Positions 1 through 64,000 of a stretch of 64,000 nt of DNA are shown piece by piece. The first letter of the stretch is position 1. Each line of letters opens with the position of its first letter. The stretch lies in contig JAMXDE010000069.1 of assembly GCA_026770025.1 (NCBI GenBank), forward strand, positions 124,001 to 188,000, read 5' to 3'. A program made the position numbers and the translations under genes. The notes under the pieces are model-generated. The model saw only the letters and a list, made by a program, of their open reading frames with translations. It was not told the DNA's origin and made no database searches. The stretch is from Craspedostauros australis (taxonomy: Eukaryota > Bacillariophyta > Bacillariophyceae > Mastogloiales > Achnanthaceae).

Positions 1-2092
1 TCTGCGGTCCTCTCGGTGACGGTCGAATCATCGTGAGGTTGAAGGAGAGAGCCGTGCTTGTTAGTGCTGCCTGATGCAGATGGAAGTTCCATCAGATCCA
101 TTCGAGTGCAGATTCGAAAGACTCTCGCATGGCAGCTTGAAGTCCGCGAGGATATCGAAGGCCAGCTTGCCTGGAACAGCCAGGACGGTGGAATCCGCCA
201 TTCCGAAATGATCCTTAGTTTTGATGAACGTTGGTGCCATCTTGTTCAGTATGGTGTTGTTCAGTATGGTGTTATATTAGGTCAGATTGCTGGTTGGTCG
301 GAAACCGCGATTTTATGGGCACGTCCGACTAGCTTGCCACATTCGTTGGTGGCTGGTTCTGGAGAGATCGTGATCTTCTCGGAAATGCGTTCCGCCTTCT
401 TGAGCGTTGGGCCGTGCTTCTCGTTTCAGATGCATGAACGATGGCTGGTCGTTTGTGTCGAGCTGCGCGGAACTGTTTTTCGCGGCCATTCAATCCGGTT
501 CCTGAATGAAAAGTTCCCAACGGCGTGGAGGAGATACGGAACGGCCAATGCGGCTGCGGCTTAACGGCGATTGATGGCCCTGTTGATGGCTGTCGCGGTC
601 GCCATGACTATCGATACATCTTTGCGTGGTAGACGGCGGCCTCACAACGAAGATGCGTTCCGCCCATCCAAGGAGTCTCTGTTGGTTGCTTGCTTGGTTT
701 CCTTTTTTGCCGCCATCTTCAGCAGTCACAGCCTGCGAGAATGAGCTTCCGCTCTGCTGCTGCTGTGCATTCTTGTGCCAAGATCTTGTCGATCAGGTCA
801 AAGGAAGTCCGGACAGTCCTGTCCGTGTTGCGATGATTTCTGTTCCCCAGACACACGAGCGCAGCGTTCTTGATCGAGATCGTCCCGATCCGAACTCGTT
901 CCACAAGGATTCTGTGTGTTGTGGTGCCACCGAGGTTCCTTTACCTGGGGACCGAGTATACTAGTAGTAGCTTGGAGCTGCTGTGCTGAACAAGCTTGTC
1001 TTGACTCTTCTCCTTTCCTTTTTTGGCGCGAGATCGCAACCCCGTTGTCGTTTCAACACGAAATCGCATCAGCAGCTGAAAGCCATGATGGCGAATGGCA
1101 GTGTCCGAAAACAGCGAAGAACAGGTTTTCATCAAAGCTAGTGTCTCAACTGCTCACGATTCATTGTTGATGACGGTTACTGGAGAAGATGACAACGACG
1201 ACAGATGGTGACGTCAAACAGACGCTCTCCACACAAATCAAGAAGAAGAGCCGAACTTCAACACCGCCTCCGGAGTTCGGGAGACAACGAACCTTCGGCA
1301 AAGAACATGGCTTCGTTGTGGCATCGAAGAATGCTTCTTTGTTCTTTGTCCATTGGCGCCGTTTTTGCAGTGCATTGGATCGGAACTTCAATTTGATTGT
1401 CGGATGTTCGATCGAGTCATTCACGACTCGAAACATGTACACAATTTTGGCAAAGTGGCGAATGTCGACACATCACAACAAGATGTTTTCGATGTGCGTT
1501 GGAATGCATTCCACCTCATGGGATCGTGCTTGTGTGATGTGGTGTGGTGTGATGTGTGAGGGGTGCTGCGTCAGGATTGTGCATGATGTGGCCATGCGAT
1601 GCATGCATCTGTTTGCATTGGTATGTCTGCAGTTGCGCATGTGTATGATTGTGTGCGTGTGTGTTTGTTGATTTCCGACGATGCAGCAGCAGCACAATTT
1701 CCCAACAGCTCACAAAAGCAACACTCGTGTGGGATGCAGTCGGCGTATGGGCATGGCACTGCGGACTACTCTGCTCCACGATCATATCTCGATGGCATGA
1801 CACGCAACCACAGAGACGACGGTGGATGGATGCAAACTCCGACTTGCGCACATGCGATGCATGATGGAACCAACGATGGAGTTGGCAACGACGCATACCA
1901 CGGGGAGGCAGCAGCTGAGAGTACTCTTCTCTATATGCAATTGATGTTTCCTATTACGGTATGTTACAGTTTGTGCATCGTCGTGACGACATGGGCGGCG
2001 CAAAGCCAGTGTGATGAAAATCCTGCCATCGGCACTTGAATGAGAGAGGCAGCAGCAAGTGTATTACGTACAAGTCTCACGCGACTCCTCAT
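1..2092. other. Region without a supported gene
   Basis: Several open frames of 60-170 codons occur on both strands (the longest is 58-564, +), but none shows a recognisable domain, a convincing signal peptide or exon pairing with a neighbour. A short tandem duplication (ttcagtatggtgttg-type unit) lies near 246-275. GT-rich simple sequence (gtgtgatgtggtgtggtgtgatgtg-like) lies at about 1532-1560. The first bases may belong to a gene that starts outside the window; I cannot tell. Confidence 0.5.
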
Positions 2093-3954
2093 CTAGCGAG
2101 GGGGCTGGTGCTGCTGCTGCTGCTGTGCCAAGCCGACCAAGGCCTGTTCGATGGCCGCGATCATGGTGGAGACGGTGGCCTGGTGGTTCCTGAGATCGGG
2201 CAGGCAATTCATGGCCTCGAGGATCACTGTGTTGGCGGGTGGCGCCGCCTGCGGCGGTGGTTGGGCCGCCATCATTGGTGGTTGAGGAGCAGCAGGCGGT
2301 GGCGCTGCCGCGACGGTTGGTGGTGTCACCATCGGCGACAGCAACGCTTGTATCGATTGTATTTGCTGCTGCTGCTGCGTCACGGGATTCGGGACGACAC
2401 CTTGCGCGATGAGCTGTGCGATGAGAGCGACGCGTGCATCGTCCACCTGCCGCGCAAGAGCAGCAGCGGCGTCGGGCTGCGCTTGACCCAGCAGCGCATT
2501 AATGGCCTGCAGTTGCGCAGCAGAGGTGGCCGCGGGTGGAAAGGCCATTGGCGCGAGCTGGCGCACATCGGAGGACAGCGACGGAATGACCGCAGATGCG
2601 GTGTGCTGTGGCGTCGCGACAGCGAATCGTTCGTTGGACGTGTGTGCCTGCTCCTGGCCCAGTGCATTGAGCCGTGGCGTCGTGACCATGTTGGACGTGA
2701 GCTGACGCAGGTCAATGAAGGAGTTGGGTGGAGTCATGCGGCGCTTAGCCCCGCTTGGTTTGTTGACGGAGGCCTGCACGCGATTGGAATCCGCCGCCGC
2801 GTGGTTGGGGTGCGGTTGATTTTCACGGATGATGGAGATCGTGGTCTCGATGGTGCTGGGAGAAGTAGATTTCGCCCCTGGGGAACCGGTCTGCGGCCGC
2901 TGCTTGCGCGCGCCGCTGGTGTTGGAGGCGATGGAGTGATGAGAGCACGCGGAGCTGCAGTTGTCATCGTGGACCTTGTTGCTGCGAATCGCCGCCGCGG
3001 CTGATGATGATGATGATACTGCTGCTGCTACAGCGGACGGTGGCAGAGTCGGGGATGGAGACCTGAGCCTCTCGCGCGTCATCTTGGAGCACAGATCCGG
3101 CATGCCCTTGATGAAGAGGGGATGGTAGATGCATGTGCCGCCAAGCGCCTCGTCATGGCGTCCTCCGTGCATGGTCTGGAAGCTCCACAGATTCAGCTGT
3201 CGTTGGAAGCTCTTGAAACGCGTTTGCTTGAAGAACTTGGGCACTGTTGTGTTGAAGTTGTTGATAATGTTGGGTGTTGGGTTATGTTGATGTTGGTGTG
3301 TTGATGAATTGTGAGGAGCGGAGGGATGGCGATTAGTGAGGAATGCTAGTGGTGGTAGAGAAGGAGAGGTGCCGTTTCTAGCATGATGCCCACGTACGAC
3401 ACGAAGCGCAGAGTAGTAGCAGTACAGCAGGGGGTGGTGGTAGGATAGGATGACGTCGCATGCTGTACCATGCTATGTTATGCCTTGGACCAGCCGAGAC
3501 AACGGAGCGTAGAATCGAGCGATGGTCGTCATGTGGCAGTACATGACATCATCAGAACACCACGAAATGACATCATTCCCGCGACATTCTCTCGTTTTGT
3601 CGGTGTTTCCCAACGCAACTCGATGCAATGAAACTTACGCATCTTCTCCATGAACTTCTTGCGGTCCTTGATGAGGAACGACTTGCCGTCGGGCAACCAG
3701 CATGCGATGTCATCATCTCCCGTGCGCTCCGCATGCTCCAGCATGACGTGAAGCTTGCGCGGGAACTGATTGATGAGCGAGGGTCCGCGACGGAGGCAGG
3801 ACATCTTCTGCATGCTGGGGGCGCCGATCGATGATGCTGGATGGTGCTTAACGATGGTGTGCGGCTTTGACAGTATCGCGATCATTGAACGATCGATGGA
3901 TGGATGGATGGATGAAGTGGAGTGGAATAGTGTTGTGGATGATGTTCTGGACAA
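2093..3954 (-). CDS. Heat shock factor (HSF)-type transcription factor, two exons
   Basis: Probable nuclear DNA-binding regulator. Exon 1 (3639-3954) encodes the first half of the HSF fold (FPRKLHVML...ACWLPDGKSF...DRKKFMEKM). A gtaagt donor follows, a 395-bp intron spans 3244-3638, and an acaacag acceptor leads into exon 2 (2093-3243). The split codon gives Leu and restores LPKFFKQTRFKSFQRQLNLW, the diagnostic recognition-helix block. The rest of the domain (YHPLFIKGMPDLCSKMTR) follows. Downstream is a low-complexity region rich in Ala, Pro and Gln with two poly-Gln runs, which could serve oligomerisation or activation. From the first Met the product is 488 aa; Met24 or Met48 are equally plausible starts, since Met48 lies just before the domain. 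HSFs are greatly expanded in diatoms (established knowledge). Targets cannot be read from the sequence. Confidence 0.9.
3244..3638 (-). other. Intron of the HSF-type gene
   Basis: The donor gtaagt begins at 3638 and the acceptor ag ends at 3244, with phase 1. Joining the flanking exons completes the HSF DNA-binding domain without shift or stop, which is strong support for the boundaries. Confidence 0.88.
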
Positions 3955-4185
3955 TGTGCTTGATGAGTTGCTGATTGAATGGGCGAGTGGTTCTTTTTGT
4001 GTGCTGATGAGTGGTTCTTTTTGTGAGGTGGATTCAATTCGACTTCGTCTCGCTTGGCTTGACTTCGCTTGACTTCACTTCGTTTGATTCAGTTTGGTTT
4101 GTGTTCGATTGGGGTCGCGCAGGTTGTTGGGCTTTGTTTGTGAGCAGCGAGGCCTCATGCGGAGAAAGGTTCGATGGCGCCTGAT

Positions 4186-4216
4186 GTGTTGTGTTGTGTT
4201 GTGTTGTGTTGTGTTT
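4186..4216. repeat. (TTGTG)n pentanucleotide microsatellite
   Basis: About six tandem copies of a ttgtg unit. On the minus strand this is an acaac-rich tract of the same kind as the leaders found upstream of several start codons in this window, here about 230 bp upstream of the HSF-type gene. Confidence 0.9.
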
Positions 4217-5055
4217 TGGTACGAGCGCAACTATGAGTGTGCGCAATGAGGTGTCTTTCGCGGAGATGCGTCGGTGATGACTTGTCGTGTGGTGTCTTGT
4301 GACGTTGGATGATGCTGTATCGTTGCACTATGTTGTGTTGTGTTGTGCTATGTTGTATAATACTTTGTCTGTGCAGATTGCATCGACTCTCTTCGTTGCT
4401 GGAGGAAAAACGCGCACTGGTGAAATGTTCGTTTTTGATTTGGTGCAGGCTCGAGTACGTCTTTAGATACAGCGAGGCGTTCTCTGTGCCGCTCCGCTTT
4501 GGTGCCCGTTGTTGTTGTTTGTTGTGCTGTTTGGGGCGCACGCTGTCTCTCTGCAAGGCCGGATTGGTGGTCTCTTTGTGTGCGCGCATGTGTGCGAAGG
4601 ACTCGGGGCTTTGCCAGGGTAGCCTTTTCGCTGTGACGGGCTTCTTCGCTGTTGCCACTGTTGCTGAAGGTGCCCAGATTCTCTCATGGATCAGAACTAA
4701 CGTGTCACCATGTTCCATTGGTGCAACGGTGCTTCAAAACACTGGAAGATCATTGGTAGAGAACATGATGCGACATGACACCATCGGCTGCTTTTGATTC
4801 CGTCAATTATCGCATTGACACCACGTCACTTCATGGAACAGTCTTCTTTTTGTCTCCTATCTGAGGAATGGAAGTCTACGGAGGTGCGTCGTAGACTGGT
4901 TTACCACGGTGTGTTTTTTGCGATGACAGTGGTTGTTCGGCGGTGTCGGATGCGTGTCTGTGAATCGAAAAGAAGCATGAAGAAAAGAGATGCTGGGCAG
5001 TGTATTTGGAATGTTTCGATCGCGCGAGACAGCAGTTTGCTAATGGCTTGGTTGT

Positions 5056-5457
5056 GTGCGGCGTTGCGCGTGTGCGTTATTTGGCCTCTGTGCGGTCATG
5101 TGCTTCTGCGTCATGACGTCGAATTGTTCGCTCGCTCGTCAGCGCACAAATCACCTCAAACGCCGAATTATGGCCTTCCGGACGAGAAGTCGACACAAGC
5201 GATGGCTGCGAACCAAGTACACCACGCTGCCGCCAGAAGTCGTGTACTTTGGCGACTTACGGTATCGAACCATGGAACAAAAAGAACATATGATACGAGT
5301 AGTTCTATTTGGCACAACCAATCGCCCAGATGAATTGACGGAAGAAGAAGAATGGTTCTTTACTGTCGACTGTGACACGGCGCTACCCAAGAACGAAGCA
5401 TCAAAGGATCGACGTGCGCTCTATTGTCCGCCGAAGACATGCACAAATCCGAATTGA
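5056..5457 (+). CDS. Possible small hypothetical protein
   Basis: An open frame of 133 codons. It starts with a hydrophobic Cys-rich stretch that could be a signal peptide, then has a strongly basic patch (RRIMAFRTRSRHKRW) and a more ordinary soluble tail containing Cys. A shorter start at the internal Met of IMAFRTR (about 5170) is also possible. I recognise no family. A 148-codon frame on the opposite strand (5360-5806) overlaps its end, and either could be chance. Confidence 0.22.
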   Translation: MRRCACALFGLCAVMCFCVMTSNCSLARQRTNHLKRRIMAFRTRSRHKRWLRTKYTTLPPEVVYFGDLRYRTMEQKEHMIRVVLFGTTNRPDELTEEEEWFFTVDCDTALPKNEASKDRRALYCPPKTCTNPN

Positions 5458-6665
5458 GTGAATGCCCTTGATTCCCTGCCATTATACGGACTATTATTGT
5501 TATTGAGCGTTCTATGGAATCAGCCGAAAGAATGGTTCTTCCGGGAAATACCGAACTTCGCTTGTGCCTAAGACTCCGCGAGATCAGTATTATGTGCCGC
5601 CGTTCTCGAATAGCCGCGTGTCGAATAGCTTCTTGGTAAACCACGTTGTCAAGTTCCTTCGGTTTTGTGATACCGTGGTGCAGAGCCCGTTTCAGTCCAT
5701 TTTGGTCCACTCTTCTCCGTTTGGCACAGCAAAACTCATCCAAGAATAATAGGACTATATTTGTCCGCCAAAACCAGTTCGTTATGACGTTGTCCGCGTC
5801 CGCCAATGAATCGCCGAAAACGAGAACTTAATCATGGCAGGCTACCATGCTGCGTCGAAGATAGAGAGGAAGCGTTCGAAATGGAGTGATTCGCAGTGGA
5901 CGACAGTGGAGGGCATGCACTCAATGCACTTCAAGGAAAGGAAGTTCGACCTCTATATGGCAGATCGTGCTTCGAACCAAATTCATCTGGCTGGAAGCGC
6001 CAGTATCTCAGTATATTTTCTACGAGGATGATGGCCTGAAGACGTTCCTCTTTCTCATTCAGCTCTTGCCATCCACTTCTTGCTTCTCTTCTGCCATCAC
6101 ACTGAGCACACGAAGCGCATGTAGTAGACGAAGGAAAGAAGAAGAATCAGATACTATCATAGTCAGCAACACCATCACCAGCACAGACATGTTCATCGTT
6201 GGCAACATCATCGCTGCCCTCCTGCCACTTCGAATTCAAAACACGATCCACATCATGCGTCCGCCTGTTGCTTTCTTTGGTGCTGCGCTGTTGATGTGCG
6301 CCAAGAAACTCGCGTTGTGTCAACTGCCATTTTGGCGATGAAAAAATGGCGCGGCATGCGTCTCAAGTTGAGTCGTCGGAGTCACCAGAGTTCTTCTCCA
6401 TCGCAGAATCCTACGACAGCATTACGGCGATTGATTGTTGGCGCGAAGTTGCGACGCGAAGCGCAACGATCGCCTGAGTGGATTGTTGTTGTGTGCGCAC
6501 ATCTCCACGTTAAAATGCGAAACACAACAAGAGCCAATCTCCTTTTTCCCACATCATCTATCTATCTTCATTGATTTGGTCATAAAACAAACCAACGGCA
6601 TCACTCACAATCCACAACGCCATTCGCATTATACAACACGCATCAGACAATACGATACGTAGATC

Positions 6666-8194
6666 ATGCCAGTCCCAGCCCAAACCCTCGAACACAAGGT
6701 CTCCAGCCTGTCCATCGGCAACGAAAGCACGGAGAAGAAGGCCGCAGCCTCCATCGAGAACATGGCCGCCGTGTCGAGCAAGCAAGAGTCGACCGACGCG
6801 CCATCCACGGCATCCTCCGACAACAGCGATGTGCTGGACACAGCCGCGTTGGCCATGAAGAAGTCGGAGCACAAGATCATGGAAGAGCAGGGTCTGCTCA
6901 AGGGTGAACCTCTGCTCACAACGAATCCGCACCGATTCGTTATCTTTCCAATCCAAGACAATGACGTGAGTGATGCTGTGTACTGTGTGTACTGTGTGTT
7001 GCTTTGTACTGCGTTATACTGCATTGCTGCTGGTCTTCCCAAACGTTGTTCATCGTGACCATCGCATTGCCCTGGTCATCACGAAGAAAGAGGAATCGCG
7101 CGAAGTGGAACGATGTTTGAATTCAAACAGACAGATGCTGATGATGATGGTGATGATGATGATGTGACAATGCGAATGCGCGCCAATTCTGTTTTCTCAC
7201 ACATGCGCTCCAATTGGTATCTTCCTTCGCTTGCACCATTCGCATCCGCAAATGATCAATGAACCACATTCAAACATGCCAACACGTTGGACAGTTGTGG
7301 GGCATGTACAAGAAGGCAGAGGCCTCATTCTGGACATCGGAAGAGATTGATCTGGGCGCCGACATGAACGACTGGAACAAGCTGTCCAACAACGAGCGCC
7401 ACTTCGTCTCGCACGTTCTCGCATTCTTCGCGGCCAGCGATGGCATCGTCAACGAGAATCTCGCGCAGAACTTCATGACGGAGATCCAATCCGCCGAGGC
7501 GCGTTGCTTCTACGGGTTCCAGATCGCCGTCGAGAACATCCACTCCGAGACCTACAGCCTCCTCATCGACACCTACATCAAGGACCCCAAGGAGAAGCTA
7601 CGCCTGCTGCACGCCATCGACACCGTCCCGTGCGTGCGTCGCAAGGCCCAGTGGGCATTGCAGTGGTGCCATTCCGAGTACGCCAGCTTCGCCGAACGTT
7701 GCGTCGCGTTCTGCGTCGTGGAGGGCATCTTCTTCTCCGGCAGCTTCTGCGCCATCTTCTGGCTCAAGAAGCGCGGTCTCATGCCCGGCCTCGCCTTCTC
7801 CAACGAGCTCATCTCGCGCGATGAAGGACTGCACTGCGACTTCGCCTGCATGCTGTACTCCAAGCTCATTCACAAGCTTCCAGAACAGCGCATAGTCGAC
7901 ATCGTCACGTCCGCCGTCGACATCGAGAAGGAATTCGTTTCCGATGCGCTGCCCGTGGAGCTCATCGGCATGAACTCCAGCCTCATGCAGCAGTACATCG
8001 AGTTCTGTGCCGACCGTCTCCTCGTCGCTCTCGGTTGCTCCAAGCACTACAACACCCACAACCCATTCGAGTGGATGGAGCTCATCTCGCTGCAGGGTAA
8101 GACCAACTTCTTCGAGAAGAGAGTTGGTGAGTATGCGAAGAGCGGCGTGGGTGTCGAGGAGAACCACACCTTCTCGCTCGATGCCGACTTTTAG
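6666..8194 (+). CDS. RNR2: Ribonucleoside-diphosphate reductase small subunit (class I R2), two exons
   Basis: Supplies the tyrosyl radical and di-iron centre that partner the large subunit in making dNTPs. Exon 1 (6666-6965, 100 codons) ends in FPIQDND at a gtgagt donor. Exon 2 (7295-8194) begins [13 protein letters not shown], so the junction is phase 0 and matches the family. The 399-aa product has the usual R2 length. Visible landmarks: first iron ligand Asp in TSEEIDL; Glu/His in VENIHSETY, with the Tyr of SETYSLL expected to be the radical site; second half ligands in [13 protein letters not shown]; and the C-terminal tail FSLDADF that docks on the large subunit. The N-terminal 60 residues are Ser/Ala-rich and variable, as is common in eukaryotic R2. 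The gene converges on the DUF1295-type gene. Confidence 0.97.
6966..7294 (+). other. Intron of the ribonucleotide reductase small-subunit gene
   Basis: A 329-bp GT-AG intron (gtgagt ... ttggacag), phase 0. It contains a tgatgatgatggtgatgatgatgatg run near 7137-7164. The frame running into exon 2 stays open from 7259, which would give a false shorter start. Confidence 0.92.
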
Positions 8195-8531
8195 ATGATA
8201 GAAAACGGGGGGACACACACGCACTGAAACGTATAATAGGTACAGCAGCTGTGGACATGACATGACACGACATGCAATGATCGAGAAGATGTACAAAAAG
8301 AAAAGCACGAAGCAACACAACGAAACGCAACACAACACAAAAACAGAATAATCCAATAACGAGCACACACAGTTACGCACAAAAACACAAACCCAGATAC
8401 ACTTTGTGTGGAATCATCACATTGCCATTACTTGTTCTAGCACAAATGGTGTTGAACCATCATTCTCAATCTCTCGAGCGTCACCTTCTAATCCACCTCA
8501 ATCAATACAATACAAATCAAGCCAAGTCAAA
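8195..8531. other. Intergenic region between convergent genes
   Basis: The 337 bp between two convergent stop codons is rich in A and C (acacaacacaaaaac-type runs near 8320-8350) and holds a short gtataatag box at 8230. No gene is seen; it probably carries both 3' UTRs. Confidence 0.6.
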
Positions 8532-9503
8532 CTAGATGCCAGTGCCACCTTCCTCGACCGTGTCAGAAACCTTGATGACAGGCGGCGTCTCCTTCTTGGC
8601 CACCATCCATCCGCTCCAGGTCTTGTCAATCCACTCCTTGTACTCGGCCCGATCACCGTACTTCTCCTTCTGACGTTGCTCCAAACCTCCGGTCGCCTGC
8701 ATCAACACGAACACGATGCCCAACCACCCCAGCACGCTGCTCGTCATGTACCACGCCAACGCACCGCGACGCAAGTTGCCATGGATGGCACCCGCCACAC
8801 CCGCCGCGCAATTCATCGTCCACCCGATGATCTCGCCCGTATAATTGGGATGCCGCAGGACGCTGTAGATGCCGGACGTCACGAGGGCGTCGGGATCGTT
8901 GCGCTTGACCCACGATTTGGTCGTATCGCCCAACGCCGCAATCGCGAATCCCAACGCCGTGCCGGCGGCGCAGATCTGCGTGGCCACATTCGTTGTGGAT
9001 TGCAGCAGCAACGGCGCCGAGAGGCCGTAGTAGAGGTATCCGCACGACACGGCCAGCGGCAGCAGCTTCAGTTTGCGTTGCAACCAGGACGTGTCGTCGC
9101 TGTTGCGCGCGAGCGCTTTGGCCTCGATCCGCTGCTGCATCTCTTGCATGCGCTGCGAAAAGAGATTGCGCGCCAATAGGAAGAGGCACAGACGCACGCC
9201 GTACAGCGTCAGGATGGCGGATTGCAGCGGCGCGACAGCGTGCAGCACGATGCCCGTCAGAGCCAGGGCGCCGCCGTAGCCGTACGAGACGATGTAATCG
9301 TACCGCAAGAACATGCAGGCCAGCGGCGGCACGAAGCTCGTGACGATCTCGGGAGGGATGGCGGTGGGCATCATCGCCGCGCCGCCGTGTGGAATGATGG
9401 CAGGAGGTGTCGTCGTGATCACGGAACGCGGGACGGTCGTCCATGCCGTGGTGCTGTCCAGCAGCAGGGCCGCGAGGGCCAGCATTGCGCGTCTCATCTT
9501 CAT
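8532..9503 (-). CDS. DUF1295 / steroid 5-alpha-reductase-like membrane protein, probably plastid-targeted
   Basis: A 323-aa polytopic membrane protein. I start it at 9503 (MKMRRAMLALAALLLDS); the frame is open further upstream but that part is unlike coding sequence, whereas this Met begins a signal-peptide-like segment ending in TTAW-TTVP, close to the stramenopile plastid transit motif. Several hydrophobic segments follow. The C-terminal third carries the DUF1295/isoprenylcysteine-methyltransferase-like signature: VTSGIYSVLRHPNYTGEIIGW, then GLEQRQKEKYGDRAEYKEWI. Members of this clan reduce or methylate lipid substrates with NADPH or SAM. The actual substrate is not visible. It converges with the ribonucleotide reductase gene, and the leader on its own strand is an AC-rich repeat (acacaaacacaaac). 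Confidence 0.82.
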   Translation of the reverse strand: MKMRRAMLALAALLLDSTTAWTTVPRSVITTTPPAIIPHGGAAMMPTAIPPEIVTSFVPPLACMFLRYDYIVSYGYGGALALTGIVLHAVAPLQSAILTLYGVRLCLFLLARNLFSQRMQEMQQRIEAKALARNSDDTSWLQRKLKLLPLAVSCGYLYYGLSAPLLLQSTTNVATQICAAGTALGFAIAALGDTTKSWVKRNDPDALVTSGIYSVLRHPNYTGEIIGWTMNCAAGVAGAIHGNLRRGALAWYMTSSVLGWLGIVFVLMQATGGLEQRQKEKYGDRAEYKEWIDKTWSGWMVAKKETPPVIKVSDTVEEGGTGI

Positions 9504-9863
9504 CTTCGTGATTGTCCTATGTTTGTGTTTGTGTTTGTCTTGTGTTTGTCTTGTGGAACTACTTGTCAGGTCCTGACCTGTCTCCTTTGTGACCACCTCC
9601 CCACTTCCATGGTGACACCCCAACAACAGCGATGGTGATGGATTTGATCCTTGCCGTTTGGCACATGACATGATGTGACACTGTGGTCCAATGAGTCGAA
9701 AACGTATCTTTCCGTGACGTACCGAAATTCGAAAGAAGCAAACAGAACACCGTGTCACGTCTCAGCGGATAACGGGAGATGTTGTGTGGATTGGGGATTC
9801 TGTTTGTTCCAAACGCACCTCAAGAGGGGCATGCACACAGTGATCATACGATCCACCTGGACG

Positions 9864-9885
9864 CAGAGAGAGAGAGAGAGAGAGA
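9864..9885. repeat. (AG)n microsatellite
   Basis: About eleven AG dinucleotides, upstream of the secreted Cys-rich protein gene. Confidence 0.95.
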
Positions 9886-9955
9886 AGTGGAGCATAACAG
9901 ACAGCAATCGGAAGCAACCCAAAGCAGCATCCGCCCACTCATTCATCGCATCGCA

Positions 9956-9982
9956 TCACATCACATCACATCACATCACATA
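9956..9982 (+). repeat. (TCACA)n array directly before a start codon
   Basis: Five tandem tcaca units in the presumed 5' leader of the gene starting at 9996. Similar G-poor arrays precede other start codons in the window, for example 12016-12043 read on the minus strand. Confidence 0.92.
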
Positions 9983-9995
9983 CGTCGGCTGCAAT

Positions 9996-10526
9996 ATGCG
10001 CTGCGTTGCCACCCTCACCATCCTCATGTCCATCATGACAACGGTCACTGCCGCCCTCCCGGAGACCACAGACGAGACGGACGCATCGACGCAACACGAT
10101 AACGCCCTGCGCCTGCGCATCCCGCGCATCTGGTCTGAAGCGCAAGAACGCAACGTCGGCGACAGCGAGACGACCAAGACGCAGATCCTGCGTTCGCGCA
10201 CGGGCATCACGCAGCATATGCTCAAGCATTACGGTGCGACCGACTGCCAGACCGACGAGATTGTCTATGCCCAGGACGACAAGAATGCCGTGTGTGCACC
10301 CAAATGCACCGATTTCATGCCGTGTCCCACCGATGTGCCGGCCGGTGTCACGGCGACGCCCATGTGCGTTTTGGAGAATACGATGACGGGCGATAAGTAC
10401 TGTGCGTTGATTTGCGATGCGAGCGGCACGATGCATCTGCGGGGGCGGGCCGGGCCGTGCGGCGATGGTGGGGTTTGTCAACCAATGCAAGGGTTGGGCA
10501 TTTGCACGTATCCGGTCAAAGCGTAA
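9996..10526 (+). CDS. Small secreted cysteine-rich protein
   Basis: A 176-aa protein. The chosen start (MRCVATLTILMSIMTTVTA) gives a clear signal peptide with likely cleavage after TVTA. The mature part is acidic at first and basic in the middle (RLRIPRIW). The C-terminal 95 residues hold ten cysteines in a compact pattern (CAPKC, CALIC and others), typical of disulfide-bonded extracellular modules. The frame is open upstream of the Met, but only through AC-rich repeats that look like leader. I recognise no family. It converges with SGNH hydrolase A, 198 bp away. Confidence 0.7.
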   Translation: MRCVATLTILMSIMTTVTAALPETTDETDASTQHDNALRLRIPRIWSEAQERNVGDSETTKTQILRSRTGITQHMLKHYGATDCQTDEIVYAQDDKNAVCAPKCTDFMPCPTDVPAGVTATPMCVLENTMTGDKYCALICDASGTMHLRGRAGPCGDGGVCQPMQGLGICTYPVKA

Positions 10527-10724
10527 CGATTGAGTTGGTTGGGTGTTCATTCTGAAGTATTATATTATTCGTACGCTGTTCAAATCCATAATGTTAGACA
10601 AAAAACATGTTAATACATAATATATGATACTAGTATGAACTCATAGATGGACAAGCCAGTGTGTCTACACCGCAAAGTATCACTACTGCATCACTACTGC
10701 AACTACCAAACCAAACACGGACAA

Positions 10725-11900
10725 TCACTGCGATTCCGCAATGATCTCGCGCACGCGCTGCACAATCTGCGTGCCCCACACCATCGCACCACTCCCATCA
10801 GGATGCAGCTGATCCGACATATACCGCAAGGCTTGCGTTTCAGGATCGCGAAAGATCGGCGTCGCATCAAAATACTCCACGTTGTGTTGCGTCGCGGCGT
10901 AACATTGCAATCGCCGATTCATCGTGTCGATCATCGATGTGAACTTGGAGTGGCGCGGAATGACAGAATTGATGACAATGCGCGCGTTGGGTTGCAGTTC
11001 ACGCAGCCGTTCGACGATGGCGATGTTGCCGGCCGTGGGTGCCTCGGAGGTGCAGCGTTCTCTACCCAAGTCGTTGGTTCCGATCAAGACCCAGAGCACC
11101 TTGGTCTGCAGACCTTGCAGCTGGTCGTGATCGAGACGGTACAGGAGATTGGAGCACTGTTGATGTATTATCGGCGCGTATGCAAAGATACGTATGAGAA
11201 AATGTGAGGTCCTGTGTGTCTTGATGAGATACATTGAGGCACATGGATTACCTCTTGTAGCAGCAGACAGGCAATCCAAATGTCCACATGTCCACAACAA
11301 ACTCACCGTATCCCCCGAAATCCCCAACGGAACACCATCAATTGCACCGCCACCGGCCTTGGTAAACAAGTGTTTAAAGACCTTGGCATTCTCCTCGCGC
11401 CTGCGAAGCGGAAGATGCATGGCCGTCCCCAACCAATGCTCCGTGATGGAATCGCCCAGCAGAATGACATCGACCTGACCCAAAGTTTGCTTGGCTTGCA
11501 AGGCGACACCTTTCATGGCATCGAAGGCGATATTCCATTGCTCGATCCGATCCTGACGTTCTCGGCCGATGGTGGGATTGATGCATTGGCATGTTTTGCC
11601 ATCGGCACACAGTCGCAGCTGCGGATCAGATCGGAACGGTGCCATGAACTCTGCGATGCTTTGGCCGAATTGCTCCTTTTCGCAGGTCTCAACTGCGGCC
11701 GATCTCGTCACAGCATCGACATCATGCAAGGGTCTCGTGGCGAACACACCGCAGATGACGATCAGCACCATCGCACCCACGAATACCAAACGACGTTGTT
11801 CGCTCTTCTTGTGCACAGCACCATCATCATCTCCTTCAAGTCCCATGTGATGCGCTTGGCTGTCTCCATCCTTCTTGCGGCGTCTGCTGAATTGATTCAT
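10725..11900 (-). CDS. SGNH/GDSL hydrolase paralogue A, type II membrane protein
   Basis: Predicted esterase or acyl-hydrolase of the SGNH superfamily, resembling the platelet-activating-factor acetylhydrolase 1b/GDSL group. Exon 1 (11307-11900) encodes a basic N-tail, one membrane anchor (FVGAMVLIVICGVF) and a Cys-containing lumenal stem (CADGKTCQCINPT). The nucleophile block ILLGDSITEHWLG comes next. Exon 2 (10725-11156) encodes CSNLLYRLDHDQL, the GTNDLG block and DQLHPDG, which supplies the catalytic Asp and His. The intron (11157-11306, gtgagt...cag) is phase 0. The spliced product is 341 aa. The intron itself is 150 bp and stop-free, so an unspliced form would be 391 aa. Paralogues B, C and D share the same intron position. 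Confidence 0.88.
   Translation of the reverse strand: MNQFSRRRKKDGDSQAHHMGLEGDDDGAVHKKSEQRRLVFVGAMVLIVICGVFATRPLHDVDAVTRSAAVETCEKEQFGQSIAEFMAPFRSDPQLRLCADGKTCQCINPTIGRERQDRIEQWNIAFDAMKGVALQAKQTLGQVDVILLGDSITEHWLGTAMHLPLRRREENAKVFKHLFTKAGGGAIDGVPLGISGDTVSLLWTCGHLDCLSAATRGNPCASMYLIKTHRTSHFLIRIFAYAPIIHQQCSNLLYRLDHDQLQGLQTKVLWVLIGTNDLGRERCTSEAPTAGNIAIVERLRELQPNARIVINSVIPRHSKFTSMIDTMNRRLQCYAATQHNVEYFDATPIFRDPETQALRYMSDQLHPDGSGAMVWGTQIVQRVREIIAESQ
11157..11306 (-). other. In-frame, stop-free intron of SGNH paralogue A
   Basis: The donor gtgagt starts at 11306 and the acceptor caacag ends at 11157. Length is 150 bp (50 codons) and open in the coding frame. The encoded insert does not resemble the family, and the three paralogues splice at the same point, so it is best read as an intron; retention would still be translatable. 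Confidence 0.85.
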
Positions 11901-12015
11901 CGTTGGAGAGCAGGGTGTACTGAGAGCGTTGCTGCTTCAGCGTGTTATGCTGCGCAGTGTTGAGGTTGTATGAAGTGAAGCACCCGTATGGTATTATACG
12001 TGTATGGTATGTGTA

Positions 12016-12043
12016 TGATGTGATGTGATGTGATGTGATGTGA
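12016..12043 (-). repeat. (GATGT)n array upstream of SGNH A
   Basis: Read on the gene's strand it is a (TCACA)n tract like that at 9956-9982, about 120 bp before the ATG of SGNH A. Confidence 0.9.
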
Positions 12044-12120
12044 AGTGTGGACATTCTGTCTGCGAAGTGGCGGCGGTTGGTCAGGTGATGAGAACAGGCT
12101 GCTGTTGTCGTTCCCAGCAG

Positions 12121-12348
12121 ACGAATCTGCCGAAATCGTATCTTCGTCTGCAGGCTTACAATTGAGTCTAGAGAGTCACGCGACAAGCGACGCGTCCACT
12201 ACAACGGGCCATAAACACTACGACGCTTGCTCTGTCGCATCCGTTTGGAGGTCTCTCGTGTTATAAGACGATGTTTGAGTTGATGCATTTTCCATTGGCA
12301 GAGATGATCCGTGCTCTAACACTTGCGCATGTTCTAAACTTTGGCTGA
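12121..12348 (+). repeat. Dispersed repeat, copy 1 (about 228 bp)
   Basis: Begins acgaatctgccgaaatcgta and ends actttggctga. A second copy in the same orientation lies at 24429-24655. By eye the two agree at well over 80% of positions with only small indels. Copy 1 lies about 220 bp upstream of SGNH A. No terminal inverted repeat or flanking duplication was seen. Read on the minus strand, both copies can encode a short similar peptide (SRDSLDS-VSLQ-KIRFRQIRL). Confidence 0.9.
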
Positions 12349-13423
12349 GCGTCAGTGTCCAAAACCACCTACACTGGGCATGGACAAAGACACTCATGAT
12401 CGGGCGTTGCACCACAGCCACCCAATCTGCAGATCATCTGGTTCACTCAATGGATCAACCGAGCATTGAAAAGAGAGCAGAGCAGCCAGCAGAAAACAGA
12501 GAGCAGGGCATCTGGCCACTGCTGCTGAGCCAGAAGAGAGTATCAGGCAGGCAACCAGTGGAGCTCATCTACGACTACTCTGACTTTGGCCTTGGGCGAC
12601 GCGCACAAATACGACGATGTCGACAAGGAAACTGGAGTGCCTCCTGTCCCTTCTCCTCACCTCTGACAGAAACATACACAGTGAAGGATGTTGCCATTGC
12701 TCTCGCAAGACTGGTGCGTGCGCTGGTGCTCGTGAGGCAATAGTGTTGGGACGATTGTTTCTACATGTGCTGCTCTCTTCGCTCATTATAAAATATTATT
12801 GATGTTATCAAATCATTCCATGGCAATACTCGGGCCAAGGTTCGATCTGATCTACTCGAAAGAAGAGGTCATGGGACAGCACATGACCATTCGCGGTTTA
12901 GACTCCAATGTGGACATGGGCAAGACGACACAGCCTCTTGTGCAGACGGCTGTAATCCGTTTTCCTTTCGGACTTTCATGCGGTTGATACCGGTAGGCAG
13001 ACACTTCGTCGCCGGTCGTCTCCGTGCACAAGATACGTCGCCTCTATGGATGTCAGGAACAGGCTCACTCCCGGATAAACATGCAAATACAAATGCAGAT
13101 GCAATGGGGAGGGGGATTTGCGAGATGGATCACTGTTCATTTCATTTGATTTGTGGTGGTTGGGGTTGGTTCGATTGCGTAGCGTTTCAATTGATCGGGG
13201 TGAGGGTGGTTGTGTTGAATATGGATGTGTGGATGTGAGTATGGCACAGGCTCTGAACGCCGACAGCCCCAAGTGGTTGGTTGGTTTTCGCGTGCCTCAC
13301 CGTCCTCTCAACAGCTGAGGATCGGCAGTTGCAGCTGCGCGTTGGACTTGGAAGAGAGGTGTCGGATGCTGTCATTTGTCGCTATACCCACACAGCGGTT
13401 GATGAATGGATCATGCGTTGTGT

Positions 13424-16400
13424 TTACGAAGAAGTGCATGCACCTGAGTTGACGGTGGGGCAGTCGGTGATCGGGTTGGAGATGGTGTAGGTCTGACCAG
13501 GGTCGCCGACGCACATGTCGGTGGCGACACAGTCCTTGCAACTGTCGCTGGTCATGCAGACGCCGTCCGCGATGACGAGGTCATCAACCGCAGTGTTGGC
13601 ACTTGCGGCGCCGTTGCAGCTGTCGACGGACATACAGGCGCCCACTCCAATGTTGAGGCTTCCTGCGGTCTTTCCTGGTCCGCTGTGGACGGCCTCGCAC
13701 GAGCGCTGTCCCTGGCATCCCTCCTCCTGCACGATGATATCGGCAAGAACTGGTGTGACGACCATCATTGGCTGCTCCACACGCTCACCCATGCCCTTGC
13801 AGCTGTCCACACCGTTGCATGCGGCGCGTTCAATGCGGATGTTTCCGTAGATGTTCCTTCCCAGGTCTTCACAGCCGTTGGAGTTGGTGCAGGCTGCTGG
13901 TCCGATGATGGTGTGACCAGTGATGGCATCGGGGTTGGGTGGCGCAGAGTAGCTGCCAAGGCCAGTGCAGGAATTCATACCGAGACAGCTGCCGAGGATG
14001 ATGGCGTCGGCGCCAAGATTCGTGCAGGACATCGTTCCGGAGCACGAGTCTGGAGTGATGGTGATGACACCTGCGCCTCCTGATATGCTACAAGCACCGG
14101 ATTGGCAGCACGAAGACCCACACGGTGTGACGAGCTGGGTTACAGTTCCAGTCAAGATAATGCCACTGCCCTCAAGGGCGCCAAGGATGGCGGTGATGGC
14201 ACTTGGGTCGTTCTTGATGGTGTCGAAGCGTCTTTGGGCGACTTCGTAGGTGATCGATCCGCCATCTTCGCATCCGAAGATACTCTTGACGAGTCTGTCC
14301 TTGTTATCAGGGAGCGATTCGATGGCGTTCACGAAATTGCTGCACACGCCCATGTCGTCGTCGCAGAGCACCACCGGTGCATCCGTGAACCCGCCATCCA
14401 CATCACCAGGAGTTGTAAGGCAGATCGACTGCAGCGTAGTCTTGTTGATGGTTGGAGCATCGGTTGGATTGATGGTGGGTCCGTCGGATGGAAGGACACT
14501 TGGGATGTTGGACGGACCCTGGGATGGGAGCACGGATGGCAGGTCGGATGGACTTGTGGTCGGTGTGCGGGTTGGGCCCAGGGACGGGAGCTCGGACGGA
14601 AGGACGGACGGGACGTCGCTCATGAGCGGAGTTGGGGCGAAGGTGGGGCACTCTGTTGGGCGATCGGCTCTGCTGACGCAGAAGCTTGAGACAGCAGCAC
14701 CGGTGGGGTTGCCCATGGTGTCCTTGGGGCACGCAAGGGCTGCGTTGCTGATGACGTACACCTGGTTGAGCGGGCTGGGGCAGTTGTCAATGACGCATCC
14801 CTTGCAGGTTTCGGTTCCGGAACATGCATCAGCCTCGACGACCACGTCTGTGGTCATGAGGTCACTGTTGGCCAAGTTTTCGCAGGCGTTGTTGCCAACG
14901 CAGGCTCCGTCCTCGATGCTGAGACTTCCGCCGATCTTGGCACCTCCTGAGCTGGAGGAGTGGGCTCTGTTGCACGACTTGGCGTTGTTGCAGGCGTTTC
15001 GGCCGATGTTGATATTGGCTACGACGCGTCCCGCCGTCGTCTGCAGTAGACGCGTTCCAACACCGTCACATGCGTTCGTTCCAACACAAGCTCCGTTCTG
15101 TACAATCACATCGCCGTAGGAATTAAACCCAAGCAACGTGCAAGACTGAACGGTGGTGCAGGCCACTTCACCAACGAAGGTGACTCCAGATGCCACCACC
15201 GTGCTGTCATTTGCGTTCATACTGGTACATGCAATTAGTCCGGTGCAGGAAGATTGAAGGATGATAGCATTCGGGCCCATGCCCCCGCACGAGGAAAGTC
15301 CAACGCATGAGTTAAGCGCGACCGTCATATAGGTGCCGTCGGAAGTAGAGGTACAGTCACTATTGGTGGCGCAGCAAGTTGCGCCCGGAATACTGTCGCA
15401 TGTCGCCATTATCGAGTTCCCCCCCACTGCGGTGACGAATTGGGTTCCGGCGGAGAAGGCCATCTCGAGCTGCTGGGAGAGGTCTGGATTGGAAGCGAAT
15501 CTGTTGAACAGAGTGCGGGATGCTCCCTCGCTGGTACCGTCTCCAGCGCACGCGAAGAATGTCTGAAGATCCGGGAGGCCGCGGACGGCAAGGATGGCCT
15601 GGCGACACGAGGCCTTGTCCCTGTTGCAAATCAACGTCTTGATGTCTCCCACAGTCGCGCCTCCGCTGTCATCAGGATTGCAGATGGTGATGATGGTGGC
15701 GTCGAACGCGGTTGGTGCGGAGGTCGGTGCGGAGGTCGGTGCGGAAGTTGGGGCAGATGTCGGTGCCGAGGTCGGTGCGGAAGTTGGTCCCGATGTTGGT
15801 GCCGAAGTGGGTGCGGATGTTGGTCCCGATGTCGGTGCCGAAGTGGGTGCGGATGTTGGTCCCGACGTGGGAGCCGAGGTTGGTGCGGATGTTGGTGCCG
15901 AAGTTGGGGCAGATGTCGGTGTCGAAGTTGGGGCAGATGTTGGTGCTGCGGTTGGTGCGGTTGGTGCCGAGGTTGGGGCGGATGTTGGTGCCGAAGTTGG
16001 AGCTGAGGTTGGGGCCGCTGTTGGCATGCCAGGTGTGGCGGTTGGAGCAGAAGTCGGTGCCGACGTAGGAGCGCTGGTTGGGGCAGACGTCGGTGCCGAT
16101 GTTGGAGCCGAAGTTGGGGCGCTGGTCGGTGCTGAAGTTGGTGCGGATGTTGGTGCTGATGTTGGGGCGCTAGTCGGTGCCGAAGTTGGAGCCGAAGTCG
16201 GTGCTGATGTTGGTGCCAAGGTTGGTGCTGATGTTGGGGCACTGGTTGGGGCCGAAGTCGGTGCTGAAGTCGGGACACTGGTTGGAGTCGGTGTTGGTGC
16301 CGCTGTTGGCATGCCAGGTGTGGCAGTTGGGGCACTGGTTGGAACTGACGTCGGTGCCGAAGTTGGAGCCGAGGTCGGTGCCGCCGTTGGCATGCCAGGG

Positions 16401-16630
16401 GTGGCCGTCGGGCTGCTGGTTGGCGCCTCCGTGTCCTTGTTATTTTTGTTGCCCTCCTTGTCTTGCTTGTCGCCGTCGCCATCGCCAGCCTTGAGGGTAC
16501 GGGTGGCTTGCATCATGACGTGAAGCTCTTCGGTCTGACCCACGGCTCTGCTGCCACGCAGCACGGCCTCCGTTGAGCCCACATGGGCGAGGAGGAGCGC
16601 GCTGAGGATGGCCGCCTTGATCTTGAACAT
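13424..16630 (-). CDS. Secreted PTSAPT-repeat, cysteine-repeat protein
   Basis: A 1,068-aa extracellular or cell-wall-type protein. Start at 16630 (MFKIKAAILSALLLAHVGSTEA) gives a signal peptide. After an acidic linker comes roughly 240 residues of PTSAPT/PTAAPT repeats, likely a glycosylated rod. Then come two homologous modules. Each opens with a unit of about 110 residues (ITICNPDD..., QSICLTTPGD...) and is followed by Cys-pair repeats of the form ACxGxxxC spaced about 30-40 residues apart, which suggests a repetitive beta-solenoid. A shorter PSxxPS linker separates the modules. Such PTSAPT proteins are typical of diatoms (established knowledge). Role in wall, adhesion or surface coat is inference. 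The leader on the minus strand is again AC-rich. Confidence 0.88.
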   Translation of the reverse strand: MFKIKAAILSALLLAHVGSTEAVLRGSRAVGQTEELHVMMQATRTLKAGDGDGDKQDKEGNKNNKDTEAPTSSPTATPGMPTAAPTSAPTSAPTSVPTSAPTATPGMPTAAPTPTPTSVPTSAPTSAPTSAPTSAPTLAPTSAPTSAPTSAPTSAPTSAPTSAPTSAPTSAPTSAPTSAPTSAPTSAPTSAPTSAPTATPGMPTAAPTSAPTSAPTSAPTSAPTAPTAAPTSAPTSTPTSAPTSAPTSAPTSAPTSGPTSAPTSAPTSGPTSAPTSAPTSGPTSAPTSAPTSAPTSAPTSAPTSAPTAFDATIITICNPDDSGGATVGDIKTLICNRDKASCRQAILAVRGLPDLQTFFACAGDGTSEGASRTLFNRFASNPDLSQQLEMAFSAGTQFVTAVGGNSIMATCDSIPGATCCATNSDCTSTSDGTYMTVALNSCVGLSSCGGMGPNAIILQSSCTGLIACTSMNANDSTVVASGVTFVGEVACTTVQSCTLLGFNSYGDVIVQNGACVGTNACDGVGTRLLQTTAGRVVANINIGRNACNNAKSCNRAHSSSSGGAKIGGSLSIEDGACVGNNACENLANSDLMTTDVVVEADACSGTETCKGCVIDNCPSPLNQVYVISNAALACPKDTMGNPTGAAVSSFCVSRADRPTECPTFAPTPLMSDVPSVLPSELPSLGPTRTPTTSPSDLPSVLPSQGPSNIPSVLPSDGPTINPTDAPTINKTTLQSICLTTPGDVDGGFTDAPVVLCDDDMGVCSNFVNAIESLPDNKDRLVKSIFGCEDGGSITYEVAQRRFDTIKNDPSAITAILGALEGSGIILTGTVTQLVTPCGSSCCQSGACSISGGAGVITITPDSCSGTMSCTNLGADAIILGSCLGMNSCTGLGSYSAPPNPDAITGHTIIGPAACTNSNGCEDLGRNIYGNIRIERAACNGVDSCKGMGERVEQPMMVVTPVLADIIVQEEGCQGQRSCEAVHSGPGKTAGSLNIGVGACMSVDSCNGAASANTAVDDLVIADGVCMTSDSCKDCVATDMCVGDPGQTYTISNPITDCPTVNSGACTSS
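15709..16432 (-). repeat. Coding minisatellite for PTSAPT repeats
   Basis: A tandem 12-bp-type array (plus-strand unit gttggtgcggat/gtcggtgccgag) encoding PTSAPT units. Three slightly longer units (PTATPGMPTAAPT) are interspersed, showing higher-order duplication. The array is likely to vary in length between alleles. Confidence 0.93.
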
Positions 16631-17666
16631 CTTGGCTGTTGTTTGGTGCCTGTATGAGGTAGGTAGCGAGGATTGGTGCATGTGGTGGAAGGGGAAGAGC
16701 AAGATTTGTGTCAGGAGTGGGTGGTGGGTCAGTTGTTGTGTGTTGTTTTCCGAACTTGGGGTTTTCATCATTTTCGGGATCCATCTCGGTCGTGGATGTG
16801 GTCACGAGTCATCGAGTCCCGATGGACACAGATCGCTGACGCACACCAACATCACTCAATTTGCGAACACAATGTGGTAACCACGAGGAGGGACGAGTTC
16901 CCATGCTTTCGTTGGACACTGGTCTGCAGAGCAGCGGGCATCGACTGCTTCCTTCGCAACGAGGTGCTGTTGCGGTGGTCGTGGCAATGAGCGCACCAGT
17001 AGACGAGGAGGGAGGCGTCGCGCACAAGACGGAAAGGCGTCCTTGTTGGCCAGTGGTCGTATTGCACCATAATCCCCATGGCCATTCATCACGCTGCGTC
17101 GTCCAGTGTGTATCACCGTGTCATGATGCAACGGCACCGTGCGCAGTGCTCTGTTTGAGTCTGCTTGCGTTGCACTCACCTCTCAGTTGCTGCTGTTGAT
17201 CGGTTGGCTGCTTTTGATCACTGTTTGTGATGCTCGGTTGGTTGGTTTGCTTGTGATCCTGCCGGTTTGTTAGTGCACCGGATTCTGTTGGGAAGCTCGT
17301 TTCTCTGTGCCGCAGAAGCGATTTCGGCTGAGACGAGCCGTTCTCATCGCACGCGATGTTGTTCCTTTTGGTTGATCTTGCTGGTGCTCAACCGAGGACG
17401 AGTCGCGCCAAAAATGGGAAGACAAGCGCCAAACATCAAACCGAAATTTGTCGTCGTCAGCCAGCCGGTGCAAAAAACGCAACGGCAGAGCCGGCCATCC
17501 ACAAAAACTCGAGCCAATCAATCTCACTCGGGTGAGTCGACATGTCCGCAAGGGAACATCAGAGAATCAAGTCGAAGTTCTCTCTCTCTCTCTCTTCGAT
17601 CCAGATTGCTCTCCAACTGATTGCATACTATTCTACTATTACTCATACAAACAACATGCCATCTTA
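16631..17666. other. Upstream region of the PTSAPT gene, no supported gene
   Basis: Open frames on both strands (for example 16861-17199, +) lack recognisable domains. A (CT)n run lies at 17579-17596. The transposon terminal repeat begins at 17667. Confidence 0.5.
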
Positions 17667-17701
17667 CAGTGGAGGTGGTTGTAAGGGTCATAATTTCATA
17701 A
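17667..17701 (+). repeat. Left terminal inverted repeat
   Basis: Pairs with 20712-20746 in inverted orientation with one mismatch in the third base. Confidence 0.93.
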
Positions 17702-18096
17702 TCTGGGCCTCTCGACCAATCATATCGCTCCATTTAGGGCACAAGATACCTTTCGGCTCCGCGTTGAATTGGGGGTCAACGTCGACATAACGTCAATCGA
17801 AATAATTATGAACTCATTGTCCGCGAATATGAACGCTCGTCGGAGACCGTTCATAATTTCATAATCTCTCTGACGAGTCGTGGTAGTCCAAAATTCGTTC
17901 TCAACGGCTGCATCGGAGCAAAACTTTGTGCTCGCGCCAAATTGATCCGATGTGCTCTACTGCATATTGATTATTCGTTCCCACCCGTTGCATCGCAACT
18001 GTCTGTTGCAATTTAACTCATTCTTTAGATGCACCTAGTGTACCTCTGTATTTATCATCTGATGAACTCCAGCGGATCATATCTTCCCCCACCATC

Positions 18097-18560
18097 ATGA
18101 CTTCCACCCTCCAGTATCATCGCTGGCACCAGGCTGCCTTGATTTCTGTCATCTTTGTCATTCTCAAGCATCTTGCTGCACAGCAGTGCCTCCTCATGTG
18201 TGCTGTGGCACACTACATCCTCGACACCATGCCAACAAGTGTGCGGAGGGGTCGGTACCTCAGCTCAAGCATCTTCCATCATCAAGCAATATCTTTCAGG
18301 TCTTTGATTTGAGAGTATGGTGACTCCATGGAGTTCTATGACTTCATTGGGCTTACCAGGCCATCGTTCGATCGATTGGCATAACTGCTATAGCCTGGCA
18401 TTGAAGCGTTGCCCATCGATCCATGAGACACGGCGCCACCACGACCATCATATATCCGCTGTTGTAAGTTTGACTACATCGATGTCACTGCCATTGCAAT
18501 GAAGTATCTGGCTTCCAAGTCAGAATTGAAGAACCGTTTCTGGTAGGATCTGCCTTTGTT
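18097..18560 (+). pseudogene. Degenerate transposase-like fragments
   Basis: Discontinuous frames carry EFYDFIGLTRPSFDRLA (about 18330-18380) and KFDYIDVTAIAMKYLASKSEL (about 18467-18530). These resemble the helix-rich N-terminal part of PIF/Harbinger-type transposases, where a similar phrase precedes the DDE core. Stops and frame changes interrupt them, and no DDE core could be found. The assignment is inference from two short stretches. Confidence 0.4.
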
Positions 18561-19479
18561 GGAAGGTTGGAAGAGATCTTGGAGGACGTAGGGAGCAATG
18601 GACATGGCATAGGCTGAAGTTGAGGCAATGGAAGAGCACTCTTGCGAAACAGGGACTATGGATGACAATTGTAACCTGACATATGAAGTGATGGCTCTTG
18701 AGAAGAAAGCAAAGGGCGATGTGGAATGCATCAACGATACCCAGAAGCAATGAAGGTGCGAGTGGGAAGCTACGATGGCCATTTGTATCATCAAAGCAAT
18801 AACAATGAGACGATTGGCAAGCAAACAATTGCGCTGAATGCTGCAATGGTTGGGATATGGACGTGGAGCGTTCAATGAATGAAGGAGTGGACACCAGCAG
18901 CACAGCCAATGGAGAAAGGAAGACAGAGGGAAGCAGGAAAGCGACGACACTTGGAGAGTAGTATGGAGATGAACTGCGGATGGCACGGAGCGACACATAT
19001 GTACACACAAACACATTCATCTGGTATATGGAAGTTGAAAACTGCACTTAGGCAAGACACATGTATTTGTGGGTTGTGTGAAGCAGCAAGAGATGTGCGA
19101 CACTGAAGCTGTGAATGTGTCAAAATACGACCCCATTCAGCGAGGTCGAGCATAATCCTGTCAATGTTGAATTGGACAACATGACCTTGTTAGGCATCTA
19201 TGTGGCATGTTGTCCATTAGGGTTAGATATATTTAGATAGCTCTTACAACACTAATACATGGCTTGTCCTCACTGTGGATGAGAATAATGCCGTCATTGT
19301 TGGTCGATATCAGACTGCGATGGTATCCAACAGAGTGGGTAGTGATGTTTTGACAGCTTCAGTGTTGCGTTGATTCCTCATGTTGTGGACGATTGGGCTC
19401 TGTTGTGCGTTTCCTCCCTTGTGCGTGTTGTGTCAAGTAGCACAGGGTTGTTTTTGGCATCCCTACACGTTCACGTCTA

Positions 19480-19495
19480 CATTCACGGCAACAGC
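19480..19495. repeat. Target-site duplication, left copy
   Basis: attcacggcaacagca, identical to 20392-20407. Confidence 0.88.
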
Positions 19496-20391
19496 AGCAG
19501 CAGCTTCGCCAGATCGACTGGCGTACATACAAGACGGCGCGACAATCCAAGATGAACCGTGGGTCCACGCGTTTCATCTCCAAGTGGGCCTCGGGCTTTG
19601 TGGGCATCAACCACAAACTTCATCAGACAGGCCAGCTGCAGTCGCCGAAATGCAAGTTCTGTGCCAGCGACGAGACCACTCAACACGTTCTCCGTTGCCC
19701 GGAGCATCAGGAAGCATGGGATGGGGCCACTTCTGGCCTCATCGATCGCATGGTTCAGATCGGGACCGCCCCAAGGTTGGTCCAGCGCATGCGGGTTGGT
19801 CTTGTGAGATGGAGAAGGAATGCACGATCCAACGACGCGCAAAGCAACATCGGGTGGTACCCCCTCATAATGGGGTTTATCCACGAGGACTGGGCTCTCC
19901 ATCAGGCCCACTGGATGATGACAAATGAGTGTTGCTACCCAGACGCCAATGCTTGGGCCCAAGAGATTGTACGATGGATTTGGAGAATCCCGTGGGAGGT
20001 ATGGCTGGCGTGGAATGCCAAAGTGCATGACGAAGAGATGCACCCCTCGGTCCAGGACCTGCGACGCAAGGTCCGCTGAATGATCCAGGGTGCGAGTTAG
20101 GATATGACCAAAGCGGAGATGCGTTTGTTCCGGGAGGGCCGACATATCGAACACGGCACCGAGGTTCAAATGCAACAGTGGGTGAACTCGATGATCGCCG
20201 TTCACGCGGCGGTGAGAGCGCGGCGACGATCGCGGTCGATGCACGCCAAGAGGCGGGCGTTGGCGGCTTGGTTGGGGCTATCATAGCAGACGACACACGA
20301 CAGCTCGCTCAAAGCACAGCCCTACGGGGCTTGCGGCGGCGAGGGGAAAGCCATATGGCACATTTCTAATGTAATCCTTGAGTTGTTATTA
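19496..20391 (+). mobile_element. 5'-truncated LINE-like fragment flanked by a 16-bp target duplication
   Basis: The identical 16-mer attcacggcaacagca stands on both sides (19480-19495 and 20392-20407), as expected for LINE-type insertion. The inserted 0.9 kb keeps only the C-terminal end of a reverse-transcriptase polyprotein: IDWRTYKTARQSKM, a Cys/His knuckle (CKFCASDETTQHVLRCPEH) and a Trp-rich tail. In-frame stops at 20077-20079 and near 20098 separate this from a last piece (20104-20286, FREGRHIEHG...). The 3' end is not a poly(A) tail. It is inserted inside the older TIR transposon, so it is the younger of the two. Confidence 0.75.
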
Positions 20392-20407
20392 TTCACGGCA
20401 ACAGCAA
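20392..20407. repeat. Target-site duplication, right copy
   Basis: attcacggcaacagca, identical to 19480-19495. Confidence 0.88.
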
Positions 20408-20711
20408 CACTGCAAATACTTCGCAGCATAATATTATTTAATACAATGGAGCACAGTGACTCATCCTATGGTATAATAATATACTATACTCCCCACAACA
20501 TAATAGGATGAACTTGACGCTTATCTTAGCAATCCGCAAGTGATGACAAGATAACCCTGAATGGGGTCACACAAGGAAAGTGGTCGTGGAGAGAAATGCT
20601 AATGCATGGAAGGAATCAATGGATTGACGGGCACTGATTTAGTCTTGGGGGCAGATTTGGATACGGGACTGATGGTCGTGACTTGAAATCGGGGTGAACG
20701 AGGCTGACGGG

Positions 20712-20746
20712 TTATGAAATTATGACCCTTACAACCACCTCCAGTG
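20712..20746 (-). repeat. Right terminal inverted repeat
   Basis: Inverted partner of 17667-17701. Its outer end reads CACTGGAGGTGG on the minus strand. Confidence 0.93.
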
Positions 20747-21079
20747 CGAGAGCAGAAATCGAGTTTGATTTGCGGCGTAGCAGTCTCCGCATTGTGGCCG
20801 ATGCCGCTTGCTACATCCCATGTGTCGTCATGCTGCAGCCTGCTGTGTTGCTGTGTGTGTTATGGTGCACCTTGCACTGATCAACATATGATTCCCTTTT
20901 GCGGTTCTATTGCGCTGTCCTTCACAGATCACAGCCAGGATTGCTCCCATCGTCACAACAATTGTCATCGCGACATCGTCCAACACTGGCACACGGCGCG
21001 GCCTGGTGACATGCTCGTGCACCTACACTGCAATGGGTGCATTTCTCCTCTCCCAAATGAGCGCCCGGATCAATCGCGT
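20747..21079. other. Intergenic region 3' of the DOT1-like gene
   Basis: The 333 bp between the transposon end and the DOT1-like stop codon. No domain-bearing frame was seen. Confidence 0.5.
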
Positions 21080-22579
21080 TCATCGCGTCAGCTTCATTCC
21101 GCGCGAACGAGTCCTGCGTCCCGAGTTCATGGTCGAGTTGGTTTGTTGTGTCACCGCCTTGTGCAATGGCTCCAAACCATCGCAGACCAGGTCGTAGGCC
21201 TCTTGGAAGACGGGGTCGCACTTGACTCGTCGGTTGCCACTTTTGCTGTTTGCGTTGGCACGTCGACGGCCGCGGGGTTTGTTGCCTGCTTCCCTAGCAC
21301 GGACGCGTTTGTAGACGTATCCCAGATGTCCCTCCTTTGAGCCATGCATGGAGGTTGGCATGCGGGACACCAGCTCGACGTCGAAGTCGTAGGTTTCGAT
21401 GAGATCGCGTGGATTCAAGTAGCAGATGAGGTACTTGGCGGAGCTCGTGTTCCACATGTTCGAAAGGTGATCCCATAGGTCCGGTGGGAAGCCTATTTGC
21501 ATTGTTGTTTGTTTTGTTGTCATGGATGATGCGTCGAGTGAGTGAGTGTGACATTACCATGCCACATGCAGATCACACACAGAATCAACCCACAAAAGCT
21601 GCGCACACGTCGACTTACCAATGCTGAACATGTACACGTGTGTGAAGGGATCGAAGGAATTGGCCTCCATGATGTTGCGATGCAGGAATGCGGTGTTACC
21701 CTTGACGATCTCTTCGTCGGTTAATCGATCGAAATCCGGCTCGTCACGCTGATCCATGGCGCGGTTCAGGATAGCCTTGAGGCAGACCATGCCCAGATTC
21801 CAGCGCACGTGTTCCAGTTCCACACCACAGCTGAATTCGACTCCAGGATACTGCGCGACGTGCAGGTTGGGCTTGCCAATGCCGCTGCCGACGTCGAGGA
21901 AACGGCTGGAGGAGTCGAGCTCGGCGTACTCCATCATGTGATCGATCATCTTTTGCATGGATGCCATGGTGAGCTCACCGTAGATGGGCCCAGAGTATCC
22001 GTTGCCACCGATGGCACCCGTCAGCTTCTTGACGATGGAGTAGACGCTCTTGACATTTGGTTGACAGTAGGTCGACTTGACCATGCGTCCGAACAGCAGA
22101 CGGCGCTTCGGTGCGGGCTGCGTGGCGTCTGCGCTGGCATCATCGTCGTCCGAATCGAGCCGCAGCTTGCGCTTTCTTCTGCGGTCTGGTGTGATGACGG
22201 AGGAACCTGGAGTCTGGGCTTTGGTCTTGACTCCCTTTGGTGTTGGCGGGGCTTCCTTGGATGCAGCTGCCTCGTCCTCCTTCGCCGAGCTTGCGACGGC
22301 CTTTCGAACGGGGACGAACAGTGATCTGCGTGCTCTTGTCACCGTTGCATCATGGCTGCCTGTGTCGTCGTCACTGTCGCTCGAGTTGGGGCTCGATATG
22401 GAACTAGATGGCGTGATGATGAAGCCTCCGTTGCCTGCGGTATCGGCCGCTGTTGGCGAGATCTTCGAGACGGCATCTGATGTCATGGCGTTCTTCATCG
22501 CATCATCGTTTGTGATGAGTTGCTTGGTCTCCGAGATGGAGTCCAAGTTGGATGGGCGCTTGGCAATTCGTTGGACCAT
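21080..22579 (-). CDS. DOT1-like SAM-dependent methyltransferase, two exons
   Basis: Likely histone H3 lysine methyltransferase of the DOT1 class, nuclear. Start at 22579 (MVQRIAKRPSNLD); the frame is open further upstream but that part is PH-repeat leader. Exon 1 (21619-22579) has a disordered Ser/Thr/Lys-rich half (KTKAQTPGSS, DRRRKRKLRLDSDDDD), then YGELTM, the SAM-binding motif FLDVGSGIGKPNLHVAQ and GVELEHVRWN. It ends within FSIG at a gtaagt donor. Exon 2 (21080-21492) resumes FPPDLWDHLSNMW...YLICYLNPRDL and ends with the strand motif EGHLGYVYKR and a basic tail. The intron is 126 bp (21493-21618), phase 1. The product is 457 aa. DOT1 enzymes are usually H3K79-specific; specificity here is inference. 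Confidence 0.85.
21493..21618 (-). other. Intron of the DOT1-like gene
   Basis: 126-bp GT-AG intron (gtaagt...caaatag). The junction codon is Gly and restores FSIGFPPDLW. Confidence 0.88.
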
Positions 22580-24428
22580 GGTTACATTTGACAGAGAGTG
22601 GAAGGTGACGGAGAGATGGTCAGCGCAGAGAAGAGTCGGAGACCGGAGTGTTTTGGTGTTGCGGAAAGATGATACAGCCTTGCGAAGTGATTGGGCATGG
22701 GTACGGTTCGTGCTCCAGATTCGTTGATTATGAGGGATGCATGCGGCGGCGAAGGTGGTGAGAGTGATGCTCCACACAGGGCTGCTCGTGTTGTTCTTGG
22801 CGGTGTTTTCATTGTTCTTGTTGTTGTCAAGCGGTGGTGGAGGCGGCGATGGCGATGGCGGTGGTGGATGTGGATGTGGATGTGGATGTGCGAGAGAGCT
22901 GAGATGATGTCTGTTTTCCCGTTGTCCGAGATGTGTTGAAACGATCTTGTCCCAAAAAGCAAATTCAAATTTCAAACCCCGAACTATCCGACGCTAATTG
23001 TATTTATTTGGCAATACATTTCATTGGTCAATCTTGTCTGAAGAAGGAACGTGACATGAGAAACGAGCCTGCCAACCATCACAACAAACGGCAACACAAT
23101 CGTGAACAACAAAGAGATGGTGAACGTGTTGCACAGAACAAGTTGACCTCAACAACGACATCAACAAAGGTAATACCACCACCAGCACCAGCGGCAACAT
23201 CAGCATCCAACTGTCGTGGCACGTTCCACACGGACATGCATCTTTGGTCTCTTTGCACATAACACGCAATGAGGAGGCCAGACTCGTGGCGGCTTGATAC
23301 TGCCAATGCGAGACGCATGTGAAACGGCTAAATCGGCGTCACTATGCGAACACTAGCCTCGCTGCGACCAATCTGGAATGAGAGGGATAATGCACGTGTC
23401 CGACCCAATAACCCCCCTCGTAGAATAGCATCACAAAGTCAGCAGCTCGCATTTGTTGGTCATGCACACCCTCGAATGTCGTTTGAATCGTGATGGATGG
23501 ACTCTCCGTTCAACGTGTTTGCCGTTTTTTGGCTTCCGTTGTGGCTGATCTCGTACTGTCTGCCGCGAACGACGGTCGTTGTCACTTGTTTTCTCTTCGC
23601 TGGAAACGAAACATGCCGAATCACCAAAACAGGCGCAGGTCGGCGGAGTGTTGGAGAGAGCGCGGAGCCAGCCAGTGGCCGGCTCACGTTTTTGTCGACG
23701 GTGGGAAACTGTCGGAATCGGTTTTGTGTCGACCATCAATCCATTTTGTGAGCGCACGAAACCACGACTGGAGACGCGGGACTCGAATCCGAACATCAGA
23801 TCCGAACCACGAACCCGAACATCGATTGAGCAAACACAAAACAACAAAAACAACAATCGGCCAATTCGCGCCAAAACGCACTCAACCAAGACCTTCCATT
23901 AGCAACCTGTGCGCTGAGAAGGTGCCTTGTAAATCCAACGCATGGTCCGTTCGTGGGACCATGCCCTAAGTGCTAAGCTTTGTACGGATGGCAACGCAAC
24001 AAAGAAGTCGTTCGTCTATCTAAGTTCGTTCATGGAGCGTTATCCCGTCAAGGTCATCTTGCTGAACTCAACAAACTTCGGCCAGCGAAATATTCCCAAT
24101 CTCGCTCCATCTCGATCAACAGCTTCATCTCTCTCTGTCTGCCCGCAATCACTCGCACAGCACCTCGATACACCGCACTGAACCTCACCGTGCATCCCGC
24201 ACCTCAAGCAACTAATCATAAATCACTCGTTATCAGATTACAAGAGAAACGGCCATTATTATCATCACACATGATCTGATGCACATGAAAAATTGTGTGT
24301 CGAAAGAGCTGCGCGCTCCACGAGCATGTTTGTGCGTTTCCTCGTTGCGACAAACATTGCGAACACTGCGCATTGTTACACGTGGTCGGCGAAATGAAGC
24401 GACACCCGACGTTTTGACTTCTGGCCAA
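22580..24428. other. Intergenic region
   Basis: Includes the leader of the DOT1-like gene with ggatgt and ggcgat hexamer-type repeats at 22831-22890. The remainder (22.9-24.4 kb) has many short overlapping frames on both strands but none with a recognisable domain. Confidence 0.5.
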
Positions 24429-24655
24429 ACGAATCTGCCGAAATCGTATCTTCGCCTGCAGGCTTACAACTGAGTCTAGAGAGTCACGCGACAAGCGACA
24501 CGTTCCCTGCGACGGGTCATAAACGCTACGACGCTTGCTCTGCTGCATCCGTTTGGAGACCTTTCGTATGATAAGACGACATTTGAGTTGCTTCATTGCC
24601 ATTGGCGGAGATGATCAGTGCTCTAACGTTTGCGCATGTTGTAAACTTTGGCTGA
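24429..24655 (+). repeat. Dispersed repeat, copy 2 (about 227 bp)
   Basis: Same-orientation partner of 12121-12348. It ends only about 50 bp beyond the stop codon of SGNH B (a minus-strand gene), so here it lies on the 3' side, whereas copy 1 lies on the 5' side of SGNH A. Confidence 0.9.
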
Positions 24656-24705
24656 ATCCCCGTACACTACGTAACATACTTGGGCGTTTCCAATTACGAC
24701 GATCA

Positions 24706-26238
24706 TTACCCTGCAAGGATCATCTTCGCGCGCTTCACAATCTCTTCACCCCACAGCCGCGATCCAAGGTCATCGGGATGCAACTGATCCGGCAGATGCT
24801 GCAGCTGCCCGTTGTCCTCGTTGAGAAATATGTTCGTCGCATCGAAGTACTGCAATCTGTCTGGAGTGCTGCGGGCCAAACACTCCAACCTCTCATTGAT
24901 GTCGCGTATCTGCGTCATGAGCTTGTTATGTCGCGGCAGGATGGAATTGAGGACGATGGTGGCATCGGGCCGCAGCTGTTGCAGCTTCTGTACGATGGCA
25001 ACAATGCCGGCCGTGACAGCGTCGGAAGAGCATTTCTGCGCGCCGAGATCGTTCGTGCCGATCAACAACCAAACGACCTTGGCTTGCAGGCTTTGGAATT
25101 GGTCGTGTTCGAGGCGGTACATCAGATTTGCGCACTGCGTCGTGCAGGAACACGTTCACGGTGGTGTGCGAAATGGCAGAATGGTTATGACATGCGACGT
25201 CAGACAAAGTATGTTGAGCGAGAGGCTTGCTGCAGTTTTCACGTTGAAGGGAGGTCAGACGATGCGGCGTGGAAGTCAACAACCACAGCAATGCCTCGCT
25301 CTTGCTCGTGCCTCTCTCCTATCACATAGCATCACGTAGCAAAACAATATGACAAAACTCACCGTATCCGCTGCAATCCCCAAAACGATGCCGTCAATTT
25401 CACCACCGCCATCCCGCGTGAAGAGTTCGTTGTACACGACTGCATTGGGTTGATATTTGGGGATGGGTTGATGCATCCCGGTGCCCAACCAGTGCTCCGT
25501 GATTGAATCACCCAGCAATATCACGTCAGCTGTCGCATTCGCGGCCATCTGCTGCGTGAATTGAAACGTCTCGTGCCACCTGGCGTTTTGGTCAGGGTGG
25601 CGGCTTGAATCCTGCTGCTCAGCGGCAATGGTGGGATTGGCGCAGTGGCAGAAGCGCGGCTGGTTGGCGCAGGATTTCAATTCGGGATCGGAACGGAAAG
25701 GTTGCAAGAACGCTTCGACCGATGGATTGAAGTAGGTCTCGATGCAGGCAGGGGATCCGCCATTGGAGTCGTTGTTGTTGTCGTTGTTGCTGTTGTTTGC
25801 AACGGCATTCACAACTGGTGTTGGAAGTTGCCCTGATTGCGACATTATCGGCAATGCCGTAGGTGCAGAAGTTGGTATGCTGGGCTCCAGCGCACTGCTG
25901 CCACCAAAGAATCCAAAAAGAAATAGAAGCACCACCACCATCACCACGATGGTTATCATGAGAACGAAAGCGATCCTGCAGCATGACTTGCTCTCGGTCA
26001 ATTGACGTCGGCGCGACAGCTGATCCAGTCGTATTCGCACATCATCATCATCATCGCTGTCACCATCGTAGATCTGATTGTAACGTCGTTCGCGTAGCGA
26101 CAGTCTCTTTGGCCTCGTTTGTTCCACCTCCAAGACCCCCTTGTTGGTTGTGGATGGATCCACAAGCGGTGCCATGTCCTCATTCTCGTCGTCATTGTTG
26201 GACGAGAAGCTGCTGTGGATTGATTCTTGAGCAGACAT
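24706..26238 (-). CDS. SGNH/GDSL hydrolase paralogue B, type II membrane protein, two exons
   Basis: Same family as paralogue A. Exon 1 (25363-26238) encodes an acidic cytosolic tail with DDENEDMAPLV, one membrane anchor (IAFVLMITIVVMVVVLLFLF), a PTSAPT-containing stem, an FLQPFRSDPELKSC-type Cys segment and the nucleophile motif ILLGDSITEHWLGTGM. The donor gtgagt at 25362 opens a 228-bp intron. Exon 2 (24706-25134) gives CANLMYRLEHDQF, LLIGTNDLG and DQLHPDD. The product is 434 aa. Paralogue C lies just upstream on the same strand, 338 bp from its start, which suggests tandem duplication. Expected lumenal or extracellular esterase; the substrate is unknown. Confidence 0.88.
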
Positions 26239-26576
26239 GGTGGTGCGCTGCGCTTAGTGGCGGCGCGTCTGACTCGTACTCCTCTCTGCCTGCCTGCCTG
26301 CCTGCCTGTGATTGTATGGCACCATGCATACCATATAAGTACGACCTGCTCTGGAGTAGTTGCCGATCCCCCCATGCGCATGAATGGGTCTCTCCTGCTT
26401 GATGTTCCATCATCGCCACTCATCACCTCTCCCTCTCCCATCATCACGACGCCACCAAGAGCGCAGGATGGTCATTTTCCTCCTCTTCTTTCTCTGAGAA
26501 GAAGTCGAACAAGTCGAAGGCCGTGGACAAAAGATTCGTCGAGTCGTGGACAATGCGTGAAACAAAAGCGCACCTC

Positions 26577-27853
26577 TCATTCCGCAACGATCTCTCGCAC
26601 ACGTTGCACAATGCGGGCACCCCACACGCGTGATCCTTCTGCTTCGGGATGCAGCTGATCCGGCATGTAGAGCGTTGCGTTTGGGAAGATGGTGGAGGCA
26701 TCGAAGTACGCGCTGCCGGCGTAGCATTGCAATCGTCGATTGACGTCATGGATCTGCGGCATGAATTGCGGTTTGCGCGGCAGAAGGGAGTTGACGACGA
26801 TGTGGGCGTTGGGTTGCAGACGTCGCAACTGTTCGACGATGGACAGGATTCCCGCCGTGGTAGCATCGGCCGAGCATTGGAGGAGACCCAGATCGTTCGT
26901 GCCGATCAGCAACCAGAATGCCTTGGTTTTGAGGCCTTGCAGCTGATCGTGCTCGAGACGGTAAGCGAGATTGGCGCACTGTACCATACGTCCAGGCAAA
27001 ATATTGTATGTGTTTGTATTTGAATCATTCCCTTCAATCGCATGTGAGATGAACATAGGCGAGAAGGAACGCACAAGACATGACGAGACGCACATTGCAA
27101 GAAAGCACACACACTCGTACGCACCGTGTCCGCGGCAATGCCCAACGCCACACCGACGATCTCACCACCGCCTTCCTTCGTGAACAATTGCCGGAACACC
27201 TGTGCGTTGCCTCGGAACCGTGGCATACGACGATTCATGCCGGTGCCCATCCAGTGTTCCGTGATGGAATCTCCCAGCAGGATGACATCGACCGTTCCGT
27301 ATCGTCGCGTGGCATTCGCGGCAATGTCTTTCGTGGCTTGAAAGGCGGCCTTCCATTGTTCGGCGTTGGCGCGTCGGTGTTTTGGGATGGTGGGGTTGAT
27401 GCAGTTGCAGGCACCTGGGTTGACGCAGGATCTCAGTTCCGGGTTGACGCGGAACGGCATCATGAAATCGTCGATGCTTTGATCGATCTGTTGCATGTGG
27501 CATGCGTCGGAATGACTGACGCTGCGTGCATCTCCATGGTGATTGGTTGCTGATGCGATCGGTTTATCGGCATCTGCATTCATAGCTTTCGCAACATCCT
27601 GCTGCTGCCAGCCAGATTGGTGGATGGAAGCTGAGACCATGATGGCCGTGAGGAGCAGAACGGCCACAAAGCACTTGTGCATGTTGCAAGATTTGAACGG
27701 TGGTTGTGGTTCGAAGAAGTGCGCGTGTGAAGGATCGTGATGATCCATAACAGCCGTGGTTGATGTTGCGACGTTCACATGATGCGTTGCTTCTTGCAAC
27801 GTATTGCTATGGCGGTGCTCCTTCTTGCGTCTGCGACCGAATTGTGGATTCAT
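26577..27853 (-). CDS. SGNH/GDSL hydrolase paralogue C, two exons
   Basis: Start chosen at 27853 (MNPQFGRRRKKEHRHS), which matches the start of paralogue A (MNQFSRRRKKDG); the frame is open further upstream but unlike the family. Exon 1 (27125-27853) has one hydrophobic anchor (KCFVAVLLLTAIMVS), the FMMPFRVNPELRSCVN...CNCINPT segment and ILLGDSITEHWMGTGM. The donor is gtgcgt, the only non-gtgag donor of the four paralogues. A 146-bp intron follows (26979-27124). Exon 2 (26577-26978) carries CANLAYRLEHDQL, LLIGTNDLG and DQLHPEA, so Pro-Glu replaces the usual Pro-Asp after the catalytic His. The product is 376 aa. Confidence 0.87.
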
Positions 27854-28471
27854 TGTTGACGTTGCCACGAGAATGATATTAGTACAGTATCGGAAGGCGA
27901 TGAGAGCACGGCAAGACTGCAATACTCCAAATGGATTGCCACATGCGCTCGGAGCCAAGAGAGAACGATGATGGCAACGACAATGTCAACAATGACGATA
28001 CCAACAATAGGTAGATCCATCACGAACTGCAAGAGATCTTCTGCGATGTGACGTGATTTCGTCTTTGAACGGTAGCTCTACTGAAAAGTATCTCCGACAA
28101 TTGGAGTTAAATAAGGGCAGCAGAAACCTCATTTTGAATACCTAATCAGACAATCGATTCTAGACAAGTATGCCGGCGGCCTCGAGTTGATGCACGGCAA
28201 CGCACGACAGTGAGAATTGACGATTCTGAAAGAGAAAATGGCTCCGCCCACAATGACAATCACGTCACACCACAACACGTCACAACGCATCACAACGCAA
28301 CACATCACAACACAACACATAGCCGACCGAAGACGGTTGATCACATCACAAACAACATCATTCGGAGAGTCTCTTTGCGAAACGCAAGGATTCAACACCG
28401 CTTCAGAAACCTGCAGGAGAACTTGCACCACGTCTGCGACGATGCAACACCCACGAACGAGCAGCTTCAAC
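27854..28471. other. Intergenic region
   Basis: Separates SGNH C (-) from the small plastid protein (+). The 3' part (28255-28325) is a run of acgtcac/acaac units in the presumed leader of the next gene. No other gene was seen. Confidence 0.55.
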
Positions 28472-28765
28472 ATGATGTCGTTGGCAAGACTCGCGATCTT
28501 GGTTGCAGGCGTCGTTGCGCTGCAATGCACATCCGCATTCCAGGCACCTCTTCCGAGATCGGTTGCAGCAACACGCAACAGCCATGTTGTTAGCACGTCC
28601 ATGCTGTTAGCGCAGCGCGACGACAGCAACGACAGCAACGACGGCACGAACCAGGTGGATTACGGCAAGGTCCTTGGGATGCTCTTCAATCCCGTGAATC
28701 CGTACGCGTGGTTCTTGTACTTCTTCATTGGGATCTTTGCGTATTCCGCGGTGGGTCCATCGTGA
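28472..28765 (+). CDS. Small plastid-targeted single-TM protein
   Basis: A 97-aa protein. The N-terminus (MMSLARLAILVAGVVALQCTSAF) is a signal peptide followed by SAFQAPLPRS, a clear heterokont plastid-targeting motif with a Phe at the cleavage site. A short Asp/Asn/Ser-rich linker follows. The C-terminus is one hydrophobic helix, NPYAWFLYFFIGIFAYSAVGPS, the size and form of small thylakoid proteins. I do not recognise a named subunit. The frame is open upstream of the chosen Met, but only through AC-rich leader repeats. Confidence 0.62.
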   Translation: MMSLARLAILVAGVVALQCTSAFQAPLPRSVAATRNSHVVSTSMLLAQRDDSNDSNDGTNQVDYGKVLGMLFNPVNPYAWFLYFFIGIFAYSAVGPS

Positions 28766-31092
28766 GCGGTGGCAGTGCGGTGCGATGCGATGTTGTGCAG
28801 TTCGGATGCGGAGAAGCGATGTGGGTGGAGTACTGATGCTTCCGCAGCACCTTCACGAGATCTGGCAGCTGTGATTGCAGAAGTCCGAGCGATGCAACGC
28901 AAGGGCATGTCAGGGGGGATGATTCAGTTGCAGAGGAAGCAGAAGGAGATTTGCCCGTGATTGGGCAACCGTGTCATCTCGACACGATCTTGTCAATGAA
29001 AGGGAGGAGCCGTGTGGAAGTTGAGGGAGACAAGCGTGCACTCTGTTGGAGAGCGCATTCGATTCGCTTGGACTTGATTGACACCTTGGCGCTTTCACAG
29101 TAATCTATTACACCAAGTTAGGATAACACACATGCGAGTACACAACACAGACTATTGCTAGAGGAGATGATCGTTGTTGTTGTGTGTAATTGTGCTTCTA
29201 TTTCTATTGGTTTGTTTGGCGTAAATTGTTGGCTTCTGTGCGATCTATCTGGGGTGATTGGTATGTGATCAAAACTGGAGTATGTGCAGATGGGGAGCAT
29301 GTGATTGCTGCCTCCCGATTGGCTGAATGGCTTGAATCATGGGAGTGTTCCTTCCCAAACCACGCCATCGTTGCGTGGAGTGAAAAGAGACGGCCGTCGC
29401 TTGCTTTGGTAAAACTGTGGAGCGAGTGTGCTGATTTACATCTCGACGCACTTGCGTGGCATGACAGGGATGCTGTCCGTCTTGGATTGTGGAAATCTGC
29501 GGCATGGTGTCATGTCTTCATCTGCTGCGGCTGTCGACCATCGATCATCGTAGGAGTGATGCGATCGCGAGGCGTTCAACGTGATGCATGTGCTTGGTGA
29601 CAGCGGCTGGACTCGGGCATTGTCGCTGATCAGGGAGACGTTCTCCATGGACACCTCCTTGAGGAGCTTGGAGAGGTATGGGCTCATTGATTGACACATG
29701 TTGATGATTGTATTGAAGAGGAGTGTATTGGTAGCTGGTGATTGTTGCTGTAGTTGTGGTTGCTGAGGTTGTGATCCTTTGCTTTTGTGATTGCAGAGAA
29801 ATTATGAGCAGTTGATGTTTCGTGATGAAAGAGAGAGAGTCGTTGTCGCGTTCTCGTGCTTGCTGGCATTGCGTGGTTGTGTCTCTTCTCACCCTTGTTT
29901 GTCACGCAATAACACGGTTGTGGCTGGTTTGCAAAGCAGCGAGATAGCGTGTGGGACAGGAGCGGGAGTTGCGCTCGGAAAGTTCGTGTTTGTCACGATT
30001 TCTGTCTACAGCATCATGACACCGCTACCTCTGGGGAAGCGGCATAGGAACATCTCAGCCCGCAGAGCGTTTTGGACAGACAAAACTGAGGCGCGATATG
30101 AAGTCTTTGCTGACCAGAGAATGCTCCGCGACATTTGGGTCGCTCGTTCTCCTCACGTTTCATTGGTGCGTGGAGAAACCGACAAGAAATAGTTCCACCG
30201 CATCAGAGAATGACCACCGAAGAAGGAACACGGAACCTTGTTCCTCTTGACCCAACCCGTATCCCGGGTTAATCCACCAAGCCATCTTCCGCATCAAGCC
30301 CTCAATCGCTCTTTGTCACGCTTCTTCACCTTCTGCGAATTGGGAGAGTACACTCTTTACCATCGTCCTCATCCGCCCTTTCCTCGAGGACCTTGGATCA
30401 AACTACATTCGTGAACGCGTTGGGCGTCTGCGAAGACATTCTACCTCTTCTATTGTCTTCTTTCCGTGAAAACAAATCCAAACTGCTCGACAACAGCAGT
30501 CTATGTGCTGGGAGAACTCTATCGGTTTCTGGAACGAGAAAGTCACTACCGTTTTTGACAATTCCCCCATGGGCCTTTTCCATCGAGCACGAGTATGAGG
30601 ACCATTTCATGAAAACATGGAACTGGAAGATTAAGTATTTCGCCGACTGACGAAGATTCGGCGAGTTCGTCATGGTTGGAAGCGCAGGTCACAAACAAGC
30701 TGCACGTCTGATGTGGAAGCACGAAGAGTTGGAGAAGTCCAAGAACGAAACGGTACAGAATTGACTCCTTCGAATGACACTCCGGCCGAAGAAGTGAAGC
30801 AAACAAGAACATCGCGACGAACGACGGTTTGTGCGGCGTTCTCGTTTCCACCATCAGCCAACAACTCCGACGCTTTGCGTCTTCCCATCTCCACACACGG
30901 TACCACGAATACAAGACCATGACCAGTCATCACCACTTGCCATCATCACCAGCCACCCTGCTGCGTACCCCGCACCCACACAAGTAACAACGAAAGAAGG
31001 AAAGAACTCAAGAACGCAAGGGAACGACAGAAGCCAGAGAGAAGCAGCAAAGCGGGTGAGCAAGACGGTGCCACAAAGCGTCAAGGGACGCA
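28766..31092. other. Long intergenic region, no supported gene
   Basis: Frames such as 29190-29600 (136 codons, +), 29791-30192 (+) and 30393-30650 (+) lack recognisable domains. AC/GT-rich stretches occur near 29700-29760. A gene with short exons could be hidden here. Confidence 0.4.
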
Positions 31093-32022
31093 ATGAAGGT
31101 CCATGGCGCTGTGAGCACCTTTCTCACGGTCTTTTCTGCATGCATCCTGCATTGCCTCGCCTTGGATGGTGCTTCTACATGGACTGCTTTGCAACGAGGG
31201 GCACCGCGACGCTACCTGACGAACCATGGCTGCTGTGGACATGTGCCAATCCTGCATTGGCAGGACTCCCATCGGCAACACCGGCGGAGACATCAACATG
31301 AGAGTCATGCTCGCAGCTGCGGGCATTCACGGATTCTGCGTCGGCCATCATTCCGTCCAAACGTCAAGCTCTTCGCTGATGTGAAGTCGCAGCAGCAAGA
31401 TGGAGGCGATGAACCAACAGAAGAGTCTTCGCAAGCTGCAACGCAGCGATCTGCCACGACAGTCGACAGCAGCACCATCGACCAGGATTACCTCTACTTG
31501 GAACGATTCCGACGACGCCGACTCGACGTGGAACGCAAGGATTCCTGGATCCCTCCACCCGATGCGGCATTGGGACCCTGCGAATTCGTGCACTGCTTGC
31601 TCGTCGATCTCAAGACGCGCAGGAACTGCCGCACGTTGATCGATTGCTCGACGCCATCGTGGCGCGATCTGCTTTGCCGATCCATCGCGGCGCCCATCGA
31701 TACGACGGATGCCGTGTTGTCGACGAAGCTGAAGCCGGTCCTGTGCCGCGCGACGAATCAGTTCGCGATCCTGCTGGATGCCGGGTGTCAGTTCGATACG
31801 GTCTTTCCCACGGAACCGTTGGATTACGGTGACGGCAATGCGTGGGTCGAATGCCGGTTGCGGCACAAATCCAACGACGAGCTGCTCGTCGTGACGGGAT
31901 GGGCTTTGCGACGGCGATCAAGCGACGGTGCCTGGCTGGTGGATGGCCTCGATTGGCAAGACTTCCGTGAGGACTTTCGACCTGGCATTGGACGCGAGGA
32001 GTGGGAGAGGATCTGCGGATGA
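31093..32022 (+). CDS. Hypothetical protein with N-terminal signal-like segment
   Basis: A 309-aa open frame beginning MKVHGAVSTFLTVFSACILHCLA, a plausible signal peptide. The first third is low in hydrophobic order (many His, Arg and Ser) and may include unrecognised non-coding sequence. The C-terminal 180 residues look like a globular domain: CEFVHCLLVDLKTR, IDTTDAVLSTKLKPVLCR, LLDAGCQFDTVFPTEPLDYGD, then VVTGWALRRRSSDGAWLVDGLDWQDF. I cannot name a family; the last block has the look of an NTF2-like sheet but this is only an impression. An intron near 31300 or a later start is possible. Confidence 0.5.
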   Translation: MKVHGAVSTFLTVFSACILHCLALDGASTWTALQRGAPRRYLTNHGCCGHVPILHWQDSHRQHRRRHQHESHARSCGHSRILRRPSFRPNVKLFADVKSQQQDGGDEPTEESSQAATQRSATTVDSSTIDQDYLYLERFRRRRLDVERKDSWIPPPDAALGPCEFVHCLLVDLKTRRNCRTLIDCSTPSWRDLLCRSIAAPIDTTDAVLSTKLKPVLCRATNQFAILLDAGCQFDTVFPTEPLDYGDGNAWVECRLRHKSNDELLVVTGWALRRRSSDGAWLVDGLDWQDFREDFRPGIGREEWERICG

Positions 32023-32318
32023 TGGTCATGTTGTGGAAGAGAAATGGTTTTGTTCTGTGAAAAAGGTATCCTGTGGAAGGCAGTCAGGTCACGACATCAA
32101 CTCATCCACGTCACACAACAAGTCAACAAACCAGCTCATTCGTCATTTGCGGAACATCAACGCAGAACATCAAGAGAAAGGACAGAGGATCAGCAACATC
32201 ATTGAGCAACATCAGTTTAGACAACGCTCACATCACATCACATCACAACACAACACTCGCATCCCACCACTACACATCACATACCAGCACAATACAGTAC
32301 AGTGCAGTACAGTACATC

Positions 32319-33071
32319 ATGAACGGACTATACGCAGTTGCTGGGGCCACAGGAGCCATCGGCCGCAGCCTCTGTCACAAGATCTTGGCGAACGGCGCCA
32401 CGCCTCTCCTGATCGGTCGCAGCGCGGACAAGCTCTCCGCTCTCAATGACGAGCTCGGAGGCAGCTGTCCCGTCATCTCGGACGTCGACTTCTCATCGCC
32501 ACAGGAAGCCGGCGCCAAGCTCACGGCGGAGCTCAAGGGACAGAACCTCTCCGGGCTGGCCTACGCCGTCGGTTCCATCACGCTGAAGCCACTGCGCGGA
32601 TGCAAACCAACGGACTTCGTCGACAGCTACAACCTCAACGTCGTCGGAGCGGCCGAAGCAGTCAAGGCCTCGCTGAATGGCCTGAAGAAGGGCGGCAGCA
32701 AGGACCAGCCCTCGGCCGTCGTCTTCTTCTCCAGCATCGCGGCGCGCAGCGGATTGGCCAACCACGCCGTCATCGGTTCCAACAAAGCGGCCGTCGAAGG
32801 TCTCACCGTGTCGCTGGCGGCGGAACTGTCGCCTGCCATCCGCGTCAACTGCGTCGCGCCCAGTCTCACCGGCGGCGGATCGGAGATGGCCAAGCCCATG
32901 ACGGACAATGAGAAGATGGCCGAAGCTATCGCCAAGGCTCATCCGTTGCCGCGTTTGGGGAATCCCGACGATAGTGCGAACGCCGCCAGCTACTTGCTGT
33001 CCGCCAACAGCGCGTGGACGACGGGGTGCATCCTTCCCGTGGACGGTGGTCGGTCGTCGCTGTTGAAGTGA
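32319..33071 (+). CDS. Short-chain dehydrogenase/reductase (SDR) lacking the catalytic Tyr
   Basis: A 250-aa Rossmann-fold oxidoreductase. The start is fixed by the glycine motif right behind it (MNGLYAVAGATGAIGRSL). Other landmarks: an NADP-type Arg after strand 2 (LLIGRSADKL), LNVVGA in place of NNAG/N, the Ser of VVFFSSIAARSG and the C-terminal VNCVAPSLTGGG. The YxxxK position reads VIGSNKAAVEGL: the Lys is kept but the Tyr is replaced by Ile. From memory a subgroup of SDRs with an HAxIxxxK pattern shares this, so it need not mean inactivation. The leader is a caGTA-type tandem (cagtacagtgcagtacagtac) ending 3 bp before the ATG. It converges with the AASDH-like gene. Confidence 0.87.
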   Translation: MNGLYAVAGATGAIGRSLCHKILANGATPLLIGRSADKLSALNDELGGSCPVISDVDFSSPQEAGAKLTAELKGQNLSGLAYAVGSITLKPLRGCKPTDFVDSYNLNVVGAAEAVKASLNGLKKGGSKDQPSAVVFFSSIAARSGLANHAVIGSNKAAVEGLTVSLAAELSPAIRVNCVAPSLTGGGSEMAKPMTDNEKMAEAIAKAHPLPRLGNPDDSANAASYLLSANSAWTTGCILPVDGGRSSLLK

Positions 33072-33297
33072 ATAGCATGCAGCATACTCGTACGCTGGTG
33101 CGATACGATGCTGTCCGAGACAGGAGTACGTAGAGCGGAGACCAGTAGTGCGGAAACTGTGGACGCACCAAAGGAGGCAGTGTTGCAGAACGCAACCGGT
33201 ACGCCAACAAACCATCAACGAACAACAACGCAAATCAGCTCAACTCAACTCAAATTAAGGCATGCGACGAACCCGTGTGTTATTATCATTATCGTGC

Positions 33298-36200
33298 TCA
33301 AATGGTATCGATTAGATGCAGTTTGGAATCCCTCGCACCAAACACGATCTTGTGGCATACCTCGGCTTCCACCGGGTTGGACCAGTTCTCGGCAGAGAAT
33401 GCCCGATCCGAACGTAGGATCGTTCCGTCGACACTCGAAACGAACACCAGGTGCCCGCCTGTCGTGGCGACGAATACCTTGCCGTTTCTCAGCGACAGTG
33501 GCTTCGTGTAGATGGTGCTGTGGCACGATACCGCCCACGAAATCGAACCATCTGGTTGAACGCAATGCAACGTGCCATCGTAGGAACCGACCAACACAGC
33601 AAGGCCATCGGCATGGCGTTCAGGTGCCGAGAGGGCGCAATCCGAGACTTTTGTCGTCATGATACACTCGCCGGTTTGGATGTCGATCCTATGCAGGCTG
33701 CCCCATGAATCCGCAGCAATCATGATGCTGTTGTCCATCCCCAACATGTCGTTGTAGATGGGACCGACGGTGTATTGAAGGATTTCGGAGATCCGCAATT
33801 GTCCTTGGTTGTCCTCACAGCCGTCGGCGCTGTTGTCATCACGATTTTTCACAATCATGAGGCCACCGTCGTAGTCCGATACACCAAGGACGAGAACTTC
33901 AGCACCATTTCGCTGCCGTGCCAGAGGTGAGCATGATACGGGATGAGGGAGTTTAATGCAGCACTTGGTGTCCAAAGCGCCCGTCTCCACATCAATCTTC
34001 CTCAACTCATCGCCTGACACGACCCAGACTTCCTCTCCCTCTTCTCCTTGATCTCGTTCCCACAGTATCGGTGCTAGACGAATCTCTGGAATGCCATCCG
34101 ACATTGTGCGTTGCCATTCGATGCGTTTCAGATCGGCTGAAAGTCGAGCAATCATTCCGCCGTTATCTGCAGTGATGGAATAACCACAGATCAAGATGGA
34201 ATCACTGTTCGGAATGTGCGTCGGTCCAGCCTGCAATCGAAACTCCGGAAAGCAATGATGGGAAACCACTTTGGTGGTCGTGCAATCGATGAGGACGATC
34301 ACGCCGCCTTGGCATACTGCATACACCATGCCATCACGAGTGCTGCCGTTTTCGCCCGTCGTCACAAGCGGCGTGGCATCGACGCAGGCCTGCATCTCGA
34401 TCGTTGCATGCCGTTCGGATACCTTTTCACGTGGACTTGGCGTGTACCTCGCAATCGTTGCCAGTTCTTCTCGTTTTCTCCGCTTCGCCGGTTTGCTGCT
34501 GTCCATGGTTCCATTCCACATGGACCGCAAATCGGAAAGACTGTCCATGGTCAAGATAGCCATGACCGTGATGGCCGTTGTGGGAGATTTGGACCTCAGC
34601 GAATAGAGCAATGCTATGGCAGTGGCGCTGTTGCCACCGAGATCTACGAACGATTGATTCATCGCAACGTGATCTGTTGGAATTTGCAAGATGATTGATA
34701 CAATCTGCGCGAAAGATGAAGCCTCATCGATATCCCGTTGTGCGTCGCCCATCTGCTTGAGCTCTTGTCCCAACTCCGATCGAACGATCTGGCGAAGCTT
34801 GTCTCGATCAATCTTTGCGGCACCGCCGACCTTGCGTGGAATCGTGGAATGCCACACGACACGTCGTGGGATCCAGTTCCATGGTAGATTGTGTTGGCGT
34901 TGCATATTCTGACGCGAAAAGTCTTGAACGATGGAACGATCGCAACAGACAACGTACACCTCCTCATCGACAAGAACCGCGGCAGCCTCCACGGTCGCAG
35001 CCGTGGTGTGCTCCAAAAATGCCGCAAGAACTTGCTGCGGCGATGTCCAAACGCCGTTGCGCTTGATGACCTCATCGGTACGTCCTGTGATGTAGTACAT
35101 CCCGTTGTGACAAAAGCCAACATCACCCGTGCGAAACTCCGACATTGCTTGTACCGTGCCATCCATTCCAACGTACCCGTTGCACAAAGTCCCAGATACG
35201 ATGACAAGCTCATCCGTCGCATCATCGATGCGCAATCGATTGCCAGCGATAGGCTTGCCCACCGAGATGGTTTGGCGCATCATGGCTGTCGCTGCTGTCA
35301 ACACCGCCGCACAACAATCGCCCGTGGACTCTGTCTGTCCGTAGAGGTTGATCAATTCGACAGTGGTGTCGCTGTTATAGTGTTGGAATCGTTGCCACAC
35401 CTGCCGCGCACAGATCTCACCCGATATCAAGATGCGTTGCAAGGCATGCTGCGTGCCGGTCGTCATGAATTGCGACAACTGGCTCGGCAGCATGAGGATT
35501 TGGGTGCACTGCGTTTGGCGAATGATGTTGGCGATGTCGCCACCACCACCACCACCGTTGGAAGGAGGACTGGCCACGAGCAGAGATTCGGGTTGCAGGA
35601 TCGCGTTCCATAGTTCGGTGATGCCATCAACGAAGGTGAGTTTGCTTCGTCGTGCGATTCTGGAGGATTGTGAGAATGTAGTTTGGAACCATGCGAGGCG
35701 TCGGATTGTGAATCGGTGCGACCCAACGACAGCCTTCGACGTGCTGGTCGTGCCAGATGTGAAGAGGATGTAGAGATCGTCGTTGGTGCTGTCATCATTG
35801 TTGTTGTTGTTGTTGTTGTTGAGTGAAAGAGGGGGAAGATCTTGCGGTACCGCGATCTGTTCTCGCATCGCGCCGGCACTGTCCAGATACAGGATGGAGT
35901 GCACATTGGCTTGCTGAAAGATGGACAGGATGGGATCTTGATCATCCTTGCAGACCGTGATGGCGATGATGTTGCATGGCAGTGCATTGCCGTCGGATGC
36001 ATGATCGCCGTACTTGCGCAACAAATCCACGACGGGGTTCAACCGCCCCATGCTGTGCTGTTCCATGCACGAGGCGGGCACGAAGGGAATCTGTATCCTC
36101 ATGCAGGCCAGGGTGGCCACAACTTCGGCAGCCGGCCATCCTTGACAGTCGACCAGCACGCAGCTCGGACGATACCGAAAGTGCATCTGGCGCGCCAGGG

Positions 36201-36447
36201 CTTTGGAATGTTCTTGCAGTTCGAAGTAGCAGTACGATCGCTGATGGTCGTCATTGGCGCTGGCATTGCCGCTATTGTGATCGCCACCAACGATTTCGAT
36301 CGCATTCAAGTCGCCGATGGAGAAGCAGAGACGATCGAACTGCGTCACGATGGAATCAAGTTCATTGCCATCTTCGTCATTGCCGCTGCTGTTGCCCTTT
36401 CCGCCGCTATCGTCGGCATTGCTGTTATCGCTCATGTTGGACGACAC
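33298..36447 (-). CDS. AASDH/ACSF4-like protein: adenylation domain, acyl-carrier domain and beta-propeller
   Basis: A 1,049-aa multidomain protein. Residues 30-560 form an AMP-binding adenylation domain: ILFTSGTTSTSKAVV (about 228-240), INLYGQTEST, TGDVGFCHNGMYYITGRTDEVIKRNG and the A10-type lysine in AKIDRDKL (about 545). Residues about 575-640 form a phosphopantetheine carrier domain with the attachment Ser in DLGGNSATA. From about 690 to the end are PQQ-like beta-propeller blades (ADSWGSLHRIDIQTGEC, LVGSYDGTLHCVQPDGS, VATTGGHLVFVSSVDG). This order is that of animal AASDH (acyl-CoA synthetase family member 4), whose physiological acyl substrate is still debated. An Asn run (35801-35821) sits in an A-domain loop. 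No intron is apparent. Confidence 0.9.
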   Translation of the reverse strand: MSSNMSDNSNADDSGGKGNSSGNDEDGNELDSIVTQFDRLCFSIGDLNAIEIVGGDHNSGNASANDDHQRSYCYFELQEHSKALARQMHFRYRPSCVLVDCQGWPAAEVVATLACMRIQIPFVPASCMEQHSMGRLNPVVDLLRKYGDHASDGNALPCNIIAITVCKDDQDPILSIFQQANVHSILYLDSAGAMREQIAVPQDLPPLSLNNNNNNNNDDSTNDDLYILFTSGTTSTSKAVVGSHRFTIRRLAWFQTTFSQSSRIARRSKLTFVDGITELWNAILQPESLLVASPPSNGGGGGGDIANIIRQTQCTQILMLPSQLSQFMTTGTQHALQRILISGEICARQVWQRFQHYNSDTTVELINLYGQTESTGDCCAAVLTAATAMMRQTISVGKPIAGNRLRIDDATDELVIVSGTLCNGYVGMDGTVQAMSEFRTGDVGFCHNGMYYITGRTDEVIKRNGVWTSPQQVLAAFLEHTTAATVEAAAVLVDEEVYVVCCDRSIVQDFSRQNMQRQHNLPWNWIPRRVVWHSTIPRKVGGAAKIDRDKLRQIVRSELGQELKQMGDAQRDIDEASSFAQIVSIILQIPTDHVAMNQSFVDLGGNSATAIALLYSLRSKSPTTAITVMAILTMDSLSDLRSMWNGTMDSSKPAKRRKREELATIARYTPSPREKVSERHATIEMQACVDATPLVTTGENGSTRDGMVYAVCQGGVIVLIDCTTTKVVSHHCFPEFRLQAGPTHIPNSDSILICGYSITADNGGMIARLSADLKRIEWQRTMSDGIPEIRLAPILWERDQGEEGEEVWVVSGDELRKIDVETGALDTKCCIKLPHPVSCSPLARQRNGAEVLVLGVSDYDGGLMIVKNRDDNSADGCEDNQGQLRISEILQYTVGPIYNDMLGMDNSIMIAADSWGSLHRIDIQTGECIMTTKVSDCALSAPERHADGLAVLVGSYDGTLHCVQPDGSISWAVSCHSTIYTKPLSLRNGKVFVATTGGHLVFVSSVDGTILRSDRAFSAENWSNPVEAEVCHKIVFGARDSKLHLIDTI

Positions 36448-37027
36448 GAGAATGTTCCATCAATGCCGGATCCATCTCGGCATCTCTCTCCTTGCGTGTG
36501 GACTCCTTGTTGATCCTGGCTGTTTGATGGGTCTGTCTTGGCATGGACAGATGGAAGGGTGGATCCAGAACGGTTGGACGAATCAAGGAAGGTATCTTTT
36601 GGGATGATTGACTCACTCGACTCGAATTTGGGTGGAGCGAAAACGGAAAGGAAGAACAGAAACAAGAAGCGTGAAACGTCGCGCAAAACACTGTTGTGAT
36701 GCGTGTCAGTACTCACATCGCATTGCTGTGATGGATGGATGGAAGGATGGATGGATGGGTCAGTGCCAAACACATCAACCCTGACTATTCCACTGCACGA
36801 CTACTCATTTTAACTCAAGCCGATTGTTGGCTGGCTGATTGACTGATTGACTGAAAGGCAAGGCGAAGAGTTCATCGGTGAAAGATACGCGATCATCGTT
36901 GACGTCATTGCTCGATTCCCATCAGACTCCCTCTCGTCTGAAGCCAACTCTACGACTACATCATATAACAGCATCTGCCAACGGATCGTCGTACTCCACA
37001 CATACGTATCATACACACACCTCCATC
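36448..37027. other. Divergent promoter region
   Basis: The 580 bp between the AASDH-like gene (-) and a hypothetical gene (+). It holds a (GGAT)n-type run at 36731-36759. No gene is seen. Confidence 0.6.
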
Positions 37028-37846
37028 ATGTGCCGATCGGCTGAAGGCAAGGAGGATGGAGCGGCCGCCGATCATATCACCGGCAACAGCGACAGCGACA
37101 ACACTGATGGTGGTATCGATGGATGTGACACCAACAATGCCGATGGCAGCGACCAATACCACGACATGGGGGATGAGGACTATCCCAACGAACCGCTCGA
37201 CCATCTGATGCAGCGCTACGTCAACATCACGGCCACCACGGCGTTGCACGTCCTCCCGACTCCACCGATCGGCTGCGGCATCTTTCGCAACCTCAAACTT
37301 CTCGGCATCTTCCCCACGGCGCGTTGGCTGACCGACCCCACCATGCCCGCAGATGTCAAGGAGCTGTTCGGTGGCACGCCGTTCTTCGCGCTGGGCCGCT
37401 ACAAGGTGGCCTGGATGGATCTCATGGACGGCACCCAGCGATGGCATTCGTTGACCTTCATCATCAACGACGGCGTGCCGGGCCTTTGCACCGGATATTG
37501 GGGCGGCGTCTTCGTCAATGCCCGCTGCTGGGCGCGATGCATCACGACCGATGAAGACGAGACGACCGTGCGACAACAACCGCGTGCTTCCACCTTTGTC
37601 GATCACGCGCATTTGGAATTTGATGCAGACCGATTTGCGTCAGGCACCGCGATTCCGGGCGTGTGCAGCACGCAATTGGAGCGGTTGCTGGGATTGGCCG
37701 TCGAGTACCTGTTGTTGCGGGCGCGATGGGATCTGTTGCCGCAGCAGCTCGTCCAGTTTCTGTATCGCGACGCGCAAGGCGATCGGCGGCAGGCGCGGCG
37801 GCAGTTATCGTTGGCGTCCAAGAAGTACAAGCGGTTTGTGCGGTGA
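37028..37846 (+). CDS. Hypothetical protein
   Basis: A 272-aa protein. I start it at 37028 (MCRSAEGKEDG), after a leader with catacg/cacacacc tracts; the frame is open for 50 more codons upstream. Residues 1-65 are acidic and disordered (DSDNTDGGIDGCDTNNADGSD). The rest is a single compact domain with many Trp and Cys: GCGIFRNLKLLGIFPTARW, GGTPFFALGRYKVAWMDLMDG, HSLTFIINDGVPGLCTGYWG. The C-terminus is basic. No signal peptide or membrane segment. I recognise no family. Confidence 0.6.
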   Translation: MCRSAEGKEDGAAADHITGNSDSDNTDGGIDGCDTNNADGSDQYHDMGDEDYPNEPLDHLMQRYVNITATTALHVLPTPPIGCGIFRNLKLLGIFPTARWLTDPTMPADVKELFGGTPFFALGRYKVAWMDLMDGTQRWHSLTFIINDGVPGLCTGYWGGVFVNARCWARCITTDEDETTVRQQPRASTFVDHAHLEFDADRFASGTAIPGVCSTQLERLLGLAVEYLLLRARWDLLPQQLVQFLYRDAQGDRRQARRQLSLASKKYKRFVR

Positions 37847-38280
37847 CGATTCCTACTACTCCATACAATTAATTCATTCATTATGGATGGATGGATGGAT
37901 GGATAGTTGGATGGATGGGTACTCTAGTGCAGTTGATGTCGTTGCAGAGGTCTATCTCTCCAGACAACATTCGCCACACTGCATCCGAGCAACAAAATGG
38001 ACAAGTTCGACTCAAAGTGACTAAATTCTTGAATTCGCGCCAATTCTGCACACAAACTCGGAACAAACTCGCACATGTGCGCAATCCCATCAAAGACGTC
38101 GTCGCTGGTCACCTTCCGAGCCAATGCTTTGACCATGCACGGTTGCGATTGCCCTTCACAAGCACAGCGGCGAAGATCACCCAACAGAAGGCGTTCCTTT
38201 CCTTTCATCTCAAGTATAATAGATTATACTTGACGCAGCAAAGCAAAGCACAACGCAATTCAACGCAATTCAACGCAACC
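37847..38280. other. Intergenic region
   Basis: Contains a (GGAT)n microsatellite at 37882-37918. It ends with a caacgcaatt decamer repeated three times (38249-38280) that abuts the next start codon. The frame of the next gene stays open through part of this region, but it looks like leader. Confidence 0.6.
37882..37918. repeat. (GGAT)n microsatellite
   Basis: About eight ggat/atgg units with one interruption. Similar shorter runs stand at 3895-3918 and 36731-36759. Confidence 0.92.
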
Positions 38281-39429
38281 ATGGAGAATAAGATGGAAGC
38301 CAAGATGAATGCCGAGATCTTCTCGATCGGCATTGCCATTACCGCAATCTGGGCCATCCAACCATGGATCATGAAGCATGGCGTCTTATCCAAACCCCGG
38401 CTCAGCATCGGCATCGTCATCCTCTTCAACGTCCTGCTGACAATGTACCTGGGCAACATGCTGCACGTCGCCATCCAAGATATGGAGGTCCGCACGCTCT
38501 ACCTCCTGCTGGTGTGGTATCCCATCGCAACACAGATTCTGCGATACATGCATGCCTTTGCGGTCGGCGGTGATGTCTTCCAACGGCACTTTCAGTTGAC
38601 GACCTTGCGACGCACGATCTTATTCACCTTGTCCGTTCCGACGCTGGTATTCCATTCCGAAAAGGAAGAAAACGTTGCGAAAACCAAGAACACGGCCGCA
38701 GCCAGCCTCCGCGACGACCTGCGATCCTGCCTCACCGACTTGGCCCAAATGTTCCTCATCTGCGGCATCGTCGTGAAGTTCCGACTGGACGTGACGTTGC
38801 CCCAGCCTGTCCGACGCCTGATCCGCATCTACATAATGGGACTGTCGGTCGCCAGCCTCAAGCTCTTCTTGGAATTGCCCATCAAGCTTGCGTTGCTGCG
38901 TGCCACCGACATTGCCCGCATCATACCGCTGTACGATCAACCACAGCTGGCCGCATCGCCGCGCAATCTATGGCACCGTTGGTCGGTATCGATCGGGTAT
39001 CATCTCAAACATGGATTTTATCGCGGTGCGCAGCAAGGACACGCGGCACGGTGGGTGGCGACGGCCGTGCCCTTCATCGTCAACGGCGTGCTGCATGCGA
39101 CGTGGTGGGCCTACGTGATTATCGGCACGATGGATGATCGCTACATTTACTTGCTGTTCCTTTTTCCAATGACAGCGATCGGGGTCGAAGATATTGTGGT
39201 CAAGAAGGCAGGCGCGTGGTTCACATCATCGCAGCGTGATGGCATGGCGAAGGCGAAGACAAACGCAACGCAAGAGCTGGCACTGTGGCAACGCACTGTC
39301 AACTTGATCGTGCTTTGGGTGGGACTGTATTGCATCGTCGGCATGATGTCCTCGGTGCATGGGGTGCCCACCGAGCTGGGAGAGGTTTGTCGCAAGGATT
39401 TGAGATTCCTCAAGCTCGATCTGGATTGA
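38281..39429 (+). CDS. Wax-synthase/MBOAT-like membrane acyltransferase
   Basis: A 382-aa polytopic membrane protein with about eight hydrophobic segments (first at residues 12-30, IGIAITAIWAIQPWI). The key block is SPRNLWHRWSVSIGYHLKHGFYRGA, close to the wax-synthase-domain signature (RSPRDFWGRRWN...VYRP). It is followed by the expected His in FIVNGVLHATWWAYV. Such enzymes esterify fatty alcohols or sterols with acyl-CoA in the ER. The substrate is inference only. The C-terminus is hydrophilic after a last TM (LIVLWVGLYCIVGMMSSV). It converges with the glycosyltransferase gene, 194 bp apart. Confidence 0.75.
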   Translation: MENKMEAKMNAEIFSIGIAITAIWAIQPWIMKHGVLSKPRLSIGIVILFNVLLTMYLGNMLHVAIQDMEVRTLYLLLVWYPIATQILRYMHAFAVGGDVFQRHFQLTTLRRTILFTLSVPTLVFHSEKEENVAKTKNTAAASLRDDLRSCLTDLAQMFLICGIVVKFRLDVTLPQPVRRLIRIYIMGLSVASLKLFLELPIKLALLRATDIARIIPLYDQPQLAASPRNLWHRWSVSIGYHLKHGFYRGAQQGHAARWVATAVPFIVNGVLHATWWAYVIIGTMDDRYIYLLFLFPMTAIGVEDIVVKKAGAWFTSSQRDGMAKAKTNATQELALWQRTVNLIVLWVGLYCIVGMMSSVHGVPTELGEVCRKDLRFLKLDLD

Positions 39430-39623
39430 TGACCGTTTACCCCACCCAAACACCATACTCGCATCATCATGATGCAACTGCATAGAGAAGAGAACACCAT
39501 GCGTTCGCGAGATCATACAATACTATTGTAGAATAATAGTCTATGTGCCGCAAATAGCTCCGCGTCGTCTTTCCCATCCCATCTCAAGCATCCGATACAA
39601 ACGCTGTAGCCAGTAGCCCTGTT

Positions 39624-42068
39624 CTATAATCTCTTTACTAGCCCTTTTCTCTGTGTCGTCGGCGTCGACAAGCTCACCTTGATGAATCCAGTAGCCCGCG
39701 ACACTTTCGTTGCTGCCCGCGGCTCGTACCCCAATCCCATAACCTTGGCGATGAAGCGGAACCGCACGCGCGGTTCAAACGTCCGCGGCACGAACTCGAC
39801 CAACGTGCCGTGATCCGGCAGGAACATGGTATGGATGTTGCCGGCGCCATGCACGGCGAACAGGATATCCGTCTGCGCGATCTGACGTATCTGATCGGCG
39901 ACGGACATGGTCTCGAAGCACACGATATCGACGGTGTGATCGGGCACGAGCGATCGGATGTACTCGATGTCGGCGGTTTCATTCACGAGCGTGCGATCCG
40001 TCATGCCGTTGCTGCGGGGATGGGCCATGTAATCGCGTCGAATCAGGAACGTGGCGCGCTTGTTGTACGTGTTGGAACGCTTGATGTTCAATTTGTCGAG
40101 GACGAAGTCGCGGAACTGGTGCAGGTACGATTCGCCTTCGCACGACGTGGCCCACGAGATTGCCTTGACGCCTTCGTCGCCCAAGGCCGAAGCGGTGTTG
40201 ACGACGATGGCGTTGGACAGGACCTCGTTGTCAGGGAGCTGCTTGAGGTAGGTGACGTCGTCAAAGATGGCCTCCCACATTTCATCGATGCTGGATCGCG
40301 CGTGACCGTCCAGAAAGACGATGCGATGTTGGTCGACCTGAAATTTTTGCATGACGACGAAGGTGTTGTATATCTTGGATATGCCCATGCAGGGATTGGC
40401 ATAATCCCCGCGATCGACGAAGAGATGGGTGCGGGTGGGATGCAGATGCAGTCCCGCATCCTCCAACGCTTCGCTGTTGCCAGTGTCAAGCTCGGCCAGC
40501 GGCTCATCGACCTCGGCGGCCTCCGTGAATGTCTTGATGGCACCAGCCAACCTCTTCTGCTCCATGAATCCTCCGGGAATCGGCTGTTGCAACAGAACGG
40601 CGCCTTCACTGAACCCCAGCGTCTCCTCCTCATTCAGACGCCCCGCGACCTCGTTCACATCCTCACCACCTTTCGAACCCCGCACGTAATCGGGACGAAC
40701 CCGGATGGTGCCGAGCTGGCACGATCTCCATCCGATGGATGCGTGCGCGATGCAACGGCCGTGATTCTCCAGAATGAAGCCCACGCTGTCCGATCCAAAG
40801 AGCTGGCTGCAGGTGAGACGCCGCCGCCTGCTTTTGGGTTGGGGACCAGCAACGATTTGCGGTGCCAAAGCGGCAGCCTCGGACCTGTCCTTGCCAGGCT
40901 TGGCGATGATGTGCGTGACCGCGAGATGCGCGACGTGGTAGTGTTCGGCTTGCAGGACTTGGTATTGCAAGGTGGACAAACCGCTGGTGACGTCGTCATT
41001 GTTTGGTTTGTTCGGCACATTCGATGGCAGGGTCGGTTTGGATTCTGCGGAAGATTGCGTCGCATGAAAGGCATGGCCCACGAAGGCTTGATGAAAACGC
41101 TTCGTCGTGCGCAATACCCGCTGCGCCATGTTGTCGGCCTGCTGCGATCCATCCTGCAGGGTGTTGGAAAATCCATTGACATTGACAAACGTAGCGATGG
41201 GAAAGAGGATGGGACCATCGGCGACATCGAGAGACGAGGAAAACATGACCGCGTCCGTCGATTGCTCACTCTGCGTGACGATCCATGCCTTGTCGTCTTC
41301 CAGCAACTGCGTGGGTCTGTCACGGAAGAAGTAGCCAAACAACGCCGATGCCTTCGACGGAAGATGGTGCACGTCATGCAGGATGATGTAATCCAGATCG
41401 CACAGCCTTCGTTTCTGCACGCCGTAATCGTAGCCGATGTTCATGAGCAGACCCTTGTTGAAGGGCAGATCCGTCTCGGCGGATTGTTCCACCACGATGA
41501 CTTGGGCGATCTTGACCAGCGCCGCTGGGAGCAGGGCCGTCATGGATTGCAGCCAACGCTCCAGCAGCTGTCTCTCATTGCCACCTTCCGCCGGCGACGC
41601 CGCCCGTATCGCAACGATGATGACAGGTCGGTAGGCGTACTGCATCGCAACGCCGACATTGACCATGTTGCAGCGCGGTGTTTCCCACCCCGCTCCTGTG
41701 TACACCTCCGTGTCGACCTCTGCGGGCGTTGCATCCACCGATTCATCGTCGGAACGTCCTTCATCTCCCATCGGCGCGTACTGCGTCGCTGCATCCACAA
41801 TGACCGTTGGCAGTCTCGAAATTGGTGCCTTCTTTCGCATTCGGAACAGTGCTGCGTGGGGTTGCTGCGCGCTGTGCGGACCAGCGCTTGGCTTGCTCTT
41901 GGCTTTGGCCTGCTGTTGGGCAGTGCCACCATCCTTCGTCGTCGTCGTCGTCGTTGTCGCTTTCTGGTCCATGGTCTCCAGCTTGAACACGAGAATCGCC
42001 GTGACGATCAGCTGAAAGAAGGCAGCGACCAGCAGCACCTGCATCGTTCGTGACATGCCCTTGTTCAT
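39624..42068 (-). CDS. GT7-GT61 double glycosyltransferase, type II Golgi protein
   Basis: An 814-aa protein. Residues 9-30 are a signal anchor (MQVLLVAAFFQLIVTAILVF), followed by a Lys/Thr/Ala stem. Residues about 145-320 resemble the beta-1,4-galactosyltransferase (GT7) fold: VIIVAIR, VVEQSAETDLPFNKGLLMN, YIILHDVHHLP (about 226-236) and FVNVNGFSN (about 293-301). The metal-binding DVD of GT7 is DVH here, and the GW-GEDDD block is not conserved (LQDGSQQADNM). Residues about 545-800 resemble GT61 (DUF563/EOGT-like): RIVFLDGHARSS, FLIRRDYM, FAVHGAGNIHTMFLPDHG (about 736-753), VEFVPR. A Cys-containing stretch (410-460) joins them. This suggests one Golgi polypeptide with two transferase modules, the first perhaps inactive or with altered metal use. 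No intron is seen. Confidence 0.83.
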   Translation of the reverse strand: MNKGMSRTMQVLLVAAFFQLIVTAILVFKLETMDQKATTTTTTTKDGGTAQQQAKAKSKPSAGPHSAQQPHAALFRMRKKAPISRLPTVIVDAATQYAPMGDEGRSDDESVDATPAEVDTEVYTGAGWETPRCNMVNVGVAMQYAYRPVIIVAIRAASPAEGGNERQLLERWLQSMTALLPAALVKIAQVIVVEQSAETDLPFNKGLLMNIGYDYGVQKRRLCDLDYIILHDVHHLPSKASALFGYFFRDRPTQLLEDDKAWIVTQSEQSTDAVMFSSSLDVADGPILFPIATFVNVNGFSNTLQDGSQQADNMAQRVLRTTKRFHQAFVGHAFHATQSSAESKPTLPSNVPNKPNNDDVTSGLSTLQYQVLQAEHYHVAHLAVTHIIAKPGKDRSEAAALAPQIVAGPQPKSRRRRLTCSQLFGSDSVGFILENHGRCIAHASIGWRSCQLGTIRVRPDYVRGSKGGEDVNEVAGRLNEEETLGFSEGAVLLQQPIPGGFMEQKRLAGAIKTFTEAAEVDEPLAELDTGNSEALEDAGLHLHPTRTHLFVDRGDYANPCMGISKIYNTFVVMQKFQVDQHRIVFLDGHARSSIDEMWEAIFDDVTYLKQLPDNEVLSNAIVVNTASALGDEGVKAISWATSCEGESYLHQFRDFVLDKLNIKRSNTYNKRATFLIRRDYMAHPRSNGMTDRTLVNETADIEYIRSLVPDHTVDIVCFETMSVADQIRQIAQTDILFAVHGAGNIHTMFLPDHGTLVEFVPRTFEPRVRFRFIAKVMGLGYEPRAATKVSRATGFIKVSLSTPTTQRKGLVKRL

Positions 42069-42628
42069 TGCGTTGCTCCTTTGTTTCTGTGTTTCTTTGC
42101 TTGTTTGATATGGATGGATGACAATGGATGGAAATAGATAGATGAAAATGGATGGACGAGTATGGTATGGTATTACTCAAGAGCATGGAAAGCACTCTCC
42201 AACTTATGATCTTCGGAGAGAGAGGCATCACAAGACCACCAAACGTCGCTCGGCGAAGGCGAATCAGCGCGTTTTCTGGGTTGTTCCCAGCTTATTTGAA
42301 CATCACTTTTTCGATCTGTCCGTATGTCACCATGTGTCGCGAGAGATGTCCGAAACGTGCGTCGAACAAACCATGATGAAAGCAGGCGAGACGGTGTGAA
42401 AGATAAACCTACAATAGCTACGGTAGACGTTACGGTTGAATAGATTATATAATATTGTATCATACGCGCTTCCATATTGTAGATTACAAACGATTAGTCT
42501 CCGTTTTATTCCAACGCTGGACGGTCATGGGTCGGCGTCATCTTGGCATGGCACGAGTACGATCTACCTGTGCGTCCCTGTCTGTGCTCATCCTCCAAGG
42601 GAAAGCCATTGCGACGGTTCTGGCCACG
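42069..42628. other. Intergenic region
   Basis: The 560 bp includes the AC-rich leader of the glycosyltransferase gene (minus strand), tggatgga/gatgaaaatgg repeats at 42109-42155 and an AT-rich box (gattatataatattgtatc) at 42443-42461, near the 3' end of the next minus-strand gene. Confidence 0.55.
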
Positions 42629-43235
42629 CTACACGGCTTTCTCGTTTGCATCGCACCGACGTATCAAAGCCATCCCTTCCTCCAATTCCTGATTCAGCAC
42701 CTCGTTGACAGCACGCAGCATGTCATTCGGATCCTTGGGACGACACAAGACGGAGTTCATTGGATACTTCGCGTCCAGATGGATGATGATGCCGCACGTG
42801 TGCTTGTCTGCCGATGTGATGTTTTGCATCATCGCCGTGCCCCACAGCCCATCGATCTCGATGGTGCGATCCGAGCAGATACGATAGCACCGTACGTGGA
42901 TCAGCAGATTCATGAAGATGGAAGAGATCATTACAACCATGATGAACAAACAGATGTCTTCTTCGCGATACAATGTTTGCAGCCGCTCGTGTCGTTCTTC
43001 CTTGCTGAGACCGAAGCGATCCAATTGGCTGTTCGCCAGCGCGATGCGATCGCGCATCATGAAATCGAAGATGCCGTACGCCAAGAGGATCAAGATGATG
43101 ACATTGCGAAACTTGGCTTTTGACTCGTAAATGAGTCGTCGCGATTGTGGTTGTGGTTGCGGACGCAGTGCTCTTGTGAGAGGCGATGTTTCAGTTGCGG
43201 CTGTGTCTTTCTGTCTTGCTTGCTTTCTTGCATAT
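42629..43235 (-). CDS. Small membrane protein with two TM segments and a soluble tail (5' end uncertain)
   Basis: The open frame runs from about 43235 to the stop at 42629, but it has no ATG ahead of its conserved-looking part, so a 5' exon is probably missing or further upstream. Visible features: a PQPQPQ stretch, SRRLIYESKAKFRN, TM1 (VIILILLAYGIFDFMM), a charged loop (LSKEERHERLQTLYREED), TM2 (ICLFIMVVMISSIFMNLLIHV) and a soluble domain of about 80 residues with the look of a bacterial-type PH domain (RTIEIDGLWGTAMMQNI...). I do not recognise a named family. The downstream neighbour is the GT7-GT61 gene on the same strand. Confidence 0.5.
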
Positions 43236-44195
43236 CAGCAATGTTGTTGTGCATCATACATGTAGTGTGGTATGCTCTTGTCAGGTTGGATGTCACAAGT
43301 GTCAGAGGTATGATACGATCTACTCTACACAGTAGCAATGCTCTGAGCACATATGTCGTTGCGGGGGCAACTCGCGCTTGTCGCGTTGAGCAAAGAATGA
43401 CGCGACCGGAGGTTACGGCGATATAATAAATGAGTCTGATATGAATCTACGATTCGACAAACGTGAGCCAATGAGCCTTTTTCCAAATAACATGGATTAA
43501 ACGTAATTACCGTTATATCAAGAGGCTTATATTGTTCCTCTCGGACATTTGGAGACACATGCAGTCGCGACACAAGTAGTCACAAGTCATTGCGCAGGCT
43601 TATTCATTGGGCTTGTACGACTCTGGATCAATACATGTTGAATTCCACGTCTCCAATACTATGATTCTTGTGTGCGGAGACGACCACGACTTTCCACGCT
43701 TTAAGAACGCGAAGGCGCGAGTGCGACGACGTCGAAGGCATTGCGCGTGCACGCATGTGACCACGACTACCGCTTGCTCGTGTGTTGCGCAGCGGTGGTA
43801 GAGATGAACAAGGAGGAACGAAAATGCTCGCACTTTGCGCAGCGAGATGTGCTGCCACCGTTTCGATAACGGAAGTTACTTTGCCTCCGACGATCATAAT
43901 ACGTTCATAGCTCGTACAACTACAAGCGGTGCCATTGCATTGGACTTCAATCCATCGGCTTGCATTGCATCCACCATTTGTGCATTTCTTTCATCACCAT
44001 CTCTGTTCCCCTTCCTCTTTCTCATTTCCATTTTATAGCACACGTCAATCCTCCAACCAGTATCAGCATTAGCAAGAACAGTGGCAAGAACAGTAGCAAG
44101 AACATTAGCAAGAACAGGAGCAACAACAAACCACCCAAACACCAACCAACACTCTCCATGACCATCGGCGTCGCCGTGGCTGCTGCTGTCTAACC
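43236..44195. other. Divergent promoter region, no supported gene
   Basis: Short frames only. Near 44075-44130 is an agcaagaacag-type tandem that lies in the presumed leader of the ArfGAP gene. Confidence 0.5.
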
Positions 44196-47152
44196 ATGAT
44201 TGCAGTGGAGACGACGATGTCCAGCGAGGCGCAACTGAAGCTGCGGCTCAAGGCCGTGGCCAACCTGCCGGCGAATCAGGTCTGCTGCGACTGCGGCGAC
44301 AAGAAGCCGACATGGGCCTCGCTCATCGTGCCACCGCCGCATGCGCCAAAGCAAAGCCGCGCTGTGGGAGCATTCTGCTGCTTCCATTGCTCCGGCGCTC
44401 ATCGCCGGCTCGGCGTTCACATTTGTTTCGTGCGCAGCGTTACGTTGGATGATTGTGAGTATCATGTATTGAGCATTGGTATCGAGTGTTGGTGTCGAGT
44501 GTTGGTGTCGAGTATTGGTATCGAGGAGAGTATGCTAGAGTTGAGTAGTACTCTCTCTCTCTCTCTAGCGTACTTTTCTTACTGTTCTTTGCAGTGTTCT
44601 GTTGGAGAATCAATGAACTAATATGTCACAATATATCATAATATGTGCTATACTATACTGGTATCCACTCACTTCCTTCCATTTCGCACCTTCTATTCTT
44701 TCTTGCACTTCTGCCTCCAATCTAACTGCAATATCCAGGGAAGGAAAAGGAAGTCATCGCAATGGAACTCGGCGGCAACGAACGCATCAACCAAGCGTTC
44801 GAAGCCAAGTACGAAGCAGGCAATGCTGACGGCACCTTGAAACCGCATGTTCGTTCCAGCCTGGACGAGCGCGATGCCTTCATCAAGGCCAAATATTCGA
44901 AACGCGCCTTCTTTGATCAACGCGCTTACGAGGATATGATGGCGCAAGTCCTGTGCGAAATAGACGACGGAACCTTAGCGCGGCGGACGCAGCAACTGCT
45001 GCAAATGGGCGATGGAGATTCGTCGCATCAGCAGCAACCGCGTCGCAGGGCACAACGCCGCTCTTCCTTGCCCACCTTCTCTCCCGCCGCGAACGATAAC
45101 AGCTACGATGATCTCTTCGCCGGCGAGACGATGACGGACATGTTCTCGGATTCGAAGCGCAACTTGTTTGAAGGCGTCGATGTCATGGATTTCGCGGACC
45201 CCAACGAAAGCACCTGCACCTTTGGCTATGACGACAGCAACGACGGCAACGACAGCGACGCCGCGGTCGACGCGACGAGCCGCAAGACGGCCATGGCGGA
45301 TGTGCAGACGTTTGGTTCCGTCAACGATTCATCCCGCATGATCGAAGTCACGCAGTTCGTGGTACAGGACAATGCTTCGCGCTCGCGCAGAAATAGTCCC
45401 GGCGACATGATGGACAGATCTTCCGGTCACTCGCATTCGAAAGGCACCAGCATGAAACATCAGGTTATGGAATTGAACAAGGCGGCTGCTCCTCGCACGT
45501 CACGACAAACCAAAGGCCGATCGCATCCCGGTATCGCGCGCAGCCAATCCTTTTCCGCTCGCGCGGCGCAAAAGCAACCGCGGCAATCCTCCAAAACCGT
45601 ATCGAAACGTGCGGCATCATCGCGCAACCTCGTGGCATCTACAGGGCATGAGCGCAAGAGGGTCCCGATGCGACGATCTTCGCTTGGCGGCAATAGTCAC
45701 AGCTCCATCACGACGAGCGATCATGGTTCCAACCGCAATCTCAGCACGTCGGCACATCGGTCCGGATCATCGAGTTCGCTCATGCAGCACGATGAGACAG
45801 CGGAACGCGATCAATCGTCATCAAACAACAACAACGATCGATCGCAGGAGATGGACAATGGCAACAACAAGTCATCCCGCTCCTCGAACAGACGGCGCAC
45901 AGATGACAAATCGAGGCGTTCTTCACGACGCACCGTGCCGTTGCGCGACACTTCATCGCACCGATCGCGCTCCCGAAGCGTGCGGGCCAAAGGCCGAACC
46001 GCAAAATCAAGCAATGCCAACGATGGCGTTGAAAACGAAACCGCAGCAACCAGGGTCCCGTCCAAAAGCGCGTCCATGCTGTTGCTGCAAACCCACAGCA
46101 AACATTCGAAGCGCCGCCTAGGATCCGCCCGCCCGCCATCGCGCACCAGCTCCTTCGAGTCGGATGGCACGGATGGCGACGACTGCACGAGTACGGCATC
46201 GTCGCGCAAGTACAGCGGAACCGGCAGCGTATGCAGCAACAGCAACGATTACTTCATCGGTGGCGACGATGACGACGACGATCGCAGCCGATATTCGCGT
46301 GCCTCCACGGGACCCCGATCGCGCAGTCGCAGTCGCCGAGGAGGGCGGCGCCATCATCATGCAGCTGCGAGGATGGTGGTGGAAGCCAACGCAACGGAGC
46401 CGCGCCAACCAACGGAACTCCAAAACACGATGAAGCGAGATCCACGCCATTCGACCCGGCGATTGAAGGAGCGTTCGAAATCTAGGGACGGTATGAGCCG
46501 CAGCACCCGCAGGAGACGAAGCAACGGCGAAGATGGTGCGGAAGCAAGCATGACGGGAGGCAGCGTGAGGCGCACGCCGCGATCTCGCAGTCTTGGAGAT
46601 TCTCAAGATGACCTCTTGCAGGAAAGCCATGTCAGTTTGGAGACGACCAGCAGCACATCCGGAGTTGTGGATGGAGATCCGTCACGCATGGATCGCGCCC
46701 GGCTGCGTCGCAGCCAACGGCATCAGCACAACACTCCCAGCGTGACCAACAACAGCGGCGATGAGAGCAGCGAGCCACTCAACACCGCCAGCAGCGTCAG
46801 CCGACGACGACCGGAACACATGCAACGACAGAACGGCCTTTCGCGAGAAACAAGCAACCAACACTGTTCCCATGATGATTTGGAATTATCGTCCGCGATT
46901 AAGGAGAGGAGAGCACCACCGCAGCGATCGCGTTCCTCCGCCTCGCCCAGCACGATGTTCGGGAATGCAACGGCGGGCCGAGTGAAGAAACGATCCGCGC
47001 TGTCGTCATCGACTATGGAGTGGCTCGCGAAGGAAGACGAGCTGCTGACCGCCAAGCTCAAAAACAACGGGACCGCGCAAGACGCGGCGTCGAAACAAGA
47101 TCAGAGCACATCCGCCGAGACGACGTCCTCCAACAGCTCCATCGAATCATGA
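44196..47152 (+). CDS. ArfGAP-domain protein with long Ser/Arg-rich tail, two exons
   Basis: GTPase-activating protein for Arf-family small GTPases, expected in membrane traffic. Exon 1 (44196-44454) encodes [15 protein letters not shown], then [16 protein letters not shown] with the catalytic Arg in HRRLG. It ends within VTLDD at a gtgagt donor. Exon 2 (44739-47152) resumes with Trp, [20 protein letters not shown] and YEDMMAQV. The junction codon TGG completes the canonical LDxW. The zinc finger has about ten extra residues ([10 protein letters not shown]) between its two CxxC pairs. The 890-aa product ends in about 750 disordered residues rich in Ser, Arg, Asn and Asp, including [14 protein letters not shown] and [11 protein letters not shown]. 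The intron is 284 bp. Confidence 0.92.
44455..44738 (+). other. Intron of the ArfGAP gene
   Basis: A 284-bp GT-AG intron (gtgagt...atatccag), phase 1. It contains repeated gagtgttggtatc/gtcgagtgttggt units (44470-44525) and a (CT)n run at 44551-44567. Confidence 0.92.
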
Positions 47153-47775
47153 AGCAAGTGCCATGCCATGGCGTGTCCTCATAACTTACAACTACTCCTA
47201 TTTCACCATCCTCTGCTATGTCTGACGCAACAATTAGCAGGAACATCCACGACGAGTGCAGTCATGTCCTGCCGCACAGTCATCGAGTTGTTATGATGTG
47301 CTTGTACAAGCGCTCGCGCCTCTGGACACAAAGACTGAGCTATTGGCAGAAGCGAATATTAAACTGTAACATGGCATAAAGTGGGTGCATGCCATGTGAT
47401 TGCACGGCCTTGCTTTGCTCAGAAGCGAAAGCCACCACTCCAACGGTGTCTGTATGTTTGTCTAGATTCATCGTGAAGGCTGTCCACGTCGCCAATCGTG
47501 ATTGCCTTTGTTCTCACGACTGAACTTGAGAACAAGAACACTTGAAAAAGAACAGATGGCGAACGCCAAAAGACACGAACCCGCAAAGCGCTGAAATCTT
47601 TTTCTTTGTGGTTGTCTTCGTTGTTGATGCCTCCTCTCTGCCGCGAACTTCTGCGCGAGAGGTTGGGTTGATGGACACAACGATTGGGTGGCGCATTCTT
47701 TTGTGGAATACGACTGCTCTTTGCTGTTGTGGCCTCCTCTGCACAACCTCAATACTCTGACAAAGTTATCTCAGC
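47153..47775. other. Intergenic region
   Basis: Between two plus-strand genes. A 94-codon minus-strand frame (47468-47752) with one hydrophobic stretch overlaps the leader of the next gene and is not supported further. Confidence 0.5.
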
Positions 47776-48939
47776 ATGCAGCGCATCGAATTCATCGCAG
47801 CAGCCGTCCTGGCCTTGATGGCCACACCATCCGGCAAAGCCTTCCATCTGCCATCCCCGGTCATTCGCAACCGAAGCATCGCGAAGCATGGCGACGATGT
47901 GCGCGCCTTCGCAATGGAAGCGCCGCACAACCATGAGACGCCCGCTCCGGAGCCGCAGGGAGCAGGCTGGTCCATCGAGGAGGAGTGGGCCCTGCTGGAT
48001 CAACTGCCCAAGTTCACCGTCGGAGAAGGCGGTAACGCTCGCACCTTCTGGGCGCAGCTGCAGCTGGCAACCCCGCTCCTGTCCAATCGCGACGAGGCCG
48101 AACTGCTGCAGCATTGTGCGGCAGCTCGAAGCGGCGAGTCCACGCAGACCATGGTGTTCGGACCATCGCCGCCGATGCTGAATCACTGGACGGTCGCGGC
48201 CGATGGGCGCATCTCCGGACAAACGGAAGAGGGCAGGTCGGTGTGGATGACGACGCACGTGATCGGGCGGTTGCAGGGTGACCCTCTCGTGGATTCTTCG
48301 TCCGTGGGTTCCGGCGCAGTTTGCCAGATGATGCCTGGTGGATACATCGAGGCCGTCGGCGGTCGCGTGTACGAGCTGGGCCATCCGCTCAAGGTCAGCA
48401 TCCAATCCAACATGAATGGGGATGCTTCGCCGCAGGATACGGCAAGGCGCACTGCGCTCGCCCATGGTTCCAATTTCTGGGGCAATGCGCACAATTCGGC
48501 AGATGGAGTGAACGATGGTTTTGGCACCAGCCGCAACAAGACGCCTTGGTGGTTGCCCGCAACGACCGCCACGATCGCATCGATGGTATCCGTCTCCGTC
48601 CTATCTGCCTGCATCGGATACGGCGCGGGCTTGTCGATCCTATCGGATGGCAGCCACACCGAATCTTCCATGACGCAAGTCTCGGCAGCGCACATCACAC
48701 CAGTCTCCATAACGACGGCGACCTCCATGTCGGCATCGAGCATCAGGACAACATCAGACAACAAAATCGAACCATCCATCTCCGAACAGCGCGCACGCAC
48801 GGAGGCTCGTGTGCTGCGTGAGGAACGCGTGATGCAAGTCATCAGCGGGAAATTGGAGCAGGACATGTCGCAGCTTGTCAAGTTGCGGCAGCTCGAGCAT
48901 CAGCAATTCCTGCAAATGCAGTGGAGCGACGAAATATGA
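47776..48939 (+). CDS. Plastid-targeted hypothetical protein with C-terminal TM and coiled tail
   Basis: A 387-aa protein. The N-terminus MQRIEFIAAAVLALMATPSGKAF-HLP is a signal peptide plus an A-F cleavage motif typical of heterokont plastid import. Residues about 70-215 form a soluble domain: EEEWALLDQLPKFTVG, TFWAQLQLATPLL, MVFGPSPPMLNHWTV, GGYIEAVGGRVYELG. One TM follows (ATIASMVSVSVLSACIGYGAG, about 270-290), then a Ser/Thr linker and a charged helix (EQRARTEARVLREER... LRQLEHQQFLQMQ) that may form a coiled coil. I recognise no family. Location, probably a plastid membrane, is inference from targeting signal plus TM. Confidence 0.65.
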   Translation: MQRIEFIAAAVLALMATPSGKAFHLPSPVIRNRSIAKHGDDVRAFAMEAPHNHETPAPEPQGAGWSIEEEWALLDQLPKFTVGEGGNARTFWAQLQLATPLLSNRDEAELLQHCAAARSGESTQTMVFGPSPPMLNHWTVAADGRISGQTEEGRSVWMTTHVIGRLQGDPLVDSSSVGSGAVCQMMPGGYIEAVGGRVYELGHPLKVSIQSNMNGDASPQDTARRTALAHGSNFWGNAHNSADGVNDGFGTSRNKTPWWLPATTATIASMVSVSVLSACIGYGAGLSILSDGSHTESSMTQVSAAHITPVSITTATSMSASSIRTTSDNKIEPSISEQRARTEARVLREERVMQVISGKLEQDMSQLVKLRQLEHQQFLQMQWSDEI

Positions 48940-49489
48940 ATGCAACTTGGATTTCGGCGTGCAGGAGCAGCGTGCAGACAGAGGTACGCAAAAGATGGGT
49001 AGGTACATCGACCATCGTGTTAGATTACATAATATTATATAATACATGAACACTTTAGAATAGGAAGGATACTGTATACAGCGGGAACATTGTATTGGGG
49101 ACCCTCCAGAAAAGTATGGTGCACATGCTCCGTCATGCAAAGACGACACAGTAGATTGCCAGCGTTATCAGAATTCGATGTTGGTCGTGGATACGGGATG
49201 ATGGGTGGTCTGTCATTCGTCAGTCTCAGAGAATGATGTTGAACCACCAACGCATCAACACATCACTTCTTTTCCGAATTTGTTTCTGCCAGAAGCTGAG
49301 AATACAAGGCACATCATTGTTGTGGTCGCAGGTCATACCCTTGCAGAGGACATCATGGATCGAGGTCTGCCTACTTGGACATCACTCGGCCATCGTCGGA
49401 CTTGCGCAATTGATCCAGGCAAACAGAGTGGCAACCATCTCGCAGCAGACGCCTTCGGGAGCCAATCCCAGCGTGCCAATAGACTACCG
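48940..49489. other. Intergenic region
   Basis: Contains an AT-rich box (acataatattatataatac) at 49026-49045, about 90 bp after the preceding stop codon. The frame of the next gene stays open back to 49205, but that part is unlike a signal peptide. Confidence 0.55.
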
Positions 49490-51388
49490 ATGACCCCGAC
49501 AATCAGACCAGCGCTGCGACCAGACTTGAGGCGGCGAACACGCACGTCTCGACCCATTGCGCTGGTTCCTGTCGCGGCTGCGTTGCTGCTTTGCGTTCAT
49601 GCAAGCAGCAGGGTGTCGGCCTTCATGGTCCACTCGCAGTCCTGCCGCGCACAGCCACGATATGCGCAGGCCCATGATGACTCCATCGATGCCGTGGCGC
49701 AGCAATTCCAAGACATGTCGGTGGCAGATATCCAGCAGACGCTCGTTCAGAAAGGTCTGCAATTCGCCGACGACCCATGCGATCAGCCGTTGCAGAAGGT
49801 TCCGGGCTGCGTCGCCGACGTCCGCGTGCGCGCGATCGCCACGGGGCAGACCATCGCAGTCACAGGCACGGCCGATGCTTTGATCAGCCGCGGATTGTTG
49901 GCCGTCGTGGCGCGGTGGATGGAGATGACCACGTTGTCGCAGATACTTGCGCAGGATGCTGCCACGTTGGCGCAGCAGTTGGGAATCTCCGCGGCGCTGT
50001 CGCCGGGACGCAACGATGGCATTGCGAGTATGGTGCGCGTTCTGCAGGATCAGATACGGCAAGACGCGGTGGCGCCGTTGCATGATGCCGCGAATCCAGC
50101 CGAAAGGAGCGAGGCAACGAGCGACAGGCCCAAGGTGGCGCTGCTGTTATCCGGCGGTGTCGATTCCTCCGTCGCGTTGCGGTTGCTGCTACGAGACGGA
50201 TACGACGTCACGCCGTTCTATCTCAAGATTTGGTTGGAGGACGAGTTGGCGCATCTCGGTGAATGTCCTTGGGAGGAGGATGTCAAGGTGTGTCACGCCG
50301 TGTGCGGGCAGGCTGGCATCGGGCTCGTCACGCTGTCGCTGCAGGCCGAGTACAAGAAGCGCGTCATGGACCACACCATCCAAGAGGCAGCGCAGGGGCG
50401 CACGCCCAATCCCGATATCCTGTGCAATTCGCGTGTCAAGTTTGGTTGCTTCCTCGAAACGCTGACGCAGAATCCGGACGTCTACGGCTCCTTCGATTAC
50501 ATCGCCAGCGGCCACTATGCGCAGCTGCAGCACGATGCGACGACGGGCACGCAGCAGCTGTTCCGTGCGCCGGATCCGGTCAAGGATCAATCCTACTTCC
50601 TGTGCACGTTGCGGCAGGACCAGCTCGCCAAAGTCAAATTCCCCATAGGCCATCTCGAGAAATCCAAGGTCCGCGAACTCGCTGACGAATTCGAACTGCC
50701 CAACCGCCACAGACCGGACTCGCAAGGACTCTGCTTTCTGGGCAAGCTCAAATTCAGCGACTTCCTCGAGGCCAATTTGGGAGTCCAGCCTGGATTGATC
50801 CTTGATGCCTTCACCAACGAGACCATCGGACAGCACAACGGCGTCTGGTATCACACCGTCGGACAGCGCAAGGGGATTGGCAATTCGTTGCATCCCTTGG
50901 CAACATCACGCGGTCCATGGTACGTCGTCGCCAAGGACCCTAAGCACAACATCGTCTACGCCAGCAATCAGTACGACGAAGAGGCATTCACGCAAGCGCG
51001 GTCCAAGTTCCAGGTCGAAGACGTGCATTGGATCGACGGTGGTCCACCGCAACAGCATCGGATACATCCAGCCGAGAATGACACGAGCAGTGGCGATGCT
51101 GACAACTTCATAACGAGTACAACCGTTGAGCCATCAACGTATCGATTCGCCATGAAGATTCGCCATGGCCCCCGCTTGGTCAGTGGGTCCGTGCAGTGGG
51201 ATGCATTTCAAGATACCGCAACGATCGAACTGGATCACAAGGACGGTGGCTTGGCACCGGGACAGTACGTCGTCTTTTACGATCCCGAAACAGCGCAGTG
51301 TTTCGGCAGCGGCATCATCAGCGAACGCCATTGGGCGCGGTTCTTGCAAACATTCCAGCAGCGCGACGAAGAAGCGGTTCCTCAGTGA
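49490..51388 (+). CDS. SufE-MnmA fusion: plastid tRNA 2-thiouridylase with sulfur-acceptor domain
   Basis: A 632-aa protein. The start at 49490 (MTPTIRPALR) gives a basic n-region, a hydrophobic core (ALVPVAAALLLCVHA) and RVSAF-MVH, a plastid-import motif. Residues about 65-190 match SufE: VPGCVADVRV carries the sulfur-accepting Cys (about 107), then TADALISRGLLAVV and ISAALSPGRNDGIASM. Residues 215-632 match MnmA/TRMU: the PP-loop LLLSGGVDSSVAL, the catalytic Cys in NPDILCNSRVKF, and the second Cys in DSQGLCFLGKLKFSDFL. GHYAQ, KDQSYFL and YHTVGQRKGIG are also seen. SufE takes sulfane sulfur from a SufS-type desulfurase and MnmA uses it for s2U34 on tRNA, so the fusion would channel sulfur within one chain. 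Confidence 0.92.
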   Translation: MTPTIRPALRPDLRRRTRTSRPIALVPVAAALLLCVHASSRVSAFMVHSQSCRAQPRYAQAHDDSIDAVAQQFQDMSVADIQQTLVQKGLQFADDPCDQPLQKVPGCVADVRVRAIATGQTIAVTGTADALISRGLLAVVARWMEMTTLSQILAQDAATLAQQLGISAALSPGRNDGIASMVRVLQDQIRQDAVAPLHDAANPAERSEATSDRPKVALLLSGGVDSSVALRLLLRDGYDVTPFYLKIWLEDELAHLGECPWEEDVKVCHAVCGQAGIGLVTLSLQAEYKKRVMDHTIQEAAQGRTPNPDILCNSRVKFGCFLETLTQNPDVYGSFDYIASGHYAQLQHDATTGTQQLFRAPDPVKDQSYFLCTLRQDQLAKVKFPIGHLEKSKVRELADEFELPNRHRPDSQGLCFLGKLKFSDFLEANLGVQPGLILDAFTNETIGQHNGVWYHTVGQRKGIGNSLHPLATSRGPWYVVAKDPKHNIVYASNQYDEEAFTQARSKFQVEDVHWIDGGPPQQHRIHPAENDTSSGDADNFITSTTVEPSTYRFAMKIRHGPRLVSGSVQWDAFQDTATIELDHKDGGLAPGQYVVFYDPETAQCFGSGIISERHWARFLQTFQQRDEEAVPQ

Positions 51389-51838
51389 GCGGTGGTTGGA
51401 TGCCACTGGAGCACCATGCAGTATTGTAGTCAATGCGTAGGATAGTGGCGGCGGTAGATGGCATCACTAGTTATGTGGTAGAATACGGTTACTCTTCACC
51501 AACACAGCAAGGCTTTGGCTGGTTCAGTTTCGAGTGATCGGTGGCGCGGTCGACGATGGACGCAACTTCCAATTTCTGGTCGGATACAGTTACAAACTGA
51601 TGCACTGCATTTCCCGCCAGCGGGACGATACCACACTGCACTGCGCCGCACTGCACAGAACTCGCCAGCCTACTTGTACCATACATTTCGTTTGAGCAAA
51701 ACGGAACGACTACAGTCATTCAATGTAGAGTAATGCTAGCTTTATACTCCAAGAAACACCACCGTTCCCTGGCTCGAAGTTGGATCATACGTACTCGTAC
51801 TGGTGTCAGTACGGATACGGCGCCTACATGCTGGCTCT
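51389..51838. other. Intergenic region between convergent genes
   Basis: The 450 bp between the stops of SufE-MnmA (+) and P450 (-). No domain-bearing frame was seen. Confidence 0.55.
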
Positions 51839-53308
51839 TCATGGATTGATCCTCTTGACACGCAGCTTGGTTCCGATGTACTTGAATGTCATGAAGTACG
51901 AAAGCTCGCCTTCCTCCACAACCTCGAACTCGTACTTCGACAGCACCTTCGGCATCACGGAGTACATCTCCGCCTTGGCCAAAGTCTGGCCGACGCAGTT
52001 GCGGTTGCCATGAGCGAACGTCATCATGCTCTTCAGCATGTCGTTCGTCGCGGTCTCCCAGCGCTTCGGGCTGAACTCGTCAGGGTTTTCGAACACGTGC
52101 TCACTGCGATGCGGCAGCATGTGCGGGAGGAACACGTTGGAGCCGCTTGGAAGCTCCACCTTCGTGTTGCTGGTCTCATCGAGGAGGACGAAGTCGCGGT
52201 TGAGCTTCCGGCCCGATCCCAACGCGATGACGGGGGCAATTCGGTTGGACTCCGTGATGACGTGTCTCATGCTCTCCTTGGCCGCCTCAGCATCATCGCC
52301 GAGCAACGATTTCTGCAGGTGCGTCATCGTCTCGGGATGCTTGGCCAACAACGTCACCGTGCTGGCCATGGTGTAACCCGTGGTATCGAAACCGCCAATG
52401 AGGAAGAGGACGACGTCGGAGATCTTCTCGAGCTCAGTGCGGTAGTGCGGATTGCTGTCGATGAGCTTGATGGCGGTATTGTTGGTGGACTTGTTGGGGT
52501 TGTTCTGGTAGGCTCGCAGGATCTTCCTGCCAAATTCGGTGACGGCGTCTCCACATCGGCGGGCCTCGCGCACGGAGGGGATGAATGCTCCAAAGATCTT
52601 GCGCAGTGGGCTGAGGGACTGAGTGTAGGCGTACTCGCGGTACGCGATGAGGGAGTCGGAAGAGAACTGGTAGTACTCTTCATCGGTGGAGTTGTACTCG
52701 AAGCTGGCCTCCATGACGGAGTGAAAGACGAGCTTGGGGAACTCGTGGCCAGGATCGAAGGTCTTGTCGGTATCGGCGAGAGGCTCGAGGACCTCGTCGA
52801 TGAACTTCTGCGCGTACTTGTTGCAGATGCTGTTCATGCGGCTGACCTCGCTGGATGCGAAGGCTGGCATGACGCCCTTGCGGAATGGTTTGCATCGTGG
52901 ATCCTCAAAAGTGCGCGTGATGAGGGATGGACACCCGACTGCGCCGTCGAACGACTTGTACAGAGCCCTGGACTTGTCCGTGGTCTTGTCCAAGAAGATC
53001 TCGCGCTGCGCTTTGGCATCGCCGACGATGTACAGGCCACCTGGCATGGGGATGTTGAGCTTGAAGATGGATGCGCCGGTGGCCTTTGCCGTGTTGAGCA
53101 AGAACCATGGCGAATCGCCTCCCATCATGGATGACATGGTCTCGAACATGCCGACCTTCGCGTTGGGCGGAGCATTCTTTGGTTGCGGTTTGTGGACGAT
53201 GGTGTACAGCGCGAACGTGATCGCTGCGACGAGGACGGCCACGATGATGGAAGTGTCGGACATGGAAGGGATGGAAGGGATGGACATGGAAGAGATGAGG
53301 TCGCTCAT
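51839..53308 (-). CDS. Cytochrome P450 monooxygenase
   Basis: A 489-aa haem-thiolate monooxygenase, probably ER-anchored. The start at 53308 (MSDLISSMS) puts one TM segment near the N-terminus (TSIIVAVLVAAITFALYTIV) followed by a Pro-rich hinge (KPQPKNAPPN). P450 landmarks: I-helix LIGGFDTTGYT (AGxDTT-like), K-helix ExxR as ESNR, a PERF-like FSPKRWE, and the haem-binding loop FAHGNRNCVGQTLA with the axial Cys at about residue 438. Length and order are normal. Clan and substrate cannot be read. The leader is AC-rich (aacaccacaatcaccac). A long antisense frame (51803-53134) is a shadow. Confidence 0.95.
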   Translation of the reverse strand: MSDLISSMSIPSIPSMSDTSIIVAVLVAAITFALYTIVHKPQPKNAPPNAKVGMFETMSSMMGGDSPWFLLNTAKATGASIFKLNIPMPGGLYIVGDAKAQREIFLDKTTDKSRALYKSFDGAVGCPSLITRTFEDPRCKPFRKGVMPAFASSEVSRMNSICNKYAQKFIDEVLEPLADTDKTFDPGHEFPKLVFHSVMEASFEYNSTDEEYYQFSSDSLIAYREYAYTQSLSPLRKIFGAFIPSVREARRCGDAVTEFGRKILRAYQNNPNKSTNNTAIKLIDSNPHYRTELEKISDVVLFLIGGFDTTGYTMASTVTLLAKHPETMTHLQKSLLGDDAEAAKESMRHVITESNRIAPVIALGSGRKLNRDFVLLDETSNTKVELPSGSNVFLPHMLPHRSEHVFENPDEFSPKRWETATNDMLKSMMTFAHGNRNCVGQTLAKAEMYSVMPKVLSKYEFEVVEEGELSYFMTFKYIGTKLRVKRINP

Positions 53309-55197
53309 GGTGTCTGATGTTGTTGATGATGTTGTGGTGATTGTGGTGTTGTGATTTTGTGAGGGATGGAAACCGTGATGGGAGTATTGATACTCGTGCG
53401 TTGGTGGATGGTTGTTGGCTTCGGAGTGATTGCGATTGCGGATTATGTCTTGATGAATGGTGCTGGGGAATGATTCCTTTCGCTGCACCCGTATCTACCT
53501 GCAGAAACATGCCTGAGGTCGCGTCCTCTCAGAGGCTGTGGATGCGCCAACCCGCCGATGATCATCATGACAGCGGTGCTCCCACCGATCATGACCCATC
53601 GCGCAATCAGCTCAACTGAACTGAACGCAACTCAACTCAACTCAACTCAACTCATGTCACTACCAAATCCAGACAGAATTTTGACAAGCGGATGTGAACA
53701 GGCGGAGGAGGAGGAGACAGAGATGAAGGGAGAGAGGAAGAGGGTGCTGCAGAGGACTCAAGAGAGAGAGAGAGAGAGTGACGATGTCGGCAGTCTGATC
53801 CATTTCGTGTCAGAGCCAATCGCTCGTTTGATGGACCATTCGCCTTTGGCACAATTTGTCTTGTGTGACGCGCAAAGACATGTCCAGAATCTGCACAAGC
53901 AACTCTGGACAACCAGGATAAATGATGGTAGCGATGGAGCAGAATGATGAGGTTGGACTGATTAACTCACTGTGTCAGCTACTTGCTGTGCCTTGTTTCT
54001 GTTTGGAGTTGTACCCGGAGTGCACAAACACCACTATGTCTGATAAATCTCAGCGTTTTCGCACAAGTCACACGGCATTCACTGGTCGACTTGTTCGTGA
54101 CACGTCGACACAAAGGACAGTCCCAACATGACGGTTCGTGTTTGGTTTGGAAGGACAATCGAGTGAGGCATGCGTCATTTGATGTCCGAGTTTGGCATCA
54201 GCAGAAAGGATGAATGAGACGCCAGAAAGGATCAATGTAACAACAACCGCGACGTGCAAGTCCAATCATGATGGATGCCATTGTTGTGCTTTCGAATTGA
54301 TTCCATCCGGCGATACCTTCGACATCGCCGATACATGAGCATGAATGATCAGTTGTCCCTTCGTTGTCATCTTCTTCTCGTGGCGACATGTTGTGGACTT
54401 TGCGAAATCGGCCGTCTTCCTCTGTTTGTATTTGGTTGGCCAGGAGCAACAGCAGCATCATGCAGATCAACCACTGCATGCCGATATTATCGAGCGTAGT
54501 AGACATGGAGTTGATCTGGACTACTCCCGATGGACATGGCAACAGAGAGCACGAAGAGTCAACTTTCGCACGATGGCTGATTGTATTGAAGCCTCTGTGC
54601 GGTTGTATATCTGTTTGTCTTGAAGTTCGAGTCTTGGTTCTAAATTAGAGCACACTCATTGTATTCCAATATCTACAATAGAGGGACACCCTATATGGTC
54701 ATTGATGAAGACAGACAATCACAAACAGCCATTCACATGTAACAAGACATACAACCGTGCAGACGACTGACAGCCACTCAGATATTCAACCTGTCGCACA
54801 AGAAGACGAACCGAAGGGACATCACCCTTACGACCCTTGCGAGTATGCCCACCAGTTGATCTTCAGACTGGTGGAAAGGACATTCCTTATTGCATGGTAT
54901 TATAGATCTTTCATGTCACTCTGTTTATCGCTTGGGCCTGCTTTTCGTTGGAGCGCAGCGTCATTGTTTTGTTGATCGCTGTGCCGTGTCGGTATTTGTG
55001 GACATCCGCGGGGCATGCGCGGGGCATATGGATACTGGAGCAGCGGCGACAGCGCAAGGCATCAGCATTGCCGGCGGCAGCGCGTCAAGAGAACTACACA
55101 GAATAGAATAGACCATGGAGCATGTTGAATTTGAATAGAATTGAGTAGGCTCTAAATTCATTTGTGCAACATGCCCTGCACAGCGACATCTCCAAAA
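53309..55197. other. Long intergenic region, no supported gene
   Basis: A (CTCAA)n array lies at about 53611-53654 and an (AG)n run at 53758-53776. Frames such as 53558-53947 (+) and 54198-54542 (-) show no recognisable domain. Confidence 0.45.
53611..53654. repeat. (CTCAA)n array
   Basis: Imperfect tandem ctcaa/ctgaa pentamers, about eight copies. Confidence 0.9.
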
Positions 55198-56701
55198 TCA
55201 GGAGTTGTCCAGAAGCGACCGACCATCGCCAGCATTGTTGTTGTTGTTGTTGTTGTTGTTTCGATTATCAATCTCCAGAATTCGCTTCACAATCTTTCTG
55301 CCCCAAATCTTGGAACCTTTCCCATCCGGATGCAGGCCATCCACCATGTGCTTGACTTCTCCGCTCGTCGTGTTCTGAAAGATGGACGTCGCATCAAAGA
55401 ATTCGACGGACCGCGTCAAGCTCGCGTAGCACTGCAACCGCTCGTTGATCTCATGTGTGGGTGCGTGGAGGTCCTTGCCTCTGCTGGGCAGGATGGAATT
55501 GATGACGATCGTGGCGTTGGGCCGTTGCATGCGCAGTTCCTCCACGATGGCGATATTGCCCGCGACGACGGCGTCGACGGAGCAGTGATCAGTGCCCAGA
55601 TCGTTCGTGCCGATGAGCAACCACACGATTTTCGTCTGCAGAGTGCCTAGTCCATTATTTCGCAGTCGGAACAGCAAGTTGGAGCACTGCGTTCGAGTGT
55701 GCATATTTGCGATGTGCGAATGGATGGCATGGGAAGTGTGATAGTAGGTGTCGCAAGAACATGGCGCAGGGAAATGGATACGCGTGTGTCAGCATGTACA
55801 TTCGGTGCGGGAACAGTGTCAAACAGAACATAGATGCAGTGCAGCGGACTGGGCATGGTACCATGCGCACTGCCATACTCGCCATTTCCAAACCTCCCAA
55901 CGCACAAATCCCCTCCAGCACAACGCGATACCACAGGCACGCACACGAATGAACAACGCAGATACATCTCGCAATTCCGCTCACCCGTTCCGCGGCGATT
56001 CCCAATACGACGCCGTCCACTTGGGCGCCGTTGTCCATGTTGAAATAATCCTGGAACACCTTAGCGTTGGGCTGGTAGGTGGGGCTCGGTTGGCCGAAAT
56101 CGGTCCCAAGCCAATGTTCCGTGATGGAATCCCCCAGCATCACGACATCCACACCCTCCGCTCCAAACTTCTGCGCCGCGTCCTCGGCATCCGCCTTCGT
56201 CTTTTCGAATGCTTTGTTCCACGGTTTCACCAATTGTTCCATTTGCAGAATGCGCGGCGTCGTGGGATTGAAGCACCTGCAGTCGTTCTCGATGATGGGA
56301 AGACACGACGTGAAATTGGCATCGTCCCAATACAGCTCCATCAACTCCTCAAAGGTCTCACCGGACTCCGTCTCGGCGCACGAGGGCACGAAGACCGATT
56401 CGTTTTCTGGCTCCTTCGACGAAAACACGCCATCCGTCATCGTCATGCTGCCGGCGTAGATGATGCCCACGAGGATGGGCAGCACCACGGTGACCGTCAG
56501 GACGGATGTCACGATGAGTCGGTTGCTGGAGGATTTCCATATCGACAGAGCCGGCGGATTGTCGGTGAAGACGCCGTCGTTGTCGGCACTCTCGCTGTCA
56601 TCATGATCTGGCGGCTCGATCTCCAACACGGAGGTCACCAGCGGTGCCATGTCATCATCCTCATTTTCTGCATCATCATCGGGAGCAAACGCGGGCGACA
56701 T
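55198..56701 (-). CDS. SGNH/GDSL hydrolase paralogue D, type II membrane protein, two exons
   Basis: Exon 1 (55985-56701) encodes an acidic tail sharing DDDMAPLV with paralogue B, a membrane anchor (VTSVLTVTVVLPILVGIIYA), a Cys-containing stem (CLPIIENDCRCFNPTTP) and VVMLGDSITEHWLGTDF. It ends GIAAER at a gtgagc donor; the other three end in GDT or ADT. Exon 2 (55198-55686) gives CSNLLFRLRNNGLG, LLIGTNDLG and DGLHPDG. It closes with a run of nine Asn encoded by (GTT)n at 55231-55260. The intron is 298 bp, phase 0, at the same site as in A, B and C. The product is 401 aa. It is the most divergent of the four and lies 27 kb from the tandem pair. Confidence 0.87.
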
Positions 56702-57230
56702 CTCTTTTGTTGCGCGTTGTGTGCGTGGTGTGTCGTTGTCGTTGTCGTTAGAGATGACGTGTGAGCGCGGATGATTTTAGATTAGTGTGAATTAGTGTGA
56801 ATTAGTGTGGATGAACATGCGTTTGCGATGGCATCATCGTCACCATCGTCGATGCCGACAATCGTGATGGAATTGGCACAATTGGAAGTGGAGAACTGGA
56901 CAGTCTTTGCATTTTAGGTTCCATTTTAATCGTGCTTATGACCCATACCACGACTCAAGTCAAGCGAACCTATGGAGGCAGTCTAGATCGCAGAAATCTG
57001 CATGCATTGGCATGTCTCATTGCATGTCAGCTCCTCGTATTCTGCTCTAAGCTGTTGCTCTATCATATTCTGGTGGCTCTATGGTATATTGCATGATATC
57101 ATATGCTCTACTCTATTTACTATACGACTAGGAATCATGATGTTTGTGAGGGTGTCTTCGCAGAAGTTGGTTGGAAACAGGGTGTCACGAGTCACCAATG
57201 TATTGGAGTCATCCTTTCCTCTCTCTCTCT
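56702..57230. other. Intergenic region
   Basis: Includes the AC-rich leader of SGNH D (minus strand, aacgacaacgacaacgacac) and attagtgtga repeats at 56782-56812. Beyond this nothing gene-like was seen before the hydrolase stop. Confidence 0.5.
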
Positions 57231-57752
57231 CTACTTGGAGCTCGAGAAGTGTGCCAGCGCCATCTTCGAAATGGATTCCGCCACAACTTCCGGTTGCTCC
57301 TCGTAGATCTGGAATGCTGCCTTGGCGATCTTCACGAGCGGTTGCGCATTGATCGTCTTGACGGTGTCCTCACCGACTCGGATGGGACAGATCTTGTCAT
57401 CGATTCCATGCATTACAGTGATTGGGACAGATGCCGATCGGTCCACATTCACGGTCGCGAGAATGTCCCTCGCCTCGTCTCGTGTCAGCCACACCATCGC
57501 GGCGGAGTAGTGCACCGCCATGCTCTGATCGTTCTTGTTGCTGTCGATCTTTGCCACCTCCAAGACTTCCGGCTTGGTCGACGGCGAGAATCCCATCTTC
57601 AAGAACCCCAACGTCAGCAACGGATGCAACCACGTGAGAAGCCACACGGGAAGGATCTTGAAGATCATGGGCCCGCCATTCTTCAACATGGGATGCACAC
57701 CACGGAATCCCGTGCTCGAAAAGAGGAAGCCGGCAGTCGCGGCACGGATATC
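57231..57752 (-). pseudogene. Alpha/beta-hydrolase gene, 3' part, separated by a transposon
   Basis: Encodes the C-terminal 170 residues of an alpha/beta-hydrolase-fold protein: RAATAGFLFSSTGF, a lid-like helical part, then VPITVMHGIDDKICPI, which carries the acid-residue motif (HGxDD). Near the end, where the catalytic His is expected, KAAFQIYEEQPEVV has Ala-Phe instead of Gly-His. It continues the frame of the 5' part at 63016-63438 across the inserted element. The terminal repeat supplies an in-frame ATG directly in front (MDIRAATAG), so this piece could be translated alone. Confidence 0.8.
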
Positions 57753-57767
57753 CATAAAGAGAGATTC

Positions 57768-57865
57768 TGTCTGGGGAGACCAAAAATGGCCATTTTGGGC
57801 TCAGGAGACAAAGTTACCCGGAGGTTCGCCAAAATCCGGTCTGAGGAGACAATTTTCAGTTCCAC
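57768..57865. repeat. Left subterminal repeats of the transposon
   Basis: Three spaced copies related to GGTCTGAGGAGACCA: tctggggagaccaaaa, gctcaggagacaaag and ggtctgaggagacaattt. The same motif recurs at the other end, as expected for transposase-binding sites. Confidence 0.75.
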
Positions 57866-58143
57866 GTGATAAATCTCCACGATAGGATTTTTCGGTCGAA
57901 TACTTCGACTAAAAGAAACTCTGCCAGCTCTTCGTTCTGACATCTTCTCCTCCAAGATTTTCTTCATCGTCATTGTTTCTTCGCTTTCCTCCAGATGGCA
58001 ACAACCCTCCCTCTCCAACCTCCTTGCCTGCTGTGGTTCATTTCATCCCATCATCAACCTCGCACCTCCTTGCTTATCATTCGCAGCATCCCCCATACTG
58101 CCTTCTTCTTCCAGCTTGCCTTCTTCGATACGTCACCTTCATC

Positions 58144-61100
58144 ATGGCATCTTCTCTTCCACCTGATGCTCCCAATGCCAATGACAACTTGCCCACAGCT
58201 TCCACTCCAGTTGCAACGACCGTCCATGGCACCGTCTCTCCATCCCAGCAGCTTCATCCCTTTGGACAAGTTTTGGATGATGGAATGGGTGATGCAGGCA
58301 AACACACCCATGAAGAAGAACGAGATGGCATCTGTGTCAACAGTGATGACGAGGGTGCAGTGCCTACAGTGGTGCCTCCAGATCCTGTTGGCGATTTTGG
58401 AGTCCAACCGTGCTCGCTTCCTGGCTACAGCCATTGCATCGTCCTCCCTCCAAAGAAGGGGAGTAGGGAGATCTCTGTGGAGTGGAAGGTGCTCTCAGCC
58501 TACGAGCATGCAACAAAAGTGACTGTTGGAGAAGCACACAAGCTCGCTCTCCTTCATGCAAAGGAAGAGATTCGTTCACTGCGAACAGCTGTCTTGCAGC
58601 GCTTCCCCAAGAGTCCTCCTGGGTCTCCACCATACGTGCCAACACCCCATGACTTGATCCACGATGTGCTGGGCCCCACATCTCCCATTTTCATCCGTGC
58701 ATTTGGCCCAAGTGGGCTGGGTTTCTCATATCCTGAGTACATGGAGTTCCTCTATGCCATCACATCACAGATGGTGGAAGGCTGCACCGTTCGTCGGCTC
58801 TACGATGGCGGCAACACTACCACGCTTCCCAGCTTTCCCACCAGACAGCACTACGTCAATCTCTGGGACCGTATTCGACGCAATGGAAACCCTGTCTCTC
58901 GGAATGGCCATCGCTTTGTTTGGACCGAATTGGAAAGTGCTTTCAACTTGACGCTTGAGATTCTTTGTCTTCGTCATCGTTGCCCGAATCGGATCGTCAC
59001 ATTGGATGATGACAAGGTCCATTGCAGCAGCCGTGCAGAGAGCAGCTATCTGCTTGGCATGAGACATACTCATGCAAATCGTAATGGGTAAGTGACGAAC
59101 AGCATTGTGTGTTTTGTTGCAGAGGGGTGGCATCTCCATTTCATATTTCAATTCCTCACCCCAGGTCTCCGTCTCGTTTTGGTCTTCTGCATTCCTTCAG
59201 ATTAACCCTGAACACTCTTGTCCAGTCTGCTTCTGGACTTGTTGTGGGGTTGGCTGCTTGCCGAGATGGGTTCGATGACGACACCTATCGGTTGTTCACC
59301 CAACTAAAAGAACCAGATGGTTCTTTTCGAAATCTAACCCTCATGACAGATCGAGGATACAACTGCCACAGCACTACCGCCTTCCTCACTACCAGGGGTG
59401 CCAATCTGGAGGGTACACACATGCGAGCTGGATACCTACCATTCACCTTCGGCCCATCCATTGGCAAGGGTGCACTCCAGATGAATATTGGGAGGAAGGG
59501 GCCAAGGATGGTGCATAGCGCTGTCACCAACAGCATTGGCAAACGACAATTGACATGCTATGGATACCGACTTAACGAACAAACTGTACTTGCACTCTCC
59601 ACAAGATCGAGTGGCTTCGAGTGGGACCTCACCCTCAGCAACGCCAGTGACCAACAAAAGTACCAAGACATGGTGGAGAACAAGCATGGGAACAATCAAA
59701 GATCCCCACACTACCCACACTTCTTCCAAACATTCACTGTCAATCCAACACGATCGTCGGCAGTCAGAGCTGCCATATCCCAAACTCCCCTTGGCACAAC
59801 CGGTGTTGTGGCTGCCGCATCCAAGAATGTCAAACAGCGTTGGGCAGATATGGTGTGGGATCTGCCTGTGGATGGACTCACCTGTGGCCAGGGTGACCAT
59901 CTGTGGTTCGTCCACCGCCGCTTCGCGTTCACGAGCACCTCCACCTACAGCATGATACAGAAGGTGCTTGAAAGCGGAGAGTGGTGCAACACCGACAATG
60001 CCACCATATTCAATCAAACTGCATGGGAGTGCATTGGCCGCTACTTGGGATATGATGTGCTTGGTCGGAAGGCGAAGTACCACAATGCGTTGCAAGCAGA
60101 AAAAGCGAGATTGCGCGCACTTGATTTATACTCCAAACTCACAACTCCCACCTTCGATTCCCGTCATGTTGAAATTGCACTTCTCTCCTCTCTCCGTGAC
60201 GACGCCCCTGAAGAGGATGCCTTCCCTGACAAAGACTTCATCGAACTCATGGTTATGTTCTACCGCAGCAAGGCCCAGCGAAGCAGAGCCACACGATGCA
60301 AAATGCTCCGCACCATCCTCGCTGATGACGACAAGGTTCGACGGCGATTCGTGGCCATCAGCGACGCCTCCCTCAAGAAAGACCTCAAGGCTCGTCTCCC
60401 CAAAACCAATGTGACGAAAATGCCACGAGAGAAGGTTGTGGAGAGATTGGTTGCCCTGGGGATGAAGGAGATCGAGCAGGAGCCCGACCATCCATCCAGT
60501 TTCCAGGCGGGAAGCACCACTTCAGAGTGGATGCACAAGCTTGACCACGACCTCACAACTCTCATGTTACAATCGTGGTTCATGAAGTCGGTTCGGGGCA
60601 AGGCCGGAAAGCTCGCCAAGCTGGGCCACAAAAACGAAGCTCCCCTCATGAAGCAGGCCCTCCACTGTGTTGGAGTGGGCGGCGAGGGAAGGCAAGTGAA
60701 GGCGACGTACCAAGTGGGGGTGGTGCGAAACACCGATGCACCGTACGCCCGCGCCTCCGTCGACTTCCTCGCGATCGTCGGTGATCCAGAGGACGACAGC
60801 GACGATGAAGTCTTTGTTGTGGAGATCAAGACTCGGGCAACGACAGACACAGAAGATCTCGAAAGACGGCACCAGCGGAAGGCCGATTGGGAGCATGGGA
60901 CGGAGGGAAAGAGTCATGTGTTCGTGCATCTCCAAGACGACAAATGGAGGGCATTGTTCGAAAAGAAATCAGAGATGATTCAACTGCTTCATCATGCCTT
61001 CGTCTTTGGGGTGACAGGTGCAATGATTGTAATTGGTACGTTCAAGCATGAAATGGATGGAGCTCCTGCCATGAATTTCGAAAGTCGATTCGTGGTGCTC

Positions 61101-62558
61101 ACTCAAACTGTTCTTGCGTTTCTCCTCTGATCCACTCGATCCCACCTCCTCCTACCATCAGGTGATGCAACCGCTAACACCATAAGATCAATATCCACAC
61201 AATTCAAACCTGATCTACTTCAATCATATGGAATTGTGCTACAAAATCTGTATGAGCTGAAGTTGGAGTTTGCATACGCGGACTCCGCTGCTGCATCCCG
61301 CGAGGCAGCGTCAGGCAAGACCCTGCGAAAGCATCTGAATTCGAAACGCAACCCCCACAGGGGCTCAACCGGGGGGCGACACATTGCGGCATTGACAGAA
61401 GAGGATGTATTCCACCAATTGATGATATGGAAGGCATGCCAGGAACTACCAATGCCGGTGCCAAAGGTTCACACCTTGGTTCCATCGTTTGTAGCTCGTT
61501 GGAATTCATTCAAGGGCGGCTCCGATTTAATCACCAGAATGGTGAGGCAGCACAAGGTGCAGCCGCCATTCGCAACCTTCCAGTGCCAAGCTGTGGTACG
61601 GATTGTGGAAGTCATCCTTCTGTTTCTGCACAAGCTAATGCACTACTGTTGCACAGACGATATCCACACAAACAAAGACCTGGAGAACGCAACGGTGCTG
61701 CAGACCTACCGTGACATGCTGAATCATCGCAGCAGTGTTGCTGATTCGTTGGAAACATTGCGAAGGGCATTCGGAGTCATCGTCGCCCAAGCCGCTGGCA
61801 GCAACAGAGAAGCAGGTGATGACAGCGAATGCGCAAACTGGTTTATTCAGGGAGCAATCAACAACACAGGAGACACAGATTCGGATACAGACAATCAAAT
61901 CTACGATGGTAGACCAACTGTTGAAGGCGAGGAGAGGGACGGAAAGAGCATCCGGAACCTGCTGTCTGGGAATCCAGCTGCCCCAACACCCGCCATGGCT
62001 GCGCTCGAACGACGTCTCCGCACGGGCAGCCATGAGCCCATCTTTTGTGAAAACGTGAAGAAACCCTGCGTCGTATGTGGGGTTGTAACGAAATGGATGT
62101 GCATGCAGTGTCACTTTTTCGCCTGCGTGCCTCCCACTGCAAATCACAAGAGATGGGGAGTTGCAAATGGAGTGCATACCAGCATTTCAATGTCAAATCT
62201 ACGAAAGAAGGCGAACGAACGAATCATTGCAAGCAACACATGTTTCCGAATGCTCCACGGAAGCAACAGATCATGGACAAGGAAGACCAAGGCGGATTAC
62301 ACTGAGTGGAGTGCGAAGCAACCAGACAGGAAAGGAGGGAAGCGCAAGACTCCATCAGCAGTGCAAACAAGCAAAGATATCCAATCGAGCCAAGGAAGGA
62401 AACGAGCGAAACCCTCATCCCAGACACCTGCTGAGACTTCACCAGCACCACAGAGACGGCGGACGCGCTCGGAGACAACTCCGCAACGACCGCGAACGCG
62501 CGCAGCAGCTCAACAAGGAAAGTACAGCCATGGGAATGGGTCGAGATGTAACATATAG
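58144..62558 (+). CDS. Transposase with piggyBac-like DDD core, embedded YqaJ-type nuclease and C-terminal finger, three exons
   Basis: Exon 1 58144-59087 (MASSLPPDAPN), exon 2 from about 59201 to 61035, exon 3 61162-62558; about 1,391 aa. Intron 1 has a gtaagt donor, and the acceptor at 59200 is preferred over 59164. Intron 2 is gtacgt...catcag, 126 bp; it removes an in-frame TGA and joins IVIG to DATANT. Landmarks: Asp in VTLDDDKVH (residue about 286), Asp in LMTDRGYN (about 365), a YqaJ-like PD-(D/E)XK nuclease with GHKNE (about 790), RASVDF (about 835) and VVEIKT (about 856), then Asp in FKGGSDLI (about 1045), like the GGVD of piggyBac. A finger CVVCG...CMQCHFFAC (about 1227-1250) and a basic tail follow. 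The DDD reading is by analogy and less sure than the nuclease. The N-terminal 120 residues are disordered. Confidence 0.75.
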
Positions 62559-62929
62559 CAAAGTAATAACACACAAACGTCCATCAAATACGGGGTAGTG
62601 AATCGTTCCTGTGAAGAGGCGTGGTCACAAATCATTGTGATGCAAGAGGAAGAACGCTGCGGAACGATCATGTCCTGTGAAGAGCGTGGAGGACATGGAT
62701 AAGCATGCAACGAACATATGTATACGAAGAACTGTGATGAGATGCAAGTGGCTCAATGCATCCAGGAGAAGCATTGAGCCATAGTAAATAGGAGGGCATG
62801 CCAGGATATTGTGAGAAATCGGAAAAAACGATATGAGGGGGGAAAAAAGTGAGCGCGAACAAATAGTTTTAGTCGAGGTGGTCGAAGAAAATGCCATCGC
62901 GATAAAACGTCGCGTTGCTTGATTTTGGT

Positions 62930-63000
62930 CTGAGGAGACCAATTTTGGCACCCCTCGAATCCGCTTGGTCTCCTGAGACAATTTTGGACTTTTATCGTGG
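62930..63000. repeat. Right subterminal repeats of the transposon
   Basis: ggtctgaggagaccaatttt and ggtctcctgagacaattttg, in line with the copies at 57768-57865. Confidence 0.78.
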
Positions 63001-63015
63001 ACGAATTTCTTTATG

Positions 63016-63438
63016 GATATCGGGGAAATCGCGCACGAGCTTCAGGATGGTTTGGGCCGCGTAGGAATGACCCATGAAGAGGATCGGCTTGCTGAGGCCG
63101 ACCCGCGCCGTGATAAGACCCGCGATGTCGCGTTCGATTTCGATGTCGGTGAAATCCGAGGCCGACGGCGATCCCGGCGTGCGACCGCAACCCAGTTGAT
63201 CGAACATCCAGACGGCCATCTTGGTGGACGGCGACGCGGCGAGAAGATCTGCCAAGGGTTCCCAAACTCCGCCGAATTGCTTGCAGGATCCCATCATGCC
63301 GTGCGCGCAAACGAGGTTGATGGTGGTCTCAGCGATGTTATCCGTTCCGATGAGGAGACATCTTGCGAACATGGAGCGTCCTGGACGGACCTCGGTAATG
63401 GCGGAGAAGTGTTCGTGGATCATTGTGGATGTTGTCAT
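63016..63438 (-). pseudogene. Alpha/beta-hydrolase gene, 5' part, separated by a transposon
   Basis: Start at 63438 (MTTSTMIHEHF). The 141 codons carry the oxyanion-hole motif CAHGMMGS, FDQLGCGRTPG and the nucleophile elbow FMGHSYAAQ with the Ser at about residue 125. The frame runs into the element at FPDI and stops after a few transposon-encoded residues (HKEIRPR). Together with 57231-57752 it makes about 313 residues, the normal length for a single-domain alpha/beta hydrolase. The insertion falls between the nucleophile helix and the lid, so neither half would be expected to work alone. Confidence 0.82.
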
Positions 63439-64000
63439 TTTTGCTGTTGGTGGTTGTTTGTATAATATAATATTCCTCTGTTCCGAAATGATTTCCACTT
63501 ATCTATTTTATCATCGGTTCGACACCGTGTCGTGGTGGCCGACTTTGGGAGCTGCGGGAGACCAATTTCCCAGTCGCCTCCCACCCTGGTCTGACGCATC
63601 CTTGTTGACCTTTGGTACCCATCGCAGTATCATCAATAGTTGATGTACCAATGTATGTAGATACCATTTAAACCATACCATAAAACAGAGGACAGCATCT
63701 CCACATTTAGACTGCTTGTCCGGCGCCATGTCTCCACGTTTCTATCATTGAAACACTGTGCAAGAGTTGGTTCGTGTGCTTTCACTTGTTCGAGTGCTTG
63801 GAAGGTTAATTCTTGGTGTGACGCCACACTCTGTTCCGTAAGTACAAACCGTCCTCCAGTTCCACAGACGAAATAGAACACTTGGCAACATGCAAAGAAC
63901 GACGCAATGACAAAATTACGAAACATCGATTTTCTATTTGACATTTTATTTGTGTTCACAAGTACGCAATCGATATTTGTTTGAAAGGAAACGTGAGAAC
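63439..64000. other. Window end
   Basis: Contains the hydrolase leader, an AT-rich box (tataatataatattcc) at 63460-63475 and one weak minus-strand frame (63633-63959). Confidence 0.5.
63633..63959 (-). CDS. Possible small secreted or anchored protein
   Basis: A 108-codon frame whose N-terminus (FRNFVIASFFACCQVFYFVCG) could be a signal or anchor segment after a short basic stretch (MSNRKSM). The rest is ordinary soluble sequence with two Cys. No family recognised and no supporting neighbour. It may be a 5' exon or chance. Confidence 0.25.
   Translation of the reverse strand: MNTNKMSNRKSMFRNFVIASFFACCQVFYFVCGTGGRFVLTEQSVASHQELTFQALEQVKAHEPTLAQCFNDRNVETWRRTSSLNVEMLSSVLWYGLNGIYIHWYINY

Follow-up and report, generated by a model that had tools for sequence, protein, structure and literature searches.

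We uncovered in the window analysed here, a 64-kb stretch of Craspedostauros australis DNA, a mobile DNA element that carries one gene and is inserted in a gene coding for an alpha/beta-hydrolase. We give roughly even odds to the reading that this gene encodes a piggyBac-like DDD transposase whose insertion domain, of about 650 residues, includes a lambda-exonuclease-like nuclease. A more far-reaching proposal, which we regard as doubtful, is that the element typifies a separate lineage of eukaryotic transposases with an active lambda-exonuclease-like nuclease placed within the RNase H core, in its insertion domain, such that a single polypeptide would be responsible both for excision at a TA-centred palindrome and for resection of the resulting ends, steering their repair.

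The insertion is apparent from the host gene. Counting both bordering copies of GATATC, the transposon spans positions 57747-63021 of the window, and when the two flanks are joined through a single GATATC, a hydrolase frame of 332 aa is recovered (Abhydrolase_1, E 4.5e-13). This restored frame, together with the three long stop-free stretches of the element (392, 681 and 475 codons), places the observation beyond chance. With the flanking GATATC included, the outermost 14 bp, GATATCCATAAAGA (57747-57760) on the left and TCTTTATGGATATC (63008-63021) on the right, are perfectly inverted copies of each other. The similarity of the terminal 200 bp extends past these positions, with an alignment score of 126.5, against a mean of 74.6 (SD 7.4, maximum 106.5) in 300 mononucleotide shuffles. 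Five near-palindromic 12-mers lie in both terminal 100 bp combined, a number reached by none of 5000 shuffles, and the other 58725 bp of the window contain two; folding of the left-end DNA was uninformative (z -1.82). The first-pass annotation had described a DNA transposon with a target other than TTAA. The former is borne out by the inverted ends, the restored hydrolase frame, the single gene and the terminal near-palindromes, and the limits that it gave are those of the element minus the flanking GATATC copies, in agreement with the inverted ends. As for the target, TTAA is absent from both junctions, which read GATATC, as does the reconstructed empty site; this supports the claim for the one insertion available, there being no second copy elsewhere in the 64-kb window. 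Since GATATC is palindromic, the length of the duplication is ambiguous between TA, ATAT and GATATC.

The proposed plus-strand gene of three exons and about 1,391 codons was re-derived as the same model, with a product of 1391 aa. It is reproducible and not unique: the intron-1 acceptors 59123 and 59165 also leave the frame open, as do several alternative donor/acceptor pairs of intron 2. Every motif listed earlier was recovered in its stated order, namely the transposase-type LDDDK (in TLDDDK, starting at residue 286) and TDRGY (364), the nuclease-type GHKNE (790), SVDF (834) and VVEIKT (854), the transposase-type KGGSD (1044) and a CxxC...CxxC finger. The succession of key residues is thus D288, D365, the group E794, D836 and E856-K858, D1048 and the finger. 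In 20000 whole-protein shuffles, scored with patterns composed after the protein was seen, the ordered motif D1..D2..GTxxR appeared 232 times, P..WNxxxGGxD 11 times, GxxxE..SxD..ExK 155 times and CxxC..CxxCx4C (the finger being CxxC-x7-CxxC-x4-C in the protein) not once. Strings of the form [CD]xxH also occur between the Asp residues, at 634, 877 and 1008, with no further context.

Table 1. Features of the element and of its insertion site, in window coordinates
Feature	Position	Strand	Content or basis
Interrupted alpha/beta-hydrolase, 5' part	63022..63498	-	Open frames, restored frame
Interrupted alpha/beta-hydrolase, 3' part	57231..57746	-	Open frames, restored frame
GATATC, left copy	57747..57752	.	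True duplication TA, ATAT or GATATC
GATATC, right copy	63016..63021	.	Inverted ends, junction comparison
Whole transposon	57753..63015	+	Inverted ends, restored host frame; an ATAT or TA duplication would make it 2 or 4 bp longer in total, respectively
Left imperfect terminal inverted repeat, ~160 bp	57753..57915	+	End alignment
Near-palindrome GTCTGGGGAGAC, bp 17-28 from left tip	57769..57780	+	
Near-palindrome GGCTCAGGAGAC	57798..57809	+	
Near-palindrome GTCTGAGGAGAC, left end	57839..57850	+	
Exon 1	58144..59087	+	Donor GTAAGT; N-terminal region, putative first catalytic Asp D288 (59005-59007)
Exon 2	59201..61035	+	Donor GTACGT; second Asp D365 (59349-59351), insert, nuclease motifs
Nuclease motif core	60624..60830	+	GxxxE (E794), SxD (D836), ExK (E856, K858)
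Intron 2, 126 nt	61036..61161	+	In frame, one stop (61128-61130)
Exon 3, stop included	61162..62558	+	WNSFKGGSD with third Asp D1048 (61524-61526), helical region, basic tail
Cys finger, exon 3	62067-62126	+	CVVC at residue 1229, CMQC at 1240
Right imperfect terminal inverted repeat, ~160 bp	62856..63015	-	End alignment
Near-palindrome GTCTGAGGAGAC, right end	62928..62939	+	
Near-palindrome GTCTCCTGAGAC	62968..62979	+	

It is distinctly possible that the element simply belongs to a known group that algal repeat libraries contain, with nothing new about it. Families of piggyBac have been counted in Tisochrysis and Ectocarpus, and our searches for relatives were confined to collections of viruses, prokaryotes and plasmids. 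These recovered no relative among 0, 22, 3, 44 and 69 pattern-matching stretches in viral contigs, among 35 and 20 such stretches in genome contigs, or in plasmids by tblastn; given the make-up of these collections, the absence says little about eukaryotes. Against a catalogued group stands the open-access literature (a scope outside which Repbase lies), wherein we found no report of piggyBac joined with a YqaJ or lambda-exonuclease domain.

The claimed relationship to piggyBac stands as far as motif order and spacing are concerned and falls short in profile comparisons. The features of the piggyBac triad, GTxR after the second Asp and YN..GGVD at the third, are present in relaxed form, with a spacing of 77 residues between the first two Asp (78 in piggyBac, 72 in piggyBat) and of 21 between the second and the GT (23 and 21, respectively). 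Pfam DDE_Tnp_1_7, which recognizes piggyBac itself at 5e-43, was unreported at E<=10 for the whole protein, the insert-deleted protein or pieces, an absence limited in meaning by the HMMER filters, which discard weak matches. Neither Pfam nor NCBIfam gave any transposase match for the whole or insert-deleted protein. With a two-sequence HMM of piggyBac and piggyBat, the score of the insert-deleted protein was matched or beaten by 163 of 2000 shuffles, which is not significant, and hhalign aligned the GGVD stretch only (E 0.13). The Cys finger resembles zf-UBP at least as well, this being its top named match (E 0.031), with HDAC6 at E 0.36. One could read the protein as a member of a different DDD/E superfamily, perhaps one that has no name yet, which is still cut-and-paste and has converged on short piggyBac-like motifs; the two tests of suitable pieces unmatched by DDE_Tnp_1_7, the shuffle test and the junctions lacking TTAA favor this. 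We consider it rather unlikely in view of the three piggyBac-type motifs in the correct order at near-equal spacings, and of a near-palindrome placed as far from the tip as the site of the piggyBac Cys-rich domain (CRD), whose dimer sits on bp 17-33 (PMC7351741). In seven bee species the target of piggyBac also departs from TTAA (PMC10140906). No profile in Pfam, NCBIfam or PHROGs placed D288, D365 and D1048 in another fold.

The nuclease had been assigned to the YqaJ type. NCBIfam ranks TIGR03033, a lambda-exonuclease family, first at the D..ExK stretch (E 0.03), and PHROGs ranks phrog_434, a RecE-like exonuclease, first over the same stretch (E 0.099 and 0.032), all these matches lying under the curated cut-offs (14 bits vs 68). 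The concordance of two libraries weakly suggests a lambda-exonuclease-type identity. Pfam YqaJ (PF09588) was unreported for the whole protein or the nuclease pieces. In hhalign against 13 lambda-exonuclease relatives, D836 and the ExK pair with the lambda residues at a score reached by 4 of 200 shuffles; residues 461-690 of the same protein score 20.73, against 20.82 for the nuclease stretch. Sequence searches of the PDB with the element protein never named a nuclease, returning unrelated chains at E 0.16 or worse. A single-sequence AlphaFold model of the nuclease piece has a pLDDT of 38.9, and Foldseek returned 61 matches to it at E<=10 and none at 1e-3. The strand order near D836 and E856 in this untrustworthy model fits PD-(D/E)XK, to which we give no weight. 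Other weak profile matches (phrog_30027, E 0.16; phrog_21519, E 0.25; DUF608, E 0.16) were left unused. The region separating the second Asp from the third might be an enlarged structural or DNA-binding insertion, with the E/D/ExK residues being fortuitous or the remains of a dead nuclease, as the library scores near E 0.03, the 155 shuffles yielding the motif, the near-equal hhalign score elsewhere and the low-confidence fold would allow. We hold this to be unlikely, considering that lambda-exonuclease-type families come first in two independent libraries at the same residues and that all four presumed catalytic positions are intact.

On the preferred reading of a piggyBac-like transposase with a nuclease-bearing insert, D288, D365 and D1048 would together make up an RNase H-like active site responsible for end cleavage and joining, and the C-terminal Cys finger would bind the near-palindromes close to the tips, like the piggyBac CRD dimer. 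A staggered cut around the central TA of GATATC would generate a self-complementary duplication, most likely ATAT, and might allow resealing without a footprint. The insertion domain, which in piggyBac comprises residues 372-433 after strand 5 (PMC7351741), may have grown after the fifth strand to about 650 residues, starting from about 62, and would hold a lambda-exonuclease-like PD-(D/E)XK nuclease (E794, D836, E856, K858). The most likely role of such a nuclease would be the trimming or resection of ends made by excision, either the transposon flanks or the donor break; some breaks might then be repaired off the sister copy, whereby the element would gain copies.

Nucleases beside transposases are already known from KolobokE and ISL2EU, and a position inside the catalytic domain is unreported in the open-access texts available. 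Membership in either group is very improbable despite a putative accessory nuclease of the same type: Kolobok makes TTAA duplications and has a catalytic triad ending in E and a C/DxxH signature, the lambda-exonuclease/YqaJ-type nuclease of the Repbase lineage KolobokE being a downstream fusion (PMC9587614), whereas ISL2EU of the PHIS superfamily, restricted to animals in the survey concerned, has a YqaJ-type exonuclease in a second ORF, a THAP domain and an A|AT|T target with AT duplication (PMC4482050); the present transposon has GATATC junctions, a third residue taken to be D1048, the putative nuclease between the second and third Asp and a single gene for which Pfam reports neither THAP nor DDE_Tnp_4. 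Should both halves, for which the sequence evidence is so far weak, prove real, the design is unusual, and eukaryotic transposases would have acquired lambda-exonuclease-type nucleases on at least three occasions, each in a different way: as a separate ORF (ISL2EU), by downstream fusion (KolobokE) and by insertion in the catalytic core (the present element). Such recurrence would make it testable whether transposons choose the repair of their excision break. A non-TTAA relative of a genome-engineering transposase would also be practically useful.

The element shares with the lambda exonuclease/YqaJ/RecE family GxxxE, SxD and ExK in order, and differs in that its copy is embedded in a transposase and has 20 residues from D to E, as against 10 in lambda exonuclease (D119/E129). 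Likewise, it has in common with the piggyBac superfamily (DDE_Tnp_1_7; PDB 6x67, 9c0f) the order and spacing of D..D-GTxR..(Y/W)N..GG.D, palindromic sites near the tips and perhaps the C-terminal Cys finger, and departs from it in protein length (1391 vs 594 aa), in the distance between the second and third Asp (683 vs 101 residues), in a target other than TTAA and in the absent profile match. PiggyMac, which is not known to carry a nuclease insert, is a domesticated host protein, unlike the transposase of the element. This domesticated piggyBac of Paramecium cuts at TA (PMC12362244), as the centre of the element's GATATC would require.

Between 56500 and 64000, sequence reading and six-frame translation reveal a long plus-strand gene with one half of a minus-strand gene on each side. 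Fusing the flanks through a single GATATC yields an unbroken 332-aa alpha/beta hydrolase frame (Pfam Abhydrolase_1, E 4.5e-13), with the join point internal to the protein, between RDFPDI and RAATAG. Hence, the 5263 bp at 57753-63015 are an insertion, and the intactness of the host frame on either side suggests that it is young. The restored frame, together with the inverted ends and a 1391-aa gene model, confirms the element and motif-bearing gene described in the first-pass annotation.

The inverted ends are perfect over 14 bp, comprising the palindrome GATATC and CATAAAGA, and similarity beyond them extends over ~160 bp (score 126.5, versus a mean of 74.6 and a maximum of 106.5 in 300 shuffles). 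GATATC reads identically on both strands, so this single insertion is compatible with a target duplication of TA, ATAT or GATATC; counting the element as four bases longer would leave no duplication. Five near-palindromes of the form GTCTnnnnAGAC (≤2 mismatches) lie within the two terminal 100 bp, with none in the element interior and two in the other 58725 bp of the window; when the ends are shuffled by dinucleotide, five is never reached (0/5000; maximum two), a test that is post hoc, the motif having been chosen from these ends. The outermost starts at bp 17 from the left tip; the piggyBac palindrome described as bound by a dimer of the cysteine-rich domain occupies bp 17-33 (PMC7351741).

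Exons of the element gene and other coding features of the window
Feature	Position	Strand	Basis or content
Exon 1	58144-59087	+	gene model
Exon 2	59201-61035	+	gene model
Exon 3	61162-62558	+	gene model
SufE/tRNA_Me_trans single frame	49202-51385	+	Pfam: SufE domain (E 8.4e-16), tRNA 2-thiouridylase-type protein (tRNA_Me_trans, E 4e-65); sulfur donor fused to its user enzyme
Repeat-bearing frame	13424-16801	-	1125 codons; degenerate 12-bp tandem array, ~40 copies, repeats 15714-16285; repetitive protein, if coding
Long antiparallel overlapping frame	39624-42176	-	850 codons; matches glycosyltransferase 61
Long antiparallel overlapping frame	39642-42053	+	803 codons; no Pfam family
Open frame	44726-47152	+	808 codons; no Pfam match at 1e-3

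The three exons together encode the 1391 aa, and other splice acceptors also exist. Intron 2 (61036-61161, 126 nt) is in frame with one stop at 61128-61130, so that its retention would give a shorter product bearing the first two proposed catalytic aspartates and the nuclease motifs, without the third aspartate or the C-terminal CxxC..CxxC finger.

In motif alignment, TLDDDK, TDRGY..GTHMR and PSFVARWNSFKGGSD of the element fall opposite LTIDEQ, ITCDNW..GTVRS and KPQMVMYYNQTKGGVD of piggyBac. The first two aspartates (D288, D365) are 77 residues apart (piggyBac 78, piggyBat 72) and D365 precedes the GT by 21 (23 and 21, respectively), whereas D365 and the third aspartate, D1048, are separated by 683 residues as against 101 in piggyBac. 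When the protein is shuffled 20000 times, the D..D..GTxxR pattern (form A2) recurs in 232 shuffles (384 in a looser form), WN..GG.D, which as defined matches piggyBac and fails on piggyBat, in 11, and CxxC..CxxCx4C in none; these patterns were composed with the protein in view, which overstates their joint rarity. Profile searches speak against the relation: neither Pfam nor NCBIfam reports a transposase family, and a piggyBac plus piggyBat HMM does not report the full protein, its scores being equalled by 163/2000 shuffles for the insert-deleted protein, 63/2000 for the third-aspartate piece and 402/2000 for the first-two-aspartate piece. With hhalign, the GGVD stretch is the sole pairing (E 0.13). 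As motifs and spacings fit while profile tests fail, the protein resembles piggyBac and probably works in the same way, but we do not assert membership in that family.

Residues 790-858 present G-x3-E, S-x-D and E-I-K in lambda exonuclease order, a pattern found in 155/20000 shuffles. Two cuts of this piece both have the lambda-exonuclease family TIGR03033 as their top and sole NCBIfam match (E 0.03 and 0.034), and a RecE-like exonuclease is the top PHROGs match (E 0.099 and 0.032), with D836..K858 as the matched stretch every time. An hhalign comparison with lambda exonuclease and 12 relatives pairs the same residues (score equalled by 4/200 shuffles; 20.82 versus 20.73 for residues 461-690, one of 11 control stretches of the protein); resting on one common stretch, these three supports are not independent. 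Pfam YqaJ is not reported for the piece. AlphaFold modeling of 176 residues without relatives gave a pLDDT of 38.9, and Foldseek found no match to this low-confidence model. Reading the whole as a piggyBac-like transposase with an internal nuclease is partly supported. Literature listings and abstracts, including those of papers naming both, yielded no publication on a piggyBac-YqaJ fusion; it is quite possible that the element type is already catalogued, since Repbase, nr and eukaryote genomes lay outside the search.

Starting from the observed insertion, palindromic site and terminal repeats, we infer as likely steps that the finger would bind the terminal near-palindromes, and that the DDD site would cut around the central TA and join the element ends to a new palindromic site; TA cutting by a piggyBac relative has a described precedent in PiggyMac (PMC12362244). 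The flanks would then reseal, and the nuclease would trim or resect ends, thereby favoring templated repair. An insertion domain spanning residues 372-433 is described as following strand 5 and breaking up the RNase H fold of piggyBac, at a location common to other transposases with such domains (PMC7351741). As motif alignment places its counterpart here at ~390 to 1039, the candidate nuclease would lie inside an expanded version of the piggyBac insertion domain.
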